Assembly: GCA_018436595.1 (NCBI GenBank)
Contig: JAHDLC010000001.1
Location: forward strand, 62,001 to 126,000
Source: Synergistaceae bacterium
GTDB lineage: Bacteria; Synergistota; Synergistia; Synergistales; Aminobacteriaceae
Direction of reading: 5' to 3'
DNA length: 64,000 nucleotides
In this document: one piece after another, positions 1 to 64,000 of the stretch
Layout of the letters: every line of letters begins with the position of its first letter
Position numbering within the stretch: position 1 is the first letter of the stretch
Program-made: the position numbers and the translations under genes
The notes under the pieces: generated by a model
Databases searched by the model: none
What the model saw: the letters and a program-made list of their open reading frames with translations, nothing else
Told to the model about the DNA's origin: nothing

Positions 1-30
1 ATACTGCCCATGCCGTTGAGAAAGGGCTGA
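1..30 (+). CDS. C-terminal end of an upstream gene (partial)
   Basis: The first 30 bases read as nine codons followed by TGA in frame 1, and the stop lies 7 nt before the next ATG, the spacing expected of two genes in one operon. Too little is present to name a product, and a chance reading frame cannot be excluded. Confidence 0.3.
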   Translation: MLPMPLRKG

Positions 31-37
31 GACCGTC

Positions 38-601
38 ATGACGGAAAGAAACGAACTGGAGAAAATGCTGGCCGGAGAGCTCTACGACGCTTCCGACAGG
101 GAGCTTGCCGGTATGAGGGAGAAGGCCCGGGACCTGTGCCGTCTCCTGAACGCCTCGCCTGAGGCCGACGGGGACGGGAGGCGCTCCCTGTTCATCAGCC
201 TCTTCAGTTCCGGGGGGGAAACGGTGAACGTCCAGCCTCCCTTCTTCTGCGATTACGGCGTACATATCTTCCTCGGGCGGAAGGTGTTCTTCAACTTCAA
301 CTGCGTCATTCTCGACGTGTGCAGGGTGACCATCGGGGACTATTCCATGTTCGGCCCCGCAGTTCAGATCTACACGGCGGTCCACCCCATGGAAGCTGAG
401 GCCCGGCGGGGCAGGGAGTTCGGCAGGCCCGTCACGGTGGGCTCCGATGTCTGGGTGGGCGGGGGAGCCATTCTCTGCCCCGGGGTGACCGTGGGTTCCC
501 GGTCCGTGATAGGCGCTGGAAGCGTGGTCACCAGGGACATCCCGGAAGGCGTCTTCGCGGCGGGAAATCCCTGCCGGGTGATCCGCAGGGTCGAACCGTA
601 A
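38..601 (+). CDS. maa: Maa/NodL-type sugar O-acetyltransferase
   Basis: A 187-residue left-handed beta-helix acyltransferase that would transfer acetyl from acetyl-CoA to a sugar hydroxyl in the cytoplasm. The N-terminal 50 residues form the Maa helical cap, including the LAGELYDASDREL stretch (residues 11-23). From about residue 72 hexapeptide repeats follow (ILD.CRVTIGDYSMFGP, then VTVGSDVWVGGGAILCPGVTVG). His116 in the TAVHP motif matches the catalytic histidine of the maltose/galactoside acetyltransferase family. The length is normal for Maa (about 180-200). A short upstream reading frame ends 7 nt before the ATG. The true acceptor cannot be read from sequence; maltose O-acetyltransferase is only the family default. 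Confidence 0.85.
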   Translation: MTERNELEKMLAGELYDASDRELAGMREKARDLCRLLNASPEADGDGRRSLFISLFSSGGETVNVQPPFFCDYGVHIFLGRKVFFNFNCVILDVCRVTIGDYSMFGPAVQIYTAVHPMEAEARRGREFGRPVTVGSDVWVGGGAILCPGVTVGSRSVIGAGSVVTRDIPEGVFAAGNPCRVIRRVEP

Positions 602-611
602 CGGGAGAGGG

Positions 612-1919
612 TCAGCTTTTCCCGTCCTCCCCCGTATCCGGAACGAGAGGCTCCCTTCCGAGGGGGTGGAGGGCGAAAAGGCTGGCAGCCATGGCGAAGG
701 CGACCACGGTGAACCCGGCGAAGTAGCCTGCGGCGGTGAACGTGCCGGGAGCTTCCCCCGGGAAATGATCGATGATGATGCCGGTCCCCCACTGGAAGAC
801 CACTGCCGACAGCACGGCGGTCATGTTCATGGCGCCGAAGATTGATCCCCTCATGCCCGGAGGAGAGACGGCCGTAATGGCTGCCAGTGAGAACACCCCC
901 CGCATCCCCGAGGTCATCCCCACGGCAAAGGCGGCCATGCCTCCCATCCACACGGCACCGCTCCAGCCCGCCGCCGCAAGCAGCAGAAACCAGCTCAGCG
1001 CGTTGGCCGTGCTGACCTTCCGTATGATTCCAGGCAGTCCGGCGGGGGAGACGAGTATGCCGCTGGTGAAGACGGGGCCCAGCATCATCCCCACGCTGAC
1101 CAGGGAACTCCAGAACCGGGCGGAACCCGACGAGGCATTGAAGGCCGCGGCAAACCACGACACGCCCCACAGACCCTGGAAGGTGAGCAGGGAGGCGGAC
1201 GAAACGGCCCAGAGGGTCTGGAGAGCCCGGACGCGGCGGTTTTTCATTATAAAGAGCATCGCCTGCCCGATGCCGGGAAAGATGGAGAGGAAACTCCTGG
1301 TTTCCTTTCTTTCGGCGGAAAGGCGGATCGGGTCGCTCGGGGCCCTGCGGGCAAGGACCAGCGCCATGGCGAGGGGGATGGCCGAGAGCAGGGCGAAGGT
1401 GCCCGTCATGCCGAAGGTGTCAACGGCGAAGCCGAGGGGAGCCACGGACACGATGGCCCCGAGGCTCGACAGTCCCAGGTTGATGGCCGCGTAAAAACAG
1501 TACCGCTCCGGCGGGAAGGCGAAGGCCTGGAATACGAGGACGGCGGAGTACATGGGGGCGACGCCGAATCCGGAGAGAAGCCGCCATGCCCCCAGGGTGA
1601 AGGGTGTTCTCACGAAGGTGAGCAGCAGGCAGGACGCCGCCGTGAGGAGCAGTCCCGATGTCACCACCCTCACCGGTCCGTACCGGTCGTGGAGTATGCC
1701 CGAGACGGGCTGGAGGAAAGCGTAGGCGTAGAAGTGGACGCTCGAGATGAAGCCCACCAGCGCCGCGCTCATGCCGAGGCGCTCTCCTTCCATGGGCAGC
1801 ACCACCGATGCGGAGATGCGGAAGAAGACGGTCAGGAAGAAGGAGCCCACCAGGAGAAGAAAGAGGGGGAAAGACGAATCGGAAATCAGGCCGCGAACGG
1901 TGCTTTTTGATAATGACAC
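612..1919 (-). CDS. MFS transporter
   Basis: A major facilitator superfamily permease of 435 residues with about 12 hydrophobic segments. The loop between TM2 and TM3 contains the MFS-type motif HDRYGP, near residue 80. GTG at 1919 is chosen as start because AGGAGA precedes it by a suitable spacer and the protein then begins MSLSKSTVRG just before TM1. The open frame continues far upstream, but that part is the antisense of the oxidoreductase gene and has no membrane character. It is convergent with the acetyltransferase, 10 nt apart. No substrate can be assigned. Confidence 0.85.
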   Translation of the reverse strand: MSLSKSTVRGLISDSSFPLFLLLVGSFFLTVFFRISASVVLPMEGERLGMSAALVGFISSVHFYAYAFLQPVSGILHDRYGPVRVVTSGLLLTAASCLLLTFVRTPFTLGAWRLLSGFGVAPMYSAVLVFQAFAFPPERYCFYAAINLGLSSLGAIVSVAPLGFAVDTFGMTGTFALLSAIPLAMALVLARRAPSDPIRLSAERKETRSFLSIFPGIGQAMLFIMKNRRVRALQTLWAVSSASLLTFQGLWGVSWFAAAFNASSGSARFWSSLVSVGMMLGPVFTSGILVSPAGLPGIIRKVSTANALSWFLLLAAAGWSGAVWMGGMAAFAVGMTSGMRGVFSLAAITAVSPPGMRGSIFGAMNMTAVLSAVVFQWGTGIIIDHFPGEAPGTFTAAGYFAGFTVVAFAMAASLFALHPLGREPLVPDTGEDGKS

Positions 1920-2069
1920 GGGGGACTCTCCTTTGCTCCAGTCAATGTGGTGAACAGCATACCACAGGTCATAGCAGTTCAGAAGGGGGCGGAAAGACCG
2001 GAAAATGACCGTCCCCTCCGGGAGGGGGGAATGGTAATATTGATCCAGACCGCACCGAGGAGGAGAAAA

Positions 2070-3968
2070 ATGAACACCCCAGACTGGAAAACCTCTGCCT
2101 GCCCCTACGACTGCCCCGACGGATGCGCTCTGCGCGGGCGCTTCGACGGGAACGCCGTAACCCTTCAACCGAACCCCACCCTTCCCTATTCCACCTTCCT
2201 CTGCGAGAAGGGAATGCGGTGGGCGTCCCGGGCCACGAGCCCGGCCCGCCTCTCTTCCCCCCTTGTCCGGAAGGAAGGGAACCTCGTTCCCGTCTCCTGG
2301 GAGGAGGCTCTGGATCTCTGGGCGGAAAAAATCCGGAACGGGGTGGAACGGCACGGCCCTCTGTCGGTGATGTACCTCTCCAGCGCCGGTTCCCTCTATT
2401 TCTCGAAAAAACTGCTGCCCCACGTCTTTGCGGCCCTCGGAGGGTACACCGCGAAAAAAGGGAACCTCTGCTCGTCCGCGGGAAGCCTGGGCCTGAAGGA
2501 AACTTTCGGCGAAGTGCCCGTCGTCCGGCCCGAGGAGATGGCGGACCATTCCCGGGGGGTGCTGTTCTGGGGACGGAACGCCCTGGAGACCCATGTCCAC
2601 GTGGTCCCGGTGCTGAAAGCGGTGCGGGACAGGGGTGGGGAAGCGGCGGTTCTCGAAATCCGGAGCACCCCCACCACCCGCTCCGCCGACCGGTGGTGGC
2701 GGCTTGATCCCGGCGGCGACTGGGCCCTGGCGGCCTGGATCTGCCGGAGGCTCCTGGATGAGGGGACCGCGGTCCAAGGATGGCGGGACCGGACAGCAAA
2801 CCCGGCGGAGTTCGCGGCGGCGGTGAATTCCCTGGACTGCGGCGCCCTCCTCTCGGCGGCAGGGATGACCCGGGACGGAGCGGAAGAGGTGTATTCCTGG
2901 CTTCTTCGCTTTTCACCCGTCACCCAGTACCCCGCCTTTGGAGCCCAGCGGTACCTCCACGGCGACGGCCAGTTCCGGTGGATCGGGGCCGTGGCGGTTC
3001 TTCTCGGCGCCTTCGCGGACAAGGGAGCGGGGCTTGCCTTCAGCAAGGACGAAATGGCTCTCTTCCCGGAACGGCTCCTTCCAGCTCCGGCGAGGACCAG
3101 GACCCTCTCCGTTTCGGGGTGGCCCCTGGAACTTGACGGCCTGGAGCCGCCCGTGGAGGTGCTCGTGGTGTCCGCCGCCGACCCGCTGCGGCAGAATCCC
3201 GCCTCGGACCTCGTCCGCAGGGCCTACGAGAAAATCCCCTTCACGGTCTGCGCCGATTTTGTCCTTTCAGATACGGCGAAGGCCTCGGACCTGGTGCTGC
3301 CCATCACCACCTTCCTCGAGGAAGAGGGAGACTGGAAGGGCTCCTACTGGCACAGCTACCTCGTACGCAGCGAGCGGGTTCTTCCTCCCCGTCCCGGAAC
3401 CCTTGACGAGACGGAAATCTATACCCGTCTTGCGGACAGGCTTGGCCTTTCCTGCGATCTGGTTGCCATGAAGAAGGAAATGGACAGGGACCTCATGGAA
3501 TCGCCCCTGCTCGAAGCCCTCGGCGACGGAGTATACCGCTGGAACGAACCTCCCTGCCGGCTGGACGGGGGCCGGAAGGCCCTGCTTCCCACGGAGGTTC
3601 CCGGAATCTCCCGGGGGCCGGAAGGGTATCTCCGGCTGGTGACGGTCCACAGGAAGGAGTACATCAACGGCCAGAGCTGGGACGCTCCCTGCGCGGCCGG
3701 CCTTCCCGTCCTCTTACTGAATCCCGCCGACGCCCGGAGGCGGGGAGTGAAGGACGGAGAGGAAGTCCTGGCCCGCAACGCCCGGGGAGGCACCCTGTCC
3801 GTCCGGGTGGCGGAAGACCCTTCCCTGGGCGCGGGATACTGCATTCTTCCCCAGGGCACGAAGGGCGTGAACCTGCTCACCGATCCCCTGGTCAGCCCGG
3901 GGTGGGGTGCGCCCTTTGCCGAGAGCTGGATTGATCTTTATCCCGGAAAGGATAGACCGGAAAAATAA
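2070..3968 (+). CDS. Molybdopterin-dependent oxidoreductase (DMSO reductase superfamily)
   Basis: A 632-residue catalytic subunit with the usual order: an N-terminal 4Fe-4S site (Cys11, Cys15, Cys19, Cys45), molybdopterin domains, and a C-terminal molydopterin-dinucleotide-binding barrel (LLLNPADARRRGVKDGEEV, about residues 550-570). The motif KKGNLCSSAGS near residue 135 lies where the Mo ligand is usually found, so a Cys or Ser ligand is plausible. There is no twin-arginine signal, so the enzyme should be cytoplasmic. ATG 2070 has GGAGGAG just upstream. No iron-sulfur or membrane-anchor partner and no Mo-cofactor gene lies next to it, so it may act alone with a soluble electron carrier. The substrate is unknown. 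Confidence 0.88.
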   Translation: MNTPDWKTSACPYDCPDGCALRGRFDGNAVTLQPNPTLPYSTFLCEKGMRWASRATSPARLSSPLVRKEGNLVPVSWEEALDLWAEKIRNGVERHGPLSVMYLSSAGSLYFSKKLLPHVFAALGGYTAKKGNLCSSAGSLGLKETFGEVPVVRPEEMADHSRGVLFWGRNALETHVHVVPVLKAVRDRGGEAAVLEIRSTPTTRSADRWWRLDPGGDWALAAWICRRLLDEGTAVQGWRDRTANPAEFAAAVNSLDCGALLSAAGMTRDGAEEVYSWLLRFSPVTQYPAFGAQRYLHGDGQFRWIGAVAVLLGAFADKGAGLAFSKDEMALFPERLLPAPARTRTLSVSGWPLELDGLEPPVEVLVVSAADPLRQNPASDLVRRAYEKIPFTVCADFVLSDTAKASDLVLPITTFLEEEGDWKGSYWHSYLVRSERVLPPRPGTLDETEIYTRLADRLGLSCDLVAMKKEMDRDLMESPLLEALGDGVYRWNEPPCRLDGGRKALLPTEVPGISRGPEGYLRLVTVHRKEYINGQSWDAPCAAGLPVLLLNPADARRRGVKDGEEVLARNARGGTLSVRVAEDPSLGAGYCILPQGTKGVNLLTDPLVSPGWGAPFAESWIDLYPGKDRPEK

Positions 3969-4001
3969 AGACCGCACAAAGAAAAGAAAGGAGTTGACCC
4001 C

Positions 4002-5135
4002 ATGGGAAAAATGGTGAAATGGCTATCCGCCCTTTTTGTCGTCGTCCTTTTCACGGCAGCGGCATGGGGAGCAGGACCGGAGGACTTTTTCAAAGCCGGA
4101 ATGAAGGCCGCACATGCGGATGACTATGAACGGGCTGCCGCCGCATTCCGCAGAGCGATCTCGATGAAGGAAGATTACGCGGAGGCCCACTACAACTTGG
4201 GAGTCGCTCTCTCGGGCCTGAAGCGGTTCAGGGAGGCGTCCGCATCCTACAGGAGGACCACGGAACTAAAACCCTCCTACGCCCAGGCATGGAACAATCT
4301 TGGTGTAGCCCTTAAAGAGCTGGAGCAGTTCGAGGAAGCCGAGGCGGCCTTCCGGAAAGCCGCTGAAACAGACGGGAAATACTGGGCGCCCCACTACAAT
4401 CTTGGAGATCTGTATGCCGCCCTCGGAAAAAACGACCGGGCAATCGAATCCCTCAAGCACGCCGCGAACCTGTCACCCCGTTCCGTGGAGCCTCTGCTGA
4501 AGCTCGGTGCGGTCTACGCCTCGCTGAAGCAGTACGGAAACGCCCTTCCCCGGTTCGAGCAGGCCCGGGAGATACGGCAGGACATTCCTGAAATCCATTA
4601 TTTCGAAGGCATCTGCCACGCCGGGCTGCAGAACCAGGAACAAGCCGTCGGGGCCTTCCGGCGGGCCGTGAAGCTCCGTCCCGTCTACTCCCTGGCGTGG
4701 TACAACCTGGGGGTGTCCCTTTTCAGCCTCAGCCGGCAGGAAGAAGCGGCGGAGGCCTTCGAAAAGGCGGTGGAGCAGGCTCCCCAATATCCCTATGCCC
4801 ACAGCAACCTGGCCAGGGTCTACCTTGGGCTGAACAGGGTGCCGGAGGCCAAAAAGGCCGCACTGGAAGCCGTCCGCCTGGCGCCGGAATTCGCCATGGC
4901 CCATTCGAACCTGGGTTTCTGCCTTATCGGCGAGAAGAAATATTCCGAGGCCGAAAAATCCTTCTCCGAAGCCCTCCGGCTGGCCCCCGGCTATGCGGAC
5001 GCCCACTACGGGAGGGGAGTCGCCTTTGCGGGAATGGGAAAGAAGGACAGCCTGCACAGGGAAGCGGAAATCCTGAGAACAATCGACCCCGAAAAGGCGG
5101 ACCGGCTGGAGGCCATCGCCTCGGGGATACAGTAG
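4002..5135 (+). CDS. Exported tetratricopeptide-repeat protein
   Basis: A 377-residue protein: signal peptide (positive MGKMVK, hydrophobic core, cleavage near AAWGA at residues 20-24) followed by about ten consecutive TPR units of 34 residues that fill the rest. Typical TPR signatures recur (AHYNLGVAL, AWNNLGVAL, PHYNLGDLYAALG, AWYNLGVSL, AHSNLA, AHYGRGVAF). TPR arrays bind protein partners; this one would lie outside the cytoplasmic membrane. The start has AAAGGAG 9 nt upstream. The next gene, encoding another exported protein, begins 18 nt downstream, so the two are probably co-transcribed and may act together. Confidence 0.85.
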   Translation: MGKMVKWLSALFVVVLFTAAAWGAGPEDFFKAGMKAAHADDYERAAAAFRRAISMKEDYAEAHYNLGVALSGLKRFREASASYRRTTELKPSYAQAWNNLGVALKELEQFEEAEAAFRKAAETDGKYWAPHYNLGDLYAALGKNDRAIESLKHAANLSPRSVEPLLKLGAVYASLKQYGNALPRFEQAREIRQDIPEIHYFEGICHAGLQNQEQAVGAFRRAVKLRPVYSLAWYNLGVSLFSLSRQEEAAEAFEKAVEQAPQYPYAHSNLARVYLGLNRVPEAKKAALEAVRLAPEFAMAHSNLGFCLIGEKKYSEAEKSFSEALRLAPGYADAHYGRGVAFAGMGKKDSLHREAEILRTIDPEKADRLEAIASGIQ

Positions 5136-5153
5136 CACGAAAAGGAGGCCGTA

Positions 5154-6755
5154 ATGAGAAAAAAACACTTCGTGACCCTTCTGTGCGCCGCGGCGCTTCT
5201 GCTTCTCCCGGCCTGTGCCGGGGCGCTCCCTGAAGAGCCCTCTCCGGACCCCGTCCAGGCGGCGAACGACTTCATCACGGGATTCACCGGAGGTTCACCG
5301 GCAGCCCTGGGGTATGCCGCAGACGCCTCGGACCTTGTCTCCATAGGAAAGCTGGTCCTCGAGGGCAGGCACGGGGAGGCCATGAACAAAGTGGGGGAGT
5401 TCACCGCCGGAAAGATGATCGGGGCGTCCGCTCCGGCGGTGGGGCAGATCGTCGCTCTCGGGAAGATCGGGAAGATTGCGGGCGACGCGGCGGCGAACTG
5501 GGTGGGTCAGAAGAACTTCGAACGGATCTACGACCGGATGCTGCAGGTGGTCGGGCCCGTAGACAAATGGCCGAAGGACCGGGCCCGGGCGAAAAGGGAT
5601 GAATTCTTCCAGGCCGTTCTGGCCGCGGAATACCGGTATCTCGAGACCTATCTCATCAAGAACGGATTTGCGGCCGACAGGGCCGGGGCGGAGGACGTGG
5701 CGGTGGACATGATCCTCGCCAAGGGGAGATTCGAGAGCCTCTGCGACGCCTACGGCCTGGAGGGAAAGAACAGGACTCTGGCGGTCCTCGAGGGGGAAAT
5801 CAGGGTCGAGGCCGAGGTGGCCGCGGAGATAGCCCGGGATAAAGAACTCGCCAGGGTGGCCCGCCTCGAGGAGGAGCGGAAGGCGAAGGAAAAGGAGCAG
5901 GCGGAAAAAAAGGAAGAGAAGCCGGCGGAAGAGAAGCCGGCCGCCGCACTTCCCGCACCTTCCATGCCGGAGGACTACCCCCAGCAGATGGATCCCGCGA
6001 GCCAGAAGCCTTCAGCGCCTCCGGATGCTCCCGCACCTGCGGCGCCCAAACCTGCGCCTGCTCCCGTGAAACCCGCCCCGTCCGCTCCGGAGGTTCCGGT
6101 CCGGTGGACGGTGACTCCCCGGCTGATGGACAAAGAGAGCACGTCCTTTGCCATTACCGTGACGAACGTCTCCGGAAAGCCCATCCCCGGCTTTTCTGTC
6201 TCCCTCGCCCCGCTGAACCAGTCCCTGGACGGCGGCGTGGGGTGGGGAAGCCCTCCCTCGCCGGGAACCCTCGCCCCGGGAGCCTCGGTGACCGTTACCG
6301 CCTTCGCCATGGGCGACGCGGAAGGCGTGGCGGTGTCTTTTGCCGGAGGAGGCAGGTCCCTCGGGTCTCTTACAGCGCTGTCAGTACACAGCACGGAGAA
6401 AGGCGCCGACGGAACGTACCGGGGAGCCGTGACCAACATCGGGAAAGGAACGATCACCCTTACCGTTTCCGGACGGTCCGCCCGGGCGGTCATCACGGGG
6501 CACTACACGGCAGACGGACAGAACGTGAAAATTTCGGCCGGCGGAAGCGGAACCTATAACCCCCGGAAGGGAACCGTTTCGCTGAAATGGGCGGGAACAT
6601 CCAGCGGCTACATGCTGGACGACGGAGAGAGGTATGACGTAAACGAAAGAGTCTCCGGCACTCTCAGCGGATCATTCCACAAAGGGACTTTTTCAGGAAA
6701 ATGGTGGGGAGGCAGCGAGTTCGTCATCCTCAGCGGAGAGTGGTCAGCCCGGTAA
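5154..6755 (+). CDS. Probable lipoprotein with coiled-coil and Pro/Ala-rich linker, unknown function
   Basis: Not recognised as a named family. The 533 residues begin with a signal peptide ending LLLLPACAG, which fits a lipobox with Cys21 as the lipidated residue. Residues 30-220 are mostly helical. Residues about 215-265 are a Lys/Glu-rich coiled coil (EEERKAKEKEQAEKKEEK), followed by a Pro/Ala-rich spacer to about residue 315. The C-terminal 210 residues are Gly/Ser/Thr-rich and look like two beta domains, the last one resembling secreted ligand-binding barrels. The layout suggests an envelope-anchored base, a periplasm-spanning linker and a distal beta domain. It follows the TPR gene by 18 nt and precedes a hydrolase by 19 nt. 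Confidence 0.7.
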   Translation: MRKKHFVTLLCAAALLLLPACAGALPEEPSPDPVQAANDFITGFTGGSPAALGYAADASDLVSIGKLVLEGRHGEAMNKVGEFTAGKMIGASAPAVGQIVALGKIGKIAGDAAANWVGQKNFERIYDRMLQVVGPVDKWPKDRARAKRDEFFQAVLAAEYRYLETYLIKNGFAADRAGAEDVAVDMILAKGRFESLCDAYGLEGKNRTLAVLEGEIRVEAEVAAEIARDKELARVARLEEERKAKEKEQAEKKEEKPAEEKPAAALPAPSMPEDYPQQMDPASQKPSAPPDAPAPAAPKPAPAPVKPAPSAPEVPVRWTVTPRLMDKESTSFAITVTNVSGKPIPGFSVSLAPLNQSLDGGVGWGSPPSPGTLAPGASVTVTAFAMGDAEGVAVSFAGGGRSLGSLTALSVHSTEKGADGTYRGAVTNIGKGTITLTVSGRSARAVITGHYTADGQNVKISAGGSGTYNPRKGTVSLKWAGTSSGYMLDDGERYDVNERVSGTLSGSFHKGTFSGKWWGGSEFVILSGEWSAR

Positions 6756-6774
6756 ATCCGGGGAGGGGGAAGAA

Positions 6775-7608
6775 ATGCGCATGAGGTTTCTGGTGTACCT
6801 TGCCGCGGGATATGTCTGCCTGGTCCTGGCGGCCTCTATCTTTGCCGGGTCGCTCATCTTCTTTCCCCGGAGGGAGCTGGACGGGAATCCGTCGGAACGG
6901 GGGCTTCCCTTCGAGGACGTCTCCTTCCGGGCGGGGGACGGCACGTCCCTCCACGGGTGGTTCCTTCGGGGAAGGGGCCGGGGTACGGTGCTCTTCTGCC
7001 ACGGGAACGCGGGGAACATCTCCCACCGGCTGGATTCCCTGGAGATCTTCCACCGCCTGGGGCTGTCGGTCTTCATCTTCGACTACCGGGGGTACGGGAA
7101 GAGCGAGGGGAAGCCCACCGAGGAGGGCGTCTGCAGCGATGCTGAGGGAGCCTGGCGGCATCTCGCTGAGGACAGGAAGATCCCTCCCGGCGAGATCGTG
7201 ATTTTCGGCCGCTCCCTCGGGGGCGCCGTGGCCGCGCAGGCAGCGGAGCGGTTCCGGCCCGCGGGTCTGATTCTCGAGTCCACCTTCACCTCCCTCGCCG
7301 ACGTGGGGAGGCACCACTACTTTTTCCTGCCGGTAAGGCTCATTGTGGGGGATGCCTTCAATACCCTCGGACGGATGAAGAGCATCTCCTGCCCGGTGCT
7401 CGTGGCGTCAAGCCCCGATGACGAAATCGTCCCGGGGGAGCAGGGCCGGATCCTCTTCGAAGCCGCCGGGGAACCGAAAGCATTCCTGCCCCTGACGGGA
7501 GATCACAACTGGGGATTCCTCTATACGGGAAGAGCGTACGTGGACGGTCTGGACCGTTTTTTCTCTGCAGTCTTCGGTGACGGGAAGGGAAAAAATGAAG
7601 TAGAATAG
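6775..7608 (+). CDS. Alpha/beta hydrolase, BEM46/YfhR-like, membrane-anchored
   Basis: A 277-residue serine hydrolase with an N-terminal membrane segment (residues 3-25) and the alpha/beta fold behind it. Visible elements are the HGNAGN oxyanion region (near residue 80), the FDYRGYGKSEG strand, the nucleophile elbow GRSLGG (Ser near residue 145), a late Asp in SSPDDEIVP, and His in GDHNWG. This matches the BEM46/YfhR group, whose members are poorly characterised esterases or thioesterases. The start ATG 6775 follows GGGGAGGGGG; ATG 6781 is an alternative. It is the last gene of the run that starts with the TPR protein. Confidence 0.85.
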   Translation: MRMRFLVYLAAGYVCLVLAASIFAGSLIFFPRRELDGNPSERGLPFEDVSFRAGDGTSLHGWFLRGRGRGTVLFCHGNAGNISHRLDSLEIFHRLGLSVFIFDYRGYGKSEGKPTEEGVCSDAEGAWRHLAEDRKIPPGEIVIFGRSLGGAVAAQAAERFRPAGLILESTFTSLADVGRHHYFFLPVRLIVGDAFNTLGRMKSISCPVLVASSPDDEIVPGEQGRILFEAAGEPKAFLPLTGDHNWGFLYTGRAYVDGLDRFFSAVFGDGKGKNEVE

Positions 7609-7645
7609 CATCCGATTCTCACCGGACGAAGGAGATGGTTTTTTC

Positions 7646-8797
7646 GTGGACTTTTTTAATTCCCTGTTGAAGAACCACCTGTTTCTCATGAGCCTCACGG
7701 TGGCTCTGGGCATTTTCGTGGGAAAAATTTCTGTCCGGGGCATCAGCCTCGGCATCTCCGGGGCCCTGTTCGTGGGCCTTTTTATCGGGGCGTGGGGGTA
7801 CACCGTTCCCAACGATTATTTCACCTGGAACCTCATGTTCTTCGTTGTGGCCGTGGGGCTCCTCGCCGCCGAGGACACCGCCCGGGTGGTGAAGCGGTAC
7901 GGCGTCAGGTTTATCTTCCTGTCCGTGGCGGTGACCGGCATGGGGGCCCTGGTAACGCTGCTCATGGGCATCCTTTTCGCCGGGGAGGCCTCGCCCCACA
8001 TGATCGCCGGAACCTACACGGGAGCCCTGACCAGCTCTCCCGGCCTGGGGGCTGCCCTGGAGGCCACTGGGGGGAATCCCGACGTTACCATTGGGTATTC
8101 CGTGGCCTACCCCTTCGGCGTCATGGCGGTGGTGCTCTTTGTCCAGCTCATTCCGGCCATTTTCGGGATCGACGTGGCGAAGGAGAAGGAAAAGCTCGCC
8201 GCGGAGAAAAAAAATGCCTCCCCTGAGGAAGTGGAGAAGCGGTCCGAATCCCCGGCCTTTTCCCTGCTCTCCTTCGTCTTCTGCATCCTCGGGGGAAGCC
8301 TGCTCGGCAAGGTGTCCGTTCCTCTCGGCGGCCTTGGGTCCATTGCCCTCGGAACCACGGGAGGGGCGCTCCTCTTTGCCCTCGGGGCGGGGAGCTTCGA
8401 GCGCATCGGTCCCTTCCCCATGAGAATGGACAAGAAGGTCCTCTCCGCCATCCGGAGCATCTCCCTCGGGTTCTTTCTCGCCATCGTGGGACTGAACGCC
8501 GGGGGCGGAGTGGTGAAGGCCTTCCTGGAGCACGGGGTCCTGCTCATTGCCGTGGGCATCGGAGCGGCTCTCGCGGCGGAGATGACGGGTTTTTTCCTTG
8601 GCTATTACCTCTGGAAGATCAACTGGATCATCCTCGCCGGAGCCATCTGCGGAGCCATGACCAGCACGCCCGGCCTCGGGGCGGCCATCGACGCCACGGG
8701 AACCGACGAGGTGAGCGCCGGCTACGGCGGAGCCTACCCCGTGGCCATCGTCTGCATGGTGCTCTTTACAACCATGCTCCATTCCTTCTTCCACTGA
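7646..8797 (+). CDS. AspT/YidE-family (AAE) exchanger-like membrane protein, half-size
   Basis: A 383-residue polytopic membrane protein with two homologous halves. Each carries the signature TS-x-PGLGAA-xx-ATG (about residues 129 and 339), the hallmark of the aspartate:alanine exchanger family and YidE/YbjL proteins. Family members usually have about 550 residues with two RCK_C domains between the halves; here only a short charged loop (KEKEKLAAEKKNASPEEVEKR) separates them. Start GTG 7646 is preceded by AAGGAG. A strong hairpin terminator follows 20 nt after the stop. Amino acid or dicarboxylate exchange is a family-based guess. Confidence 0.75.
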   Translation: MDFFNSLLKNHLFLMSLTVALGIFVGKISVRGISLGISGALFVGLFIGAWGYTVPNDYFTWNLMFFVVAVGLLAAEDTARVVKRYGVRFIFLSVAVTGMGALVTLLMGILFAGEASPHMIAGTYTGALTSSPGLGAALEATGGNPDVTIGYSVAYPFGVMAVVLFVQLIPAIFGIDVAKEKEKLAAEKKNASPEEVEKRSESPAFSLLSFVFCILGGSLLGKVSVPLGGLGSIALGTTGGALLFALGAGSFERIGPFPMRMDKKVLSAIRSISLGFFLAIVGLNAGGGVVKAFLEHGVLLIAVGIGAALAAEMTGFFLGYYLWKINWIILAGAICGAMTSTPGLGAAIDATGTDEVSAGYGGAYPVAIVCMVLFTTMLHSFFH

Positions 8798-8816
8798 GCT
8801 TTTTTTGCGCAAAAAG

Positions 8817-8857
8817 GCAGCCCCTTCCCCGGACGCTCCGGAGAAGGGGCTGTTCTT
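8817..8857 (+). terminator. Rho-independent terminator after the AspT-like gene
   Basis: The arms CAGCCCCTTC and GAAGGGGCTG form a near-perfect G+C-rich stem around a short loop, followed by TTCTTCTTT. On the other strand it would also serve the DUF3754 gene that converges here. Confidence 0.8.
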
Positions 8858-8874
8858 CTTTGTAAGCCGCTGCC

Positions 8875-10260
8875 TCAGGATTCCGCCGTCGCCTCGTTGT
8901 TGTAGGGGAAGAAGTTGTCCCACAGGCCGTCCAGGGTTTCCAGGGTCTTCCGGATGGACGGCACGGAATACCGCCCGTCCTTCTGCTCGAGGATTCCCTT
9001 TTCTTCCAGTTTCCGGACGGCGTCCCCGACCTCGAAGTCCATGGCGACGCCGAACTTTTCCTGCATCCATTCCTCGATCCGGTCGTCCAGTTCCTCCCGG
9101 GTGAAGGGAAGGCCCGAAGCGTTCCGCTCGGCGAGGAGGAAGTAGTAGGCCAGGATGATTTCCTTGCATTCCTCTTCCTCCGCCTCGTTCACAAGAAAGT
9201 CGAACACCCCGCCGTTATTGTCCAGATTGTGGAAATAGAGGGTTTTCATGAGACGGGCCTGGTGCTTTTCCTTGGTGTTCTTGTACTTGGCGAAGACCTT
9301 GAAGGCGATCATGCCCACCACGGAAAAGGCGGCCAGGATGGGGAAGAGCTTGTCCTGGAAATCGCTCCAGTTGATCGTATGCCCGAGGACCAGGGCGGTG
9401 ATGACGGTGCCGATGACCACCAGGGCCGGAATCACCTTGTTCACCACGCTGAAGAGTCCGCCGATAAGGGGGAGCAGGATGAGCCCCTTGTCCACGAGAG
9501 TCATGCGGATAGTCACGTCGGGAAAAAGGGTCTCCAGGGTGGAGACGGGGACGTTCTTGAAAATTTTCAGGAAGATGGTGGGTATCTTCGAACCCTTTCC
9601 GGACGGAGCGCTTTCCCGTTTTCCCACCACGGCCTCCTCCAGCAGGCGGCGCTGTTTTTCCCGTCCCGTTTCGCCGGCCGTTTCGGCATAATAGTCGTAA
9701 AATGCCTCCACATCCTCCTCGCTTTTCAGCTTGATCAGGATGAGAAGCCTCTGGAGCATATCCTCCGTCTCGGGGTCTCCGTTCTTCTTTTTGAGCCTGT
9801 TCCACCACGCCGACGGATCCGGGGCCTTCGGGACGCTCTTTCTGCCCCTGCGGTAGATGAGGATCTTTTCGTACTTCTCCCGGTTGACCTCGATGTTCAG
9901 TCCCCGGGGAGCGGCTTTTGTCATGATCTCGTTCAGCTCGTCCAGGGAAAGCTCCTTGTAGTTCGCAGCCTCGAGGAGCTTTTCCAGGGCCTCCACCATG
10001 GAGTCGAACCGGGCGGAGTAATCCTCGTCGGGGCCGCAGAGCTTCATGGTGTCCGCGTCCGGATTGAACGGATGATAAGCGTCCCGGGCCTGCCTCAGGG
10101 TACGGTGATACTCGTAGTGGTAAATGGCCTGGACCAGCCCGGCTACCCTGCGGAACTTCTCCCTGTCCTCTCCAGGGAGGGTTTGTTCGCCGCAGAGTGC
10201 CTCCACGATATCCGCTGTGCGCAGAGGTATGAATTTTTCCAAAGCGCTGTTTTCCCCCAT
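8875..10260 (-). CDS. DUF3754 (TMEM143-like) membrane protein
   Basis: A 461-residue protein that matches the DUF3754 layout: a long charged N-terminal domain (residues 1-240, including VNREKYEKILIYRRGRKS, a segment conserved in TMEM143/DUF3754 relatives), two or three hydrophobic segments around residues 260-330, and a C-terminal winged-helix-like charged region (residues 350-450). Human TMEM143 is mitochondrial; bacterial members have no proven role. ATG 10260 has GGAGGGCTG upstream. It stands alone between two convergent or divergent genes, so context gives no functional clue. Confidence 0.72.
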   Translation of the reverse strand: MGENSALEKFIPLRTADIVEALCGEQTLPGEDREKFRRVAGLVQAIYHYEYHRTLRQARDAYHPFNPDADTMKLCGPDEDYSARFDSMVEALEKLLEAANYKELSLDELNEIMTKAAPRGLNIEVNREKYEKILIYRRGRKSVPKAPDPSAWWNRLKKKNGDPETEDMLQRLLILIKLKSEEDVEAFYDYYAETAGETGREKQRRLLEEAVVGKRESAPSGKGSKIPTIFLKIFKNVPVSTLETLFPDVTIRMTLVDKGLILLPLIGGLFSVVNKVIPALVVIGTVITALVLGHTINWSDFQDKLFPILAAFSVVGMIAFKVFAKYKNTKEKHQARLMKTLYFHNLDNNGGVFDFLVNEAEEEECKEIILAYYFLLAERNASGLPFTREELDDRIEEWMQEKFGVAMDFEVGDAVRKLEEKGILEQKDGRYSVPSIRKTLETLDGLWDNFFPYNNEATAES

Positions 10261-10457
10261 CCTCAGCCCTCCGTTTCAACAGAAGCCTTTCCCGTCGCGG
10301 TTCCGTTCCCGGGAAGGAAAAAGACTATGTCCGCCGGAAGAAAAATGTATATTTCAAAAAGCGCCTTTAGAGTATATCACGGGGAGAATCGGACCTGGAA
10401 CGGAATTCTGCCCAACTGATTCCGCGGTTGTGTGCCGGGGAGGACAGCGACCCTCCT

Positions 10458-12428
10458 TCATTTTTCCTTTCCGGGCTTCTGTGAGATGATAAATCTGGCG
10501 TTCCGCTCCGGATCGCCCACGATGCCCAGGTAGTCGCCCGCCTCCAGGCGGAATGATCCGTCGGGGCCAGTGATCACATTGCCGTCCCGTCCCACGGCCA
10601 CCACGGACACGCCGAAAGTCTGCCTGATGCGGGATTCGGCCAGCGTTTTCCCGGCCAGGGCCGTGCCTTCGTGGAGAAAGACCCATTCCATGCTCATGAG
10701 GCCGGCGGCGTCCCGAAGCCTGGTGGAAGCCTCGAATTCCGGCAGTGAGGTGTAGAGGGATCCGTAGAGCGCCCGGCGCATGGCGTTCAGTTCGTTCTGG
10801 ACCGCCGTCGCAGGAAAGTCGAGGTACAAAAGGACCTGGCGGGCCATCTCCAGCCCTGCCTCCACGTCGGGCCGGATGATTTCCCTGACGGCGTTTTCTT
10901 CCAGGAAGGGAAGATGCTCATCGCTCACCGAGAGGGCCAGGATGGTACCTTCCCCGGTCCGCCGGCGGAGGGCCCGGATGATGTCCATGGCGTCCAGGGG
11001 ATCCTGGGCGGTGACCACGGAGAGCCGGGCGGACTCGGGGGATGCCGCCTCGAGGATGACATCCTGGGCAGGATTGCCGAGGACCAGGGTGAGCCCGGCG
11101 CCTTTTCCCTTCAGGAAGCTGTCATGGACCGGCTCCACGATGACATGGGCAATTCCCAGGCCCATCAGGATTTCCGCCATCCGGTGGGCGAAGGTTCCGC
11201 CTCCGGCAAGGACCACGTGATCCCTGAGGCCTGCTTCGGGAAGATTCACCGAGCGGACGGCGGAGGGCTTCCCGAGCTTCAGCGTGAAGGAGTAGACCGG
11301 GGCGGTCAGCCCCGAGATCACCGGTCCGAGGATCATGGAGACGATCACGGTATTCAGCGACAGGGCGTATACCTCCTGCCCGATGGCTCCTGCATCGAGG
11401 GCCTCCTGGAGCACGATGAAGGCGATTTCTGACACGGGAATCATGCCGAAGAACACCGCCAGGGGAATGACCCTCCCGTAGCCGAAAAGCCTGGTGACCG
11501 CCGCAAGGATCAGCCCCTTCCCGAAGACGGCCGCGGCAAACAGGCCGAGCACCGTGCCGAACCTTGAAGCGAGGAAGAAGGGATCGAGGAGCATGCCGAT
11601 GGTGACGAAAAAGAGGAGGCCGAAAATGTCCCTCACGGGGACAAGGTCGCTGAGAGCCCTTCTGCCGTAGTCCGATTCGCTCAGCACGAGTCCCGCCATG
11701 AAGGCCCCGAAGGCGAAGGAAAGCTCGAACAGGTAGGTCAGGTAGCCGATGCCGAGTCCGATGGCGGTGACCGTGAGCAGGAAAAGCTCCCGGGACTCCC
11801 ATTTCGCCACCGCTTTCAGCACCAGGGGGATATACCGGGCCCCGATGTAGAACATGGCGGCCACGAAAAGCACGACCTTTCCCACCGGCATCAGGATTCC
11901 CGAAACCGAGAAGCCCGTGGAGTCGAGGTTCATCAGAAGCACCATGAGGGGGATCACGAGGATGTCCTGGACGATGGACATGCCCAGCATCACCCTGCTT
12001 GAAAGGGTACCGAGCTGCCCCCTGGATGCGAGGGTTTTCAGAATGACGGCAGTGCTTGAGGAGACGATGGCCACGGAAAACCACAGGGACGGAACGGTCT
12101 CCCATCCCATGAACTGCCCTATGCCCCAGCCGAGGCCCACTGTGAGGGCTATCTGGATTCCCGTCCCGCCCAGGGCCACCGCCCTGATGGGTAGAATGCC
12201 CCTGAGGGAAAACTCGAGGCCGAGGGAGAAAAGAAGAAGGGCCACACCGATCTCGGCCAGGCTCTCAACCTGGTCCACATCGCTCAGGGTGATTCCCCCG
12301 GTATAGGGTCCGACCACGATTCCGGCGAGGATATAGCCGAGGATGAGCGGCTGGTTCAGCCTCCTGGCGGCAAGACCGCCGAAAAGGCCGGCGAGGACGA
12401 CGATGATGAGGTCTGTTGCAATGCCCAT
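10458..12428 (-). CDS. KefB/CPA2-type monovalent cation:proton antiporter with RCK domains
   Basis: A 656-residue protein: 12-13 membrane helices of the Na+/H+ exchanger fold (residues 5-385), a cytoplasmic TrkA_N Rossmann domain (about 400-520; VVLAGGGTFAHRMAEIL marks the nucleotide loop) and a C-terminal TrkA_C domain (about 585-650; GTALAGKTLAESRIR). The motif LLFSLGLEFS in TM3 and the AFGAFMAGLVLSES segment are typical of CPA2 antiporters. RCK domains usually gate K+ or Na+ efflux by nucleotide or glutathione binding. ATG 12428 is chosen because the membrane domain begins there. The upstream region is shared with the divergent peroxiredoxin gene. The exact ion is unknown. Confidence 0.88.
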   Translation of the reverse strand: MGIATDLIIVVLAGLFGGLAARRLNQPLILGYILAGIVVGPYTGGITLSDVDQVESLAEIGVALLLFSLGLEFSLRGILPIRAVALGGTGIQIALTVGLGWGIGQFMGWETVPSLWFSVAIVSSSTAVILKTLASRGQLGTLSSRVMLGMSIVQDILVIPLMVLLMNLDSTGFSVSGILMPVGKVVLFVAAMFYIGARYIPLVLKAVAKWESRELFLLTVTAIGLGIGYLTYLFELSFAFGAFMAGLVLSESDYGRRALSDLVPVRDIFGLLFFVTIGMLLDPFFLASRFGTVLGLFAAAVFGKGLILAAVTRLFGYGRVIPLAVFFGMIPVSEIAFIVLQEALDAGAIGQEVYALSLNTVIVSMILGPVISGLTAPVYSFTLKLGKPSAVRSVNLPEAGLRDHVVLAGGGTFAHRMAEILMGLGIAHVIVEPVHDSFLKGKGAGLTLVLGNPAQDVILEAASPESARLSVVTAQDPLDAMDIIRALRRRTGEGTILALSVSDEHLPFLEENAVREIIRPDVEAGLEMARQVLLYLDFPATAVQNELNAMRRALYGSLYTSLPEFEASTRLRDAAGLMSMEWVFLHEGTALAGKTLAESRIRQTFGVSVVAVGRDGNVITGPDGSFRLEAGDYLGIVGDPERNARFIISQKPGKEK

Positions 12429-12536
12429 AAACTCATCCCTTTCCTGACGATGGCCTATTTTTACATGTTCCGGCGGAAAGTGCAAAAGAGGCTGTCCCGC
12501 CGGAAAGAATGACGGTGAAAAAAGACACAAAAATCC

Positions 12537-12564
12537 TTGACATTTAAAATGATTACCATATAAT
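12537..12564 (+). promoter_or_regulatory. Sigma70-type promoter of the selenoprotein peroxiredoxin gene
   Basis: TTGACA at 12537-12542 and TATAAT at 12559-12564 are both perfect consensus boxes, separated by 16 nt. Transcription would begin near 12571, leaving a leader of about 100 nt before the ATG at 12670. Confidence 0.8.
12544..12558 (+). promoter_or_regulatory. PerR/Fur-like operator in the promoter spacer
   Basis: TTAAAATGATTACCA matches 11 of the 14 defined positions of the PerR consensus TTATAATNATTATAA and lies exactly between the -35 and -10 boxes. A repressor bound here would block the promoter. The match and position are seen; regulation by a PerR/Fur-family protein is inferred and the regulator gene is not in this window. 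Confidence 0.4.
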
Positions 12565-12669
12565 AAAAATGAAAAAGATGGCTCGTAACGTTCTTGTTAT
12601 AGTATACTGATATAAATAATTCCAGCTATGTGTCGTATATTTCAGGGTATCTTGAAAGGAGGAGGTTTC

Positions 12670-13389
12670 ATGGCTGAGGAAAAAGTATCATGCGCCGTTC
12701 CCGCGTCCACCGTTGAAGGATCGAGTAATGAACCCGCGCCCGCCGCGGAGGTAAAGAAGGAGGCTGTTCGCATGGGTGTCACTGTCGGCATGAAGGCGCC
12801 GGATTTTACCGCTCCGGCATATTACAAGGGCAAGTTCACCACCGTCAAACTCTCCGATTTCGCCGGAAAGTGGGTTTCTCTCTGCTTCTATCCCGGTGAT
12901 TTTACCTTCGTCTGAGCCACCGAAGTGTCGGCGGTCGCCGACCGTTATGCGGAATTCCAGGCTCTCGGGGTTGAAGTGATATCCGTGAGCGTTGACAGCC
13001 AGTTCGTCCACAAGGTGTGGAACGACACTGAACTCTCCAAGATGGTGGACGGCGGCGTGCCCTTCCACATGGCCTCCGACGGCGGCGGCGCCATCGGCAC
13101 CGTCTACGGCGTCTACAGCCCAGCACAGGGCGTGGACTTCAGGGGCCGCTTCCTCATCGATCCGGACGGAATCATCCAGGGAATGGAAATCCTCACTCCT
13201 CCAGTAGGACGCAACGTGGACGAAACGCTCAGGCAGCTCCAGGCTTTCCAGCTTGTCAGGAAGACCGGCGGCAAGGAAGTGACCCCCTCCGGCTGGACTC
13301 CCGGCGGCAAGGTCCTCAATCCCGGCCCGGATCTCGTGGCCAACGTGTGGAAGTTCTGGAATCCCAAGGACGTCTACGGCAAGAAATAA
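12670..13389 (+). CDS. Selenocysteine-containing peroxiredoxin
   Basis: A peroxiredoxin of 239 residues that reads through an in-frame TGA at 12913-12915 as selenocysteine 82. The reading frame and homology continue unbroken across the TGA, and the codon falls exactly on the peroxidatic Cys of the family motif P-x3-T-x2-C (here P75, T79, Sec82). The thioredoxin-fold core starts near residue 40 ([12 protein letters not shown]) and ends near residue 180; the tail [15 protein letters not shown] is typical of Prx1/AhpC-like proteins. No Cys follows Sec82, so there is no resolving Cys in the usual place; Cys72 and Cys8 are the only thiols. It should reduce peroxides in the cytoplasm. A strong SD (AAAGGAGGAGG) precedes ATG 12670. 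A second SD and in-frame ATG at 12772 could give a 205-residue form. The gene is monocistronic, with promoter and terminator. Confidence 0.9.
12913..12942 (+). promoter_or_regulatory. Bacterial SECIS-like element
   Basis: Directly after the TGA, GTCGGC (12927-12932) and GCCGAC (12937-12942) form a 6-bp stem with the 4-nt loop GGTC. The stem starts 11 nt after the TGA and the loop begins with G about 18 nt after it, in the range known for bacterial SECIS hairpins bound by SelB. The hairpin is seen; its function is inferred. Confidence 0.75.
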
Positions 13390-13411
13390 CCGTTCTTTCC
13401 CAAAGAAACAC

Positions 13412-13444
13412 AAACGCCGCCCCGGAAACGGGGCGGCGTTTTCA
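13412..13444 (+). terminator. Bidirectional terminator between peroxiredoxin and tryptophanase
   Basis: AACGCCGCCCC and GGGGCGGCGTT form a perfect stem with a GAAA-type loop, followed by T's on the plus strand. It lies between two convergent genes and probably ends both transcripts. Confidence 0.85.
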
Positions 13445-13463
13445 TGGGCTGTCTTCGGTACGT

Positions 13464-14855
13464 TTACAGGTTCTTCGGCCGAAGGTGGGCGAGGAAGTGC
13501 TTCAGCCCCTTCACCGGGGGCTCGTAGGTGATCTCCAGGCCGTAGCGGATGGAGTCGCGGCGCCTGTAGACGTTGACGATGGTCTCCGCCACGTACTCCA
13601 TGTGGCTGTTGGTGTAGGTTCTGCGGTTGATGGCCAGACGGTAGAGCTCCAGTTTCGGGAAGGTGCGCTCTCCGGTTTTCTCATCCACGTTTTCGAAGGC
13701 CAGGGCGCCGAGGCCGATGCCCCGGACGGCCCCTTCCCGGTAGATCTCGATGGAGAGCACGTCGGCCGGGTAGGACCCCTGGGGGATGTGGGGAAGGAAG
13801 GCTCCGGCGTCGATGAAGACGGCGTGGCCTCCGATGGGCTGGATGCAGGGCACTCCACCCTCGGAGAGCAGTTCGCCGAGGTACCGGACCTGGGCGATGC
13901 GGTGGGTGAGGTGCTGTTCGTTCACCATCTCCCGGAGTCCCACGGCCAGTGCTTCCAGGTCACGGCCGGCGAGGCCGCCGTAGGTGGCGAAGCCTTCGAA
14001 GAGGATGACCCGCGGGACGACCCGGAAGTACATTTCCTCTGTCCGGCACGCCACGAGGCCGCCGATGTTCACCAGGGGGTCCTTCTTGCAGGACACGGTG
14101 ATGGCGTCGGCGGTGTCCATGGTGGCCTTCAGGATCTCCGCCACGGTCATGTCCCGGCAGTCCGGCTCCCGGTCCTTGATGAACCAGGCGTTCTCCGCCA
14201 TGCGGGCGGCGTCGAGGAGCAGGGGAATGCCGTGCCTTTTCGCCACGGCGGACACGTCCCGGAGGTTCTTCAGGCTCACGGGCTGTCCTCCGCCGGAGTT
14301 GTTGGTGATGGTCACCATGATGAAGGGAACGTGCCCCCTGTTGTCGGCGAGGGCCTTTTCAAGCTTGGCGATGTCCACGTTGCCCTTGAAGGGGTGCGGG
14401 TTCTCCCGGTCGAAGGCCTCCTCGATGACGCAGTCCACGGAGGATGCCTTCGCGTTGAAGATGTGCCCCCGGGTGGTGTCGAAGGGCATGTTGAAGGGAA
14501 TCACGTCCCCTTCCTTCACGAGAGAGCCGAAGACCACGTTCTCGGCGGCCCGGCCCTGGTGGACGGGAATGGTGTAGTCGAAGCCCAGGACGTCCTTCAC
14601 CGCCTTCTTCAGGCTGTAGAAGCTGTCCGCCCCGGCGTAGGCCTCGTCGCCCATCATGATGGCGGCCCACTGCTGCTTGCTCATGGCGCCCGTGCCTGAA
14701 TCGGTGAGAAGGTCGATATATACGTCCGCGGACCTCAGGCCGAACATGTTGAAATGCCCGGCTTCCAGCGCACGCTCCCGCTCCTGCTGGTCCGGGACGT
14801 GGACGGGCTCCACCATCTTGATGCGGAAGGGCTCGGGGGGAACTCTGGTGACCAT
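13464..14855 (-). CDS. tnaA: Tryptophanase (tryptophan indole-lyase)
   Basis: A fold-type I PLP beta-eliminating lyase of 463 residues that would split tryptophan into indole, pyruvate and ammonia in the cytosol. It is collinear with TnaA and tyrosine phenol-lyase (FIDLLTDSGTGAMS-like start, GDEAYAGADSFY, HQGRAAENV, TITNNSGGGQPVS). The PLP lysine is Lys258 in SCKKD; the preceding residue is Cys where Ala or Gly is usual. Three positions favour tryptophanase over tyrosine phenol-lyase: Asp126 in FDTTRG (Thr in TPL), His in GLKHFLAHL near the C-terminus (Phe in TPL), and no Arg at the TPL phenol-binding site (GIGLGA). ATG 14855 is chosen since AGGAGG lies 10 nt upstream; GTG 14864 is too close to it. 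No tnaC-like leader or tnaB permease is adjacent. Confidence 0.9.
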   Translation of the reverse strand: MVTRVPPEPFRIKMVEPVHVPDQQERERALEAGHFNMFGLRSADVYIDLLTDSGTGAMSKQQWAAIMMGDEAYAGADSFYSLKKAVKDVLGFDYTIPVHQGRAAENVVFGSLVKEGDVIPFNMPFDTTRGHIFNAKASSVDCVIEEAFDRENPHPFKGNVDIAKLEKALADNRGHVPFIMVTITNNSGGGQPVSLKNLRDVSAVAKRHGIPLLLDAARMAENAWFIKDREPDCRDMTVAEILKATMDTADAITVSCKKDPLVNIGGLVACRTEEMYFRVVPRVILFEGFATYGGLAGRDLEALAVGLREMVNEQHLTHRIAQVRYLGELLSEGGVPCIQPIGGHAVFIDAGAFLPHIPQGSYPADVLSIEIYREGAVRGIGLGALAFENVDEKTGERTFPKLELYRLAINRRTYTNSHMEYVAETIVNVYRRRDSIRYGLEITYEPPVKGLKHFLAHLRPKNL

Positions 14856-14962
14856 GGGGCTCACTCCTCCTTTGGGTTTTTGGGAAAAGGTCAGGTTTCT
14901 TCCGCTATTCTATCCCATATTCGGTACTTTGCGCCACTTTTTTATCACGGGGTGTGAAAAAA

Positions 14963-14990
14963 TTTTCAACCATCTGCTATGTGGTATAAA
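14963..14990 (+). promoter_or_regulatory. Possible promoter of the methyltransferase gene
   Basis: TTTTCA (14963-14968) and TATAAA (14985-14990) are 16 nt apart in an A+T-rich stretch upstream of the start at 15065. Each box has two mismatches or fewer to consensus. It lies in the gap that separates the divergent tryptophanase and methyltransferase genes. Confidence 0.35.
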
Positions 14991-15064
14991 AGACCTGTTT
15001 TCAGAGGTTGGGAGCGGCCGGGAAGGGAATCCGTCCCGGCCCGAAAGACGGAGGGGGACAGGAG

Positions 15065-15754
15065 ATGGATGTGCCGAAGACAGGGAGCTTTGACGGCCAG
15101 AGAGAGCTCTGGGAGCGGTCCTTCACGGAGGATGGGGCGTTTTTCGGTCAGGAGGCGAGCCTTCCGGCCCGGTGGGCGGCTGAGGCTTTCCGGCGGGACG
15201 ACGCAAAGCGGATTCTGGAGCTGGGATGCGGCCAGGGGAGAGATTCCCTGTTTTTTGCCCGTCGGGGATTTTTTGTGACGGCGGCGGATTATTCGGCGGC
15301 AGCCCTGAAAACTCTTTCGGAAGAAGCCGCTGTCCGAGGAACGGCCTCACGGATCCGTACAGCGGAGACGGATGCACGGAAAGTCCTCCCCTTCGAAGAC
15401 GGTTCCTTCGACGGATGCTATTCCCACATGCTGTTCTGCATGGCCCTGACGCTGAAGGAGCTTCTCTTTCTTGCCTCGGAGATCCGGCGGGTTCTTGTCC
15501 CCCGGGGGCTGAACATCTACACAGTGAGGCACAAGGGGGATGCCCACTGGGGAAAGGGGGCTTGCAGGGCGGAGGACATATGGGAGCTTGACGGGTACGC
15601 CGTCCGTTTCTTTGACCGTCAGGCCGTGGCCCTGCTCGCTGACGGGTTTTCCCTGGAGGAGGTCACGGAATTCGAGGAAGGCGACCTGCCACGGAAGCTG
15701 TTCTATGTGGCAGAACGGAGGCTGGAAACTCCTGTTCCGGGGCCGGCTGCCTGA
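15065..15754 (+). CDS. Class I SAM-dependent methyltransferase
   Basis: A 229-residue enzyme with the Rossmann-like methyltransferase fold. Motif I is ILELGCGQGRDSLFFARRG (about residues 44-62), the acidic ribose-binding residue follows in VTAADYS, and LPFEDGSFDGCYSHMLFCM corresponds to motif IV. This resembles TehB/UbiE-like small-molecule methyltransferases. ATG 15065 has GGGGGACAGGAG upstream; the frame is open for 19 codons before that but without a better start. It is divergent from tryptophanase and 78 nt ahead of the EEP gene. The methyl acceptor is unknown. Confidence 0.8.
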   Translation: MDVPKTGSFDGQRELWERSFTEDGAFFGQEASLPARWAAEAFRRDDAKRILELGCGQGRDSLFFARRGFFVTAADYSAAALKTLSEEAAVRGTASRIRTAETDARKVLPFEDGSFDGCYSHMLFCMALTLKELLFLASEIRRVLVPRGLNIYTVRHKGDAHWGKGACRAEDIWELDGYAVRFFDRQAVALLADGFSLEEVTEFEEGDLPRKLFYVAERRLETPVPGPAA

Positions 15755-15832
15755 AAAACAGGCCGAAAAACCGATGAAAGACTCGCGTTTTGCTGTATAA
15801 TCACTGATTATTTCTTTACCCGGAGGATCTGC

Positions 15833-16594
15833 ATGCGACTTGTACTCTACAACATCCGCTACGGGACCGGCACGGGATGGGACTACCATTTTCCCTTCCC
15901 CTTTTCCGGCTGTCTCCGGAAAACCGAGGGACGGTTCCGGCGGATCACCGACTTTATATCGAAGCTGAAGCCCGACATCGTGGGGCTTGTGGAGGCTGAC
16001 TCGGGCTCCTACAGGCAGAACGGCGAATGCCAGGCGGAACTCATGGCGGCCCGGCTGAAAGCCGAGTCCGTTTTTGCCTGCAAGTACCACCACGAGTCTC
16101 TCGTCTCCAGGGCCCCCCTGCTGAAATCCCAGGGGAACGCCGTGGTGACCAGGCTGCCGATTCTCTCGACCCGGGAGCACTACCTGAGCAGGGGGGTCAA
16201 GCGGACCCTCCTCGAGGTCGAGTTTGAGTCTTTTACCCTCTTCCTGGCCCATCTTTCCCTGGGGTACGGAACGAGGAAAATCCAGATCGGCGAAGTGGCG
16301 GAACGGTGCCGCCAGGCGAAGAAGCCCGTCATTCTCGCCGGTGACGGTAACATGTACGCCGGCGAGAAAGAGCTCCGCCCCCTCTTCCGCAAGGGGCTGT
16401 TCAGGAACGCCAACGACGGGAACATGCCCACCTATCCCAGCGGACTGCCGGCCCTGGCCCTCGATTTCGTGCTCTACAGCGAGGGCATTGAGATGAAGGA
16501 CTTCCGGGTCCCCCGGGTCAGGTATTCCGACCATCTCCCCCTCGTCTGCGACTTCACTCCTGAAGGCCGGAGCGGGGAGGCGCTGGCCTCATGA
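15833..16594 (+). CDS. Endonuclease/exonuclease/phosphatase (EEP) family protein
   Basis: A 253-residue metal-dependent phosphodiesterase or phosphatase. The four catalytic blocks of the EEP fold are present: LYNIRYG (Asn near residue 6), GLVEADSGS (Glu near 51), the DxN pair in AGDGNMY (near 181) and YSDHLPLV (Asp-His near 236). There is no signal peptide. Its stop overlaps the next start (ATGA at 16591), so it is translationally coupled to the phospholipase D-like cardiolipin synthase. This suggests a joint role in phospholipid turnover. Family members act on DNA, sphingolipids or inositol phosphates, so the substrate is open. Confidence 0.85.
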   Translation: MRLVLYNIRYGTGTGWDYHFPFPFSGCLRKTEGRFRRITDFISKLKPDIVGLVEADSGSYRQNGECQAELMAARLKAESVFACKYHHESLVSRAPLLKSQGNAVVTRLPILSTREHYLSRGVKRTLLEVEFESFTLFLAHLSLGYGTRKIQIGEVAERCRQAKKPVILAGDGNMYAGEKELRPLFRKGLFRNANDGNMPTYPSGLPALALDFVLYSEGIEMKDFRVPRVRYSDHLPLVCDFTPEGRSGEALAS

Positions 16595-18036
16595 CGGCCG
16601 GAGTTTTTCTCTACACCTTTTACGAACTTTCCTCCATCGTCATCCGAATCGTCATGCTCTGCTACATCCCCCAGCGACACAGTCCAACCACGGCCATGTC
16701 ATGGCTTCTCGTCATCTATTTCTGGCCGTGGCCGGGCTTTCTGCTCTATATCGCCTTCGGTTCCACCGCCCTGCCGCGGGAGAGGATCGAGCGGCACGAG
16801 GCCCTGCTCCGCACCCTCACGGCCGACAGGGCCACCTTCCGCAGGATTCTCGACGACGAATCCCACTGGCTGCCCGAAGAGCTTGTCCGTTTCGGGGCGC
16901 TGGGGAAAAAACTGGGGGACATGTGCATCACCACGGGCAACTCCTTCGTGCTCATCGACAGGGAAGAGGAGTTCCTGAAAAGCCTCTGTGCCGACATCGA
17001 CGGAGCGAAGGAATCGGTGCACCTCCTGTACTACATCTTCGCCCTGGATTCCATGACGGAGCGCCTTTTCGCCTCCCTTGAAGGGGCGGCGGCCAGGGGG
17101 GTGGAGTGCAGGCTCCTTGTGGACGCCCTGGGGGCCAAGCCCTTCCTGAAGAAGGACGCCTCCCGCCTCCGGACCGCCGGCGTCCGGGTGGAGAAGGCCC
17201 TCCCCCAGGGACTGCTCCGCAGGACGGCCACCACGGCCCGGTATGACCTGAGGAACCACCGGAAGATCGCCGTCATCGACGGCCGTATCGGCTACACCGG
17301 CTCCCACAACGTCACCGAGCCTTCCTACGGAGGCAAGGCGGGAGGACGGCTGTGGAAGGATCTGTCCTTCCGGCTCACGGGGCCGGTGGTGCTCCAGCTC
17401 CAGGGGGTCTTCATGGAGGACTGGTACGTGGAGACCAGGGAACTTCTTCCCACGGAGCGGGTCTTCCCCAGGCCTGAACGGACGGGACGGGCGATTCTCC
17501 AGACGGTGCCCAGCGGACCGTCCTACCCCCTGCAGAATTACCAGCGCCTCGTGGTGGCAGCCCTCCATGGGGCAAAAAAACGGGTGGTCATCACGACTCC
17601 TTACCTCATCCCCGACGATGAGCTGCTCCACGCCCTGGAAACGGCTGCCCTTGGCGATGTCAGGGTTCAGCTCGTCATACCGGAGCGGAGCGACCAGTTC
17701 CTCGTGGGGAGCGCCGCCAAGGCCTACTTCGACGTCCTCCTGGACATGGGCGTGGAAATCTATCTTTTCCAGGACCACATCCTCCATTCCAAGACCATGA
17801 CCGTGGACCACAGTCTCGCCTTCCTGGGAACGAGCAACTTCGACATCCGCTCCTTCGCCCTCAATTTCGAGCTGAACCTCGTGCTCTACGGAACGGACGA
17901 GACATCGGCCATCCGGATGGCCCAGGAACGGTACATCGCGGAATCGCGGCGGCTGACCGCGGAAGAATGGAGCAGACGCCCCCGGGCCCTGCGGGTGGTC
18001 CACGGGGTGACCAAGCTCTTCAGCCCCCTTCTCTAG
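16591..18036 (+). CDS. cls: Cardiolipin synthase-like phospholipase D protein
   Basis: A 481-residue membrane enzyme. Two N-terminal hydrophobic segments (about residues 10-55, around SWLLVIYFWPWPGFLLY) precede two PLD domains. HKD motif 1 is HRKIAVID near residue 222 (followed by GYTGSHN); motif 2 is HSKTMTVD near residue 398 (followed by FLGTSNFD). Spacing and N-terminus match bacterial ClsA, which joins two phosphatidylglycerols into cardiolipin. It overlaps the EEP phosphatase gene by 4 nt and is followed 33 nt later by a sensory HD-GYP gene. Confidence 0.9.
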   Translation: MTAGVFLYTFYELSSIVIRIVMLCYIPQRHSPTTAMSWLLVIYFWPWPGFLLYIAFGSTALPRERIERHEALLRTLTADRATFRRILDDESHWLPEELVRFGALGKKLGDMCITTGNSFVLIDREEEFLKSLCADIDGAKESVHLLYYIFALDSMTERLFASLEGAAARGVECRLLVDALGAKPFLKKDASRLRTAGVRVEKALPQGLLRRTATTARYDLRNHRKIAVIDGRIGYTGSHNVTEPSYGGKAGGRLWKDLSFRLTGPVVLQLQGVFMEDWYVETRELLPTERVFPRPERTGRAILQTVPSGPSYPLQNYQRLVVAALHGAKKRVVITTPYLIPDDELLHALETAALGDVRVQLVIPERSDQFLVGSAAKAYFDVLLDMGVEIYLFQDHILHSKTMTVDHSLAFLGTSNFDIRSFALNFELNLVLYGTDETSAIRMAQERYIAESRRLTAEEWSRRPRALRVVHGVTKLFSPLL

Positions 18037-18069
18037 GCGGGGGCGGAGCCTCTTGGAGGGCTGGCAGGG

Positions 18070-20136
18070 ATGAAAAGACCGGTTTTCCTGACGTCGGGCG
18101 TTCTTACGGGCCTTTTCTGCGGCGCGATGATCCTTCTGTCCTGGGGAGCCTTTTACCTGCAGCTGAAGACGGACAGGGAGAGGACGGTGAGGAACGCCTT
18201 TCTTCAGACGGACAACCTCGCCAGGACCTTCGAGGAGCATTCCCTGAGGACGGTGGAAAACGTCAGGCAGGTTCTTTTCTCGCTGAAGGAAATCTACGAG
18301 AAAAGGGGAGGAGGGGTGGTGCGGACCTTCGAGGAAGCTGCGAACGCCTCGGTTGCCCGGTACGCCATCCGAAGCCGGGAAGCCCAGGGAAACCTCTTCA
18401 ACCTGCTGAGTATCGCCGATGAAAACGGAGACCTCGTCCTGAGCAGCCAGGTACCCTTCAATCCGGTCAATATAGTGGCCAGGCCCTTCTTCCGGGCCCA
18501 CCGGGACGGCGAAAAGGGATTCCTCGTGGGGGCCCCCATTCTCGGCACGGCCACAGGAAAATGGTACATCCCCATGAGTCTTCCGATTGAAAAACCTGAC
18601 GGCTCCTTCGGCGGAGTTGTCCTCGCCTCCGTGAACCCCTTCTATTTTTCCGGCTTTTACCGCCAGGTCAGTCTCGGTGCCCGGGGAACCGTCCTCCTCG
18701 TGGGTGCCGGGGGAACAATACTCGCGGGGACGGTGGAGGGAGGCGAAACCCCCTTCGGAGCCTCCATCGCGGACAGCGGGCTGTTGACGGCAATGAAGGC
18801 CGGAGAGGCGGGGGCGCTGGAGTGCGCGGGGCTGCCGGACGGCATCCTGAGGCTTTTCAGCTACAGGAAGGTGTCTCCGTACCCTCTGTATGTCGTCGCC
18901 GGAAGGGAGAAGAACGGCGTTTTCGCGGAATACCGCAGAAGGAGGGCGGCGGGTCTCTTCAGCCTTGTGGTGTTCAATGCTTTCGTTCTTGTGTTCTTCG
19001 GGGCCTCGGTTCGGGCCCTGAAGAAAGAGCGGCAGGCGGAGGAGCGGTTCCGGAACTTCTTCGAGCAGAACAGCGTCGGGTTCGCCCTTGTCGCAGCAGA
19101 CAGCGCCTGGATTCATTTCAACGGGAAGCTCTGCGAGATGCTTGGGTACAGCCGGGAAGAGCTGATGAACCTCCCATGGAAAAAACTGACGCCGCCGGAC
19201 GTCCTGGAAAGGGAACTCCCCATTTTTGAAAAGGCTTTATGGAGCGGCACCAGCGATTTTTTCCTTGAAAAGCAGTACGTCAGGAAAGACGGCGTCAGGA
19301 TCGACGTGGATGTAACCACAAAGATCATGAAGAATGCCGACGGTTCGGTACGCTATTTCGCGTCCATCATCCAGGATGTCTCGGAACGGAAGAAGGGCGA
19401 ACGGCTCCTTGAGAAGCGGGCGGCGGAGCTGGAGAAGCACCGGGAGGCCATCATCGACGGCATGGCCGTCCTGGCGGAATACCGGGATATGGGAACAGGC
19501 AACCATGTCCGCAGGACGAAGCAGTATGTGAAGCTGCTCCTCGAGCGGTCGGGGAGCGCGTCCCTCTTTCCGGAGAAGGACCTGCCCATGATCTGGCAGT
19601 GCGCGGTCCTCCACGATATCGGAAAGGTGGGGGTGCCGGACGCCGTGCTGCTGAAGCCGGGCGGGCTGACACCGGAGGAATTCGGCGTCATCCGGCGGCA
19701 CCCGTCCATCGGCAGCGACGTGCTGCTCCGGGCGGAGGAACTCCTGGGCAGCGATTCCTTCATCACCTACGCGCGACAGATCACGGAGTACCACCACGAG
19801 CGGTGGGATGGCACGGGGTACCCCCACGGCCTGGCCGGGGAGGACATTCCCGTTCTTGCCCGCATCACCGCCATCGCCGATGTCTACGACGCCCTCATCT
19901 CGAGAAGGCCCTACAAGGAGCCTCTTCCCCACGAAGCGGCGGTGGAGCAGATCCGGGCCGGTTCCGGAACCCTGTTCGATCCCCGGCTCGTGGAGGTGTT
20001 TCTCGGCTGTGCCGGGGAATTTGACGAAATAGCGAAAAACAATGCCGATGAAGGGCCGTCCGGGACAGAGGAAACAGAATCCGGGAATGTCCCCGGAGAG
20101 GGCGGAACGGGGCGGCGGGGGAGGGATCCATCCTGA
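18070..20136 (+). CDS. Cache-PAS-HD-GYP sensor protein, probable c-di-GMP phosphodiesterase
   Basis: A 688-residue signalling protein. TM1 (residues 10-32) and TM2 (about 295-318, FSLVVFNAFVLVFFGAS) flank a periplasmic dCache-like ligand domain. A PAS domain follows (about 330-445; FFEQNSVGFALVAADS, then a PAC ending SIIQDVSERKKG), then an HD-GYP domain (about 465-660) with LHDIGKVGVPD and HHERWDGTGYPHGL, both intact. It should hydrolyse c-di-GMP under control of an extracellular signal and a PAS cue. The acidic, low-complexity C-terminal tail after residue 660 is not part of the domain. The stop overlaps the proposed CTG start of the patatin gene. Confidence 0.88.
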   Translation: MKRPVFLTSGVLTGLFCGAMILLSWGAFYLQLKTDRERTVRNAFLQTDNLARTFEEHSLRTVENVRQVLFSLKEIYEKRGGGVVRTFEEAANASVARYAIRSREAQGNLFNLLSIADENGDLVLSSQVPFNPVNIVARPFFRAHRDGEKGFLVGAPILGTATGKWYIPMSLPIEKPDGSFGGVVLASVNPFYFSGFYRQVSLGARGTVLLVGAGGTILAGTVEGGETPFGASIADSGLLTAMKAGEAGALECAGLPDGILRLFSYRKVSPYPLYVVAGREKNGVFAEYRRRRAAGLFSLVVFNAFVLVFFGASVRALKKERQAEERFRNFFEQNSVGFALVAADSAWIHFNGKLCEMLGYSREELMNLPWKKLTPPDVLERELPIFEKALWSGTSDFFLEKQYVRKDGVRIDVDVTTKIMKNADGSVRYFASIIQDVSERKKGERLLEKRAAELEKHREAIIDGMAVLAEYRDMGTGNHVRRTKQYVKLLLERSGSASLFPEKDLPMIWQCAVLHDIGKVGVPDAVLLKPGGLTPEEFGVIRRHPSIGSDVLLRAEELLGSDSFITYARQITEYHHERWDGTGYPHGLAGEDIPVLARITAIADVYDALISRRPYKEPLPHEAAVEQIRAGSGTLFDPRLVEVFLGCAGEFDEIAKNNADEGPSGTEETESGNVPGEGGTGRRGRDPS

Positions 20137-21110
20137 CCGGAAGCAGCGGCGGAGAGCGGAAAATAGGGCTTGCCCTGGGGAGCGGCGCGGCCCGGGGGAT
20201 GGCCCATATAGGGGTGCTCCAGGCCCTTGAAGGGGCGGGGATACGGCCGGATATCATCGCGGGGACGAGCATCGGCGCCCTGGTGGGAGGAGTGTACGCC
20301 GCCGGGAAGCTCGACGAACTGGAGGAGGTCTCCCTCGGTCTGGACTGGAAAAAGGCCGCCGGGTATTTTCTGGAGGTCTCTTTTCCCCGGTCGGGGCTCA
20401 TCGAGGGGACGAAGGTGACGGACTTTCTCTCGGAAATCGTGGGTTCCGCGAAGATCGGCGCCCTTCCGGTGCGGTACGCTTCGGTGGCGGCGGACGTGAT
20501 GACCGGAAACGAGGTGGTGATCAGCGACGGAGACCTTGTCTCCGCCATCCGGGCCAGTATCTCCGTGCCCGGCATTTTCACCCCGGCACGGCGGAACGGG
20601 AGCTTCCTCGTTGACGGAGGGCTGGTGAATCCAGTGCCTGTCAGCGTCTGCCGGGCAATGGGCGCGGACGTGGTCATTGCCGTGGATCTGAACAACGGCC
20701 GGGTGAAGGAGGCCCCCCAGGCCGGACTTCCGGAGAAGACTTCACCGGAAGGCGGTCCGGGACGGAGCGGAGTTGCCGCGGTGGAGATTTTCGCATGGCT
20801 TGAGAAGAAGACAAGCGGTTTTGATGTCCGTTTTCTCGAGCCGGTGAAGGAATGGATGTCCCGGGATCCTGCTCCGGGTATTTTTGACGTGCTCGGCAAT
20901 TCGCTCCGCATCATGGAGGAGCAGATCGCCGCGGCGCGCCTGGAAATCGACCGGCCGGACATGCTGATCCGCCCGGCGGTGGGGAATGTCCGTTTTCTCG
21001 AGTTTCATCTCGCCGGGGAGATGATCGCCGAAGGCTTCCGTTCGGCGAAAGAGGTTCTTGCCGGGGGAGCGGTCCCGGAACAGGGAAGGGGCGGGGCTTC
21101 GGAGATCTGA
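20133..21110 (+). CDS. Patatin-like phospholipase, probable CTG start
   Basis: A RssA/patatin-family serine lipase of about 325 residues. The glycine-rich oxyanion loop ALGSGAARG (about residues 14-22), the nucleophile GTSIG (Ser46) and the catalytic DGG (Asp161 in LVDGGLVNP) are all present. The first ATG in frame is at 20199, after the oxyanion loop, so starting there would destroy the active site. Upstream of it no ATG, GTG or TTG exists back to the in-frame stop at 20049. CTG 20133 is the best start: it overlaps the TGA of the HD-GYP gene and has GGGAGGGA about 8 nt upstream; ATC at 20130 is a weaker option. It would act on phospholipids at the cytoplasmic face. The end TGA is 42 nt from the next gene. 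Confidence 0.82.
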   Translation: MTGSSGGERKIGLALGSGAARGMAHIGVLQALEGAGIRPDIIAGTSIGALVGGVYAAGKLDELEEVSLGLDWKKAAGYFLEVSFPRSGLIEGTKVTDFLSEIVGSAKIGALPVRYASVAADVMTGNEVVISDGDLVSAIRASISVPGIFTPARRNGSFLVDGGLVNPVPVSVCRAMGADVVIAVDLNNGRVKEAPQAGLPEKTSPEGGPGRSGVAAVEIFAWLEKKTSGFDVRFLEPVKEWMSRDPAPGIFDVLGNSLRIMEEQIAAARLEIDRPDMLIRPAVGNVRFLEFHLAGEMIAEGFRSAKEVLAGGAVPEQGRGGASEI

Positions 21111-21151
21111 AGCTCCGGAAGGGAAGGTACGGAACGGACACAAGGGAGGGA

Positions 21152-22261
21152 ATGGCCATGGCGGCACAACCGAAAGGTCCCTGGTTCCAGAGGTTCCTGA
21201 TCAACTTTTTCACCGTTGTCCTGGCGGTGCTTGTCTTCTGGGTTCTCGGCTTTCTCATGGAAGATATCGAATCCATCCGGGGACCGCAGTACAGGGATAT
21301 CGAGGCCCGGTACGTGGACAGGGGGCTTGTGGAAAAGTCGAAACAGCTTGCGGAAGAGATCGCCGGTGCCGGCAGGGCGATAGAAGCCAAGCGGGAAGAG
21401 ATGAGGATTCTCAGCGACAGTTCGTCAAACCTCCAGGGGACCATCAACCAGCTGATCGAACTGCAGAAACTCACCATCCAGAAGTCCCTCTCCCTGCCCG
21501 AGGCCCATTCAGCAAACCTTTCCGAGAGTCTCGCCGGTTTTCTTGAAAGCCGGAAACGCTACCAGGCCTACATTGCCGAACTTTCAGCCCTGTCTGAGCG
21601 GAAAAGGATCCTCGAATCGGAACTGGCCGGGATCGAGAAGACCATCGAAGAGCAGAGGAAACCTGCCCGGAAAGAGTACGAACGGCTGGACGAGAAGCAT
21701 AATCTCAGGCTGGCCGCCTTCCAGCTGGCGGTTCTGCTCCCCCTGCTGGCCGCCGGGGGGTACCTTGCCGCCAGGAAAAGAGGGAGCGTCTACTTTCCCC
21801 TTTTTCTCGCCTTCGGCGGCGCGGTGCTTGTGAAATCGGCCCTCGTGATCCACAGGTATTTCCCGACGCGCTACTTCAAGTATGTCATTGTCCTCGGGCT
21901 TCTCGCGGCGGTCGTCAGGATCCTGGTCACCATCATCAGGATCGTGGCCTTCCCCAGGGCCCAGTGGCTTACGAAGCAGTACCGGGAGGCTTACGAGCGG
22001 TTCCTGTGCCCGGTCTGCGAGTATCCTATCCGGACAGGCCCGAGGAAGTTCATGTTCTGGACACGGCGCACGGTGAACAGGGTTCCCCTGTCGAACGGCG
22101 GAGAGGAAGAGAAGCCCTATACCTGCCCGGCTTGCGGGACCCGGCTGTTCGAGGAGTGTGAGGTCTGCGGCCGAATGCGGCACTCTCTTCTTCCCTTCTG
22201 CCTCCACTGCGGGGCGGAGAAAAAAATCGCCGGGGACGCCGAAAAGGAGAAGAGCCGGTAA
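21152..22261 (+). CDS. Membrane protein with coiled coil and C-terminal zinc ribbons
   Basis: Not recognised as a named family. The 369 residues have TM1 (about 14-35), a long coiled coil (about 55-185, KQLAEEIAGAGRAIEAKREE and similar), two or three hydrophobic segments (about 190-270), and a C-terminal cytoplasmic region with Cys pairs: CPVC, CPAC, CEVC and CLHC, enough for two zinc ribbons. ATG 21158 is an alternative start two codons in. It follows the patatin gene closely on the same strand, so it may belong to the same operon as EEP, Cls, HD-GYP and patatin. Confidence 0.65.
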   Translation: MAMAAQPKGPWFQRFLINFFTVVLAVLVFWVLGFLMEDIESIRGPQYRDIEARYVDRGLVEKSKQLAEEIAGAGRAIEAKREEMRILSDSSSNLQGTINQLIELQKLTIQKSLSLPEAHSANLSESLAGFLESRKRYQAYIAELSALSERKRILESELAGIEKTIEEQRKPARKEYERLDEKHNLRLAAFQLAVLLPLLAAGGYLAARKRGSVYFPLFLAFGGAVLVKSALVIHRYFPTRYFKYVIVLGLLAAVVRILVTIIRIVAFPRAQWLTKQYREAYERFLCPVCEYPIRTGPRKFMFWTRRTVNRVPLSNGGEEEKPYTCPACGTRLFEECEVCGRMRHSLLPFCLHCGAEKKIAGDAEKEKSR

Positions 22262-22331
22262 CAGCACCGGCGGAACAGGGAGACCAGGGGGAGAGGGCAC
22301 GCCGGAAAGCGGACGTCCCGGAGGAGAGCCT

Positions 22332-23633
22332 TCAGTCCAGGGTCATCACTTTTTCCAGAAGAGGACTGCGGATGAGGGCGGAGGGGAACAGCACGTTCCC
22401 GTAGAAGGGGACGGGAGAAAAGTAGGAAGACCTTTTTCCGCCGAAGAGATCGACACCTGCCGTTTCGCAGGCTTTCCAGATGAGTTCCGTGCAGTACATC
22501 GCTTTCTCGTCCCGGTTATCGAAGAGATCATCGAAGGGCCTTTCCTCGAGGAAATATCCCCAGGCTGCCCTGCCGGCCCTTTCTGCCGCCCGTGTATTCC
22601 CTTTCAGGCGATACACCTCGGCCTTTTCTATCTCGAAGGGCGACAGAAATTCCTGCAGGGGCTCCATCTCAACCCGTTCCGACTCAGGGGAGGCATGGAT
22701 CACCCAGGGGAGTCCGCCCGACCATCGCACCATGCCGCTGTGGGAAAAATCGTCGGGGCGGCTGAAGAAAAAGAGAAGGGCTTTGCTCCTCCAGGATTTT
22801 CCGTTCACGAGAATGATGTCGCCGTTTTCGAACCGCTCGGGCGTAAATTTAAAGGGTTCCGGGGGAGGAAGGGGCAGCGCTTCCCTCTCGTGCCGCCAGG
22901 TCAGTCCCTCGGCCTCTTTCGGCGGAACCGGCGTGGAAAGCCGCAGGGAAACATCGTCCACGCGGAGAATCCAGCGTGAGGCGGGAAGGGGAAAGTCAGC
23001 TAAATCGAGCAGGGGGTCAAGTCCGGCGATATCCTTCCGGAAAGCGTCCGTCTGGTCCTGACCGTTGATCCGGATCCTGGCGTTTCCCATCGTTATTTTC
23101 CTGCCGTCCTCCACGGCAAGGATTCCCGTCGTTTCGACCCGGATGGTGCCGAATCCCGTTTCCCGTTTTCCGGCGACCAGTACCGACCCGGGAAGAAAAT
23201 CGATGGAAATGCTGCCCCGGCGGGATGGAAAGGACCCGAGGGCATCATTGATGTCTTTCTCGAGGATCACCACTTCCGCATTGGTCCGGAGGGCGTCCTT
23301 CACCCTGAGGGAACGGGGCCGGCCGGGACGCCATTCCCCGGGAGCATTCAGCTCGAGGAAGGAAAATTCGGCGGCGATCCTTTCCACCCGGAGTCCCCCG
23401 AAACTCGCTCCCCGGATGACAAAAGAGGCGTGCCGTATCCGGCCCTCCCGGTCAGGGGGTTCGTCCATGCGGAGTTCTATCGAATCGGGGTTCGTAACGG
23501 AATGGAGAAAGACAAAAAAGGAATGGCCGCTGTCCGGAGGAGGGGAGGGATGGGGCGGACCGTTGCCGAAAGCGGGAATGGAGAGAACCTGTATAAGGAA
23601 AAGATACAGCATCGGAACGAAGCTTTTTCTCAT
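22332..23633 (-). CDS. Exported DUF2993-like / YiiX-like (permuted NlpC/P60) fusion protein
   Basis: A 433-residue exported protein with a signal peptide (MRKSFVPMLYLFLIQVLSIPAFG). Residues about 45-235 resemble DUF2993/LmeA lipid-binding domains: repeated beta strands with VVILEKDINDALGS and the closing RWILRVDDVSLRL. Residues 260-430 are a YiiX-like permuted papain-fold domain: FENGDIILVN, then FSHSGMVRW with the catalytic His, and MYCTELIWKACE with the catalytic Cys. Such enzymes are thought to cleave amide or thioester bonds of peptides or lipids. ATG 23633 has GGAGGAAGGG upstream; the open frame extends 28 codons further without a signal peptide at its start. The combination suggests action on lipid-linked substrates in the envelope; this is inference. 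Confidence 0.72.
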   Translation of the reverse strand: MRKSFVPMLYLFLIQVLSIPAFGNGPPHPSPPPDSGHSFFVFLHSVTNPDSIELRMDEPPDREGRIRHASFVIRGASFGGLRVERIAAEFSFLELNAPGEWRPGRPRSLRVKDALRTNAEVVILEKDINDALGSFPSRRGSISIDFLPGSVLVAGKRETGFGTIRVETTGILAVEDGRKITMGNARIRINGQDQTDAFRKDIAGLDPLLDLADFPLPASRWILRVDDVSLRLSTPVPPKEAEGLTWRHEREALPLPPPEPFKFTPERFENGDIILVNGKSWRSKALLFFFSRPDDFSHSGMVRWSGGLPWVIHASPESERVEMEPLQEFLSPFEIEKAEVYRLKGNTRAAERAGRAAWGYFLEERPFDDLFDNRDEKAMYCTELIWKACETAGVDLFGGKRSSYFSPVPFYGNVLFPSALIRSPLLEKVMTLD

Positions 23634-23837
23634 GGCCCTTCCTCCGCGGGTGTTCCCACCAGTATACGAAAAGCAGCCGAATTCTGAGGAATGCCGTCTC
23701 ATTCGGGGCTCGACCATGGAAATCCCCGGAAAAAGTGTAGTCTATTTTTTTCATCCAGTCCAGAGCCGGAATTGCCCTACCCGTTGGAAATGACTGCATG
23801 AGCACGGCCTTTTCCTTCCGGAACCCTTTGCCCGAAG

Positions 23838-26558
23838 TCAGGAGGAAGAGGCGGAATCCGATGCCCGGGCCATGGCGAGGAGAATATCGGCGACTGTCGG
23901 GTCGAGAACCGTGCCCCTCAGCTTTCCGAGCTGTTCCAGGACTTCTTCTCCGGTCATTCTGCCCTCTTCCAGGGACTCCATAAAATCGTCGAAGACTTCT
24001 CCGGCGCGCAGAATCCTTGCCATGGGGGGGATTTCCTCCCCTCCGATCCCCCTGGGGTATCCCGATCCGTCCCAGTTCTCGTGGTGGCTGAGGATTTCTT
24101 CCGCCAGGTCCAAGGTGTCCTCGAACAGGTTCAGGATCCTGAAACCTGCCACCGGATGCTGGGCCATCTCCCTGTCCAGGTACTGATCCATGGGCTGGAG
24201 TTCATTTCCCTTGTCCAGAATATCCTCGCCGAGGATGATCTTCCCGATATCATGAAGATACCCCGCTTCCGTCAGCTTCCGTATTTCCGTCTCCGACATC
24301 TTCATGGAGCGGCCTATCTCTCTGCACATCCGGCTCATGTTCTCCGAGTGCTTCTTTTCCCGGGGGCTTTTTTCGTGAAGGGTCTCCATGATGGTACCGA
24401 TCATCTCTGAACCGACCGCTTTGCGGTTGAGGCTCTTCTGCTTGTACATGGCCTCCTCGGCGTCCTTCACGGTCTCTTCGGCGGGGTCGCCGGGTACAGC
24501 CTTCACCGCGCAGCCCACGGCAATGCTTGCCTTGATGGCATTGACGCGGACCTTCGAGAACTCTTCCCTGATCCTGACGATGATTTTTTCGGCAGTACCT
24601 GCCGTTGTGCGGGGAAGAATGATGGTGAACTCGTCTCCTCCCACCCTGGAGATGATGTCGCCCTCCCTGCAGCTCTTTCTCAGGGCTTCCGCCGCCTTTT
24701 TCAGCAGTTCGTCCCCGGCTGCGTGGCCGAAGACGTCGTTCGTCAGCTTCAGGCCGTTCAGATCCCCGAAGATAATCGTGAGGGGCAGGTTTTCCTCCCT
24801 GTTCAGCCTCTTCAGTTCCTCTTCGAAGTACGCCCTGTTGTACAGGCCGGTGAGGCTGTCGTGGTAGGTCAGGTAATTGATGTGCGCCTGGCTTTTCCTT
24901 CGCTCGGTGTTGTCCGTGAAGGTAATCACGGCACCGACGATTTCCCCGTTCCGGAACTGGGGGAACGACGAGTATGCCACGTCCAGGGGCGTACCGCCGG
25001 ATGTCCAGAACACCTCGTCATCCACGTGGAAACCTCTTCCAGTCCGGAGTGTGGCGTGGATTTTACATTCCTCGAGCTCCATGAGCCTGCCGTTCCTGTA
25101 AGCGTAATGGATCAGGAAATGCATATTCCTGCCGGCCAGATCCTCAAAACGTCCGAACCCAAGCATGCGCAGGCAGCTTGCGTTTGCGAAGGTGCAGCTC
25201 CCGTCCCTGTCGATGCCGTATATGCCTTCCGCGGCGGAATCCAGGATCAGCTCCAGGTGTTCCCTGTTGTGGGCCAGCTCCCGGTTTCGCTCCCCGAGTT
25301 CAGCGGTCCTCTCTTTCACGATTTCCTCCAGGGAGGAAAACAGGGCCTGCAGCCTTTCGGCCATGGCGTTGAGGGCCGTGGCCACCCGGCCGATTTCGTC
25401 GTTTCTCCGCACCTCCGCCCTCCGTGAGAGGTCCCCCGATGAGAGGCGTTCAGCCGTCAGGACGAGATCTTCCATCGGCCTCATCAGGACGTTTGCAGCC
25501 TTCGCGCATAGAATCGCCGCCAGTGTCACGGCAAGGACCGCCAGCAGAAGGGAGAACCTCATGTTCCGGAAAATCCCCGCCGTAAAGGTGCTTTCGGGAA
25601 GGGCCAAAAGAATGATCCAGTCGATGCCTTCCCTGCGGTATTCATTAAAATGGACGATATAGCGGTCCTGCCCGTCGCTCACCCTGACGATTTTCTCCCC
25701 TGCGGTTTCGTGAATCTTCATCGCCTGCTGAAGTACCGCGTTTTTCCCGTCGGCCAGGGTCAGCCTGCGGAAGGTGCCGTCAGGACGGATTTCGAAATTC
25801 GCCATGCCCAGGGAATTTCCGATAAGGGCCCCCGTCTTTCTCTCCACGATTGCCGCCGTGCCGTTCCCTTCCCCGGCGATTTCCTCCAGGGAGGAGTTGA
25901 TTCGGGACAGGGTGACGTGGGCGCCGAGGACCCCCCGCAGTTTCCCGTTGCTTTCCCTGACCGGAGCGGCGGCGGAGACGGCAAGGTCTGCCATGATGAA
26001 GTGTCTGTAGACGGGGGAAAAAACAGTTTTTCCAAGGTCTTTGGCGGTCCTGTACCAGTCCCTGGTCCTCGGGTCGAAGGGTCCGGCCTTCACAGCGAGC
26101 TTACCGGCGGTGGAATGTTCCCCCAGGGTGAAATACCACGAAGCACCTCCGGTGGACCGGTCGTTCCTCATGATCTCGATTCCGCCGGCGCTGTTTCTGC
26201 GGGCGCCGTAATACTCGCCGTCCTCTGAACCGAAACTGAAGCTGTACAGCCCCTCGCTGTGCGTCTGGAGGACGGAAGTGAAAAAACGCTCCCGCTGGGT
26301 TTCATTCCCCATGTCGATGACGCCCTTTTCGATCTGGTCCCTGTACACCTCCACGAGATGGGCGGGGGTATTCATGTGTTCACCGATCCTGCCGGATATG
26401 CGCCCGTTCAGCTCATCGGCCAGGAATGCCGCGGTCCCGGCCGTTGACGACAGCCACCCCGAGAAGATGAAATATCCCACGACTGTGCAGGAGGACACGA
26501 TAAGAACGATGAAAAGAAGCACGCCGATGCTTTTGATGGAGAGACTTTTTAAGTTCAT
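23838..26558 (-). CDS. Cache-HAMP-PAS-GGDEF-HD-GYP hybrid c-di-GMP enzyme
   Basis: A 906-residue membrane sensor with, in order, TM1 (about 8-32), a large extracytoplasmic dCache domain, TM2 (about 320-345), HAMP (to about 400), PAS (about 425-545; GIYGIDRDGSCTFANASC), GGDEF (about 550-715) and HD-GYP (about 730-890). The cyclase motif is intact (RVGGDEFTIILPR), and so are the phosphodiesterase residues (LHDIGKIILG, HHENWDGSGYPRGIGGEEIP). It may therefore make and degrade c-di-GMP, or use one domain as sensor. ATG 26558 has GAGAGGTGG upstream and gives a proper TM1; the longer open frame adds 107 residues of non-membrane, shadow-like sequence. The protein 0.6 kb upstream (27164-29893) is a paralogue with identical order. 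Confidence 0.9.
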   Translation of the reverse strand: MNLKSLSIKSIGVLLFIVLIVSSCTVVGYFIFSGWLSSTAGTAAFLADELNGRISGRIGEHMNTPAHLVEVYRDQIEKGVIDMGNETQRERFFTSVLQTHSEGLYSFSFGSEDGEYYGARRNSAGGIEIMRNDRSTGGASWYFTLGEHSTAGKLAVKAGPFDPRTRDWYRTAKDLGKTVFSPVYRHFIMADLAVSAAAPVRESNGKLRGVLGAHVTLSRINSSLEEIAGEGNGTAAIVERKTGALIGNSLGMANFEIRPDGTFRRLTLADGKNAVLQQAMKIHETAGEKIVRVSDGQDRYIVHFNEYRREGIDWIILLALPESTFTAGIFRNMRFSLLLAVLAVTLAAILCAKAANVLMRPMEDLVLTAERLSSGDLSRRAEVRRNDEIGRVATALNAMAERLQALFSSLEEIVKERTAELGERNRELAHNREHLELILDSAAEGIYGIDRDGSCTFANASCLRMLGFGRFEDLAGRNMHFLIHYAYRNGRLMELEECKIHATLRTGRGFHVDDEVFWTSGGTPLDVAYSSFPQFRNGEIVGAVITFTDNTERRKSQAHINYLTYHDSLTGLYNRAYFEEELKRLNREENLPLTIIFGDLNGLKLTNDVFGHAAGDELLKKAAEALRKSCREGDIISRVGGDEFTIILPRTTAGTAEKIIVRIREEFSKVRVNAIKASIAVGCAVKAVPGDPAEETVKDAEEAMYKQKSLNRKAVGSEMIGTIMETLHEKSPREKKHSENMSRMCREIGRSMKMSETEIRKLTEAGYLHDIGKIILGEDILDKGNELQPMDQYLDREMAQHPVAGFRILNLFEDTLDLAEEILSHHENWDGSGYPRGIGGEEIPPMARILRAGEVFDDFMESLEEGRMTGEEVLEQLGKLRGTVLDPTVADILLAMARASDSASSS

Positions 26559-26843
26559 TTCCACCTCTCGTTTTCTCCGGAACAAGGAAGACTGAAGGTA
26601 CGGGAAACAACCGCACAAGCGCGGGAACCCTTCTGTTTCGTCCTGCACGGAAAGAGAGCGAGGCTCATCCGTTCTTTGCCCCACTGATGTACTGAAAACT
26701 GATTTTACAGCCTTCAGGGTATTTTGTCTCTGTTTTGTCGTTTTTCCTTCATTGTTCTTGTTTTTCTGCGGAACCTCTTGCGCCGGGAGGAAGAGTGGGG
26801 TAGGGTATCGGAAGGCAAGCCCCCGGAAGGAGATGTCATATCC

Positions 26844-27170
26844 GTGCAGACCCTTGTCGATTTTCTCGCCTTCAGGCATTTCATCAGCCCGGCGGTTCTG
26901 CCCGTCTGTTATGTCCTGGGAGCGGCCGGAATTCCCTTTGGGGTTTGGCTGGCGGTACAGCGGATGGTGCCCTTCCTGGGAAAACAGGCGGCGGGGCCGT
27001 ACCGTTCAGGGGCGGAGGACGCTCCCGCCCCCAGGTACAGGGGACGAATCCTCTTCTGGTGTACCCTCCTGTTCGTGGTTGCGGAAATCCTGTGGCGTAT
27101 TCTGTTCGAATACCTGGCTGCTTTCCTTCAGATGCGTGATGCCCTTCTGATCCTCGCGAACATTCAGTAA
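26844..27170 (+). CDS. DUF4282 small membrane protein
   Basis: A 108-residue protein with two or three hydrophobic segments. It begins VQTLVDFLAFRHFISPAVLPV, the typical DUF4282 opening (aromatic-phenylalanine-Ile-Thr/Ser-Pro before the first helix), and has a second helix around WCTLLFVVAEILWRI. GTG 26844 is chosen because AAGGAG is 11 nt upstream; an open frame from TTG 26724 adds an unlikely N-terminus. Its end overlaps the convergent cyclase gene by 7 nt. Function is unknown; it sits alone on the plus strand between two paralogous c-di-GMP genes. Confidence 0.65.
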   Translation: MQTLVDFLAFRHFISPAVLPVCYVLGAAGIPFGVWLAVQRMVPFLGKQAAGPYRSGAEDAPAPRYRGRILFWCTLLFVVAEILWRILFEYLAAFLQMRDALLILANIQ

Positions 27171-29893
27171 GGGCCGGAAGATCGGGAATGCAGGCCCTGC
27201 CCTTCCGTTGAATTCCGGGCTGGAGCTATGGAAGAAGGGGCTCCCGCTGATACCCGGACGGCCAGGGCTTCCGCGATTTTCGGGTCCAGGGCGGTTCCCG
27301 ACTGTTCGAGCAGCTCCGGGACGGCCCGCCGCTCCCATCCGGGGGTGTTCCCGGCCTGGAGCCGCAGGCGGTCCCAGCTCTCGGCGACACGGAGGATTCT
27401 TGCGATCAGAGGGATGTTCTGCCCTCCGATTCCGTTGGGAACCCCTGTCCCGTCCCAGTGTTCGTGATGACAGAAAACAGCCTCGGCGTACTCCAGCGTG
27501 GCGTCGAAGAGGTTCAGTATCCGGTATCCCGCTGCAGGGTGGAGCAGCAGGCCTTTTTTATTCTGCTCCTCTTCGACCAGGCCGTCATTCCTGTTGAGGG
27601 TTTCACTGTCCAGGACGACCTTTCCGATATCGTGCAGGTACCCTGCCGTCTTCAGTTTCTCGATCTCCGCCGGGGTCATTCCGAGGCCTTCACCGATCAG
27701 GCCGCAGATCTCCCGTACCGATTCGGCATGGGATTTTTCTCCGGGGCATTTCTCATGAAGGGTTTCCATGATCGTGTCGGCCATTTCCGAGTCGATGTCC
27801 TTCCTGTACAGGGTCTTTTCCCTGTACATGGCCTCTTCGGCGGACTGAACGACGCTGAGGATGTCCTGCCCGGGGTCGGTCTTCGTTCCGTATCCCATGG
27901 AGATGCTGCCCCGTATGGCGATGATCTTCCTGTCGGCGAAGTCGCTCTTGATTCTCCGGATGATCCTCCCTGCCGCGTCTTCTGCCGTATTTGTCATGAT
28001 GACGGCGAATTCGTCTCCGCCGAGCCTGCAAACAATGTCTTTCCCACGGCAGGAGCTTTTCAGCAGCTCGGCGGCTGTTTTGAGAAGATTGTCTCCGGCG
28101 GCGTGGCCGAAAACGTCGTTCGTCAGCTTCAGGCCGTTGATGTCGCCGAAGATGACCGTAATGGGCAGGTTTTCCTCGGTGTCAGCTTCTTTCAGGGTGT
28201 TTTCAAAGAAGGCCCTGTTGTGGAGCCCCGTCAGGGTGTCGTGGGTGCTGAGGAAGTCGATTTTGGCCCGGCTCCTTCTCCGCTCCGAATTGTCCGTGAA
28301 GGTGACCACCGCCCCGACGATTTTTCCTTCCGAAAACTGGGGGTATGCGTTGTATTCAACCTCCACCGCCGTTCCGTCCGTCCGCCAGAACACCTCGTTG
28401 TCCGCATGGACTCTCTGCCCCGAGGACATGGCGAGGCATATCCTGCACCGGGACTGGTCAAGGGGTGTGCCGTCCTCCAGGGAGTGGTGGATGAGCGAAT
28501 GGATTTCCTTTCCGACCAGGCTGTCCGTCGATTGAAACCCCAGGATTTTCAGGAAGCTCCTGTTGCAGAAAGTGCACTTTCCATGCCGGTCCACGCCGTA
28601 GACGGCCTCTCCCGCGGAATCGAGAAGGAGCTGGAGCTTCTTTTCCGCCTCCATGGATTGCATGGTCTGCTCCTGCAGTTCCCGGTTCGCCCGCTGAAGC
28701 TGGGCCGTCCGTTCCTCCACGATTTTCTCCAGGTTGATGAACAGGGTGGAGACGGTGTCGGCCATGTCGTTGAATGACCTGGCGATGAGCCCGATCTCGT
28801 CGTTCCTGACGACAGGCGCCCGGGACGAGAGTTTCCCCCCGGCGAATTCTTCCGCCGACCTGACCAGGAGGGAGACCGGGTTGAGCAGCTTCTTCGCCAC
28901 CATCATGTAGACGGTGATGGAAAGGATCTGGGAGAGCAGGAGGAGCAGGCCGGAGAAGCGGGCGCTTTCCTTTATGGACCCGGCAAGCAGGTTTTCCGGC
29001 AGGGCGGTGAGGACCACGAGGCCAAGCCCTTCCTGGAGATAGTCGGAGAAGTGCAGGAAAAATTTCCCTTCAGAGGTTTCCGAAAGGAAATTTTTCTCCC
29101 CCGTGGACCGGTATTGATCGAGTGCTTTCCCGATGATATCCCCGTGTTTTCCTTCCGGGGAAGTTGAAAGAAGGGTCATGGAATCCTTTTCGAAAAGGGC
29201 TGCGAAGGCTCTCCCGTGACGGACCGCCTGTTCCATTTGCCCGTCGAGGACCGAAAAGGGAATCAGGGTTTCGGAGACTCCGAGGGCTGTGCCGTCTCTG
29301 CCGTAGACGGGGTGGACTGCCGAAAGGGCCGGTACTGCTGGAGATGATTGCCCGTGCAGGGCGGAAATGGAGGGCTCCCGTTTTTTCAGGATGTCCTGAA
29401 ACCACGGGACATTTCTTCCGCCGTCGTTTTCAAGGGGCTCCACAGGAAGACCGGATCCGTCGGCATGCCAGGCGAAACCGCCCCCCTTTTTTGCGGGTCG
29501 GATAAACTCGAGGCTTCCTCCGGAATTTCTTCGGGTGCCGTAGCGGATACCATCCGGGGTTTCAAAAAAAACCCCGGAGATTTCTTCCCTGTGCACCTCC
29601 ATGATCCCCCGGAAAAACCGCTCCCTCTCTTCGACATCCGCCAGGTCGATAAAGCCGTTCCCGAGCGCTGCGCTGCAGGCAGCGCTGATTCCCGCCGGGA
29701 TGGCGAGAAATTCCCGCACTTTCAGAACAGCCAGTTCGTTCATGCCCTCGTTCATTGCCTTCACGGCATTCCGCGCCCCGGTGAATCCCCTGGAAAAGGA
29801 GATGGAGCTGATGACGACGCCTGTGGCAAGAGAAAGGGTGATGAAGACAAGGATGAAGGAATTCTTGATGGACAGGTGTCTGTCCGGGCTCAT
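27164..29893 (-). CDS. Cache-HAMP-PAS-GGDEF-HD-GYP hybrid c-di-GMP enzyme, paralogue
   Basis: A 909-residue paralogue of the protein at 23838-26558 with the same order: TM1 (about 10-33), extracytoplasmic Cache domain, TM2 (about 310-335), HAMP (to about 395), PAS (about 420-540; AVYGVDRHGKCTFCNRSF), GGDEF with RLGGDEFAVIMTN, and HD-GYP with LHDIGKVVLD and HHEHWDGTGVPNGIGG. In the last motif GYP reads GVP, a change in the name-giving tripeptide. The Cache regions of the two paralogues differ most, so they probably read different ligands. GGGGAGCGG precedes ATG 29893. A perfect inverted repeat lies about 100 nt upstream (29992-30009). Confidence 0.9.
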   Translation of the reverse strand: MSPDRHLSIKNSFILVFITLSLATGVVISSISFSRGFTGARNAVKAMNEGMNELAVLKVREFLAIPAGISAACSAALGNGFIDLADVEERERFFRGIMEVHREEISGVFFETPDGIRYGTRRNSGGSLEFIRPAKKGGGFAWHADGSGLPVEPLENDGGRNVPWFQDILKKREPSISALHGQSSPAVPALSAVHPVYGRDGTALGVSETLIPFSVLDGQMEQAVRHGRAFAALFEKDSMTLLSTSPEGKHGDIIGKALDQYRSTGEKNFLSETSEGKFFLHFSDYLQEGLGLVVLTALPENLLAGSIKESARFSGLLLLLSQILSITVYMMVAKKLLNPVSLLVRSAEEFAGGKLSSRAPVVRNDEIGLIARSFNDMADTVSTLFINLEKIVEERTAQLQRANRELQEQTMQSMEAEKKLQLLLDSAGEAVYGVDRHGKCTFCNRSFLKILGFQSTDSLVGKEIHSLIHHSLEDGTPLDQSRCRICLAMSSGQRVHADNEVFWRTDGTAVEVEYNAYPQFSEGKIVGAVVTFTDNSERRRSRAKIDFLSTHDTLTGLHNRAFFENTLKEADTEENLPITVIFGDINGLKLTNDVFGHAAGDNLLKTAAELLKSSCRGKDIVCRLGGDEFAVIMTNTAEDAAGRIIRRIKSDFADRKIIAIRGSISMGYGTKTDPGQDILSVVQSAEEAMYREKTLYRKDIDSEMADTIMETLHEKCPGEKSHAESVREICGLIGEGLGMTPAEIEKLKTAGYLHDIGKVVLDSETLNRNDGLVEEEQNKKGLLLHPAAGYRILNLFDATLEYAEAVFCHHEHWDGTGVPNGIGGQNIPLIARILRVAESWDRLRLQAGNTPGWERRAVPELLEQSGTALDPKIAEALAVRVSAGAPSSIAPARNSTEGQGLHSRSSGPY

Positions 29894-29991
29894 GAGAAAC
29901 CGCTCCCCGGAAGGGAAACGGAGGAGGCATAGGAAATGATACTTGGACTCATTGTCTGCGTCTCCTTACCAGTCAGAGAGTATCAGTGTAT

Positions 29992-30009
29992 ATGATCCGA
30001 ATGGATCAT
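29992..30009. promoter_or_regulatory. Palindromic operator candidate upstream of the second cyclase gene
   Basis: ATGATCC-GAAT-GGATCAT is a perfect 7-bp inverted repeat with a 4-nt centre, about 100 nt upstream of the minus-strand start at 29893. The size fits a dimeric regulator site. No regulator is identified. Confidence 0.4.
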
Positions 30010-30086
30010 GGAAAATAGTATTTCAATGTTTGCTCATTATAATTCATGCCTCCTTATTCCGCCACTTTTCGTCATATTGTTCACGG

Positions 30087-30127
30087 AAAAAGAGGGCGAA
30101 GATTTTTGTCTTCGCCCTCTTTTTTTG
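30087..30127 (-). terminator. Strong hairpin terminator of the Spy-like gene
   Basis: AGAGGGCGAAGA and TCTTCGCCCTCT form a perfect 12-bp stem, with A/T runs on both sides so that it works in both directions. It lies 27 nt after the minus-strand gene ending at 30154; no plus-strand gene ends here. Confidence 0.85.
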
Positions 30128-30153
30128 ACTGTGTATTCCAGTAGTGCCGAAAA

Positions 30154-30732
30154 CTATTTCTGCAGCTTTTCGATCAGGTCAAGGCGCTGCTGGAATCTCC
30201 ATCCGGAAAGTTCGTTCCGCAGTTCCACGCGCTTCTTGTACAGATCTTCGATCTTTGTGCGGTCGATGGGCTTCTTCCCCATTTCGTTCCTCATCTCGAG
30301 GGAGAGTTTCGCCATCTCAGTCTGCTTGTCCTTGATTTCCTGGGGAATTTCCACCGAAGCCCACATTCCCATCCGGCCGCTGTTTCCGAAGTTTCCCCTG
30401 CGTCCCATCATCTGCCGGCTGCCTGCAGGGTCCGTGTTTCCGAAATTCCCCATCCGGCCCATCATCTGCCGGCTGCCTGCGGGGCAATTGTTCCCGAAAT
30501 TCCCCCTGCGTCCCATCATCTGCCTGTTCCCCAAGGGGCCGGCCATCCCGGGGTTCATCATTCCCTGTCCGGGGGCTGCCTGGCACCAGGTCTGGGCGTT
30601 CTGCTGGTTCATCATGCCCTGCTGCCCGACCATGGCCTTGCCACCCCGTCCTCCCCAGGCAAGGGCGCTGCCCGCCGTAAGAAGCACTGCGGCACACACG
30701 ACCGCCGCTATCGTTCCGTTCATTGTTTTCAT
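30154..30732 (-). CDS. Exported Met/Gly-rich Spy/ZraP-like periplasmic protein
   Basis: A 192-residue exported protein: signal peptide (MKTMNGTIAAVVCAAVLLTAGSALA), a Gly/Met-rich middle (residues 27-124) and a helical C-terminus (130-192) with EIKDKQTEMAKLSLEMRNE and YKKRVELRNELS, like the helical hairpin of Spy/CpxP/ZraP chaperones. The middle holds three 18-residue repeats starting at residues 69, 87 and 105, each built on RQMMGR-x-GNFGN. Met-rich stretches of this type often bind Cu(I). It is divergent from a two-component system whose sensor also has a Met-rich periplasmic segment, suggesting an envelope-stress or metal response. A terminator follows. Spy-like assignment rests on layout rather than close identity. 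Confidence 0.7.
   Translation of the reverse strand: MKTMNGTIAAVVCAAVLLTAGSALAWGGRGGKAMVGQQGMMNQQNAQTWCQAAPGQGMMNPGMAGPLGNRQMMGRRGNFGNNCPAGSRQMMGRMGNFGNTDPAGSRQMMGRRGNFGNSGRMGMWASVEIPQEIKDKQTEMAKLSLEMRNEMGKKPIDRTKIEDLYKKRVELRNELSGWRFQQRLDLIEKLQK
30367..30528 (-). repeat. Three in-frame 54-bp tandem repeats
   Basis: Three consecutive 54-bp units encode the 18-residue repeats (RQMMGR-x-GNFGN core) of the Spy-like protein. Units differ at a few positions, mainly in the last four codons. Being in frame, they can change copy number without breaking the gene. Confidence 0.8.
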
Positions 30733-30816
30733 CTCAAATCCCGCCTTTCAGCTTGTGATGGGTAAAGGATACTCTCCCCGGGGGAAGGCCGCATGGTCGG
30801 ATCTGCCGGTTTCCCT

Positions 30817-30834
30817 ATTGTAAGAAATGACAAT
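30817..30834. promoter_or_regulatory. Inverted repeat in the divergent Spy-like / two-component intergenic region
   Basis: ATTGT-N8-ACAAT is a perfect 5-bp inverted repeat. A TACAAT -10 box for the response regulator gene lies at 30855-30860 but has no good -35; the repeat covers the -35 zone. This is the layout of an activator-dependent promoter and a plausible site for the adjacent NarL-type regulator. The sites are seen; the role is inferred. Confidence 0.4.
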
Positions 30835-30918
30835 TCCGCTCCGGTTCGTCATGCTACAATCGGCCCATGGGATCGCTTCCCCGGACAGGGAAAGCGCTGT
30901 CGGGAAGGAGGAAGGAAC

Positions 30919-31569
30919 ATGATACGGATTCTGCTTGCCGATGATCACCCTCTCACGCGGTCGGGACTCGCCTCCTGGCTCGAGAAGGAGGAGGGGGTGG
31001 AGCTGGCGGCGCTCGCCTCCGACGGGGAGTCCGCCTGGCAGTCCATCCTTGAGCTTCGGCCGGACCTGGCCCTGCTGGACATCGAGATGCCGGGCGCGGG
31101 CGGCATCGACATCGCCGCCAGGATACGGAAAAACGGCCTGAAGACCAACGTACTGATGCTCACGGCCTACAGCGCCCATCAGTATGTCATGGCTTCTCTC
31201 CGGGCAGGGGCGAAGGGCTTCATCCTGAAGTCAGCCCCCCTGGAGGAACTGCGGAAGGCGGTATTCGACACGGCCCGGGGAGTCTTCTACCTCGACCCCT
31301 CCGTGTCACTCACCGGAGCCGACGAGCCGGGGGAAGAACTTTCCCCGAGGGAGAGGGAGGTACTCATCCTTGCCGGGCAGGGGCTGCCCGCTTCCGAAGT
31401 GGCGTCTCTCCTCTCCATCACCGAGCGGACGGTGGCTGCCCACCTGACGTCTATTTACGGAAAGCTCGGCGCCCGGAACAAGACGGAAGCCATCCTGCTG
31501 GCGCTGAAGAAGGGAATCGTGCTGCTGGACGAACTCCGGTTCCTGGATGGAGAAAGGGGGACGCCATGA
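30919..31569 (+). CDS. NarL/FixJ-family response regulator
   Basis: A 216-residue response regulator. The receiver (residues 1-120) has the acidic pair Asp8-Asp9, the phospho-acceptor Asp54 in LALLDIEMPG, the Thr in MLTAYS and the Lys in ILKSA. A LuxR-type helix-turn-helix (about 148-210) contains LSPREREVLILAGQGLPASEVA and ERTVAAHLTSIYGKL. ATG 30919 has AAGGAGGAAGG upstream. The stop overlaps the sensor kinase start (ATGA), so both are made together. Likely targets are its own promoter and the divergent Spy-like gene. Confidence 0.92.
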   Translation: MIRILLADDHPLTRSGLASWLEKEEGVELAALASDGESAWQSILELRPDLALLDIEMPGAGGIDIAARIRKNGLKTNVLMLTAYSAHQYVMASLRAGAKGFILKSAPLEELRKAVFDTARGVFYLDPSVSLTGADEPGEELSPREREVLILAGQGLPASEVASLLSITERTVAAHLTSIYGKLGARNKTEAILLALKKGIVLLDELRFLDGERGTP

Positions 31570-32975
31570 GAAAGCATCTTCTTCTTGCGCTCATGATTGT
31601 CGTCACTCTCCTCACTGCGGCAGGATTCCTTTTTTCTCTGTATGCCTTCCGTGCCCAGGAGGAGGCCATGGACTCCATGATGCGCTCCTACGTCGTGGAC
31701 CTTGCGGAAAACTTCGCCGGAGGGGCGGCCATGGGGAGGGGCATGCCCCAAAGGCACAGGCCCATGGGCCAGATGCGCTTCAGAATGCTTTCCACGGACG
31801 CTTCGCTGAGAAACGGAGGGGCGGGAGGCGTCCTTCTCATAGGACAGGACGGGCGGGTCGCCGCGGCATCGCCCGGGGCGGAGAAACTGCTTTTCCTGCG
31901 AACCCGGGCGGAATTCTCCGATGAACCTGAAAAAGTGCGGGGCGACGACGGAAATGATTATTACGTGGCAAAGCGGGGTCTGGAAGACGGAAGCTATATT
32001 CTCGCGGCAGTGTCGAGAACGGTGCTGATCGCCCCCCTGGCCGGAATCTGGAGAACCTGGATTCTCACCGCCATGGCCACTTCCGCCGCAATTTTTCTGG
32101 GAATGATCCTCCTCTGGAGGTACCTGGCCGTGCCGCTCCGGAGGATAGCGGAACGTATCCGGGGGATGCGGTGGGGAAAAGACCACCCTCCGGCACTGTA
32201 CAGCGGTCCGCTGTATGAGCTTGAATCCCTGTCAGCCGTTATCGGTACCCTTGCGGAAGAGGCCTTCGCCAAGGAAGAGCTCAAAAAGCGGTACGTGACG
32301 GACCTGGTCCAGGCGGAGGAGAATACCCGGAGACACCTGGCCCGGGAGCTCCACGACGGGCCCCTCCAGTCGTCCGTGGCGGCCATCAAGCGCATCCAGC
32401 TCGCGAAGGAGGCCCTTCCCCCGCAGGCCGGGGAACTCCGACGCCATCTTGACACCGCCGAGGACGTCGTCCAGACGGCGGCGAGAGAGATCAGGGATTA
32501 CTGCGACGAACTTTCCCCGTCGTGGATCCGGCTCGGTCTCGCCAGCGCCATGCAGGAGAACGCCGACAGGCTTTCCCGCGCCTACGAGGGCCTGGTGATC
32601 GACGTGGATGTGGACGAGGATCTTGACGTTCTTTCCGAAGAAAGCAGCCTGGCCCTGGTCCGCATTTTCCAGGAAGCTGTATCGAACTCGGCGCGGCACG
32701 GAGGGGCCAGTTCCGTCAGGGCGGCGCTGAAAAAAGAAGGCGATGCCGTCCATTTCACCATTGAAGACGACGGCGGCGGATTCGACGCAGGACCTGCGTC
32801 CGGGACGGATTTCGAACTGCTCCGCACCACGGGGCATAGGGGGCTCGCCAACATGAACGAACGGGTGCGGCTCCTCGGCGGCACCATGAAACTTGAATCC
32901 TCTCCCGGGCAGGGCTGCCGGATCGACATCGTCTTTCCCTTGGCGCGGGAGGAAAGTACCGCCGCCCCTGCATGA
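31566..32975 (+). CDS. Membrane sensor histidine kinase (HisKA_3 family)
   Basis: A 469-residue partner of the NarL-type regulator. TM1 (about 7-28) and TM2 (about 163-187) enclose a small periplasmic domain with a Met/Arg-rich start ([20 protein letters not shown], residues 55-74). The dimerisation helix carries the phospho-acceptor His263 in [16 protein letters not shown]. The HATPase_c domain has the N-box ([15 protein letters not shown]), DDGGGFD, and [16 protein letters not shown]. The Met-rich sensor segment echoes the Met-rich divergent protein, which favours a metal or envelope signal; this is inference. Confidence 0.9.
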
Positions 32976-33016
32976 GATCGACGGATACCGTACATTCTTT
33001 TCGGAAGGTGATTGAA

Positions 33017-33541
33017 ATGCTGTCAGCTGTAAAAGCGGATATAACGACCCTTCAGGTGGATGCCATCGTCAACGCAGCCAACAATTCCCTGCTCGGCGGC
33101 GGGGGAGTGGACGGGGCAATACACCGTGCCGCGGGGCCGGATCTGCTGAATGAATGCAGAAAGCTCGGCGGCTGCGCCACCGGCGACGCCAGAATCACGA
33201 AAGGCTGGAGGCTCCCGGCGAAGTACGTCATCCACACCGTGGGCCCCGTGTGGCACGGAGGCGGCCGGGGAGAGGCGGAGCTCCTGGCATCGTGCTACAG
33301 GCGCTCCCTGGAGCTGGCATCAGGGGTAGGGGCGAGGTCCATCGCCTTCCCCTCCATCAGCACCGGCGTCTACGGCTACCCGACCGAACAGGCCGCCCGG
33401 ATCGCCGTGTCCACAGTGCGGGAGGAACTGGAAAAATATCCCGGCATTGAAGAAGTCGTTTTCTGCTGCTTCTCCGAAGGGGACCGTGCGGTCTACGATA
33501 AACTGCTGTCGCAGCTTTCGCCATTTATGGAGGGGGTATGA
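33017..33541 (+). CDS. Macrodomain protein (YmdB-like ADP-ribose/O-acetyl-ADP-ribose hydrolase)
   Basis: A 174-residue single macrodomain. Key segments are [27 protein letters not shown] (Asn pair and glycine-rich loop binding the ADP-ribose), VIHTVGPVW, and [10 protein letters not shown], the phosphate loop. This matches MacroD/YmdB proteins, which deacetylate O-acetyl-ADP-ribose or remove ADP-ribose from proteins or nucleic acids. ATG 33017 has GGAAGGTGAT upstream; the frame is open 15 codons further without an SD. The stop overlaps the deformylase-like start, so the two are translationally coupled. Confidence 0.88.
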
Positions 33542-34095
33542 TGAAAAGACCGGTCCTGATACTCGGCGATCCACTTCTGCGGCGGAAATGCGCCCCTGTG
33601 GAGGATTTTTCCGATCCCCTGCTGAACGAGGAGATGGAGGATCTCAGGGAGGCCCTGGAACTGTTCCGGAAGGAACACGGTTTCGGCCGGGGGATCGCCG
33701 CGCCCCAGATAGGCATCCCGAAGCGGCTCATTGCCCTAAACCTTGGGAAGGGATCCTTCGTCATAGCGAACCCGGAGGTCATCTACAGGAGCCCGGAAAC
33801 GTTCACCCTCTGGGATGACTGCATGTCCTTCCCGGACCTGATGGTGCGGGTCCGCCGGAACCGGTCCCTCAGTATACGGTACCGGGACGAAAAGGGCGCC
33901 CCGCAGGAATGGACGGACATCGGGATTGCCGAATCGGAGCTGCTGCAGCACGAAATGGATCACCTGGACGGAGTGCTTGCCGTTGACAGGGCCATCGGAA
34001 CGGGGGATATTGTCTACATGGCGGAGTACCGGAAGCACAGGGAACTCTACGACGGCCGGTGCGACTATTCCATTGTCCCCACCATAGGGGGATGA
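33538..34095 (+). CDS. def: Peptide deformylase-like metalloenzyme
   Basis: A 185-residue protein of the peptide deformylase family. Motif 1 is [12 protein letters not shown] (residues 48-59); motif 3 is QHEMDHLDG with metal ligands His138 and His142 and catalytic Glu139. Motif 2, normally EGCLS, reads DDCMS, keeping the metal ligand Cys95. All catalytic residues remain, but the substrate-binding context is changed, so this may be a second, divergent deformylase rather than the housekeeping one. It is coupled to the macrodomain gene by an overlapping start (ATG 33538 or 33541). Confidence 0.82.
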
Positions 34096-34144
34096 ACCTT
34101 TCCCCGGGGAACAGCCGTCCTGACCCGCGAAAGGAGAGAGTGAA

Positions 34145-34699
34145 ATGAAGTCGACTGACGAACTGAGAAACGAGCACAGGGGCATCGAGGTCATGCTGGA
34201 CATCCTCGACGGTGCGGCGGAGAAGCTGAGCGGCGGAGCGCCCGCCGACTTCGGCCATCTTGACGGGATGATGGAGTTCCTTTCCGTCTTCGCCGACACG
34301 TGTCATCACGGCAAGGAGGAGGATTTCCTCTTTCCGGGCCTTGAAGCCGCGGGTATCCCCAACGAGGGGGGGCCCATCGGCGTGATGCTCGGCGAACACC
34401 GGAAAGGGCGGGAGCACATCGCCGGCATGAAGCGGGGCATCACCGCCATGAAGGCAGGCGACAGGGGAGGAGTCTCCATGTTCGCGGAGAATGCCGCCGG
34501 GTACACGGCCCTGCTGCGGCAGCACATCCAGAAGGAGGACAACGTCCTCTTCGTCATGGCCGAACAGCGCCTCGATGCCGCCAAGGACGAAGAACTCTTC
34601 CGGGAGTTTGAAAAACTTGAGGAGGAGCGGATCGGGAAGGGAAAGCACGATGAATTCCACGCTCTTCTGGACCGCCTGCAGAAGATCTACACACGCTGA
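34145..34699 (+). CDS. Hemerythrin-like (HHE) protein
   Basis: A 184-residue four-helix protein with the non-haem di-iron ligands of the HHE family: NEHRGIE (His near residue 10), CHHGKEEDFLFP (His and Glu, about 54-60), GEHRKGREH (about 83-91) and LRQHIQKEDNVLF (about 121-131). Such proteins bind O2 or NO or store iron; YtfE/RIC relatives repair iron-sulfur clusters. In an anaerobe, oxygen or NO sensing or scavenging is likely. GAAAGGAGAG precedes ATG 34145. It is 49 nt after the deformylase-like gene. Confidence 0.85.
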   Translation: MKSTDELRNEHRGIEVMLDILDGAAEKLSGGAPADFGHLDGMMEFLSVFADTCHHGKEEDFLFPGLEAAGIPNEGGPIGVMLGEHRKGREHIAGMKRGITAMKAGDRGGVSMFAENAAGYTALLRQHIQKEDNVLFVMAEQRLDAAKDEELFREFEKLEEERIGKGKHDEFHALLDRLQKIYTR

Positions 34700-34765
34700 G
34701 CCGAAGGGGAGAGACCAGGGAAAACCCGAGCTCTCCAGCAGACTGAATGGTTTGTATATTTTGAA

Positions 34766-34794
34766 TTGACAACACACTTTCCCCTTGTTAAGAT
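34766..34794 (+). promoter_or_regulatory. Sigma70-type promoter of the small ORF at 34837
   Basis: TTGACA (34766-34771) and TAAGAT (34789-34794) are separated by exactly 17 nt in an A+T-rich stretch. Start of transcription would be near 34801, about 35 nt before the ATG. Confidence 0.65.
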
Positions 34795-34836
34795 GACGGC
34801 GGGATGCCCCAGGCCGAAATCAGGGGAGGTGCAGTG

Positions 34837-35004
34837 ATGGATATTCATCTGAAGGCGGACGAGGTCGAAGAAATGAAAAGCCTCATGGCGGAAGACGGGT
34901 GGACGGGATCCGTGAAGGACTACGCCAGGGAGCTGTTTTTGGAAGGCATGTCCTACCACAAGGCGCGACAGGCCGGGGGATACCTGCACCCGGAGGAAAA
35001 GTGA
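34837..35004 (+). CDS. Small hypothetical protein (55 aa)
   Basis: Not recognised. ATG 34837 has GGGGAGGTG upstream; the gene has its own near-consensus promoter and a strong terminator 22 nt after the stop. These three signals together argue for a real, separately expressed small gene. The product is acidic at the start and predicted helical (DEVEEMKSLMAEDGW, then SVKDYARELFLEGM), with no membrane segment and no Cys. Confidence 0.65.
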   Translation: MDIHLKADEVEEMKSLMAEDGWTGSVKDYARELFLEGMSYHKARQAGGYLHPEEK

Positions 35005-35026
35005 CGGCACGGCAGGAAAACGGAGC

Positions 35027-35065
35027 AAGCCCGGGGCGTTCTGGAAAGCCCCGGGCTTCATTTTT
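35027..35065 (+). terminator. Rho-independent terminator after the small ORF
   Basis: AAGCCCGGGGC and GCCCCGGGCTT form a perfect 11-bp stem with a 10-nt loop, followed by CATTTTT. Confidence 0.85.
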
Positions 35066-35242
35066 CTCCGGAATCCGGTCCGATGATTTTTCCATGCAGT
35101 CTTAAAAAAAGGAACGTGGGGGGGAGAATGTCTTTCAATGTTCTTGTAGTGCCGTCATTGCATGTTTATGGGGAATAAGGGAAAATCCGGAAAGGAACAA
35201 TGAAACCTCTTCTCTCCGAAAACACTCCCCGGGAGGATTTCG

Positions 35243-36784
35243 ATGGGCATCTTTGAAATGTACTCTTTTTTCCTATACGGCGTTGTTGCCGTGTATCTTT
35301 TCATGTTCTTCATGTCCATCAAAATTTCGGACGGACCGCTGTCCTCCGTCTTTTCACTTATTTGCCTTGCAAGCGCAGTGTTTGTCCTTGGTGCCGCGTT
35401 CCAGTTCAATTCACATACCCTGGATGAAATACTTTTTTTCCAGAAGCTGAAATACCTCGGAGCCCCCTTTGTTCCGGGGCTTTGGGTCATCTTTGCCCAT
35501 AGGGTATATTTCCGAAGAAAAATGAGCCTGAGCTTGACCCTGGTTATTCTGCTGATCCCGGCACTTATCCTTTTTTTCGTCTCGACGAACGAATATCATC
35601 GCCTCTACTACGCCGGAATAGACGTCTTTCAGGCCGGGGAGTACCTGTTCAGCAGGAGGAAGACCGGTCCTCTGTATCTTCTCAATGTGGTGTACGGATA
35701 CACTGCCGCCGGCTTTTGTCTGTTTTCCTTTTCTTCCGTGTGGGTCAAGAGCCGCACTGGTCTGAATAACCCCTATTTTCTGCTTCTGGCCGGCCAGCTT
35801 CTTTCGGCTGTACTGTTCGGGCTGTACCTGGCGGGCATGACGCCGCTCTGGGTCGACATGCTGCCTGTAGGCTATTTTGTCCTTGCGGTATTTTGCGCCG
35901 TCGCCATTTTTAAATACGATGTCCTGGAGATAAAGGAGATCCATAATAAAGAGGTCTTTTCGGAGATCAAGGAGGGGCTCATGCTCGTTTCCGGCGACGG
36001 GCTGCTGATCGACTACAACAGATCAGCGCAGACCGTCTTCGGATGGCTCGTTGAAAAAAACAGGGGAGCACCCATTTCTTCCCTGGATTCGCGCTTCAAT
36101 GTCAGCACGGGGGACAAAAATTTCAATATCGGCGTCGGCAGCGGGGATGAAGAGCGGATTTACGAGTTTCGTCTCACGGAATTGAAGGAAGGAAGAAAAA
36201 CAGCGGCTTTTCTCTACATTTTTCTCGACGTCACGGAAAAAATGCGCCTGATCGAGAAACTGCGGTACATGGCAGACCATGATTCCCTTACGGGGATATT
36301 CAACAGGGCAAGGATACTGGCAGAAATAAAAAAGCTTCTTTCAGCCTGCACATCGGAGGGCCGCATTTTTTCCCTCTGCATGGTCGATATAGACCATTTT
36401 AAAAACATAAATGACAGCTGGGGGCACATCGCCGGAAACAGGATGCTCTGTGAACTCACAGCTGTCTGCAGGCGGGTTTTGGGTGAGCGGGGGATCCTCG
36501 GGCGCTACGGAGGGGAAGAATTCCTTGTTCTCCTTCCCGATACCGGTGCGGAAGCGGCCGCCGAAACGGCCGAAAGGCTGAGGAGCGGGATCGAAACCGT
36601 GACGGTGGATTATGAGGGGGTATCCCTTCGGGTCACGGTCAGCGTCGGCGTCACGTCCGCAGATTTTCGCCCCTGTGAAGATGAGACGCTGCACGGTCTC
36701 GTCGGCCGCGCCGACCGGGCGCTGTACCGGGCGAAAAACAGCGGCAGGAACCGCGTCTGCGTCTTCGGGGAAGAGGATCTGTGA
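35243..36784 (+). CDS. 7TM-PAS-GGDEF diguanylate cyclase
   Basis: A 513-residue membrane protein. Seven hydrophobic segments (about residues 5-230) resemble the 7TM sensor module found before some histidine kinases and cyclases. A short PAS-like region follows (about 235-330; LMLVSGDGLLIDYNRSAQTVFGW), then a GGDEF domain (about 345-510) with DHDSLTGIFNRARI and the active-site motif GRYGGEEFLVLLP. It should make c-di-GMP from GTP. It is a single gene; a hairpin between it and the convergent peptidase gene ends the region. Confidence 0.88.
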   Translation: MGIFEMYSFFLYGVVAVYLFMFFMSIKISDGPLSSVFSLICLASAVFVLGAAFQFNSHTLDEILFFQKLKYLGAPFVPGLWVIFAHRVYFRRKMSLSLTLVILLIPALILFFVSTNEYHRLYYAGIDVFQAGEYLFSRRKTGPLYLLNVVYGYTAAGFCLFSFSSVWVKSRTGLNNPYFLLLAGQLLSAVLFGLYLAGMTPLWVDMLPVGYFVLAVFCAVAIFKYDVLEIKEIHNKEVFSEIKEGLMLVSGDGLLIDYNRSAQTVFGWLVEKNRGAPISSLDSRFNVSTGDKNFNIGVGSGDEERIYEFRLTELKEGRKTAAFLYIFLDVTEKMRLIEKLRYMADHDSLTGIFNRARILAEIKKLLSACTSEGRIFSLCMVDIDHFKNINDSWGHIAGNRMLCELTAVCRRVLGERGILGRYGGEEFLVLLPDTGAEAAAETAERLRSGIETVTVDYEGVSLRVTVSVGVTSADFRPCEDETLHGLVGRADRALYRAKNSGRNRVCVFGEEDL

Positions 36785-36813
36785 CTTCTCCCCGGTTCTC
36801 AGGGAAAAAGTGA

Positions 36814-36845
36814 AAGGCCCGGGGTGCTACGAACGCCCCGGGCCT
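36814..36845 (-). terminator. Hairpin terminator between diguanylate cyclase and Xaa-Pro peptidase genes
   Basis: AGGCCCGGGG and CCCCGGGCCT form a stem around a 12-nt interior. The T-rich side (TTTCACTTTTT) is on the minus strand, so it mainly serves the peptidase gene. Confidence 0.6.
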
Positions 36846-36900
36846 GTGTGAGTTCCGTTCGGATGTCCCGTGCTGTCCCCGGATGGCAGGGGGAAGCCCT

Positions 36901-38013
36901 TTATCCCGGGATGCAGACCGAGTCCAGGTCCCTCGGGAAGTGGTTCAGCGCTTCGCCCGTTCCGTCGGCCCTGACCGCAACGATGTTTTCGATCCTGACT
37001 CCGAACTTGCCGGGCAGGTAGATGCCCGGTTCCACGCTGAAGACGTTCCCCGGCTCCAGGGGCCTGTCGTTGCCCTCGATCATGTAGGGGGATTCGTGGA
37101 CCGCCAGACCTATTCCGTGGCCGACCCGGTTGAAGAAGAACTCGCCGTATCCCGCGTCGATGATGACCTGCCGGGCCGCTCTGTCCACGTCCTGTCCCGT
37201 GGCGCCGGGCTTCACGGCAGCCTCTCCCGCAGCCTGGGCCTGCCTGACGATCTCGTACACCTTCTTCTGCTCCTCCGTGGGGGTGCCGGTAAAGAAGGTC
37301 CGGGTGGTGTCCGAGCAGTAGGACTTGTACCGTCCGCCGAGGTCGAGGATGATCACGTCGTTTTCTTCAATGATCCTCTGATCGCCGCCGTAGTGTGGCA
37401 TGGAGCCGTTGGGGCCGCTGGCCACGATGGGGGAGAAGGAAATTTCGTTGGAGCCCGCTTCCTCGAAGAACTCCGGAATCTTTTTGGCGATCTGCCGTTC
37501 CGTCATGCCCGGCCGGATGAAACGGAGCAGTTTGCCCACCACGGCATCCACGATGCGGGACGCTTCCCTCATCACCGCAAGCTCATCTTCATCCTTGCGG
37601 GAGCGGAGAGGATCCAGGACGCCCGCCCCGTTGCACATCCGGAGATCCATGGTGTCCCGTACGGCGAGCATGTCCACCGCCCTGACGCCGTCGTTGAAGG
37701 CGATCTTTCCCCCGACGACGCCCAGGTGTTCGCAGCCCCGCCTGAAGGCGCCCGTGAATCCCTCGTGGTCGTTCCATTCAGCGTAGAAGGGGACGTCTCC
37801 GAAGGCGTTGACCATCTCCTCCTTATAAAGCAGGGGCGTCATGGCGAAACACCGTCCGTCCTTCGACACCATGAGCCCCCTGACCCTTTCGTCGGGGTGG
37901 GTGTCCAGCCCGCTGATGTACTCCAGGTCCGTGGAAGGGCCGAGGTACATGGCGTCGAGCTTCAGTTTCTTCAGTTCTTCTGCAAGCGCTTCCAGTCTCT
38001 TCCGATTGATCAT
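36901..38013 (-). CDS. pepP: M24 family Xaa-Pro aminopeptidase/dipeptidase
   Basis: A 370-residue pita-bread metallopeptidase that would remove N-terminal residues before proline in the cytoplasm. The N-terminal creatinase-like domain spans about residues 1-130. The catalytic domain shows the metal ligands in order: Asp in LDLGGRYKSYCSD (two Asp), His in GVGHGIGLAVHE, Glu in VEPGIY and Glu in GVRIENI. Length is standard for PepP/PepQ. AGGAGGATATCC precedes ATG 38013. The gene is monocistronic and divergent from the DUF3798 operon. Confidence 0.9.
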   Translation of the reverse strand: MINRKRLEALAEELKKLKLDAMYLGPSTDLEYISGLDTHPDERVRGLMVSKDGRCFAMTPLLYKEEMVNAFGDVPFYAEWNDHEGFTGAFRRGCEHLGVVGGKIAFNDGVRAVDMLAVRDTMDLRMCNGAGVLDPLRSRKDEDELAVMREASRIVDAVVGKLLRFIRPGMTERQIAKKIPEFFEEAGSNEISFSPIVASGPNGSMPHYGGDQRIIEENDVIILDLGGRYKSYCSDTTRTFFTGTPTEEQKKVYEIVRQAQAAGEAAVKPGATGQDVDRAARQVIIDAGYGEFFFNRVGHGIGLAVHESPYMIEGNDRPLEPGNVFSVEPGIYLPGKFGVRIENIVAVRADGTGEALNHFPRDLDSVCIPG

Positions 38014-38196
38014 GGATATCCTCCTGAAGTGGTTTTGCCCGCAGAAAGCCCATTCCCTGCCTGCGGAGCGGAATTTCCCGAACGGGATGATTTGCCCCCG
38101 TCCGGTTTTTTTCTCTTGCCATAATAATACTTCTCTTATTCATAATCCATACGAAAGGCATACCACCCTAAGGATAGAACCAGTAACGGACCGGCT

Positions 38197-38279
38197 GGAA
38201 TTTTAAAATTCCTTTATTGCATGCCATGAATTATATCTATTTCTTTATTTTTTTTAAAGATATATGAATGATGGTATGC
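38197..38279. promoter_or_regulatory. Palindromes upstream of the DUF3798 operon
   Basis: The A+T-rich gap 38014-38396 carries two dyads. GGAATTTTAAAATTCC (38197-38212) is a perfect 16-bp palindrome. Directly after it, 38219-38238 and 38258-38279 form a long imperfect inverted repeat (GCATGCCAT...ATATCT against AGATATAT...GGTATGC). Both lie upstream of the -35 box at 38302, so they are likely protein-binding sites rather than RNA structures. Confidence 0.45.
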
Positions 38280-38301
38280 TTTATGGGAAATTCCAGTAGT
38301 G

Positions 38302-38330
38302 TTGACGAAAGAATGGGTCAGGAATATGAT
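38302..38330 (+). promoter_or_regulatory. Promoter of the DUF3798-ABC transport operon
   Basis: TTGACG (38302-38307) and TATGAT (38325-38330) are 17 nt apart, each one mismatch from consensus. Transcription should start near 38337, some 60 nt before the first gene. Confidence 0.7.
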
Positions 38331-38396
38331 TGCAGCACTGCCGGTTATTTCTGCAGAAACAGCCGGAACTTTTGCATGTGAAAGGGAGGGAAATGA

Positions 38397-39512
38397 ATGA
38401 AGAAGGTATTTGGTTTGCTGCTGGTTGCAGTCATGCTCTTCGGCCTTTGCGCTCCGGTTCTTGCCGGCTCCGGGAAGGTTGCGATTGTAACCAACACCGT
38501 TTCTCAGAACGAGGAAGAGTACCGTTCCGCCCAGGAGATGGTCGCGAAGTACGGCGACAGGATCGTCCACGTGACGTGGCCCGACAATTTCATGGCCGAG
38601 CAGGAGCAGATGGTCAGCGTCGTCGCCAAGCTCGCCTATGACCCGGACGTGAAGGCTCTGGTCATCAACCAGGCCGTACCGGGAACGAACGCGGCGGTGG
38701 ACAAGCTGCTCGAGACACGGGACGATGTCTTTATCGTCTACAGCACTCCCCAGGAGAATCCCCCCGATGTGGCGTCCAGGGCCCAGCTCATCCTGCAGCC
38801 CGACGAACTGGCCATGGGCAACGCCATTCCCGTCCAGGCCAAGAAGCTCGGCGCAAAGGTCTTTGTTCACTATTCCTTCCCCCGCCACATGTCCCAGGTG
38901 CTTCTTTCCTCCCGCAGGGAGCTCATGAAGAAGAAGTGCGCCGAGATCGGCCTCGAGTTCGTGGACGCCACGGCTCCGGACCCCACCGGCGACTCCGGTC
39001 TTCCCGGCGCCCAGCAGTTCATCCTTGAGGACGTGCCGAAGATGGTGGCGAAATACGGCAAGGACACGGCGTTCTTCTCCACGAACTGCGCCATGCAGAT
39101 CCCCCTGATCAAGGCTGTCGTCGATACCGGCGCCATCTATCCCCAGCCCTGCTGCCCGTCGCCCTACCACGGCTTCCCCACGGCTCTCGGCATCGAGTCC
39201 GACAGCTCCAAGCCCGGCGACCTCCAGCACGTCATCGATGAAACCCGGCGGATCCTGAAGGAAAAGGGCATGTCCGGCAGGCTTTCCACGTGGCCGGTGC
39301 CCGTGGCCATGATGTCCACCGTGGCCTCCACGGAGTACGCCTTCAAGGTCATTGCGGGCGAAGTTCCCTTCGACACGCTCGACATCAAGGTCCTCGAGCA
39401 GTGCATGGCCGATTACGCGAAGGTCGCGGTCACGACCAATCCCTACGTTGACGAAGCGGGCAAGAAGTACGACAACTACCTGTTCGTCCTGATGGACTTC
39501 CTGACCTACTAA
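38397..39512 (+). CDS. DUF3798 periplasmic binding protein-like component
   Basis: A 371-residue exported protein: signal peptide (MKKVFGLLLVAVMLFGLCAPVLAG) followed by a two-lobe type I periplasmic-binding fold (VAIVTNTVSQNEEEYRSAQE at the start, KALVINQAVPGTNAAVDKLL in the first lobe). It matches DUF3798, found next to ribose/nucleoside-type ABC transporters. It should capture the substrate of the transporter encoded downstream. Cys residues (CCPSPYH near residue 252) are unusual for this fold. The gene starts the operon; a 210-nt gap with a possible attenuator follows, which would let it be expressed above the membrane parts. Confidence 0.82.
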   Translation: MKKVFGLLLVAVMLFGLCAPVLAGSGKVAIVTNTVSQNEEEYRSAQEMVAKYGDRIVHVTWPDNFMAEQEQMVSVVAKLAYDPDVKALVINQAVPGTNAAVDKLLETRDDVFIVYSTPQENPPDVASRAQLILQPDELAMGNAIPVQAKKLGAKVFVHYSFPRHMSQVLLSSRRELMKKKCAEIGLEFVDATAPDPTGDSGLPGAQQFILEDVPKMVAKYGKDTAFFSTNCAMQIPLIKAVVDTGAIYPQPCCPSPYHGFPTALGIESDSSKPGDLQHVIDETRRILKEKGMSGRLSTWPVPVAMMSTVASTEYAFKVIAGEVPFDTLDIKVLEQCMADYAKVAVTTNPYVDEAGKKYDNYLFVLMDFLTY

Positions 39513-39599
39513 GGGTAAAAGAGGCTGTACCAGGCGAAAGTTATATTCACAACAGGCTGCAGCAAGAGTGGTGTCCGGGGACGAGCGGATTTTTCAACG

Positions 39600-39682
39600 A
39601 AGCGGGAGGCTTGGGAGCGATTTTTTCGGAGCGCTTCCGGTCCGGACCGCAGGGGTTGAATCCGTTCGCCCCCGCTTTTTTT
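39600..39682 (+). terminator. Possible attenuator between binding protein and ATPase genes
   Basis: AAGCGGG (39600-39606) can pair with CCCGCTT (39671-39677), which is followed by a run of T. The enclosed 60 nt can fold further. A partial terminator here would explain higher expression of the binding protein, but the stem is short. Confidence 0.3.
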
Positions 39683-39722
39683 GCGGCCGTCATGCCGATT
39701 TTGAAATACAGGGGGTAATGCG

Positions 39723-41339
39723 TTGAGCGACAGCCTTCTCCAGTTCAGGAATATTTCAAAGAGCTATTATGGAAACAGCGTTCTGGCAAACATCAATTTT
39801 GATGTCAGGAAGGGCGAAATCCACGCCCTCATCGGAGAGAACGGCGCCGGAAAATCCACGCTGATGAATATCCTCTTCGGCATGCCCGTCATTACGGGCA
39901 CCGGCGGATACGAGGGAGACGTCCTGATCGACGGAGAGAAAATCAGCTTCAAGTCCCCTCACGAGGCAATGTATGCCGGAATAGGCATGGTCCACCAGGA
40001 ATTCATGCTCATACCAGGCTACTCCATTACGGAAAACATCAAGATCAACAGGGAAATCACCACGCCGAACCCGGTCTCCCGTATCTTCGGGAAACGGCTT
40101 GAAACCCTCGACATGGCCTCCATGAACGCCGATGCCCGAAAAGCCCTGGACAAGCTCGACATGAACATCGAGGAGTTTACGCAGGTTGCGGGGCTTCCGG
40201 TGGGGCACATGCAGTTCGTCGAAATAGCCCGGGAAATCGACAAAACAGGGATCAAAATACTCGTTTTCGACGAGCCCACGGCGGTACTCACTGAATCGGA
40301 GGCACAGAACCTTTTGGCAGCGGTCAAACGGCTTGCTGCCAAGGGCATCGGCATTATCTTTATCAGCCACAGGCTTGATGAGATCATCAGCGTTGCCGAC
40401 AGGGTCACCATCCTCCGGGACGGTGAGCTTGTGGCCACAAAGGACATCAAAGACACCAATGCCGTGGAAATCGCCGCCCTGATGATCGGCCGAAAGGTTG
40501 CCATCGACCGGGTCCAGTCCGACAGGCGCAGGATTTCGGACGAAATTATCCTGAGCCTGAAAGACCTTCATGTAGGTATGCCCGGCGAGATGGTCCGGGG
40601 CATCGACCTCGACATCCGGAAGGGAGAAATCGTCGGCATCGGCGGTCTTGCGGGGCAGGGCAAGCTCGGCATTGCCAACGGCATCATGGGAACCTATCCG
40701 GCCAGGGGCGACGTGGTCTTCAACGGCAAACCCATGATCCTGGGCGACCCCCGTGCCGCCATGGCCTCGGGGATGGGATTCGTCAGCGAGGACAGGAAAG
40801 GCGTCGGCCTTCTGCTCAACGAGTCCATCGAGCTGAACATCGCCTTTACAGCCATGCAGGTGGGAAACAAATTTCTGAAGCAGGGAGGCCCTTTCCGCTT
40901 CCAGGATGACGACGGGATTCGGAAGCATGCCCTGAAGATGATCAAAGACCTTGATATCCGCTGCGAGTCCCCCGTCCAGCACGCCGGCAGCCTGAGCGGC
41001 GGCAACCAGCAGAAGGTCTGCGTAGCCAGGGCCCTCACCCAGGATCCGGTCTTTCTTTTCGTCTCGGAGCCCACGAGGGGCATCGACATCGGCGCGAAGA
41101 AGCTGATCCTCGACCTGCTGCTGAAGCTCAACGAAGAGGAGGGGATGACTATCGTCATGACCTCTTCCGAACTGGCGGAGCTGCGGAGCATCTGTGACAG
41201 GATCGTCATCGTCTGCGAGGGCAAGGTGGAAGGCGTGCTGCCGCCCGATGCCTCCGACGCGGAATTCGGCCTGATGATGTCCGGCAGCCGGGGCGGAAAA
41301 ACGGAAGATTCACCGGAGAGGAGTGCCGATCATGGCTGA
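39723..41339 (+). CDS. Two-domain ABC transporter ATPase (RbsA/MglA type)
   Basis: A 538-residue cytoplasmic ATPase with two fused nucleotide-binding domains. Domain 1 has Walker A GENGAGKST (about 36-44), a degenerate signature (LPVGHMQFVEIAR) and Walker B ILVFDEPTAVL. Domain 2 has a degenerate Walker A (GLAGQGKLG), an intact LSGGNQQKVCVARAL and VSEPTRGIDIGA. This unequal pair is typical of sugar and nucleoside importers of the RbsA/MglA/YufO group. TTG 39723 is the start, with GGGGGT upstream. It overlaps the permease gene by 8 nt. Confidence 0.9.
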   Translation: MSDSLLQFRNISKSYYGNSVLANINFDVRKGEIHALIGENGAGKSTLMNILFGMPVITGTGGYEGDVLIDGEKISFKSPHEAMYAGIGMVHQEFMLIPGYSITENIKINREITTPNPVSRIFGKRLETLDMASMNADARKALDKLDMNIEEFTQVAGLPVGHMQFVEIAREIDKTGIKILVFDEPTAVLTESEAQNLLAAVKRLAAKGIGIIFISHRLDEIISVADRVTILRDGELVATKDIKDTNAVEIAALMIGRKVAIDRVQSDRRRISDEIILSLKDLHVGMPGEMVRGIDLDIRKGEIVGIGGLAGQGKLGIANGIMGTYPARGDVVFNGKPMILGDPRAAMASGMGFVSEDRKGVGLLLNESIELNIAFTAMQVGNKFLKQGGPFRFQDDDGIRKHALKMIKDLDIRCESPVQHAGSLSGGNQQKVCVARALTQDPVFLFVSEPTRGIDIGAKKLILDLLLKLNEEEGMTIVMTSSELAELRSICDRIVIVCEGKVEGVLPPDASDAEFGLMMSGSRGGKTEDSPERSADHG

Positions 41340-42408
41340 GATGAACGGAAACGGAAACAACCTTGCGCGGGCCTCCCGGAACCTGCTGGGAGATATCGGC
41401 CTCCCCACGGTGATCATTGCCGTCTTCTGGGTACTCACCCTGGTCGCCGGCCACTTCGTGGGGATTTCCATGTCCACCCTCGTGAGCGACACCATCAAGC
41501 GGGCCGGAATGAACGGCATCCTCGTCCTCGCCATGGTGCCCGCCATCCAGTCGGGCACGGGGCCGAACTTCGCCCTTCCCATCGGCATCGTCTGCGGGCT
41601 CCTGGGCCTCGTCACCGCCATCGAGATGGACCTGACGGGAATGACCTGGCTCCTGACATCCTTCGCCCTCGCCTTACCCCTCGCGGCCGCTGTGGGCTAC
41701 GGCTACGGCAAGCTGATGAACGCCGTCAAGGGTTCCGAAATGACCATCGCCACTTATACGGGCTTCTCCATCGTGGCCCTCATGTGCCTGGCGTGGCTCA
41801 TGATTCCCTTCCGCAACCCGAAAATGGGCTGGTTCATCGGCAAGGGGCTCCGGGAGACCATCCAGCTCGACGCCGTGGGAGGAGCCCAGATCCTCAACAA
41901 CTTTCTTCTGTTCACCGTGGGTGATGTGATCGTTCCCACGGGTCTTCTTCTTACCTTTGCCTTTTTCGCCTTCCTCGTCTGGCTTTTCTTCAGGTCGAAG
42001 CTCGGAATCGCCATTTCCGCCGGAGGCATCAATCCGAAATTCGCCCAGGCCGCCGGTCTGAACATCGACCGGAATCGGGTGCTGGCAAACGTGGTTTCAA
42101 CCATCCTCGGCGCCATCGGGATCATCGTCTACTCCCAGAGCTACGGGTACGCCCAGCTCTACACTGCACCCCTGATGATGGCCTTCCCCGCCGTAGCGGC
42201 AATCCTCATCGGCGGAGCCACCGCCTCCCGGGCGAAGGTGTCCCACGTGGTCATCGGCGTCGTCCTCTTCCAGGGACTGCTCACCACGGCCCTCCCGGTG
42301 GCCAACGAAATCTTCGTCGGCACCGACCTGTCGGAAATCATGCGGATGATCATCCAGAACGGAATCATACTTTACGCCCTGACCCAGGTAAAAAGAGGTG
42401 TACAGTGA
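41332..42408 (+). CDS. ABC transporter permease 1 (BPD_transp_2 family)
   Basis: A 358-residue inner-membrane protein with about nine or ten helices, of the branched-chain amino acid/ribose permease family (BPD_transp_2). The cytoplasmic coupling segment is around AGLNIDRNRVLANVVSTILGAIG, followed by the AILIGGATASRAKVSH helix. GAGGAG precedes ATG 41332 by 8 nt; GTG 41323 is less likely. It overlaps the ATPase gene, and its stop overlaps the next start by one base. Confidence 0.88.
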   Translation: MAEMNGNGNNLARASRNLLGDIGLPTVIIAVFWVLTLVAGHFVGISMSTLVSDTIKRAGMNGILVLAMVPAIQSGTGPNFALPIGIVCGLLGLVTAIEMDLTGMTWLLTSFALALPLAAAVGYGYGKLMNAVKGSEMTIATYTGFSIVALMCLAWLMIPFRNPKMGWFIGKGLRETIQLDAVGGAQILNNFLLFTVGDVIVPTGLLLTFAFFAFLVWLFFRSKLGIAISAGGINPKFAQAAGLNIDRNRVLANVVSTILGAIGIIVYSQSYGYAQLYTAPLMMAFPAVAAILIGGATASRAKVSHVVIGVVLFQGLLTTALPVANEIFVGTDLSEIMRMIIQNGIILYALTQVKRGVQ

Positions 42409-43697
42409 TGGACGGACTCAACAGGAACTCGAACGGCGCAGGATCCTGGATTCTTGAAAACCTGGTGACCATTATCTTCGTGGCTTTTACCCTCTTCGGC
42501 TTCATGGTCTCCAGCGGGGTATCCGTGGGTTACTTCTTCTCCGAGCTCTCCAGCAGAGTGTTCCGGAACTCCTTCCTCGTCCTCTCTCTTATCATCCCGG
42601 TCCTTGCAGGTCTCGGGCTCAACTTCGGCATTGTCATCGGCGCCATGTCCGGCCAGGTGGCCATCGCCATCGCCCGCTACTTTGAAATGGGAGGTCTGTC
42701 GGGCCTCCTGTTCTGCTTCGCCGTGGCCATGGTGGCTGCGGCTTTCTGCGGCTACTTCACCGGGAAGCTCTACAACAAGACCCGTGGCCAGGAAATGATC
42801 GCCAGCCTCATCGTCGGGTTCTTCGCCAACGGCATTTACCAGTTCCTCTTCCTCTTTGTCGTCGGCGTGATTATCGCCGTTCCCGCAACCCATCCCATGA
42901 TCAAGCCCGACGGCATCGGCATACGGATGACCGTGGACCTTGTTCCGGTCAAACAGGGTGGTCTGAAATACGCCCTGGACAACATTTACCAGATCCCCTT
43001 CGTCCATGCTCTTCTTATCGTTGCGGTGGGACTGCTCCTGCTGCTGGCCGTCCGGTACTGGCTCAACATACGGAAAGGCCGCTCCTACCTGAACAGCCCC
43101 TTGTCCCTCGTCGTCAACGGCGGCCTGTGTCTCGCCATCGCAGGTGTGGCGATCCACGCCATGGTCACGAAATCACCGCTCATGATGGTGCGCAAGGTTC
43201 CCGTGGTAACGGGGCTGCTGATCATCGGCCTCTGCGTGTTCACGGTTCTCATCATGAAGACCAAGCTGGGGCAGGATTTCCGGTCGGTGGGTCAGAGCCA
43301 GCACACGGCGGAAGTCTCGGGGATCAACGTGGACAGGACGAGGATAATCGCCACCATGATCTCCACCGTACTGGCGTCCTGGGGGCAGATCATCTACCTC
43401 CAGAACATGGGCACTCTGAACACCTACAACGCCCACACCCAGATAGGCATGTTCTCCGTGGCGGCCCTTCTCGTCGGCGGCGCCTCCACCTCGAAGGCCG
43501 GCATAACCCACGCCATCTTCGGGACCATCCTCTTCAACGCCATGTTCATCATGTCGCCCGAGATCGGCCAGTCCCTCTTCGGACAGGCCATACTGGGAGA
43601 ATACTTCAGGACCTTCATGGTCTACGGCGTCATCGGCGTGGCCCTTGGCATCCACGTCTGGAAGGCCAACAAGAAGAGCCGGATCATGGTGGAATAA
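42408..43697 (+). CDS. ABC transporter permease 2 (BPD_transp_2 family)
   Basis: A 429-residue permease homologous to the preceding one, with the matching segment SGINVDRTRIIATMISTVLASWGQ and VAALLVGGASTSKAG. It is longer because of an insert around residues 150-210. Two different permeases plus one double ATPase make a complete heterodimeric importer. ATG 42408 shares its A with the preceding TGA. Substrate is unknown; nucleosides, sugars or amino acid derivatives are all possible for this family. Confidence 0.88.
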   Translation: MDGLNRNSNGAGSWILENLVTIIFVAFTLFGFMVSSGVSVGYFFSELSSRVFRNSFLVLSLIIPVLAGLGLNFGIVIGAMSGQVAIAIARYFEMGGLSGLLFCFAVAMVAAAFCGYFTGKLYNKTRGQEMIASLIVGFFANGIYQFLFLFVVGVIIAVPATHPMIKPDGIGIRMTVDLVPVKQGGLKYALDNIYQIPFVHALLIVAVGLLLLLAVRYWLNIRKGRSYLNSPLSLVVNGGLCLAIAGVAIHAMVTKSPLMMVRKVPVVTGLLIIGLCVFTVLIMKTKLGQDFRSVGQSQHTAEVSGINVDRTRIIATMISTVLASWGQIIYLQNMGTLNTYNAHTQIGMFSVAALLVGGASTSKAGITHAIFGTILFNAMFIMSPEIGQSLFGQAILGEYFRTFMVYGVIGVALGIHVWKANKKSRIMVE

Positions 43698-43738
43698 AGA
43701 GAGTCCGGGGCAGGCAGGCAGCCCCGCCGCCGGACAAC

Positions 43739-43785
43739 CAGCGCCCCCCGCCTTTCCGGCAAGGAAAGGGGGGGGCGCTGTTGTT
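43739..43785 (+). terminator. Rho-independent terminator of the DUF3798-ABC operon
   Basis: GCGCCCCCCGCCTTTCC and GGAAAGGGGGGGGCGC pair over about 16 bp with a 5-nt loop, followed by TGTTGTT. Its left arm is identical over 19 nt (43739-43757) to the terminator at 54305. Confidence 0.8.
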
Positions 43786-44315
43786 ACATTCTCGTACTCT
43801 TTCGCGCAACAACAAGTTTTACCTCTCAATCGTTTTTTCAACAGTCATGTGAATGGAAATCGCAGTATGCCAAGTCGGAAAAACAAAAAATCAATAGCGA
43901 TGCAAATTTCTGCGCCTGTATTGGAAGAAAAACAGTATCACTGGTTTTCTTCCTAAAATATTCTCATTACCCAGAAAAGCCATTATGTTTTGGGACACTA
44001 TTCAGGACAATTTACAGCTGTCAGGAGATGAAATATCTTACACTTGTCTCAGCTGAGTATGTTATTTCTAAATTTTTCATCGTGTTTTCGGGAGATGTTA
44101 AAGGGGGAAATCCGGTTCTCTCTTGATATGTGAAGTATTGGGGGCCATCTTCAGATAGTAGTCCCTAAGGAAAACTGAAGTTCCCAATTTAAAGCCTTCT
44201 TTGCCTTGTGTTTTTAACCATCTGATTCCCGAATGATTCCCGAAATTTGAGGCAGACTTATTTGCTCTTTTTCCGTCAACTTATGCAATTCCATACGACG
44301 TGCCAAGGAGAGAGA
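43786..44315. other. A+T-rich intergenic stretch without genes
   Basis: About 530 nt with frequent stops in all frames and much lower G+C than the operons on either side. No RNA gene is recognised. It contains the sequence GGACACTATTCAGGACA near 43996, which recalls insertion-sequence ends but has no partner, and the tandem repeat described separately. It marks the left edge of the lower-G+C cassette. Confidence 0.5.
44223..44244 (+). repeat. Perfect 11-bp tandem direct repeat upstream of the CapA-like gene
   Basis: TGATTCCCGAA occurs twice with no spacer at 44223-44233 and 44234-44244, about 70 nt before the start at 44316. An 11-bp period places both copies on the same face of the helix, as expected for cooperative binding by a regulator. 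Confidence 0.5.
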
Positions 44316-45623
44316 ATGATAATGGAAAAAAGTATGACTTTTTTGGCAACTGGAGATTCTCTAATCCTCAAGCATCTCCCGGACTATCCTGAATTCGCGG
44401 CAGTAAAGGACTTTATCCTTACAGCCGAGGCAAGGATTACCAATCTGGAAACAACACTTACCGATGGGAATTGCTTCCCGTCCGCTTATTCTGGAGGAAC
44501 CTGGCTGACTTCCCGCCCGGACGTTATCCAGGACCTGAAGAAGTTTGGTTTCAATATTTTCTGCTGGGCCAACAACCACACCATGGATTACTCCTATGAA
44601 GGGCTTTTAATGACCAAAGCCAGCCTGGATACTGCCGATGTGGCGCACTGCGGAGCGGGGGAAAATCTTTACGAGGCTTCAAAACCTGCAATGGTAGACC
44701 TTCCCTCCGGAAGGGTCGGCGTTATATCAATATGTTCATCATTTGAACCGGCTGCTCAGGCCGGAATCCAGTCTCAGAGCCAACCCGGACGCCCCGGACT
44801 GAACCCTTTGCGTTTTTCCACCACATTCACGGTGACACCGGAACAGATGAAAGCCTTGAAAGAAATTGCTGCCGCCACGAAAATCAACAATCGTACGGAT
44901 GTTTCCAAAATACAGGGATACACTCTCAGGGAGCCGGAGGGAACCTTTGATTTTGGAAGTTCCCGTTTTGCTGTCGGAGATACTCCCGGACGCATGACCC
45001 GGCCTAACAAGGCTGATATAGAGCGAACAGTTGATACGATCCGCGATGCATTGCTTTCCGTCGATTATGTTGTAGTCGCAGTACATTCCCATGAAATAAA
45101 GGACGTTACTAACGACGAACCTGACTTTTTCTACGAGGAGTTTGCCAGAAAGTGTATTGATGCCGGTGCCTGCGCGGTGGTAGGAGGAGGAACACATCAG
45201 TTAAAGGGGATAGAAATGTACAAAAAGAGGCCCATTTTTTATTCCCTTGGGAATTTCATTTTTCAGAATGCGTTCGTAGAAAAGCTCCCCCCCGACTATA
45301 TGGAAAAGAACGGGCTTCCCCTCGATACACGGACGGCCTCAGCGTTCCAGGCGAGAAGTGAAAGGGCGTCTGTTCCCCTTCACAATGACGCGGCGAACTT
45401 TCAGACAGTTCTTCCCTGGTTCCGTATGGAAGGCGACCGATTGACGAAGCTTGTTCTCAAACCCATATCTCTTGGACAAAAATTGCCGCAATATTATTCC
45501 ACCTGGCCAAGAGTGGCTGATGAAGCCGAAAGCCAGGCTATTTTCGATACACTGGTAAGATTAAGCGCCCCTTATGGAACCAAATTGGTGAAAAGAGAAG
45601 ATTTGATTGAGGTGGAGCTCTAA
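44316..45623 (+). CDS. CapA-family (PGA_cap) metallophosphoesterase-like protein, cytosolic
   Basis: A 435-residue protein of the CapA/PgsA metallophosphatase-like family. Family motifs appear in order: LATGDSLI (Asp near residue 13), ARITNLETTL, FCWANNHTMDYSYEG (Asn-His pair), VVAVHSHE, GGGTHQLKGIE and YSLGNFIFQ. CapA proteins of capsule loci have an N-terminal membrane anchor; this one has neither anchor nor signal peptide, so it should act in the cytosol. GGAG lies 5 nt before ATG 44316. With the M20 amidohydrolase and peptide ABC transporter downstream it may process imported glutamyl-type peptides; this is inference. Codon use is more A+T-rich than in neighbours outside the cassette. Confidence 0.8.
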   Translation: MIMEKSMTFLATGDSLILKHLPDYPEFAAVKDFILTAEARITNLETTLTDGNCFPSAYSGGTWLTSRPDVIQDLKKFGFNIFCWANNHTMDYSYEGLLMTKASLDTADVAHCGAGENLYEASKPAMVDLPSGRVGVISICSSFEPAAQAGIQSQSQPGRPGLNPLRFSTTFTVTPEQMKALKEIAAATKINNRTDVSKIQGYTLREPEGTFDFGSSRFAVGDTPGRMTRPNKADIERTVDTIRDALLSVDYVVVAVHSHEIKDVTNDEPDFFYEEFARKCIDAGACAVVGGGTHQLKGIEMYKKRPIFYSLGNFIFQNAFVEKLPPDYMEKNGLPLDTRTASAFQARSERASVPLHNDAANFQTVLPWFRMEGDRLTKLVLKPISLGQKLPQYYSTWPRVADEAESQAIFDTLVRLSAPYGTKLVKREDLIEVEL

Positions 45624-45691
45624 AAAGGACATAAAGAAAGCTCCGGTTTTGGCTGAATTTTTCATGACGATCAGCACCAGGAGGGATGCCC

Positions 45692-47023
45692 ATGTACGCA
45701 CATATAGAAGAACTGGCGGACAGGATGACGGAGAAGCTTGTCGCCTGCCGCAGGGATTTCCACAAGCACGCGGAAAGCGGATGGTTCGAGATGAGGACGG
45801 CCTCTCTCATCGCCAGGCGTCTCACCGATATGGGCTATGAAGTCCTTGCAGGTCGTGACGTTTGCCTTGACGAATCCCGCATGGGACTGCCCCCGGAAGA
45901 AGAGCTCGAGAAGAACTGCCTCCGGGCGAAGGAACAGGGGGCTGACACGGAATTCCTTGAGAAAGTCCGGGGCGGCTTCACCGGGGTAATGGGAATCCTC
46001 CGCTGCGGGGAAGGCCCCACTGTGGCCCTCCGGTTCGACATCGACGCCCTGGGCGTGGTGGAAGACGCCTCCCCCGGTCACCGTCCATTCCGGGAAGGCT
46101 TCAGTTCCGTGAACCCCGGCATGATGCACGCCTGCGGCCATGACGGCCATGCAGCCATCGGCCTTGGCGTGGCGGAGATCCTCATGGCGGTGAAAGACGG
46201 CCTGCGGGGCACCGTCAAAATCATTTTCCAGCCTGCCGAGGAAGGAGTGCGGGGTGCCAAAAGCATCGTGGACAAGGGGCATCTCGACGGCGTGGATTTC
46301 GTCCTTGCCTGCCACGTCACAGAGAGGACCACCGCCGAGGACAGGGGCACCGACATCACCGCCGGGACGGGCGGCTCCCTGGCCACCTCCAAGATGGACG
46401 CATACTATTACGGAAAATCCGCCCACGCCGGTGGCGACCCCCAGGAAGGACGCAACGCCCTTGCCGCCGCCGTCACTGCCGTCCAGAACCTGCTGGCCAT
46501 CCCCCGGAACAGCAAGTCCGACACCAGGGTCAACGTGGGTACCCTTCACGCCGGTTCGGGGAGGAACGTCATCCCGGAATTCGCAAAAATGGAGCTGGAA
46601 GTCCGGGGCAAAACCAGTGAGGGAAACATCTACATGGAGCAGTGGGCCCAGCGGATCCTCCGGACGGCCGCCGAAATGCACGACTGCACCTGCGAAGTGA
46701 AGAAAATGGGGGAGGCCTTCCTTCTGGAAAGCGACAGGCCTCTCATGGAACTCATCCGGGACGTTTGCGAACAGAACCTCGGCACCGTTAAAGTTCACCC
46801 CCAGCTTCGCCGGGAGGCCTCGGGCAGCGAAGACTTCTCCTACATGATGAAGCGGGTGCAGGACCAGGGAGGGCAGGCCTCCATGCTGCGGATCCTCACC
46901 GAAACGGCTGCCGTTGCCCACAACAGCAGATACGACTTCGACGACACCGACGCCCTGCCCAAGGCAGTCAAGGCCATCAGCGCCGTAACCTTCAGGCTCC
47001 TCTCGGGAGGCTGCAGGTGCTGA
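45692..47023 (+). CDS. AbgA-like M20 amidohydrolase
   Basis: A 443-residue M20D metallopeptidase-like enzyme that would cleave N-acyl amino acids such as p-aminobenzoyl-glutamate. Metal and catalytic elements are RFDIDALG, MHACGHDGHAAIGLG (Cys, His, Asp), PAEEGVRGAK, the dimerisation domain with KSAHAGGDPQEGRNAL, and REASGSEDFSYMM near the end. The opening CRRDFHKHAESGWFEMRTAS and the insert RMGLPPEEELEKN are typical of AbgA. No signal peptide is present. AGGAGG is 7 nt before ATG 45692. Its base composition is G+C-rich, unlike the genes on each side, so the cassette looks like a mosaic. Confidence 0.88.
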   Translation: MYAHIEELADRMTEKLVACRRDFHKHAESGWFEMRTASLIARRLTDMGYEVLAGRDVCLDESRMGLPPEEELEKNCLRAKEQGADTEFLEKVRGGFTGVMGILRCGEGPTVALRFDIDALGVVEDASPGHRPFREGFSSVNPGMMHACGHDGHAAIGLGVAEILMAVKDGLRGTVKIIFQPAEEGVRGAKSIVDKGHLDGVDFVLACHVTERTTAEDRGTDITAGTGGSLATSKMDAYYYGKSAHAGGDPQEGRNALAAAVTAVQNLLAIPRNSKSDTRVNVGTLHAGSGRNVIPEFAKMELEVRGKTSEGNIYMEQWAQRILRTAAEMHDCTCEVKKMGEAFLLESDRPLMELIRDVCEQNLGTVKVHPQLRREASGSEDFSYMMKRVQDQGGQASMLRILTETAAVAHNSRYDFDDTDALPKAVKAISAVTFRLLSGGCRC

Positions 47024-47242
47024 AGAGAAAGCATCCCGTAAAACGATTGGGGAAAAACTCCAGTTAACTCGAGTGATCACGTTGAAAGGGGTTGATGCCA
47101 CGGACGTTCCTTCACTCTTTTCTCCCGTAAATTCGGGCTTTTTAGAAAAAAGAAATAACTGTTCGAGACTTCAACGGCAATGCCGCCGGATTGTATTGAC
47201 GACGGCGGAGGAGTAAAAATGAAAAAAACAGGAGGAATCAAG

Positions 47243-48805
47243 ATGAAGAGAAAGCGTACTATGATTTTTGTTACAGCGCTTGCACTGATGGTTCTCCTCT
47301 CCTTCAGCGGAGTAAGTACTGCTGCATCCGGCCGCGATGACATCAATCTGTCGTTGAATCAGGTAATAGAAACTCTCAACCCTTTTAACGTCAGTTCAAT
47401 TATTTGCACTCAGCTTTACTGCCAGATATATGATGTATTGTTTTTCCAAAACGATGCGGGAGAGCTGGAACCCCGCCTTGCGGAAAGTTTTGAACTGGCT
47501 GAGGACAATGTAACCTATACTGTACACCTGCGCGACGGGGTCAAGTTTCATAACGGCAAGAAACTTACCGCAGAGGACGCCGCATGGTCAATCGACTACG
47601 CGCTTAAATCCGGGCCCTACAAAATGATACGTCCGAAGGTTCCCGGATATAAAAGCGTAAAAGTGATCGATGACCTCACCTTCCAGATTGTTTCGGACGG
47701 ACCGAATCCAACCCTTCTGAACAATATATCCATCTGGGTCAATATCCTTTGTAAAGAGGAAGTCCTTGCTGCCGGCGAGAAATTCGGGATTGAGTGGATC
47801 CCGTGCGGAGCGGGGCCATATGTGATTTCATCCTATAATCCGGATACGGAAATAGAGCTCAAGGCTTTCGAGGATTATTATCAGGGACCAGCTTCGATTA
47901 AAAAAGTAAATTACAAAATCCTCACCGACAATAACACCATAACGGTTGCTTTTGAATCGGGCGAACTGGATCTCATTGTCGTGCCTACGGCCGCATGGAC
48001 GAGATTCAAGTCGAACAGCGACTATAATACCTACCTCTCTCCTACCAATCACACGAGCTTCTTCCATATCAACTCAATTCGGGGCGATGTACTTTCAGAC
48101 AAGCGCGTCCGCCAGGCATTCTCCTACGCCATGGATCGTGAGATGATGGTAATAGCTGCCTATGACGGCATCGCCCAGACCGCGTACTCCCTGTTCAATC
48201 CCTCTTCCGTGTTCGGCGGTTTCACCGTGGAAGAAATGGAGAAAGCCGGAATTCCGAGTTACCAGTACGACCCTGAAAAAGCGAAGACCCTCCTTGCTGA
48301 GGCAGGTTACCCGAACGGCTTTGATGCGGGGAAGATTTTGTGTATCAGCGGCAGCTACTGGGAGAAAATGTCCACTGTTTTTCAGGCCAATCTTGCGGAT
48401 ATTGGCGTAAAAGTGGATATTGAAGTGGCTGATTCAGCTTCCTGCAGGGCACGCAGGTATGACCAGGACTATGATATTTCCAACACGGGTACTAATTTCA
48501 CGCCGGAAGCCACGTACGGCTACATTTATTTCAAGTACTTGAGCGATGAAGCCAGAAAGGCGGGAGAACGAACTGAACTTGGTCTTAAGGACCGCGAACT
48601 TGATGATGTTTACAGGAAAGTACTCACGGAAATGAACAGGGAAAAGCGAAAAGCTGCCTATCTTGATCTGAACCGCCTCCTTCAGGACAGGATGTACACC
48701 ATACCAACGTTCCACAAGGCGATACCCTATGCCTACAGCAAAGATCTGGTCTGCGACGAGATCAACACAAACTATTACTATATCTACAAGTTCCACTGGA
48801 AATAA
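47243..48805 (+). CDS. Peptide ABC transporter substrate-binding protein (SBP_bac_5)
   Basis: A 520-residue exported solute-binding protein of the DppA/OppA family. The signal peptide is MKRKRTMIFVTALALMVLLSFSGVSTAASG. The body has the SBP_bac_5 opening (PRLAESFELAEDNVTYTVHLRDGVKFHNGKKLTAED split over residues 60-105) and VRQAFSYAMDREMMV near residue 295. No lipobox Cys is seen, so it is probably soluble in the periplasm. ATG 47243 has AGGAGG 8 nt upstream; ATG 47219 also has a good SD and would add eight residues. It heads the transport genes of the cassette. Confidence 0.88.
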   Translation: MKRKRTMIFVTALALMVLLSFSGVSTAASGRDDINLSLNQVIETLNPFNVSSIICTQLYCQIYDVLFFQNDAGELEPRLAESFELAEDNVTYTVHLRDGVKFHNGKKLTAEDAAWSIDYALKSGPYKMIRPKVPGYKSVKVIDDLTFQIVSDGPNPTLLNNISIWVNILCKEEVLAAGEKFGIEWIPCGAGPYVISSYNPDTEIELKAFEDYYQGPASIKKVNYKILTDNNTITVAFESGELDLIVVPTAAWTRFKSNSDYNTYLSPTNHTSFFHINSIRGDVLSDKRVRQAFSYAMDREMMVIAAYDGIAQTAYSLFNPSSVFGGFTVEEMEKAGIPSYQYDPEKAKTLLAEAGYPNGFDAGKILCISGSYWEKMSTVFQANLADIGVKVDIEVADSASCRARRYDQDYDISNTGTNFTPEATYGYIYFKYLSDEARKAGERTELGLKDRELDDVYRKVLTEMNREKRKAAYLDLNRLLQDRMYTIPTFHKAIPYAYSKDLVCDEINTNYYYIYKFHWK

Positions 48806-48922
48806 ACAGAAAAGTCTTAGGAAACAAGATTTAGGAAAGTAATCTTTTGGAGGCGCATGGTCTGCACGGTTCAAAATTTCGGCCATGCGCCATTTCCAGG
48901 AATGCGATGGAGCGAAAACACC

Positions 48923-49867
48923 ATGATCAAATACATCATCCGGCGGCTGATTGTTCTGATTCCAATCATAATTGGCGTGACGCTGGTAGTCTTCACCATT
49001 CTCGAGATGACTCCCGGCGATCCTGCAAAAATGATGCTCGGTGACGGCGCAACACTGGAACAATTTCAGGCTTTCAACGCGAAATTTGGGCTCGACAAGC
49101 CATTCGTCTATCGCTTTTTTAATTACATTCTTCAGCTGTTCACCCGGTTTGATTTCGGAACCTCCTGGCTTACATCCAGGCCTGTCCTTGACACGCTGAA
49201 GGCAAGAGTTCCGATAACGCTCATCATTGCCGTATCCAGCATCGCATTTGCCAGCATCATAGGTGTTTCTCTTGGTGTCATCTCAGCCGTGAAGCAATAT
49301 TCAAAACTAGACTACATATCCCGCCTTACAGCCATGATACTGGCTGCAGTTCCCGTTTTCTGGCTGGGGATGATGCTGGCTATACTGTTTGCGCTGAAAC
49401 TCGGATGGCTTCCATCAAGCGGGACAGGGAGCTGGAAGCACTATATCCTTCCAATGATGACTCTGGGCCTGCCCTATTCTGCCCGTATCCTGAGAAGCAC
49501 GAGGGGTTACATGCTCGAAGCTGTCCGCCAGGATTTTGTACGTACCGCCCGGTCGAAAGGTGTACCTGAAAGGGTCGTTATTTGGAAACATGCGTTCCTT
49601 AACGCCTGTCTGCCCGTAATAAACACTATCGGCGTGTACATGGGAGGCCTTCTTGGCGGAGCGGTGGTAACAGAGAACGTATTCGGGTGCAATGGCCTGG
49701 GCAGCTTTATCATAAACTCGGTGAAGAGGAAGGATATACCGGCAGTCACTGGCGGAACGGTTTTTCTGGCGATCATATTTGCCCTCATCCTTCTTTCTGT
49801 GGACATCCTGTATGCTTTTGTGGATCCAAGGATAAAAGCCCGCTACACGGCAAAGGGGGCGAAATAG
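48923..49867 (+). CDS. dppB: Peptide ABC transporter permease, DppB-like
   Basis: A 314-residue permease with six helices that begins MIKYIIRRLIVLIPIIIGVT, the usual DppB/OppB start, followed by EMTPGDPAKMMLG. The coupling loop (EAA motif) is RTARSKGVPERVVIWKHAFLNA. ATG 48923 is chosen by homology of the start; the SD is weak (GGAGCG). The next gene starts 2 nt after its stop. Confidence 0.9.
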   Translation: MIKYIIRRLIVLIPIIIGVTLVVFTILEMTPGDPAKMMLGDGATLEQFQAFNAKFGLDKPFVYRFFNYILQLFTRFDFGTSWLTSRPVLDTLKARVPITLIIAVSSIAFASIIGVSLGVISAVKQYSKLDYISRLTAMILAAVPVFWLGMMLAILFALKLGWLPSSGTGSWKHYILPMMTLGLPYSARILRSTRGYMLEAVRQDFVRTARSKGVPERVVIWKHAFLNACLPVINTIGVYMGGLLGGAVVTENVFGCNGLGSFIINSVKRKDIPAVTGGTVFLAIIFALILLSVDILYAFVDPRIKARYTAKGAK

Positions 49868-49869
49868 AC

Positions 49870-50742
49870 ATGTTTATGGGGAAAAAGTCCTCCCGCAGCA
49901 TGTCTCCCCTTCAGGAGACGATATATCGCTTTAGCCAGAACAAGGTGTCCCTGATCGGCCTGGCTGTCGTAATTCTTCTTTTACTCGTCATCATATTCGG
50001 AGAGTTTGTGACTCCCTTTGAGAATGGTGTAAAGCAGAACATCCGAATACGCCTCCAGGGGCCAAGCGCCGAACACTGGTTCGGTACAGATGCCTACGGG
50101 CGGGATATTTTTACGCGAGTTCTTCACGGGACAAAATACACAATGATGATAGCGTTCCCTGCGACTTTTATCGCTGAGGTAATCGGCATTATCCTCGGAG
50201 CGTGTGCTGCGTTCTACAGCAGATGGTTCGACAACATTTTGATGCGCGTCCTTGACGTGTTCCAGGCTATTCCAGGACAGCTGCTCGCTCTGGCGGTTGT
50301 GGCAGCTTTGGGGGGATCGATTTTTAACCTTGTGATTGCGATGCTAATAGCGAGAATTCCTGCAAGTGTACGAACGGCCAGGTCCATAATGATTTCTCTT
50401 GTCGGACAGGAGTACATCGATGCCGCACGATCCTACGGCAGCAGGGATTACCACCTGATTTTCCGGCACGTTATTCCGAATTCACTTGGTGCCATGATTG
50501 TAAGCATGACGATTAACCTTTCGGCCATTACTCTGCAGGTTTCAAGCATGTCCTACATCGGTTTGGGCGTAAGCCCTCCCACCCCCGAGTGGGGAGCCCT
50601 CCTGAGCGAGGCGCGGGAATTCATCATAACTGCTCCGCATATGATCATCTTCCCCGGGATTGCAATCCTGCTGACGGCTCTCTCCTTCAACCTGGTGGGA
50701 GATGGTCTGCGGGACGCTCTTGACCCAAGGCTCAGGGACTGA
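49870..50742 (+). CDS. dppC: Peptide ABC transporter permease, DppC-like
   Basis: A 290-residue second permease of the Opp/Dpp type: N-terminal helix (about 28-50), the family sequence HWFGTDAYGRDIFTRVLHGT and the EAA loop (EYIDAARSYGSRDYHLIFRHVIPN). It ends GDGLRDALDPRLRD as DppC proteins do. ATG 49876 is an alternative start. Its TGA overlaps an ATG at 50742, so it is closely linked to the ATPase gene. Confidence 0.9.
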   Translation: MFMGKKSSRSMSPLQETIYRFSQNKVSLIGLAVVILLLLVIIFGEFVTPFENGVKQNIRIRLQGPSAEHWFGTDAYGRDIFTRVLHGTKYTMMIAFPATFIAEVIGIILGACAAFYSRWFDNILMRVLDVFQAIPGQLLALAVVAALGGSIFNLVIAMLIARIPASVRTARSIMISLVGQEYIDAARSYGSRDYHLIFRHVIPNSLGAMIVSMTINLSAITLQVSSMSYIGLGVSPPTPEWGALLSEAREFIITAPHMIIFPGIAILLTALSFNLVGDGLRDALDPRLRD

Positions 50743-50756
50743 TGGAGGAAAGGCTT

Positions 50757-51764
50757 ATGAATACATCGAATAATATGCTGCTAAAAGTTGAGAATCTCCA
50801 GGTGGTCTACAAAGCGCGAAGAGAAACTGTGTACGCAGTCAACGGAGTCAGTCTCTCCCTCAAAAAAGGCGAGACGTTGGGTCTGGTGGGTGAAACAGGT
50901 GCCGGGAAAACCACTACAGCCTACGCGATACTGCGGGTCCTGCCCGACCGTACTGCAAAGGTTGTTAACGGAACGATAGAATTTGAAGGCAAGAATCTGC
51001 TTGAAGTCCCTGAAAATCTTATGCGCCACGGTATACGGGGGGAAAAGATCGCCATTATTTTTCAGGACCCCATGTCTGCCCTCAATCCTATCATGAAGGT
51101 CGGAGACCAGATTGCAGAAGCGCTCAAATTCCATAACAAGGAAGAACTTTCACCGGAAAAGATCGAAGAACAAGTTGACAGGACACTTGAACTCGTCGGT
51201 ATTCAAAAGGAGCGAAAGTATGATTTCCCTCACCAGCTGAGCGGAGGGATGAAGCAGCGTGTCGTGATAGCAATAGCCCTTGTCTGTGAGCCGGTCCTCA
51301 TCATAGCCGATGAGCCTACGACCGCACTGGATGTGACTATCCAGGCCCAGGTTCTTGCCATGATTGACGAGCTTCGCGAGAAGCTCGGGACCGCTATGAT
51401 CCTCATCACCCATGATCTCGGAATTGTTGCCCAGATGTGCGATAACGTAGCTATCATGTATGCCGGAGAGATCATAGAGATAGGTTCCGTTGAGGAGATT
51501 TACTCAGGAAAAATGCAGCACCCCTATACCACCGGACTCTTCGGTTCCCTGCCGGACCTGGAGAAGAAGACTGACCGTCTGTACCCTATCGAAGGTCTTA
51601 TGCCGGATCCTACGGATCTTCCAACGGGCTGCAAGTTCAATCCCCGATGTCCGCGCTGCATGGACATCTGCAGAGAGGTCCAGCCTGGATTTTCCGTGGA
51701 AGGCACTCACAGGGTCGCATGTCATCTTTATGGCGGCGGTACGGGGAGGGAAACAGATGAGTGA
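50757..51764 (+). CDS. dppD: Peptide ABC transporter ATPase, DppD-like
   Basis: A 335-residue ATPase: Walker A GETGAGKTTT, Q-loop IFQDPMSALNP, signature LSGGMKQRVVIAIAL, Walker B ADEPTTALDVT and the C-terminal oligopeptide-transporter extension with a Cys cluster (CKFNPRCPRCMDIC) that binds an iron-sulfur or zinc site in this family. GGAGG lies 8 nt before ATG 50757; ATG 50742, overlapping the preceding stop, is the alternative. It overlaps the next gene by 8 nt. Confidence 0.9.
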   Translation: MNTSNNMLLKVENLQVVYKARRETVYAVNGVSLSLKKGETLGLVGETGAGKTTTAYAILRVLPDRTAKVVNGTIEFEGKNLLEVPENLMRHGIRGEKIAIIFQDPMSALNPIMKVGDQIAEALKFHNKEELSPEKIEEQVDRTLELVGIQKERKYDFPHQLSGGMKQRVVIAIALVCEPVLIIADEPTTALDVTIQAQVLAMIDELREKLGTAMILITHDLGIVAQMCDNVAIMYAGEIIEIGSVEEIYSGKMQHPYTTGLFGSLPDLEKKTDRLYPIEGLMPDPTDLPTGCKFNPRCPRCMDICREVQPGFSVEGTHRVACHLYGGGTGRETDE

Positions 51765-52728
51765 GAAAAAAAAGCCTATACTGGTCGTAAATAACCTGAA
51801 AAAATATTTCAGGACGAAAAAGGGCCTTCTTCATGCGGTTGACGACGTTTCATTCACGATTGACGAAGGCAGGACTCTCGGTGTCGTGGGCGAATCGGGC
51901 TGCGGGAAATCCACACTTGGGAAAACGATACTGCGCCTTACAGAACCCACCGGCGGCGAAGTGTTTCTCGAAGGAGAGGATATAGTCTCCATGAATGAGA
52001 AACAGCTTCGAAAGACCCGCCTGAAAATGCAGATGATATTTCAGGATCCCTATTCAAGCATCGATCCGCGTATGAGTGTCGCCCAGATCATATCCGATCC
52101 TTTGAAGGTCAATCGTCTCTGCGGCAGCAGAAAGGAAATTGATGACCGTGTAGACAGAATGATGGATGTAGTCGGGCTTGCTCCGCGGCTGAGAGATTCC
52201 TACCCCCATGAACTGGATGGGGGCCGCAGGCAGAGAATAGGCATTGCCCGGGCTCTCGCTCTCGATCCTAAATTCATAATCTGCGATGAACCGGTTTCCG
52301 CTCTGGATGTTTCGATACAGGCGCAGATTATCAATATCCTCATGGATCTGAAGGAAGAAAAGGGTCTTACTTACATTTTTATCACCCACGATCTTTCGGT
52401 CGTCAAACATATCTCCGATGAAATAGCCGTGATGTACCTCGGACAATGTGTTGAAAAAGCTTCGTCTGATGAACTGTTCTCTCAACCGCTTCACCCCTAT
52501 ACGAAAGCCCTTCTTGCGGCGATTCCCGTGCCCAACCTTTCGAAGAGGCATGCCAGGCCGACAGTCATCAGGGGGGAGGTCGGCAATCCTATTGACCCCG
52601 CACCCGGCTGCCGTTTTGCCCCCAGGTGTGATTTTGCCACCGAAAAATGTGTCGGCAGAAATCCTGAACTCAGGGAAGTGGCTAATGGGCATTTTGTGGC
52701 ATGCTTGCTGCATAACGGCGAAATGTAG
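51757..52728 (+). CDS. dppF: Peptide ABC transporter ATPase, DppF-like
   Basis: A 323-residue ATPase with Walker A GESGCGKST, Q-loop IFQDPYSSIDPRMS, Walker B FIICDEPVSALDVS, and the Cys-containing C-terminal extension (CRFAPRCDFATEKCVG). The ABC signature reads LDGGRRQRIGIAR instead of LSGGQ, replacing the conserved Ser by Asp; some peptide-transporter ATPases share this, so it need not be inactivating. It completes the importer with DppB, DppC and DppD. A hairpin terminator follows the stop. Confidence 0.9.
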   Translation: MSEKKKPILVVNNLKKYFRTKKGLLHAVDDVSFTIDEGRTLGVVGESGCGKSTLGKTILRLTEPTGGEVFLEGEDIVSMNEKQLRKTRLKMQMIFQDPYSSIDPRMSVAQIISDPLKVNRLCGSRKEIDDRVDRMMDVVGLAPRLRDSYPHELDGGRRQRIGIARALALDPKFIICDEPVSALDVSIQAQIINILMDLKEEKGLTYIFITHDLSVVKHISDEIAVMYLGQCVEKASSDELFSQPLHPYTKALLAAIPVPNLSKRHARPTVIRGEVGNPIDPAPGCRFAPRCDFATEKCVGRNPELREVANGHFVACLLHNGEM

Positions 52729-52731
52729 CTT

Positions 52732-52762
52732 GAAACGTCCCGGTTTTTTCCCGGGACGTTTC
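52732..52762 (+). terminator. Hairpin terminator after the peptide transporter genes
   Basis: GAAACGTCCCGG and CCGGGACGTTTC form a perfect 12-bp stem with a T-rich 7-nt loop. No T run follows, so it could also be an RNA-stabilising 3' end. Confidence 0.65.
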
Positions 52763-52918
52763 ACATATGGTCCCGTATAGGAATGAAAAATCAGTGCCGG
52801 CAGTTGGATGATGAAAGGCAGGGAATGAATCCCGCGTCACGTTGTACAATAAAACAGTCCGGTTTGGGCGTCAGAAATCCGGAATGAAAAGCAGGGATGA
52901 AAAAGGCGGTGGCATGAA

Positions 52919-54241
52919 GTGATCATAGGAGTTCTTGGCCCGGCTGACAGTGTTGCCCACGTAATGAAGGTTGCTGAGAAGAGCGAACCTTACATCGACC
53001 TGGTCCCGATGGTGTATCGAAACTATTGTGAGGCCGTGGAAATGCTGGAGTCAAGGCAGCGGGAACTCGAAGGCGTTCTCTTTACTGGTTTCGAGATTTT
53101 CACCTACGCGAGCGGCCTTGTGAAACCTCTTGTCCCGTGGGAGCACACGAGCTGTAATGTGATGACGCTTTCCTGCAGTATCCTTCTGGCAGGTTCAAAG
53201 GGATACGACGTCACAAAAATGAGTTTTGATGGATTTGGAACGCTGAACAACATAATTCTCGACGCATACCTGGAAATAGGGTATTCTCCGGATCAGTTGC
53301 AGGTGTATGTTCCGAGAAGGCGAAAAAACAACGAAAAAAATTACATTGACTACCTTTGTGATTTCCATACGGACCTTTTCAAAAGAGGAAAAATCAGCTG
53401 CTCCATTCATGGATCCAGCGAATCCTACGCCCGGCTGAAAGAAACTGGTCTCCCGTGCTTTCGCCGGATGTTTTTTTCCGAACCTGTGAGAGAGCAGCTC
53501 ATAAAACTCCGGCTTCGTCACCAGATTTCAGAGAACAGCGGAAGCAATGCTTCAGTTATTTCTGTAGAGATGGACGTTGTGGACCATTATGCCGTCTATG
53601 GAAAAAGCGAACTCGAAACCTTCTATAGGACCAAACAGGTAACAGAATCCATTTATGTATTCGGACAGAAGATAGGAGCGGCAGTTATCGGAGCGACCAA
53701 TGGGCGGCATTATATTTTTACGAACACAGCGGCTCTTCGAAATGAGACAAAAAACTTCAAATCCTTTGACCTGCTTGGATCTCTCGTTGCGGATGGGGCT
53801 GTGAACAGGGTTCATATCGGCATCGGCATGGGAAAGAATGCATTCGAGGCAAAAAGCAACGCCGACTACGGAAGAGAAAAATCAAGTCTTTCAGGTGAGA
53901 ACAGCCTGTATATAGTTTTCGGAGACAAAACTGTCAAAGGACCCCTGACTCCTGCAGGCGGTAGCCCTCAGAAAAGGCAGAATGACCGGCTTCAGGAAAT
54001 ATCCCGTAAATCGGGATTAGGTCTTTTGACGCTTCAGAAGCTTGACCAGGTGCTGAAACAATATCGTATTGACGTAGTAACCCCTGTAGACTTGGCCCGA
54101 ATTTACGGCGTGAGTCCCAGAAGTATGAACCGGATTCTTTCGAAACTTGAATCCGCCGGAAGCTATATACAGTATGTCGGGACGGATGTTCGGCATGAAG
54201 TCGGACGGCCCAGCCGCCTTTTGAAAATTAACCTGGGGTAG
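52919..54241 (+). CDS. Unfamiliar regulator: sensor-like N-terminus, possible GTP-cyclohydrolase III/GGDEF-like domain, C-terminal HTH
   Basis: Not recognised as a named family. The 440 residues show three parts. Residues 1-190 look like an alpha/beta sensor domain (IIGVLGPADSVAHVMKVAE opening). Residues 200-345 include GAAVIGATNGRHYIFTNT and HIGIGMGKNAFEAKSNADYG, a glycine-rich helix start that recalls the nucleotide-binding fold shared by GTP cyclohydrolase III and GGDEF domains, but no GGDEF motif is present. Residues 375-440 fit a winged helix (TPVDLARIYGVSPRSMNRILSKLESAG). GTG 52919 follows GGCGGTGG. Placed directly after the peptide transporter and before the boundary terminator, it is the natural candidate regulator of the cassette. 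It has no membrane segment. Confidence 0.6.
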   Translation: MIIGVLGPADSVAHVMKVAEKSEPYIDLVPMVYRNYCEAVEMLESRQRELEGVLFTGFEIFTYASGLVKPLVPWEHTSCNVMTLSCSILLAGSKGYDVTKMSFDGFGTLNNIILDAYLEIGYSPDQLQVYVPRRRKNNEKNYIDYLCDFHTDLFKRGKISCSIHGSSESYARLKETGLPCFRRMFFSEPVREQLIKLRLRHQISENSGSNASVISVEMDVVDHYAVYGKSELETFYRTKQVTESIYVFGQKIGAAVIGATNGRHYIFTNTAALRNETKNFKSFDLLGSLVADGAVNRVHIGIGMGKNAFEAKSNADYGREKSSLSGENSLYIVFGDKTVKGPLTPAGGSPQKRQNDRLQEISRKSGLGLLTLQKLDQVLKQYRIDVVTPVDLARIYGVSPRSMNRILSKLESAGSYIQYVGTDVRHEVGRPSRLLKINLG

Positions 54242-54304
54242 AGAACGGCTCCGTCAATCAAAAAACGGATCATTGCGGAACAGGTAATTTCTCCGCCTGA
54301 AGAA

Positions 54305-54347
54305 CAGCGCCCCCCGCCTTTCCCTGCCGGAAAAGCGGGGGGCGTTT
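54305..54347 (+). terminator. Rho-independent terminator closing the cassette
   Basis: CGCCCCCCGC and GCGGGGGGCG pair, with an inner CTTTCC/GGAAAA extension, followed by GTTTTTG. The first 19 nt are identical to the left arm of the terminator at 43739. Confidence 0.85.
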
Positions 54348-54397
54348 TTGACCGTTCGTTTCAATGCTTCACACGCCGGAGACTGCCGGCGGGAACT

Positions 54398-55489
54398 TCA
54401 GTACCCGTGCCGCTTTTTGTTCATCTCTTTCGCGAACTTGCGGGCGTTCTTCATGCCGCCCACTTCAGCAAACATGACGGAGATCTTTTCCGACTCGATC
54501 TGCCGGGAGTTCAGCCCCTCATACCCGGCTTCCTTCTTCAGCTTCTTCCAGGCCGCCAGCCGTTCCGTCGAAAGCAGTCCTTCGTCCATAGCCCGCCGGA
54601 CCGCGCAGCCCGGCTCCCCCGAATGGGTGCAGTCCCGGAAGCGGCACTCTGCGGCCAGTTCACCGATATCCGCAAAAGCCTTTGAAAAATCGGCACTTTC
54701 AATGCCCAGCTCCCTCATTCCGGGAGTGTCGATCACCGCTCCGCCCTCCGAAAGCGCTATAAGCTCCCGCCTCGTGGTGGTATGGCGCCCCTTGTCGTCG
54801 TTCCGCAGCCCCCTGGTTGCCAGGGCGTCCCACCCCAGCAGCCGGTTGATCAGGGTGGACTTTCCCACGCCGGAGGAGCCGATGAAGGCCACCGTTTTCC
54901 CCCGGCCCAGGTAGTTCCGCACGGAGGTCCATCCGTCTTCCGACAGGCTCGAGGTCACCAGAACCTCCGCGCCGCAGGACACCGTCCCTATCTCCGCGAG
55001 CCTGCGGGCCAGGTCGGTGCACAAATCGGCCTTCGTCAGCACGACCACCGGGACGGCGCCGCTGTCCCAGGCCACGCCCAGGTAGCGCTCCATTCTCCGC
55101 AGGTTGAAATCATTGTTCAGGGACATGCAGAGAAACACGGTGTCGATGTTCGCCGCCACCACCTGTTCGTCGTTGGACGTCCCCGCAGCCTTCCGGATGA
55201 AGGCGCTCTTCCTCGGCAGCACGGCATGGATGATTCCGTTGCCGCCTGCATCTTCGCTCCGGTCGAGCAGGACGAAATCGCCCACCGCCGGGAAATCGGA
55301 CAGGGTCCCGGCCTCAAAACGGAACTTTCCCGAAACCTCCGCCGTCAGTTCGCCCCTCTCGGCTACGACCGTGTAGAGGTCCCTGGACTGGGAAACGATC
55401 CTCCCCGGGAAAAGCCCGGGGTATACCGCAGAGGCCCCGGCGAGGAGTTCCCGCCCGAGACCCAGATTTTCCATATCTATGGTGTTCAC
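54398..55489 (-). CDS. rsgA: Ribosome small subunit-dependent GTPase A
   Basis: A 363-residue circularly permuted GTPase that acts in late 30S ribosome maturation. An OB-fold (about 35-110) precedes the G domain with permuted motif order: G4 TKADLC (about 155), G1 GSSGVGKSTLINRL (about 205), G2 RHTTTRRE and G3 DTPGMRELG (about 250). The zinc knuckle follows as CRFRDCTHSGEPGC. The length is usual for RsgA. The gene stands alone in the opposite direction to the cassette. Confidence 0.93.
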   Translation of the reverse strand: MNTIDMENLGLGRELLAGASAVYPGLFPGRIVSQSRDLYTVVAERGELTAEVSGKFRFEAGTLSDFPAVGDFVLLDRSEDAGGNGIIHAVLPRKSAFIRKAAGTSNDEQVVAANIDTVFLCMSLNNDFNLRRMERYLGVAWDSGAVPVVVLTKADLCTDLARRLAEIGTVSCGAEVLVTSSLSEDGWTSVRNYLGRGKTVAFIGSSGVGKSTLINRLLGWDALATRGLRNDDKGRHTTTRRELIALSEGGAVIDTPGMRELGIESADFSKAFADIGELAAECRFRDCTHSGEPGCAVRRAMDEGLLSTERLAAWKKLKKEAGYEGLNSRQIESEKISVMFAEVGGMKNARKFAKEMNKKRHGY

Positions 55490-55758
55490 TTTTCACCCTC
55501 CAAAAGATGAGATTGTGGAAGTCTTTTGGGAGGCGTATACAGAACCTTACCGTGTACGCACCTCCCGGAATGCCGCAATCTCCGGGGCGCAGGTCTTCAA
55601 CATACAACAACAGCTCCTTAAGAAAGAAATATGTGCCGCCGCCTGATGATAGCACTCGGGAGCCGTTTTTCAACAAACTTTTTTTGTTTGGCGGAACCCG
55701 TTTTTGAGTTTTTTTCCGGGGGTGTCTTTTCTTCGGGGAAGCCGTGCCCGGACCCGGC
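55490..55758. other. Intergenic stretch between rsgA and the toxin-antitoxin pair
   Basis: No gene is seen. It contains several T runs and a small dyad CAAAC-T7-GTTTG near 55673-55690. Short open frames on the plus strand lack SD sequences. The right end leads into the antitoxin promoter. Confidence 0.4.
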
Positions 55759-55799
55759 TTGACGTCTGTTCTTTCATGGCGTAACGTATGAAATGAAAG
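55759..55799 (+). promoter_or_regulatory. Promoter and operator of the toxin-antitoxin operon
   Basis: TTGACG (55759-55764) is followed 17 nt later by a weak -10, TAACGT (55782-55787). The inverted repeat TTTCAT-N10-ATGAAA (55772-55777 and 55788-55793) spans the -10, with a second ATGAAAG half-site at 55793-55799. This is the expected layout for autorepression by the antitoxin or toxin-antitoxin complex; the role is inferred. Confidence 0.5.
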
Positions 55800-55811
55800 G
55801 AGTTGATTTCC

Positions 55812-56021
55812 ATGGCCGTTGCCGCCTTTCAGGAAAAAGAGGAATTGCGCAGAATAGTTGACTCCATGAGCCCTGATGACATCAGAAAGCTGCTTGATTA
55901 CGCCGCCTTTCTCCGTTTTCTTGAAGATCGGGAAGATGCTGAGGATGCGGCTTACATTGCGGCGAACAAGGATGAGCCAAGCATCCCGCTGGAAGAAGCT
56001 TTGAAGGAGCTTGGGCTTTGA
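55812..56021 (+). CDS. Antitoxin of a RelB/RelE-type module
   Basis: A 69-residue acidic protein, mostly helical, ending SIPLEEALKELGL, the usual RelB/DUF-type antitoxin tail that wraps the toxin. AAAGGAG lies 9-10 nt before ATG 55812; TTG 55803 is too close to the SD. Its stop overlaps the toxin start by 4 nt, typical for coupled toxin-antitoxin genes. Context carries most of the assignment. Confidence 0.75.
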   Translation: MAVAAFQEKEELRRIVDSMSPDDIRKLLDYAAFLRFLEDREDAEDAAYIAANKDEPSIPLEEALKELGL

Positions 56022-56287
56022 GCCCGACGTATTCGGTATCGATCAAGAAAGATGCCGTTAAGGCAATTGCGGGTTTTGACCGGATGTACCAACGCCGTAT
56101 TGCTGAAGTTCTGCGGACTCTGGCGTCTGATCCAAGACCCCGGGGCTGCGCACCTTTGAAAGGAATTCCGGATACCTGGCGTGTTCGTGTAGGAGACATC
56201 CGTATTGTCAATGAAATCAATGACAGTGTTCTCCTTGTGCTCGTTGTCCGGATTGCCCACAGAAGAGATGTGTACAGGAAATTATAA
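56018..56287 (+). CDS. RelE/ParE-superfamily toxin
   Basis: An 89-residue basic protein with the RelE fold pattern: SVSIKKDAVKAIAGFD start, the helix pair with YQRRIAEVLRTLASDPRPRG, then LKGIPDTWRVRVGDIRIVNEI and the C-terminal VRIAHRRDVYRKL. The positions of Arg in WRVRVGDIR and the Arg/Tyr tail match RelE, which cuts mRNA at the ribosome. The start is TTG 56018, overlapping the antitoxin stop. A ParE-like gyrase inhibitor is less likely given the C-terminal pattern. Confidence 0.85.
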   Translation: MSPTYSVSIKKDAVKAIAGFDRMYQRRIAEVLRTLASDPRPRGCAPLKGIPDTWRVRVGDIRIVNEINDSVLLVLVVRIAHRRDVYRKL

Positions 56288-56430
56288 AAACACCTGGAGA
56301 CGTCGATTCGTTACTGCATCCCGTTTCTCAATCCCTATCCCTTTCTGAAGACAAACAAACCCCGATGCCCCCATGGTGCAGGGAAGGTCACAGAACCGCT
56401 GAAGGTCGTATCCGATGACGGGGGAGCGAA

Positions 56431-56670
56431 ATGGAGCAGAAGGAAAATCAGAAAGAAATCAACCAGACGGAATGGAACAACCCCGACAACTGGTCGGTGG
56501 GCTTCTACTTCAGCAAGAAAGACAGCCGGACCTGGGTTCCGAAGTCCATCCCGTGGATGGGATGGACTCTCAACCTCGGCAGCCGGGCGGGGGCTTTCTG
56601 GATGATAGGCTTTCTTGTTGGCCTGCCTTTGCTGATCGTCCTGCTGATGAGCCTGGTCTGCGGAAAATAA
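56431..56670 (+). CDS. DUF5808 small membrane protein
   Basis: A 79-residue protein. Residues 15-52 (NNPDNWSVGFYFSKKDSRTW, then VPKSIPWMGWTLNLG) match the DUF5808 pattern of Asp/Asn-Trp, Phe-Tyr and a Gly-Trp-Thr-hydrophobic-Asn end. A single C-terminal membrane helix follows (about 55-76). GGGGGAGCG precedes the ATG. Function is unknown; DUF5808 often occurs in small membrane proteins next to regulators. Confidence 0.65.
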   Translation: MEQKENQKEINQTEWNNPDNWSVGFYFSKKDSRTWVPKSIPWMGWTLNLGSRAGAFWMIGFLVGLPLLIVLLMSLVCGK

Positions 56671-56838
56671 GAAAGTCGTCAGAAAGAAATCACCGGCCGG
56701 ATCCTGAACGTACCGGAAAACCGATGCCGGTGGTGGTGCCGATGCAAAACCGCCATAGTTAACTCATGCCGGGACAACCAGCACCTTCCTGGACCTGTCC
56801 CCGTGCATGGCGGCGATTATTGCGGATTTCCCCCCCCT

Positions 56839-57924
56839 TCAAAACCATTTCCTTCGTTTGAAAAAGGAAACAAGGCTGAGGGCTACCGTAATCATGACGC
56901 CCCAGATCAGGTAGTAGCCGAAGGGCCATTTCAGCTCGGGCATGTATGTAAAGTTCATTCCGTACACTCCGGCGATGAACGTCATGGGGATGAAGATCGT
57001 GGAAATGATGGTGAGCACCTTCATGATTTCGTTCATGCGGTTGCTGACGCTGGACAGGTAGGTATCATGAATGCCGCCAAGAATGTCCCGGAAGGTTTCC
57101 ACCATGTCGATGATCTGGATGATGTGGTCATACAGGTCCCGCAGAAAGACCCTTGTTTCCGGCCGGATCAGGACGGTTTCGCTCTTTTCCAGTGCGCCGA
57201 CCTCTTCGCGCAGCGGCCAGACGGCCTTGCGGAAGCTCAGAATTTCCCGTTTCAGCTTATGAACTTCCTGAATATCCCCCGGCCTGGGATGAACCAGGAT
57301 ACGGTCGTCCATGTTCTCGATCCGGTCCCCGATACGCTCAAGGGCCAGGAAATAATGATCCACCGCGGCATCCATGAGAGCGTAGGCAAGAAAATCCGCT
57401 TTCAGTGAACGGATTCGTCCCTTAGAGTTCCTGATCCGCTCCCGCACAGAGTCAAACACGTCTCCTTCGTGCTCCTGGAAGGAAATGACATAGTTCTCTC
57501 CAAAGATCAGGCTGACGTGTTCAATCTCGAGCCTGTTCGCAGCATCATCAAAGGCCATCATTTTCAGGACGGCATAGACGTAGTCCGGAAATTCTTCAAC
57601 TTTCGGCCGCTGGGTGGTGTTGACGATATCTTCCAGCGTCAGCGGGTGCAGGTCGAAGTGCTTCCCCAGCGACTCAATCAGGGCGACGTTATGGATGCCG
57701 CTGACATTGATCCACGTCACGCCGGAGGCTATGGAGCTGTCCCGGCATTGGTCCGGAGAGACATCACCCATTTCCCTGAGCATGGACGCATCATACCGGA
57801 TGATGTCGATGCGGGCTTTGTCCACCTGCTGCTCACCTATAAAAACCATTGTGCCTGGTGACATGCCGGCCTTGGTTGCGAATCCGGCGTGTATTCTTCG
57901 TTCACTTCGTTTCGAGGCTGGCAT
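56839..57924 (-). CDS. corA: CorA-type magnesium/cobalt transporter
   Basis: A 361-residue CorA channel. The N-terminal alpha/beta cytoplasmic domain (about 30-240) contains HFDLHPLTLEDIVNTTQRPKVE and YVISFQEHEGDVFD; a long helix leads to two C-terminal membrane helices with the selectivity motif YGMNF and MPEL in the loop. It ends with the basic FFKRRKWF. ATG 57924 is chosen because the CorA domain begins soon after and GGGGTGATGAG precedes it; the longer open frame adds 91 residues that do not belong to the family. Confidence 0.92.
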   Translation of the reverse strand: MPASKRSERRIHAGFATKAGMSPGTMVFIGEQQVDKARIDIIRYDASMLREMGDVSPDQCRDSSIASGVTWINVSGIHNVALIESLGKHFDLHPLTLEDIVNTTQRPKVEEFPDYVYAVLKMMAFDDAANRLEIEHVSLIFGENYVISFQEHEGDVFDSVRERIRNSKGRIRSLKADFLAYALMDAAVDHYFLALERIGDRIENMDDRILVHPRPGDIQEVHKLKREILSFRKAVWPLREEVGALEKSETVLIRPETRVFLRDLYDHIIQIIDMVETFRDILGGIHDTYLSSVSNRMNEIMKVLTIISTIFIPMTFIAGVYGMNFTYMPELKWPFGYYLIWGVMITVALSLVSFFKRRKWF

Positions 57925-58187
57925 TTTCTCATCACCCCTGCTTATTTGACCGGCTGACAGTCCGGACCGGCGGATAGGCAAAACGTCCGCGGCGATCCTG
58001 AGTCTATAATACGTTTCAGGCGGCCCGTAATCAATTATTTTGAAAAAACGCGCCTGCATCACGGCAGGAAATCCTTGAAACGATGGATCGGGCATAAACG
58101 GCGCCGTTTTTGCCTTCCGTACGAGGTCTATAATGTTCGAAACGGCGGCACCATGTTTCTGCTTCGCCAAAAGGAGGAAATCACGCC

Positions 58188-58595
58188 ATGAAACCACGAA
58201 TCAGCATGGTCACTCTCGGAGTCCGGGATCTTGAGAGAGCGGTGAAATTCTACGGGGAGGGGCTTGGCTTTCCCATGATGGAAACCTCGCCCGGAGTGGC
58301 GTTTTTCCCCCTCAACGGCACGTGGCTGAGCCTGTATCCCCGGGAGGCCCTGGCGGAGGACGCGCAGGTTTCACCTGAGGGCAGCGGGTTTGAATCCTTC
58401 ACCCTGGCCCACAACGTGCAGTCCGAGGCGGAAGTGGACGAGGTCATGGCCCGGGCGGTCCGGGCAGGGGCAACTGTGGCGAAGCAGCCGGAGAAAGTGT
58501 TCTGGGGCGGCTACAGCGGCTATTTCAAGGATCCGGACGGTCACCTGTGGGAAGTGGCGTATAACCCCCATTTCTGGGTCGGCCCCGGAGATTAG
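58188..58595 (+). CDS. VOC (glyoxalase/bleomycin resistance) superfamily protein
   Basis: A 135-residue vicinal-oxygen-chelate protein made of two beta-alpha-beta-beta-beta units. Typical segments are ISMVTLGVRDLERAVKFYGEGLGF at the start and GYSGYFKDPDGHLWEVAYNP at the end, the latter with the usual Asp-Pro-Asp-Gly and metal-binding Glu. AAAGGAGG precedes ATG 58188. It stands alone; substrate unknown. Confidence 0.85.
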   Translation: MKPRISMVTLGVRDLERAVKFYGEGLGFPMMETSPGVAFFPLNGTWLSLYPREALAEDAQVSPEGSGFESFTLAHNVQSEAEVDEVMARAVRAGATVAKQPEKVFWGGYSGYFKDPDGHLWEVAYNPHFWVGPGD

Positions 58596-58683
58596 CGGAA
58601 ATGAGGTTTTTCTTCAGTGGTTCTCCTAATTGCAGATGTGCTCTTCAGCTCTGATGTTTGATCCGTTTTTGTGAAAAGAGACC

Positions 58684-59568
58684 ATGAAAAAACAAATTTA
58701 CAAGATTACATATCCCAATGGAAAAATTTATATCGGAAAAGACCTGACCGGTACATTGACTTATTTTGGAAGTGTTGATTCCTCCTATGTCGAAAAGGAT
58801 TTCTCAAAGGAAGAACAGTACAATTTTTCAATAACAAAAGAAATACTTTGGGAAACCGAATGTGCTGATAATATTGATATAAACAAGAAAGAAGTAGAAT
58901 TTATAAGAAAATATCGATCTAATAACCCTGAGATAGGTTACAATAAATGGCCGAAACTCAGGGAGGGGCATGAAGAAAATTATGGGAAATCAATCAGGAT
59001 TTTCGGGCCATTTACATGGCCGGGTTTCCCGCAAAAGGGTATTTGTCCTTTAGAGTCCGTTTCCAGAAGCGCTTCTGGATTGTATTTATGGACGTTTCCC
59101 TACAGAGAGGGTTTTATTGTATATGCCGCTGGGATAACCCGCAGGTCGTTTCTTAAAAGGTTTAAAGAACATACTAAAAACTACCTGTCAGGTGTATATA
59201 CGATTTTTGATTTGGATGAAATGCGCCAGGGAAAGAAGATCAAAATTTGGCCCGGGTTTTGGATGAAAAAAGATAGGAAGCATCTGGAAAAAGAATTTTT
59301 CGCCCGTGAAGCCGAAATAAAAAAATCTATTCAATGCCAACTGTCAGAGTACCGGATATTTCTTTCTGAAGTTCCCGCTACGCCGAGGTTATTGGAAAGG
59401 CTTGAAGCTGCCATTATGAATCATCTCTATAGCCTGGAAGCGCCGTTCTCAACGATTCCCGATAAAGGCATGATGCTGGCCTCGCGCTGGGAAAATGAAC
59501 AACCCATTTTTGTGAACATAGAATGTGAAACGGAGATTTTGGGGATACCGGATGTTTTGACTATTTGA
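58684..59568 (+). CDS. Protein with two probable GIY-YIG domains
   Basis: A 294-residue protein that appears to contain two GIY-YIG nuclease folds. Domain 1 (residues 1-90) has IYKITYPNGKIYIGKD (Tyr6, Tyr15/Gly18), YFGS at 27-30, a Glu-rich helix KKEVEFIRKY (about 69-77) and GYNKWP with the usual Asn. Domain 2 (about 130-250) has GLYLW (132-136), VYAAGITRRSFLKRFKEH with Arg159 and His163, and a later Glu in LERLEAAIMN. In domain 2 the second tripeptide is YAAG rather than YIG. The gene is far more A+T-rich than its neighbours, suggesting recent transfer. It could be a homing, restriction or repair-type nuclease; no partner methylase or mobile element is adjacent. Confidence 0.6.
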   Translation: MKKQIYKITYPNGKIYIGKDLTGTLTYFGSVDSSYVEKDFSKEEQYNFSITKEILWETECADNIDINKKEVEFIRKYRSNNPEIGYNKWPKLREGHEENYGKSIRIFGPFTWPGFPQKGICPLESVSRSASGLYLWTFPYREGFIVYAAGITRRSFLKRFKEHTKNYLSGVYTIFDLDEMRQGKKIKIWPGFWMKKDRKHLEKEFFAREAEIKKSIQCQLSEYRIFLSEVPATPRLLERLEAAIMNHLYSLEAPFSTIPDKGMMLASRWENEQPIFVNIECETEILGIPDVLTI

Positions 59569-59694
59569 TCGGTCTGCGTTTCTGATCAGTCTTTTTTGGG
59601 TAAGCGGAAATTAAAAACTTCTTAAGGGATACAAGTCTCTTTTGTGATTTGGGAAAATGAATATTGAACGTTATCTTCTCGTGCGGAGGGGAAA

Positions 59695-60330
59695 ATGAAG
59701 GAAATCGACATTGAAGCATGGAGCAGAAAAGAGCATTTTCAGTTTTTCCTGAGAAGCGATCTCCCGTTCTACAATGTGAACTTCAACGTTGACATCACCG
59801 GGCTGAAGGAATATGCCCGGTCCTGCGGCCTGTCGCTCACCAATACCCTGCTTTTCCTTTCCGTGAAGGCGCTCAACCGGGTGGAAAACTTCCGGTACCG
59901 GCTCATGGACGGAAAAGTGGTCCTGTATGACCGGATCAACCCTTCCTTTGCCTGCATCAGGGCAAATGAAGACCTGTTCAGGATGATCACAGTGGAGTTC
60001 GAGGACAATATCTTCGTTTTCGACACAAAAGCAAAGGCCGCGATAGAGCGCAGCACGTCCTATTTCGATCTGTCCCTGCTGAAGGGCCGGTCGGACTTTG
60101 CCTTCTTTTCGCCCCTTCCCTGGGTCCCCTTTACCGCCGTCGACCATACGATGAGCCTGAAGAAAGAGGACTGCATCCCGAGGATCTCCTGGGGAAAATT
60201 CGCGCAAGCCGACGGGAAGGTGCTGCTTCCCTTCAACATCCAGGTGAATCATATTTTCATCGACGGGGTTCACGTGGGGCAGTATTACGAGAAGCTCCAT
60301 GAACTGATCCGGGAGCAGATGAAGAAATGA
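59695..60330 (+). CDS. Chloramphenicol acetyltransferase-like protein
   Basis: A 211-residue CAT-family acyltransferase. The catalytic motif HxxxDG is intact (His186 and Asp190 in QVNHIFIDGVHVGQ). Other family segments are FNVDITGLKEYAR and LSLTNTLLFLSVKALNRV near the start. The length (211, CAT is about 215) and lack of signal peptide fit a cytoplasmic trimer using acetyl-CoA. It may be a drug-resistance enzyme or, more likely in this chromosomal setting, a housekeeping acyltransferase of unknown substrate. GGAGGGGAAA precedes the start. Confidence 0.85.
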   Translation: MKEIDIEAWSRKEHFQFFLRSDLPFYNVNFNVDITGLKEYARSCGLSLTNTLLFLSVKALNRVENFRYRLMDGKVVLYDRINPSFACIRANEDLFRMITVEFEDNIFVFDTKAKAAIERSTSYFDLSLLKGRSDFAFFSPLPWVPFTAVDHTMSLKKEDCIPRISWGKFAQADGKVLLPFNIQVNHIFIDGVHVGQYYEKLHELIREQMKK

Positions 60331-60373
60331 CCCCCGGTTCGGTTCCAGCGTGCTGCAGGTTGGGGAAAAAGAG

Positions 60374-60928
60374 ATGAAGCCGGTTGTCATCATCGTTCAC
60401 GAGGTCCGGGGCATAACGGAGAATCTCAGGCTGCTGGCCTCGCTCCTTGAGTCGGAAGGCTTTTCCGTCGTGCTGCCTTCCCTCTACGGGGACAACTGCG
60501 CCGGGAGCGACGAACAGACCTCCTACGACAGGTTTTTCCGGGATGTCGGGATTGAGAAGGCAACGGAGATGATCGGCGAAATAATAACCGCGAACGACGG
60601 CGCCGGGATCACCCTGCTCGGGTTCAGCGTTGGTGCCACGATCGCGTGGCGGCACTCGCGAAACGGGAAGGTCCGCTCCGTGGTGGGGTTTTACGGCTCC
60701 AGAATCAGGCACTTCCAGGAGGTGGAGCCCCTGGCGGATGTGGATCTGTTCTTCAGCATCGAGCGGGGATTCGATGCTGAAGAGCTCGTGGGCAGGCTGA
60801 ACGGGAAACAGAACGTCACGGCCCGGCTGATTTCCGGCGACCACGGCTTTTATTCCAAGCTGGACTTCGACTCCCCGGAAATCCGGGAGGCCAACCGGCT
60901 GATTCTGGCGTTGTTGAAAGGGGTATAA
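60374..60928 (+). CDS. Dienelactone hydrolase-like alpha/beta hydrolase
   Basis: A 184-residue small alpha/beta hydrolase. VVIIVHEVRGITENLR carries the oxyanion region, GFSVGA contains the nucleophile (Ser, where classical dienelactone hydrolases have Cys), and GDHGFY near residue 156 provides His. It lacks a signal peptide. It is 43 nt after the CAT-like gene and 113 nt before the OsmC gene on the same strand. The substrate is unknown. Confidence 0.75.
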   Translation: MKPVVIIVHEVRGITENLRLLASLLESEGFSVVLPSLYGDNCAGSDEQTSYDRFFRDVGIEKATEMIGEIITANDGAGITLLGFSVGATIAWRHSRNGKVRSVVGFYGSRIRHFQEVEPLADVDLFFSIERGFDAEELVGRLNGKQNVTARLISGDHGFYSKLDFDSPEIREANRLILALLKGV

Positions 60929-61041
60929 ACGGTCTCAGGGAACAAACGAGGACTGAACAGCGTGCCGGGCGGGATTTAGGGAAAGAAACAGGAGGAGCGG
61001 CACACAATCCGGAGCGATCCGGGCAAAAAAGGGGCGATACG

Positions 61042-61476
61042 ATGTCCGAACTGCATGAAGAAGTTTCAATCCGGCTGATCAACGACAAGGTCCGGTTTAC
61101 CGGCGTTTCCTCGGCCAATCCGGACTCCCCGGTGAGTATCGATTATGTCCCGCCCCTGGGGGACGGAATGGGATTCAGGGGGCTTGAACTGTTTCTTCTC
61201 AGCTTCGGGGGATGCAGCGCCACAGCCGTTGTGGCTCTCCTGCGGAAAATGGGGAAGACAGTCACCGGATTTGAAGTCAGGGCAAAGGGTGCCAGGAGCG
61301 AGAAGCCTCCCATAAAACTTGAAAAGATCTCCGTCGAGTTTGTCCTTGAGTCGAAGGACGCGGAGGAAAAAGATCTCCGGAGGGCGGTCCAGCTTGCGGA
61401 GGAGTCGGTCTGCCCTGTCTGGCAGTTGATAAAGAACAACGTCGACGTCGTTCCGGAATTCAGGGTCATAAAATAG
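61042..61476 (+). CDS. OsmC-family peroxidase-like protein
   Basis: A 144-residue OsmC/Ohr-type protein. Both redox cysteines are present: Cys58 in LSFGGCSATAVV and Cys124 in ESVCPVWQLI. Members reduce organic hydroperoxides with dithiol donors, though the YhfA-like branch has no known substrate. The RBS is weak (AAAGGGG). It precedes a GNAT gene by 27 nt, so both may be co-transcribed. It adds to the peroxide defence represented by the selenoprotein peroxiredoxin. Confidence 0.85.
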   Translation: MSELHEEVSIRLINDKVRFTGVSSANPDSPVSIDYVPPLGDGMGFRGLELFLLSFGGCSATAVVALLRKMGKTVTGFEVRAKGARSEKPPIKLEKISVEFVLESKDAEEKDLRRAVQLAEESVCPVWQLIKNNVDVVPEFRVIK

Positions 61477-61503
61477 CCGGAAAAGAGACGGCCGGAGCAG
61501 GGA

Positions 61504-61947
61504 ATGATCATATATCTGGGTTTTGAGGACATGCAGGCCGTTCTTGGGCTGGCGTCCCAGGTGGAAGGCCTTTTCGGCCCGATGGTCGGGGTCGCCGATT
61601 TTGAAACGGCCCTTGAGGGCTGCCTGAAAACGAACCGGGTACTGGGCTGCAAGGAGCAAAACGAACTCTGCGGCGCGGCTATCATCGACCGGAAAGGGAA
61701 CGAGCTGTGCTGGTTCGTCGTCGATTCCGGGAAGAGAGGGCAGGGGATCGGCGCCCTGATACTGGAAAAAGTGATCGGCGAGCTGGATTCCGCCAGGGAG
61801 ATGACCGTGCAGACCTTTGCGCCCGGCGTTCCTGAAGGAGGAGCGGCAAGAAGGCTGTATATGAAGTACGGGTTCGCCGACAGGGAAGACGGGGGGCTGA
61901 ACCCCGCGGGCATCCCGACGGTGATCATGGTCCGGGCAAAGAAATAG
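61504..61947 (+). CDS. GNAT family N-acetyltransferase
   Basis: A 147-residue acetyltransferase. The acetyl-CoA loop is CWFVVDSGKRGQGIGALIL (about residues 69-87; consensus Q/R-x-x-G-x-G/A), and a late Tyr-Gly-Phe (MKYGFADRED) closes the fold. No signal peptide. ATG 61504 follows GGAGCAGG. It is the last gene before the palindromic intergenic element. The acceptor is unknown. Confidence 0.82.
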   Translation: MIIYLGFEDMQAVLGLASQVEGLFGPMVGVADFETALEGCLKTNRVLGCKEQNELCGAAIIDRKGNELCWFVVDSGKRGQGIGALILEKVIGELDSAREMTVQTFAPGVPEGGAARRLYMKYGFADREDGGLNPAGIPTVIMVRAKK

Positions 61948-61960
61948 AGGGGGCTGCGTT

Positions 61961-62095
61961 AGGGATGAAAAACTATCCCTGTTGTCCCGAATGAGCGAAG
62001 CGATCGCGGAGCATCCCCGGAGGGGGGGAGGGATGATTTAAAGGTCTTAAAGACCGAACCGAGATTCTTCGGGCTTCGCCCTCAGAATGACACCT
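61961..62095. repeat. Palindromic intergenic repeat element
   Basis: Nested inverted repeats fill this stretch. AGGGAT and ATCCCT (61961-61980) form a hairpin. GTCCCGAATGAGCGAAGC (from 61984) matches the reverse complement of a segment ending near 62093 (GTCATTCTGAGGGCGAAGC). GGTCT-TAA-AGACC lies near the centre (62043-62055). Such structures are typical of REP- or MITE-like elements present in many copies; whether other copies exist cannot be told from this window. Confidence 0.6.
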
Positions 62096-62149
62096 CCTCC
62101 CCGAAGGGGAAGGATCTGCAGTTGAGACAACATCAGAGCGCGAGAGACC

Positions 62150-62178
62150 CATAATCAGAAAATTTCCTGTATTATGGT
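62150..62178. promoter_or_regulatory. Inverted repeat upstream of the MEDS-HD-GYP gene
   Basis: CCATAAT and ATTATGG form a perfect 7-bp inverted repeat with about 14 nt between, roughly 90 nt upstream of the start at 62266. TATAAT at about 62218 could be the -10 box, but no good -35 is seen. A regulator site is possible. Confidence 0.35.
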
Positions 62179-62265
62179 GGTGTCTCATAACGTCACGTTC
62201 CCTTGACGAGAAATCGGATATAATCACTGAAATCTGAGTGAAGAGAGAACGGGGGGGAAGTCTTC

Positions 62266-63567
62266 ATGCCCTTGCAGGATCTGCTGAACCAGGCCGTGGA
62301 AGTGCGGCCGGGGGACCATCTGGTCGCACTCTACGCCGAAGAGAAGGAAATCGAGGACTATGTGACTTCATTCATCCATTCGGCCCTCCTGCGGAATGAG
62401 CGGTGTCTTTACATCACGGGGGACGTGGATTCTTCCGCCGTGCTTCAGCGGGTTGAAAGACTCTCAGCCGGTTCCGGCGCCTCCGGAGAACTTCTCGTGC
62501 TCGAAAAATCGGACGTGTATTCGAAAGGCGGCAAATTTTCTCCGGACAAGCTGATCTCGTTGATCCAGTCGACGGTTGAAACCGCAGTCAGGGAAGGCTA
62601 CAGCGGGCTTGCCATAACTGGCGAGATCAGCTGGGTTCTGGATTACGAAGACGGCGAGGATCTCATCATCGAGTACGAGTGGAAGCTGAATGAGTACGTC
62701 TTTGACAGGTACCCTGTTTCCGCCCTGTGCCGGTATAACGTAAACAGGTTTTCCCACGAGATGATCCGGAACATTATCCAGCTCCATCCCCTTATCCTCT
62801 GGCGGAGCAGAATTCACGAAAACCCCTATTACATCCCGCCGGAAGGCTTCAAGAACAACGCCATAGCACAGTACCAGGTTGATACCTGGCTGAAAAACAT
62901 TTTCAGTTTTACCAATACGAAAAGCCGGTTTCAGAGCATCGTGGACAGAAAGCAGGAGGAAATGCGCCTGCTTCACAAGAACATGACGAACGGCATCATC
63001 ATGGCCTTCCTGAAGCTCCTGGAAACCCATGACCCCTACACAAAGGACCACTGTTCGAACGTTGCCTCCCTGGCGTTTCGGCTGGCGGAAAGTCTCGAAA
63101 TATCCGAGGAGTTCAGTACGAAAATCCACTACGCATCCCTTGTCCATGATATCGGGAAGACCATTGTCCCCCACGGCATCCTGAACAAGCCCGGAAATCT
63201 GACGGGGGAGGAATACGGGTACATTAAGATGCACCCGGAACACGGAGCGAACGCTTTGGATCAAATGGACCAGGTGCGGGAAATCGCGCAGGCGGTCCGA
63301 CATCATCATGAACGGTATGACGGCCGGGGATACCCCGACGGACTGTCGGGGGACGAGATCCCCTTGATGTCGCGGATTATCGCCATTTGCGACAGCTACG
63401 ACGCCATCACCAATGACCGCCCTTACAGAAAGGCGCAGAGCCGCGACTGCGCCCTCGGTGAAATAGCCGCCTGTGCGGGAACGCAGTTTGACCCGGGATT
63501 GGCGGCGCAGTTCATCAGGCTGTTTTCCCCAGAGGAGAAATCTGGTACCTTCTGTTCCGGGCTGTGA
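62266..63567 (+). CDS. MEDS-HD-GYP protein, probable c-di-GMP phosphodiesterase
   Basis: A 433-residue soluble protein. Residues 1-190 match the MEDS/DcmR sensory domain: VRPGDHLVALYAEEKEIEDYVTSF, RCLYITGD, and SALCRYNVNRFSHEMI, an ATPase-like fold without a clear Walker A. A short linker leads to HD-GYP (about 240-425), with LVHDIGKTIVPHG and HHHERYDGRGYPDGLSGDEIP intact. It should hydrolyse c-di-GMP under a cytosolic signal. MEDS domains are known in methanogen and methylotroph regulators; fusion to HD-GYP points to control of second-messenger levels. It is followed 78 nt later by a truncated gene. Confidence 0.85.
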   Translation: MPLQDLLNQAVEVRPGDHLVALYAEEKEIEDYVTSFIHSALLRNERCLYITGDVDSSAVLQRVERLSAGSGASGELLVLEKSDVYSKGGKFSPDKLISLIQSTVETAVREGYSGLAITGEISWVLDYEDGEDLIIEYEWKLNEYVFDRYPVSALCRYNVNRFSHEMIRNIIQLHPLILWRSRIHENPYYIPPEGFKNNAIAQYQVDTWLKNIFSFTNTKSRFQSIVDRKQEEMRLLHKNMTNGIIMAFLKLLETHDPYTKDHCSNVASLAFRLAESLEISEEFSTKIHYASLVHDIGKTIVPHGILNKPGNLTGEEYGYIKMHPEHGANALDQMDQVREIAQAVRHHHERYDGRGYPDGLSGDEIPLMSRIIAICDSYDAITNDRPYRKAQSRDCALGEIAACAGTQFDPGLAAQFIRLFSPEEKSGTFCSGL

Positions 63568-63645
63568 AAGTGACGTCCTCTTTGCGCTCACAGGGCAATG
63601 CGGGTTTTTCCGGACCGTTTTGATTAAAAACAGGGGGATGGAAAA

Positions 63646-64000
63646 ATGAGTCTCTTGATGAACTATGAAGATCAGAGGTTCACCAGAATTGCCCAGATGG
63701 TCTTCGAAGAGCAGCTCAGACGGGACCCCGGGCTTGAAAGCCAGATGGACGAGAGACGACGAAAGATGATGTACGACGATGTGGTCTACAACCTCAGCTT
63801 TCTGATGACCTCGGTGTATTTCAGCGACGGCAGGATTTTCGAAGGATATGCCAGGTGGCTCTACGAGCTTCTGTGCAACCTGATGAAAGACCTTGACAGG
63901 GACAGGATCATGGAGATCATGACCGGCCACTACAGGATCATGTCGGAAATCCTGGCCGACCATGCCCCGGAAATCCTCACCGGGGACGAGCTGGAAAAAG
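63646..64000 (+). CDS. Helical protein of unknown function, cut by the window end
   Basis: An open frame from ATG 63646 (GGGGGATGG upstream) runs 118 codons to the window end without a stop. The visible part is charged and helical, rich in Met and aromatic residues (MSLLMNYEDQRFTRIAQMVF, VVYNLSFLMTSVYFSDGRIF), with no membrane segment or known motif. It could be the helical N-terminal module of a larger sensor or cobalamin-binding regulator, but nothing seen proves this. Confidence 0.6.
   Translation, partial: MSLLMNYEDQRFTRIAQMVFEEQLRRDPGLESQMDERRRKMMYDDVVYNLSFLMTSVYFSDGRIFEGYARWLYELLCNLMKDLDRDRIMEIMTGHYRIMSEILADHAPEILTGDELEK

Follow-up and report, generated by a model that had tools for sequence, protein, structure and literature searches.

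A candidate envelope-stress circuit combining a NarL-type two-component pair with a methionine-rich, ZraP/CpxP-like exported protein in Synergistaceae

A 64-kb stretch of Synergistaceae DNA, hereafter the window, carries a gene for a methionine-rich exported protein (MET) divergent from a two-component system, which raises the question of whether the pair governs its neighbor and which signal it would read. A sequence-only reading of the locus had proposed a closed circuit that senses soft metal ions or envelope damage and makes a Spy/ZraP-like protein, and the exported protein and divergent pair on which it built are all present where it had placed them. MET (192 aa; 30154–30732, minus strand), recognised from its ORF, a family search in 99 genomes and a profile control, lies opposite the genes for a NarL/LuxR-type response regulator with the recognition helix RTVAAHLTSIY (30919–31569, plus strand) and a HisKA_3-type membrane sensor kinase (31566–32975, plus strand), the latter two overlapping by 4 nt. 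A strong stem-loop with a perfect 16-bp inverted repeat (30084–30127) is the probable MET terminator; a terminator scan assigned it to the plus strand, and on the MET strand the stem was read to end with five T. The window yielded zero Rfam matches, and a search for viral relatives found none.

The methionine-rich protein and its kinship

Among the 99 genomes searched (own included), 64 hold a MET-family member at E ≤ 0.001 and nine a close ortholog. MET contains 20 Met in 192 residues (10.4%), compared with a mean of 2.8% (SD 1.5, maximum 9.3%) in the other 44 window proteins of at least 100 aa, as defined by a rough composition-based gene caller; the maximum belongs to a 118-aa ORF at the window end. 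Residues 1–25 (30658–30732, minus strand) read as a putative signal peptide ending in SALA, from which MET is predicted to be exported, and all 16 aligned family members begin with a hydrophobic stretch. The adjoining Met/Gly/Arg/Asn/Gln-rich linker (residues ~26–124; 30361–30657, minus strand) has 15 Met and is predicted to be disordered, with AF2 pLDDT below 50 for residues 27–118; like the whole of window MET, it is devoid of His. Met content remains at 9.3–12.3% in all nine close orthologs (L021, whose N-terminus runs off its contig, was left out of the start-codon and Met-content comparisons), Met doublets with no or few His recur in eight of their nine linkers, and linker length ranges from 52 to 107 residues. 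Met content is lower in another 20, more distant family members.

TRF and repeat comparison further delimited three in-frame 54-bp (18-aa) repeats of the QMMGRRGNFGN type within the linker (30381–30542, minus strand). The TRF array (30381–30524; 2.7 copies, 84% matches, score 211) is one of only two in the window. In these repeats the sequence-only reading saw a means of changing how many Met motifs the protein carries; they are real and in frame, but the copies are ~80% identical as DNA and TRF returned no such array in the two congeners having MET. The repeats are thus genuine but diverged, and the evidence for active copy-number variation is weak.

The C-terminus of MET forms a conserved helical hairpin (residues 128–192; 30157–30351, minus strand) with helices at 131–151 and 158–191 in the AF2 model, and weak but concordant evidence points to this part as a remote ZraP/CpxP relative. 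In a profile comparison of MET with 57 proteins, ZraP ranked first (probability 84%) and CpxP second (27%), the best of the other 55 reaching 8%, with decoys limited to window proteins plus a small number from E. coli; Spy scored 1.1%. Pfam and NCBIfam searches with MET passed no cut-off, and the collagen- or adhesin-like and other weak matches of the single sequence were discarded as composition artefacts of its low-complexity Gly/Met stretches. Among the matches listed, the Metal_resist/ZraP family model PF13801 matched weakly in at least 83 of the 99 genomes, mostly to other proteins, reached its cut-off of 29.2 bits in none, and aligned weakly with many MET homologs at model positions ~59–121. 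Seven of the 16 aligned family members matched this model at E ≤ 0.1 (best 1.3e-4), window MET being absent among the matches listed for them, and the CpxP-family NCBIfam model matched one of the 16 (2.3e-5). The ZraP structure 3lay superposed on the hairpin model with Z 8.4 (rmsd 4.6, 74 aligned), a score that designed and unrelated hairpins tie, and stood among the top Foldseek structural matches to MET at E 1.3. Sequence searches of the PDB, run with MET or with its profile, returned nothing significant; 3lay appeared at E 8.3, aligned over the signal peptide and linker instead of the helices. LTxxQ motifs, which characterise the Spy/CpxP family, were not found on reading the MET sequence. 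The proposed Spy/ZraP-like product therefore survives as a remote ZraP/CpxP relative below every curated cut-off, with Spy itself hardly supported.

The palindrome, the regulator and its recognition helix

The regulator belongs to the NarL/FixJ type, with a receiver and a GerE/LuxR HTH, as evidenced by above-cut-off Pfam matches to Response_reg (3.7e-27) and GerE (2.2e-15); no sigma54-activator domain occurred among its Pfam matches. The kinase matched HisKA_3 (7.9e-10) and HATPase_c (3.7e-16), both above cut-off, and the MctS, UhpB, LiaS and NarX models below it.

The inverted repeat that had been noted at the regulator promoter was confirmed as an imperfect palindrome, ATTGTAAGAAATGACAAT (30817–30834), which we propose as the operator. 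Its symmetry extends to six of nine pairs. A 15-nt palindrome-derived pattern, with one mismatch allowed, gave two matches in the window, corresponding to one site on both strands, with 0.88 expected, and TTGTNANNNNTTACA gave 12 matches in the nine genomes versus 10 for a reversed control pattern. These figures rule out that symmetry or match number alone shows an operator. It is position-specific conservation that raises the palindrome above chance, since all nine close orthologs keep it at a distance of 61 nt from the −10-like block of MET, or 62 nt in G026. One TTGTNANNNNTTACA match per genome is the MET operator and the remaining three look like chance; hence, the regulon is probably this locus only. 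The MET Shine-Dalgarno-like GAAAGGCGGG (30740–30749, minus strand) and an ACCATG block near the −35 position (30792–30797, minus strand) are identical in all nine, and conservation suggests TATCCT (30767–30772, minus strand), within a GTATCCT block that reads GTATTCT in G038, as the −10-like element. A putative −10-like TACAAT serves the regulator operon (30855–30860, plus strand). A sigma-70 consensus scan called no promoter at either of these −10 positions.

MET is divergent from the regulator gene in seven of the nine genomes. In G011 and G026, where the pair sits elsewhere, the palindrome stays at MET and was not found at the pair's own promoter, so that autoregulation is not general. All nine genomes nevertheless hold regulators of a single clade (support 100/99), with the unlinked ones of G011 and G026 nested inside, and these nine are alone among 26 aligned regulators in carrying the recognition helix RTVAAHLTS. 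The corresponding helix is RTVQAHLAS in three HtrA-linked regulators, RTVQAHLTS in G012 and RTVQTHLAS in 13 core paralogs; the tree was built without G037, whose N-terminal part, at a contig end, does not match, and the G019 row was dropped, its regulator lying beyond the contig end. Binding of the palindrome by another regulator, with the pair a chance neighbor, would accommodate the two genomes with a non-adjacent pair and a palindrome-free pair promoter, but both retain a regulator of the same clade and helix, which makes this alternative quite improbable. Of the closed circuit that the sequence-only reading envisaged, the link between operator and regulator is well backed by comparison, whereas self-regulation fails as a general feature.

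Sister pairs, the sensor domain and an OmpR-type counterpart

Absence of the pair from related genomes had been named as evidence against the circuit; instead, MET and the pair occur in nine genomes, though the congeners G003 and G004 lack MET as well as any close kinase relative (best match ~40%). NarL-type pairs without an adjoining MET gene were found in five genomes. An HtrA-like protease gene lies downstream on the same strand in three of these (G029, G037 and G021), and Pfam recognised Trypsin_2 and PDZ in the two proteins examined (G037 and G021); the MET-less pairs of G019 and G012 have no HtrA gene downstream. These HtrA-linked orthologous pairs indirectly favor an envelope role of the circuit.

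The kinase has an extracytoplasmic sensor domain (31641–32057, plus strand) that is PAS/Cache-like by AF2 model and structure comparison; alignment places Met at positions 35, 38, 39, 70 and 74. Its periplasmic segment holds 8 Met in 134 residues versus 8 in the other 335. The claim that both proteins carry Met/Gly/Arg-rich sequence is borne out for MET, while the sensor enrichment is modest and to a large extent consists of a few conserved Met also present in kinases without an adjoining MET gene. Met38, Met39 and Met74 are conserved in the sensor clade, and Met38/Met39 occur in none of 10 core paralogs (in an alignment that omits partial kinases from G020, G026 and G041; a second sensor alignment includes these but leaves out the partial kinases G041 C398, G034 C192 and G038 C27). 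Neither Met35, present in nine of the 10 core paralogs, nor Met74, present in one (G065), is peculiar to the clade, and the enrichment was rejected as a property of MET-linked kinases, HtrA-linked ones sharing it.

In other Synergistaceae, the same target gene family accompanies a different regulator superfamily. An OmpR-type kinase lies within 3 kb of a MET-like gene in 24 of the 27 genomes having both, the regulator class resting on a Pfam match to Trans_reg_C in G015 and on judgement by eye in the others. Among the candidates scored (16 first-look candidates in several genomes, G000 included), no OmpR-type kinase at 49% identity or more was found in the nine MET genomes. The resulting 0/9 versus 31/90 in other genomes does not convince on its own (Fisher P 0.054); with genomes holding a family member only, it becomes 0/9 versus 27/55 (P 0.008, kinship ignored). 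Given the MET-like genes beside an OmpR-type kinase in 24 other genomes, the regulator has probably been exchanged.

The proposed circuit, its signal and known systems

We consider it likely that the locus is a private envelope-stress circuit like ZraPSR or CpxPAR, with a NarL-type pair in control, on the basis of gene arrangement, operator conservation and phasing, a regulator clade and helix that track the operator, remote ZraP kinship and the HtrA linkage of sister pairs. From this we infer that the PAS/Cache-like periplasmic domain of the kinase would sense envelope stress and the kinase phosphorylate the regulator, which would bind the 18-bp palindrome, activate divergent MET transcription from a position ~65 bp ahead of the putative start site and, where the pair adjoins MET, probably activate its own operon too. 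Secreted MET would work through its ZraP/CpxP-like hairpin, as a chaperone in the periplasm and/or as a feedback adaptor, while its Met-rich tail may bind Cu(I)/Ag(I) or take up oxidants. Zinc is an unlikely signal because MET has no His; Cu(I)/Ag(I) and methionine oxidation are better candidates.

As for the signal, misfolded envelope protein in general, with MET as chaperone or adaptor and its linker an incidental low-complexity spacer, is a plausible reading that falls short of probable: the HtrA linkage of the sister pairs, the variable linker length and the lower Met content of the 20 distant relatives all suit it, but not the high Met retained in all nine orthologs. A Cu(I)/Ag(I) circuit, in which sensor Met residues would bind the soft metal and MET buffer it, is a tentative possibility. 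It agrees with the Met doublets in His-poor or His-free linkers, with the conserved Met38, Met39 and Met74, and with CopM, a Met-rich protein encoded with a CopRS pair that binds Cu(I) (PMC4335983). The silver-bound CusS sensor domain is also among the structural matches of the kinase sensor (Z 8.0, rmsd 4.8, 115 aligned), but many unrelated Cache/PAS domains tie with it; moreover, pairs lacking MET conserve the sensor Mets just as well, and no metal transporter was recognised among the few genes read beside the pair.

Equally tentative is a methionine-oxidation circuit, with an oxidant as signal read by the conserved sensor Met pair, the linker as a regenerable sink and an exported selenocysteine MsrA that repairs the pool. 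Seven of the nine MET genomes have a match to MsrA (PF01625) that contains a single in-frame TGA, which in the three read (G000, G011 and G034) falls at the expected catalytic Cys (G-stop-FWGP) of a protein with a signal-peptide-like start, and window MET is rich in Met without His. According to PMC12503329, Met oxidation targets Spy, whose N-terminus has a Met hotspot and which MsrPQ repairs in E. coli. However, MsrA genes containing TGA are also present in 17 of the 90 other genomes, scattered over the order, which weakens this trait as a marker of the MET clade and may mean that it just tracks phylogeny; G026 and G041 gave no MsrA match at E ≤ 1e-8, and the palindrome was not found near the MsrA gene. 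A composite of these readings is unlikely as a whole: the NarL-type pair, having replaced the OmpR-type pair in this Synergistaceae branch, would read oxidation or soft metal via Met38/39/74 and produce a chaperone of the ZraP kind, and the long tail of Met doublets would be a methionine pool that can be spent and repaired, kept reduced by the exported selenocysteine MsrA in an anaerobic host. Being one of the Synergistaceae, the host is presumably an anaerobe.

The private circuit that we favor resembles ZraP-ZraSR of E. coli in the divergent arrangement of a small exported protein and its own pair, in the remote similarity of the helical domain and in a regulator with few direct targets, which for ZraR, a sigma54-dependent activator, are zraP, zraSR and mgtA (PMC7657598). 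Unlike ZraSR, it has a NarL-type regulator and a HisKA_3-type kinase, which comes second rather than first in gene order, and whereas E. coli ZraP bears a C-terminal Gly/Met/His tail, MET has a long N-terminal Met-rich linker. With CpxP-CpxRA of E. coli it shares a divergent periplasmic accessory protein and the regulator-then-kinase order, although CpxP matches MET more weakly than ZraP does. CpxR is OmpR-type, and Cpx controls degP, a parallel to the HtrA-type protease that accompanies the sister pairs. LiaSR and NarXL-type pairs are of the same domain class as the MET-locus pair, and we know of none that controls an adjoining ZraP/CpxP-like gene. RcsB, also NarL-type, acts at spy. Spy, under BaeSR/CpxAR, is a stress chaperone of the periplasm that has Met doublets close to its N-terminus (PMC12503329); MET shares the doublets but neither the LTxxQ motifs nor an appreciable profile score. 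Among the papers listed by our literature searches, none dealt with a NarL-type pair adjoining a ZraP-like gene or with such a circuit in Synergistetes, and a NarL-type pair is an unusual regulator type for a ZraP-like gene.

One stress-protein family has apparently passed between the unrelated OmpR-type and NarL-type regulator superfamilies while still beside a two-component pair, and the defined operator with its accompanying recognition-helix change makes this rewiring directly testable with small parts. The locus brings a little-studied phylum into the ZraP/CpxP theme and, if the methionine reading is true, would offer a clean system for the function of Met-rich periplasmic tails.

The exported protein and its family

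MET, on contig C10 of a 3.2-Mb genome, is encoded on the minus strand (window 30154-30732). The 192-aa product starts with an evident signal peptide, continues with a Met/Gly/Arg-rich linker for which disorder is predicted, and ends in a conserved helical domain. By composition count, the linker holds 15 Met, no His and one acidic residue, and Met content of MET is 10.4% versus a mean of 2.8% in the 44 other called proteins of the window. A strong stem-loop (30084-30127) lies 3' of the gene, which is therefore probably monocistronic. The sequence-only reading rightly placed this protein divergent from a two-component pair, all elements being present in the window: a NarL-type response regulator (30919-31569, plus) and a HisKA_3 kinase whose gene overlaps that of the regulator (31566-32975, plus).

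Searches with MET recovered a family member in 64 of 99 genomes (E <= 0.001, own genome included). Close orthologs, 52-86% identical along their full length or in the C-terminal part, occur in nine genomes of three genera (G000, G001, G002, G011, G020, G026, G034, G038 and G041), and the same 99-genome search found none in the congeners G003 and G004. When a profile of 16 family members was compared with 57 single proteins, E. coli ZraP ranked top (84%) and CpxP second (27%), with the next best at 8% and Spy at 1.1% only; an alignment of E. coli ZraP, CpxP and Spy gave 40%. The ZraP decamer chain 3lay was among the top structural matches of the predicted MET hairpin, with designed and unrelated hairpins scoring equally. 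Many MET homologs match PF13801 (Metal_resist) weakly, at the same model positions, such weak matches being common in these genomes, and MET reached no curated cut-off in Pfam/NCBIfam-type model searches. We read MET as a remote ZraP/CpxP relative outside filed family membership; the earlier proposal of a Spy/ZraP-like product is thus supported as remote kinship to ZraP and hardly at all for Spy. MET is divergent from its pair, as are E. coli zraP from zraSR and cpxP from cpxRA, and CpxP regulates CpxRA negatively; from these parallels, MET may have a feedback role. Elsewhere in G000, an exported protein with two weak PF13801 matches (L125, G000:C43:32077-32682; 283-aa open frame) is divergent from an apparent OmpR-type regulator and is perhaps a second, separate CpxP/Spy-like system.

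Three 18-aa units of MET correspond to 54-bp repeats, suggested earlier as a way to vary the number of Met motifs. The other two copies are 78-81% identical to the reference copy; at the protein level, three related units are seen by eye in G001 and two in G002, and TRF found no such DNA array in either. Linkers of the nine orthologs span 52-107 residues with 0-5 Met doublets. These differences amount to slow between-species divergence and do not point to a switch among strains, which leaves that suggestion weak. A distant family member (L021, G027:C95) has its own linker tandem repeats of ~36 aa by eye, which argues that repeat growth arose more than once. Met content is 9.3-12.3% in the close orthologs versus 3.1-8.7% in 20 other family members (among best-scoring matches; kinship ignored), so that the NarL-type circuit is the one associated with a Met-rich product.

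The palindrome and its proposed regulator

The proposed operator is an imperfect 18-bp inverted repeat between MET and the regulator gene (30817-30834), found upstream of MET in all nine close orthologs. In every one, TTGTNANNNNTTACA starts 61 nt (62 in G026) ahead of the MET GTATCCT block (GTATTCT in G038), and both an intervening ACCATG and the ribosome-site block GAAAGGCGGG are invariant. On the regulator side, the palindrome starts at a variable 90-143 nt ahead of the start codon in the seven linked genomes; its fixed phase is therefore with MET. None of 20 other family members, each examined over 260 upstream bases, carries it at the equivalent position, one (L015) having a loosely similar sequence at a different position. 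Arithmetic from -10-like elements places the palindrome centre ~65 nt ahead of the inferred MET start site in the window and ~41.5 nt ahead of the inferred regulator-operon start site in G000-G002; a sigma-70 consensus scan called no promoter at either start. Upstream of MET in G020 (L006), a promoter block, GGGGCAGGGTATCCTGTACTC, is tandemly duplicated and the palindrome stays 61 nt from the upstream copy.

A genome-wide pattern search of the nine genomes returned 12 sites: the MET operator of each genome, plus three further matches (two within ORFs, one apparently intergenic). As the reversed pattern gave 10 matches, these three are at chance level, and the regulon would thus probably comprise just the MET/pair locus.

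The regulator is the divergent neighbour of MET in seven of the nine genomes. In G011 and G026, separate contigs carry MET and the pair, each among other genes, and the palindrome is retained at MET and absent at the pair. All nine regulators nevertheless form one clade (100/99; tree of 25 rows) with G011 and G026 nested inside, and share the recognition helix RTVAAHLTS, found in none of 17 other aligned regulators (three HtrA-linked, G012 and 13 core paralogs, i.e. from related NarL-type pairs of a separate clade). Both MET and the pair are present in the nine genomes, and G003 and G004 have no close kinase relative either (best matches ~40%), so that both are missing together. Collectively, operator, regulator clade and recognition helix lend good comparative support to the closed local circuit envisaged earlier.

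Around the locus, the kinase gene is followed by genes for a macro-domain protein, a deformylase and a hemerythrin (33017-34699). Their order is the same in G001 and G002, although in G001 an additional gene separates the kinase from the macro-domain gene; G034 and G038 have different genes there. On the other side, two large proteins encoded next to each other (23838-26879 and 27164-29893) resemble one another in sequence, the latter with HAMP, PAS, GGDEF and HD_5 domains (Pfam).

The sensor and its possible signal

The kinase retrieved five loci from the named genome collection, four in Synergistaceae metagenome assemblies and one in an Anaerolineales assembly (32% identity). At E <= 1e-20 the kinase has a match in 92 of the 99 genomes, with identities mostly of 33-41%; those full-length matches that were examined, including one in the own genome, are paired with a NarL-type regulator of the separate clade. 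In the model of the periplasmic domain (mean pLDDT 70), a long helix leads into a PAS/Cache-like sheet. Its structural matches are numerous Cache and PAS sensor domains (Z about 7-10), with silver-bound CusS (Z 8.0) tied with the remainder. In alignment A2 of the sensors, Met38, Met39 and Met74 are present in all 11 members of the pair's clade (five MET-linked, G011, three HtrA-linked, G019 and G012) and Met35 in 10. None of the 10 core paralogs has Met at 38 or 39; nine have Met35, and position 74 is Met in one (G065).

Zinc is an unlikely ligand of MET, which has no His (0-2 across the nine orthologs) and three Cys, one within the signal peptide. For Cu(I), PMC4335983 offers a precedent in CopM, a Met-rich periplasmic protein beside CopRS that binds this ion. 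Methionine oxidation is another possible signal, with precedents in Spy and CusF, whose oxidation and repair by MsrPQ are described in PMC12503329 and PMC9302797. An MsrA match with one in-frame TGA occurs in seven of the nine close-ortholog genomes, but 17 of the 90 others also have a TGA-containing MsrA (24/99). In the three read (L121, G000:C36:62835-63242; L122; L123), the TGA falls on the position expected for the catalytic Cys (G-stop-FWGP) and the start is signal-peptide-like; they thus likely encode an exported selenocysteine MsrA.

A probable exchange of regulators among related genomes

In other genera, family members are often encoded next to an OmpR-type pair. Of the 99 genomes, 31 have a kinase at least 49% identical to that of the G015 pair, which is OmpR-type by Pfam (regulators beside other members were judged by eye). 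A MET-like gene is present in 27 of these 31, no more than 3 kb from the kinase in 24. At this identity the kinase is found in none of the nine close-ortholog genomes, versus 27 of the 55 others with a family member (Fisher P 0.008, kinship ignored). By eye, some promoters of OmpR-linked MET-like genes carry TTCATATTCTC-like sequences in place of the palindrome.

Conversely, five genomes have the NarL-type pair without an adjoining MET. In G029, G037 and G021 an HtrA-like protease gene comes next on the same strand, and in G019 and G012 other genes follow; Pfam examination of the G037 and G021 proteins revealed Trypsin_2 and PDZ domains. The OmpR-type kinase is also present in G029, G037 and G019, with a MET-like gene beside it in G029. 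One branch thus seems to have joined a related pair to an HtrA gene, and another branch to MET. Circuits of the ZraPSR and CpxPAR kind are known; what is new is the variant, in which the pair is NarL-type and has a conserved operator of its own, an OmpR-type pair being found in this place in related genera.

Follow-up and report, generated by a model that had tools for sequence, protein, structure and literature searches.

A putative one-component regulator with PrpR_N-like, degenerate GGDEF-like and winged-helix domains encoded next to an Opp–M20 locus in a Synergistaceae bacterium

Regulators of the PucR/CdaR/MabR type are composed of a Diacid_rec, PucR or globin sensor, a GGDEF_2 domain (PF17853) and a C-terminal HTH_30 domain (PF13556), and they often regulate the use of amino acids, purines or organic acids. 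PrpR, the activator of propionate catabolism, carries its PrpR_N domain (PF06506) in front of a sigma-54 AAA domain and a Fis-type HTH. The order sensor, GGDEF-like domain and HTH is an established one for PucR, CdaR and MabR (PMC11617747), and the first-pass annotation went too far in stating that it is absent from the familiar regulator families. The GGDEF-like domain of MabR, a member of the PucR family, lacks both the catalytic and the inhibitory motifs, and the role considered for it goes no further than that of a possible effector site (PMC11617747).

The regulator described here resembles these proteins in having a sensor, an apparently catalytically dead GGDEF-like domain and a C-terminal HTH, as well as in its size (about 400–550 aa for the group). 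What is unusual is not the domain order. It is the particular sensor, which is PrpR_N-like, and the presence of a winged helix in place of HTH_30. With PrpR the protein shares the N-terminal sensor, a likeness seen by profile comparison and lying below Pfam detection. It differs from PrpR in its GGDEF-like middle domain, in a winged helix instead of the Fis-type HTH and in lacking the AAA+ domain; Pfam matched no sigma-54 AAA+ domain in the regulator or its family. The GdpP-type GGDEF domain (PF24898) and the archaeal GTP cyclohydrolase III (PF05165) are similar in the pattern GxGxG…A…A that follows the last core strands. The regulator, however, has neither the DHH/DHHA1 phosphodiesterase of GdpP nor the tandem domains of the cyclohydrolase, and the catalytic signature is lost. 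The likeness to winged helices of the MarR, CRP and IclR types is limited to the C-terminal 60–90 residues, the DNA-binding part. A literature search found no paper on an architecture composed of PrpR_N-like, GGDEF-like and winged-helix domains.

The regulator gene (52919..54241, + strand) is located in a window of 64,000 nucleotides, the whole stretch of DNA that was analysed, and encodes a protein of 440 amino acid residues from a GTG start codon. The open reading frame is real and not a product of chance, since homologues have intact frames, among them the orthologues of two sister species at 90% and 75% protein identity. A third relative (G001) has an orthologue that is 97–99% identical but interrupted: a stop or frameshift beside an A-rich run breaks the gene (L080:10628-11949, G001:C6) in the region encoding RRRKNNEKN, either as a genuine pseudogene or through an assembly error. 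The genome G002 yielded no family member. No Pfam or NCBIfam model scored above its cut-off for the 440-aa protein, and its three domains, PrpR_N-like, GGDEF-like and winged helix, were recognized from sequence. An AlphaFold model of the full-length regulator, built from a three-sequence alignment, had a mean pLDDT of 43, with residues 1–353 below 50. The folds proposed for the first two domains hence depend on the comparison of sequence profiles, for which hhalign gave probabilities no higher than 29–53%.

A profile built from eleven members matched proteins in 48 of 188 Synergistota genomes. Among the matches listed, about 30 of the 188 genomes have one that extends beyond the winged helix, the rest being cross-matches of the DNA-binding domain. 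Four further members were found on replicons of a plasmid collection, from Bacillus badius, Paenibacillus cellulositrophicus, Prescottella equi and Nonomuraea gerenzanensis; the annotated ones are labelled 'hypothetical protein'. The viral contigs scanned contained no relatives of the family. In an alignment of 28 members, most are 17–35% identical to the window protein, and five residues (G301, G303, A315, G429 and R430) are invariant.

The N-terminal domain (residues 1–198; 52919..53512, +) was assigned by comparing the alignment of the 28 family members (A5) with 15 PrpR_N domains of the same phylum in hhalign. The N-terminal part aligned with PrpR_N over 145 collinear columns (E 1.3e-4, score 32.7). 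None of 149 column shuffles reached this score (maximum 21.4), and the reversed alignment scored 15.9. The Pfam PrpR_N model (PF06506) had no match at its cut-off, so that the relation is seen by profile–profile comparison and is a remote one. A search of the N-terminal profile against PDB sequences returned nothing meaningful. Asp/Glu racemase, another two-lobed alpha/beta fold, was also considered and rejected, its hhalign score falling within those of the shuffles.

The C-terminus (residues 346–440; 53954..54241, +) is a winged helix by prediction and presumably binds DNA. Pfam and the PDB profile search relate it to winged helices of the Crp, MarR and IclR types: HTH_Crp_2 is matched by 19 of the 28 members (E up to 1) and MarR_2 with E values down to 7.4e-6. 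The HTH core lies at about residues 388–414 and a conserved GRP at 429–431. AlphaFold models this end of the protein as helices that lead into a two-stranded wing (pLDDT 81–87), the sole confidently modelled part. The sensor-like N-terminus and the C-terminal winged helix that had been proposed from the sequence at first sight were both borne out, the former now specified as PrpR_N-like and the latter by Pfam together with AlphaFold.

The middle domain (residues 199–345; 53513..53953, +) is predicted as a degenerate GGDEF or palm-like domain. The motif GIGMGKNAFEAKSNADYG (residues 301–318; 53819..53872, +) corresponds to the SIGIA strand and next helix of GGDEF domains, and to GIGIGRTAEDA of GTP cyclohydrolase III; it contains G301, G303 and A315, three of the five invariant residues. 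In a search of 177,635 PDB sequences, the family profile of this domain matched GTP cyclohydrolase III best (2qv6, E 0.0085), aligned on GIGIGRTAEDASNLA, followed by a c-di-AMP phosphodiesterase with a GdpP-type GGDEF domain (9n0l, E 0.057). In hhalign the domain aligned with 22 canonical GGDEF domains from the same genome over 113 columns (E 5.8e-4, score 26.7), with DxD strand, GGDEF loop and SIGIA strand all falling into register. Column shuffles reached that score in 0 of 149 cases (maximum 20.3), and eight unrelated decoy alignments gave E values of 0.19 or worse. PF24898 matched the window regulator with an E value of 0.057, and PF05165 had no match in the window protein, which does not have the make-up of the full two-domain enzyme. 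AlphaFold models of the isolated middle domain, from three sequences, reached a mean pLDDT of 32. By these profile comparisons the likeness to GTP cyclohydrolase III and GGDEF domains exceeds chance, and what had initially been guessed from a single motif proved right.

The active-site signature, on the other hand, is degenerate. The position of the GGDEF signature reads NGRHY in the window protein (53699..53713, +), hence the GG(D/E)EF motif of diguanylate cyclases is absent. The signature is lost in 27 of the 28 members; GGDEY is retained only in the member from Paenibacillus (L049). Since the signature is gone in all members except one, the middle domain is most likely a pseudo-enzyme, a catalytic role appears unlikely, and a ligand would more likely be bound by the N-terminal domain. 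Nucleotide binding by the middle domain is possible.

In the window, the regulator is the last gene of a same-strand block. It opens with a PGA_cap/CapA-like protein (44247..45623, +; PF09587, E 6.4e-49), followed by an amidohydrolase/peptidase of the M20 family (45686..47023, +; PF01546, E 5.9e-33) and an OppA-type solute-binding protein (47180..48805, +; PF00496, E 1.1e-81). The next four open reading frames were named from their sequence character, and each has orthologues by the regulator in sister species: an OppB-type permease (48857..49867, +), an OppC-type permease (49687..50742, +; the frame starts upstream of the likely true start), an OppD-type ATPase (50742..51764, +) and an OppF-type ATPase (51757..52728, +, from MSEKKKP). 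In G001, G003 and G004 the opp genes and the regulator stand in the same order over the stretch that the contigs span, even where protein identity has fallen to 75%. In G002, the M20 gene (L121:5164-6582, G002:C5; 93% protein identity) has no Opp operon or regulator beside it, which suggests that the Opp genes and the regulator move or are lost as a unit, independently of the hydrolase gene.

Between oppF and the regulator lies a hairpin with a 13-bp perfect inverted repeat and a 7-nt loop (52731..52763, +). Two sister species retain it, G003 with a wobble pair and G004 with compensatory changes; RNA folding gave a z value of about -5 to -6, and there is no clear T run. The hairpin is probably a 3'-end element of the opp transcript, of a terminator- or processing-like kind, and therefore the regulator gene may have its own promoter.

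We propose, with a probability of roughly 0.6, that the protein is a one-component regulator with a PrpR_N-like sensor, a degenerate GGDEF-like domain and a winged helix, and that it controls the local uptake and hydrolysis of peptides or acyl-amino acids. The N-terminal domain would bind a small molecule that is imported through, or made by, the neighbouring Opp–M20 system, possibly a peptide-derived compound or an N-acyl or gamma-glutamyl amino acid. The pseudo-cyclase domain would relay the signal and stabilize the dimer, and it may still contain a remnant of a nucleotide pocket. The winged helices would then switch the local uptake-and-hydrolysis operon, either activating or repressing it, and probably also the regulator's own gene.

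Alternatively, the middle domain itself may be the sensor, binding GTP, ATP, c-di-GMP or c-di-AMP and thereby coupling peptide use to the nucleotide state. Its top PDB matches are nucleotide enzymes, its GxG is among the strictly invariant residues, and one member keeps GGDEY. Moreover, the organism's own genome (3.2 Mb) encodes 27 GGDEF-domain hits, none of GdpP type, and hence has a strong capacity for c-di-GMP signalling and very likely makes c-di-GMP. However, an invariant GxG strand can be structural, and the signature loop differs in 27 of the 28 members with no conserved acidic pair in its place. In addition, the comparable domain of MabR, without catalytic and inhibitory motifs, has an unidentified effector (PMC11617747). 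We regard nucleotide sensing by the middle domain as possible but on balance unlikely. A combined arrangement, in which one winged helix integrates the output of a PrpR_N-like sensor and that of a nucleotide-binding pseudo-cyclase, would make uptake follow both substrate and nucleotide state and would define a class of regulators that crosses phyla; this we consider doubtful.

The control of peptide use, already suspected in the first-pass annotation, is supported by gene context, through the conserved order of opp and regulator and through the neighbours in the wider family. An amide hydrolase and/or an Opp or AbgT transporter is encoded at 19 of 25 family loci and at none of 20 random loci, a contrast that is inflated for some loci because the neighbour queries were partly taken from family loci, several of which are related to each other. 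For the random loci, 20 stretches of 16 kb were picked arbitrarily in four of the genomes, and a single query set was used throughout. A stronger argument than the count is that the hydrolases belong to unlike families. Same-strand neighbours include LrgB–regulator–Opp (G167), histidine kinase–regulator–Opp–M42 peptidases (G020), M20–AbgT–regulator (G127) and regulator–Amidohydro_3–SHMT–M20 (G186), whereas the G124 regulator is oriented divergently to the genes of a permease-like protein and a gamma-glutamyltranspeptidase. Another arrangement, DUF5058–220 aa–Amidohydro_3–regulator, was tested with Pfam in G001, and trios of the same sizes occur in G003, G007, G061 and G064. The trio (L091:9626-12668, with equivalents at L089, L090, L092 and L096) lies directly upstream of family members; its 220-aa protein has no Pfam match and may form, together with the DUF5058 protein, an undescribed two-part transporter for the substrate of the amidohydrolase.

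Could the regulator stand beside opp by chance and control something unrelated? The stable hairpin behind oppF means that the two may not be co-transcribed, and some members have other neighbours, those in Paenibacillus and Nonomuraea matching the theme of hydrolases and transporters poorly. Against this stand the conservation of the order in three sister species, to the level of 75% protein identity, and the recurrence of amide-hydrolase and transporter neighbours in distant lineages, which make a chance placement decidedly unlikely.

The domain order and a profile match to GGDEF_2 (hhalign, E 2.4e-4) would also agree with a diverged true member of the PucR/CdaR family. This match, however, covers only 35 columns, compared with 113 for canonical GGDEF, to which the domain is therefore similar over more of its length, and PF17853 was matched by Pfam in none of the eight members listed singly. 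HTH_30 (PF13556) is found neither in these eight members nor among the 25 families most often matched by the 28 members, and it is winged helices of the Crp/MarR/IclR type that match the C-terminus. Given the winged helix and the missing HTH_30 match, there is no support for placing the protein in PucR/CdaR, and we hold such a descent to be improbable. A CdaR with the arrangement Diacid_rec–GGDEF_2–HTH_30 is encoded near the family member at L086 (G124).

Least of all is the middle domain expected to retain activity, as a cyclase or a cyclohydrolase-like enzyme whose product is a signal nucleotide and whose output partner is the winged helix: the Paenibacillus member retains NVDHFE and GGDEY, yet it has Asn for the first Asp of the DxD strand, and the GG(D/E)EF signature is absent from the window protein and nearly all others, so that we consider this highly improbable. 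The Paenibacillus protein itself (L049:7947-9326, WP_244364749.1) matches PF24898 over 123 of 126 positions (E 3.8e-6) and PF05165 with an E value of 0.036, and is a possible active or nucleotide-binding, ancestor-like form. This makes it a natural case for asking whether a nucleotide was bound, or produced, by the ancestor.

The analysis anchors a sizeable unnamed regulator family in Synergistota, Bacillota and Actinomycetota that lies outside Pfam and NCBIfam and has been annotated as 'hypothetical protein'. It provides a domain plan and a testable function, the control of the use of peptides and of N-acyl and gamma-glutamyl amino acids. If the preferred reading of a PrpR_N-like sensor, degenerate GGDEF-like domain and winged helix is correct, the family would be a further example of a transcription factor that has taken up a GGDEF fold for a non-catalytic role, and it bears on the question of why such dead domains are found repeatedly between a sensor and an HTH, as in MabR and PucR.

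Directly before the block, the window encodes a DUF3798 binding protein, followed by an ABC ATPase that has two ATPase domains and by two permeases (38397-43697), which together look like an importer of the sugar/nucleoside type. The PGA_cap gene is preceded by a promoter-like site, and upstream of that site lies a near-perfect palindrome of 31 bp, GGAAGAAAAACAGT-atc-ACTGGTTTTCTTCC (43923..43953). It occurs once in the window and is identical in the near sister G001, the contig of G003 ending there, and may be regarded as a weak candidate for an operator.
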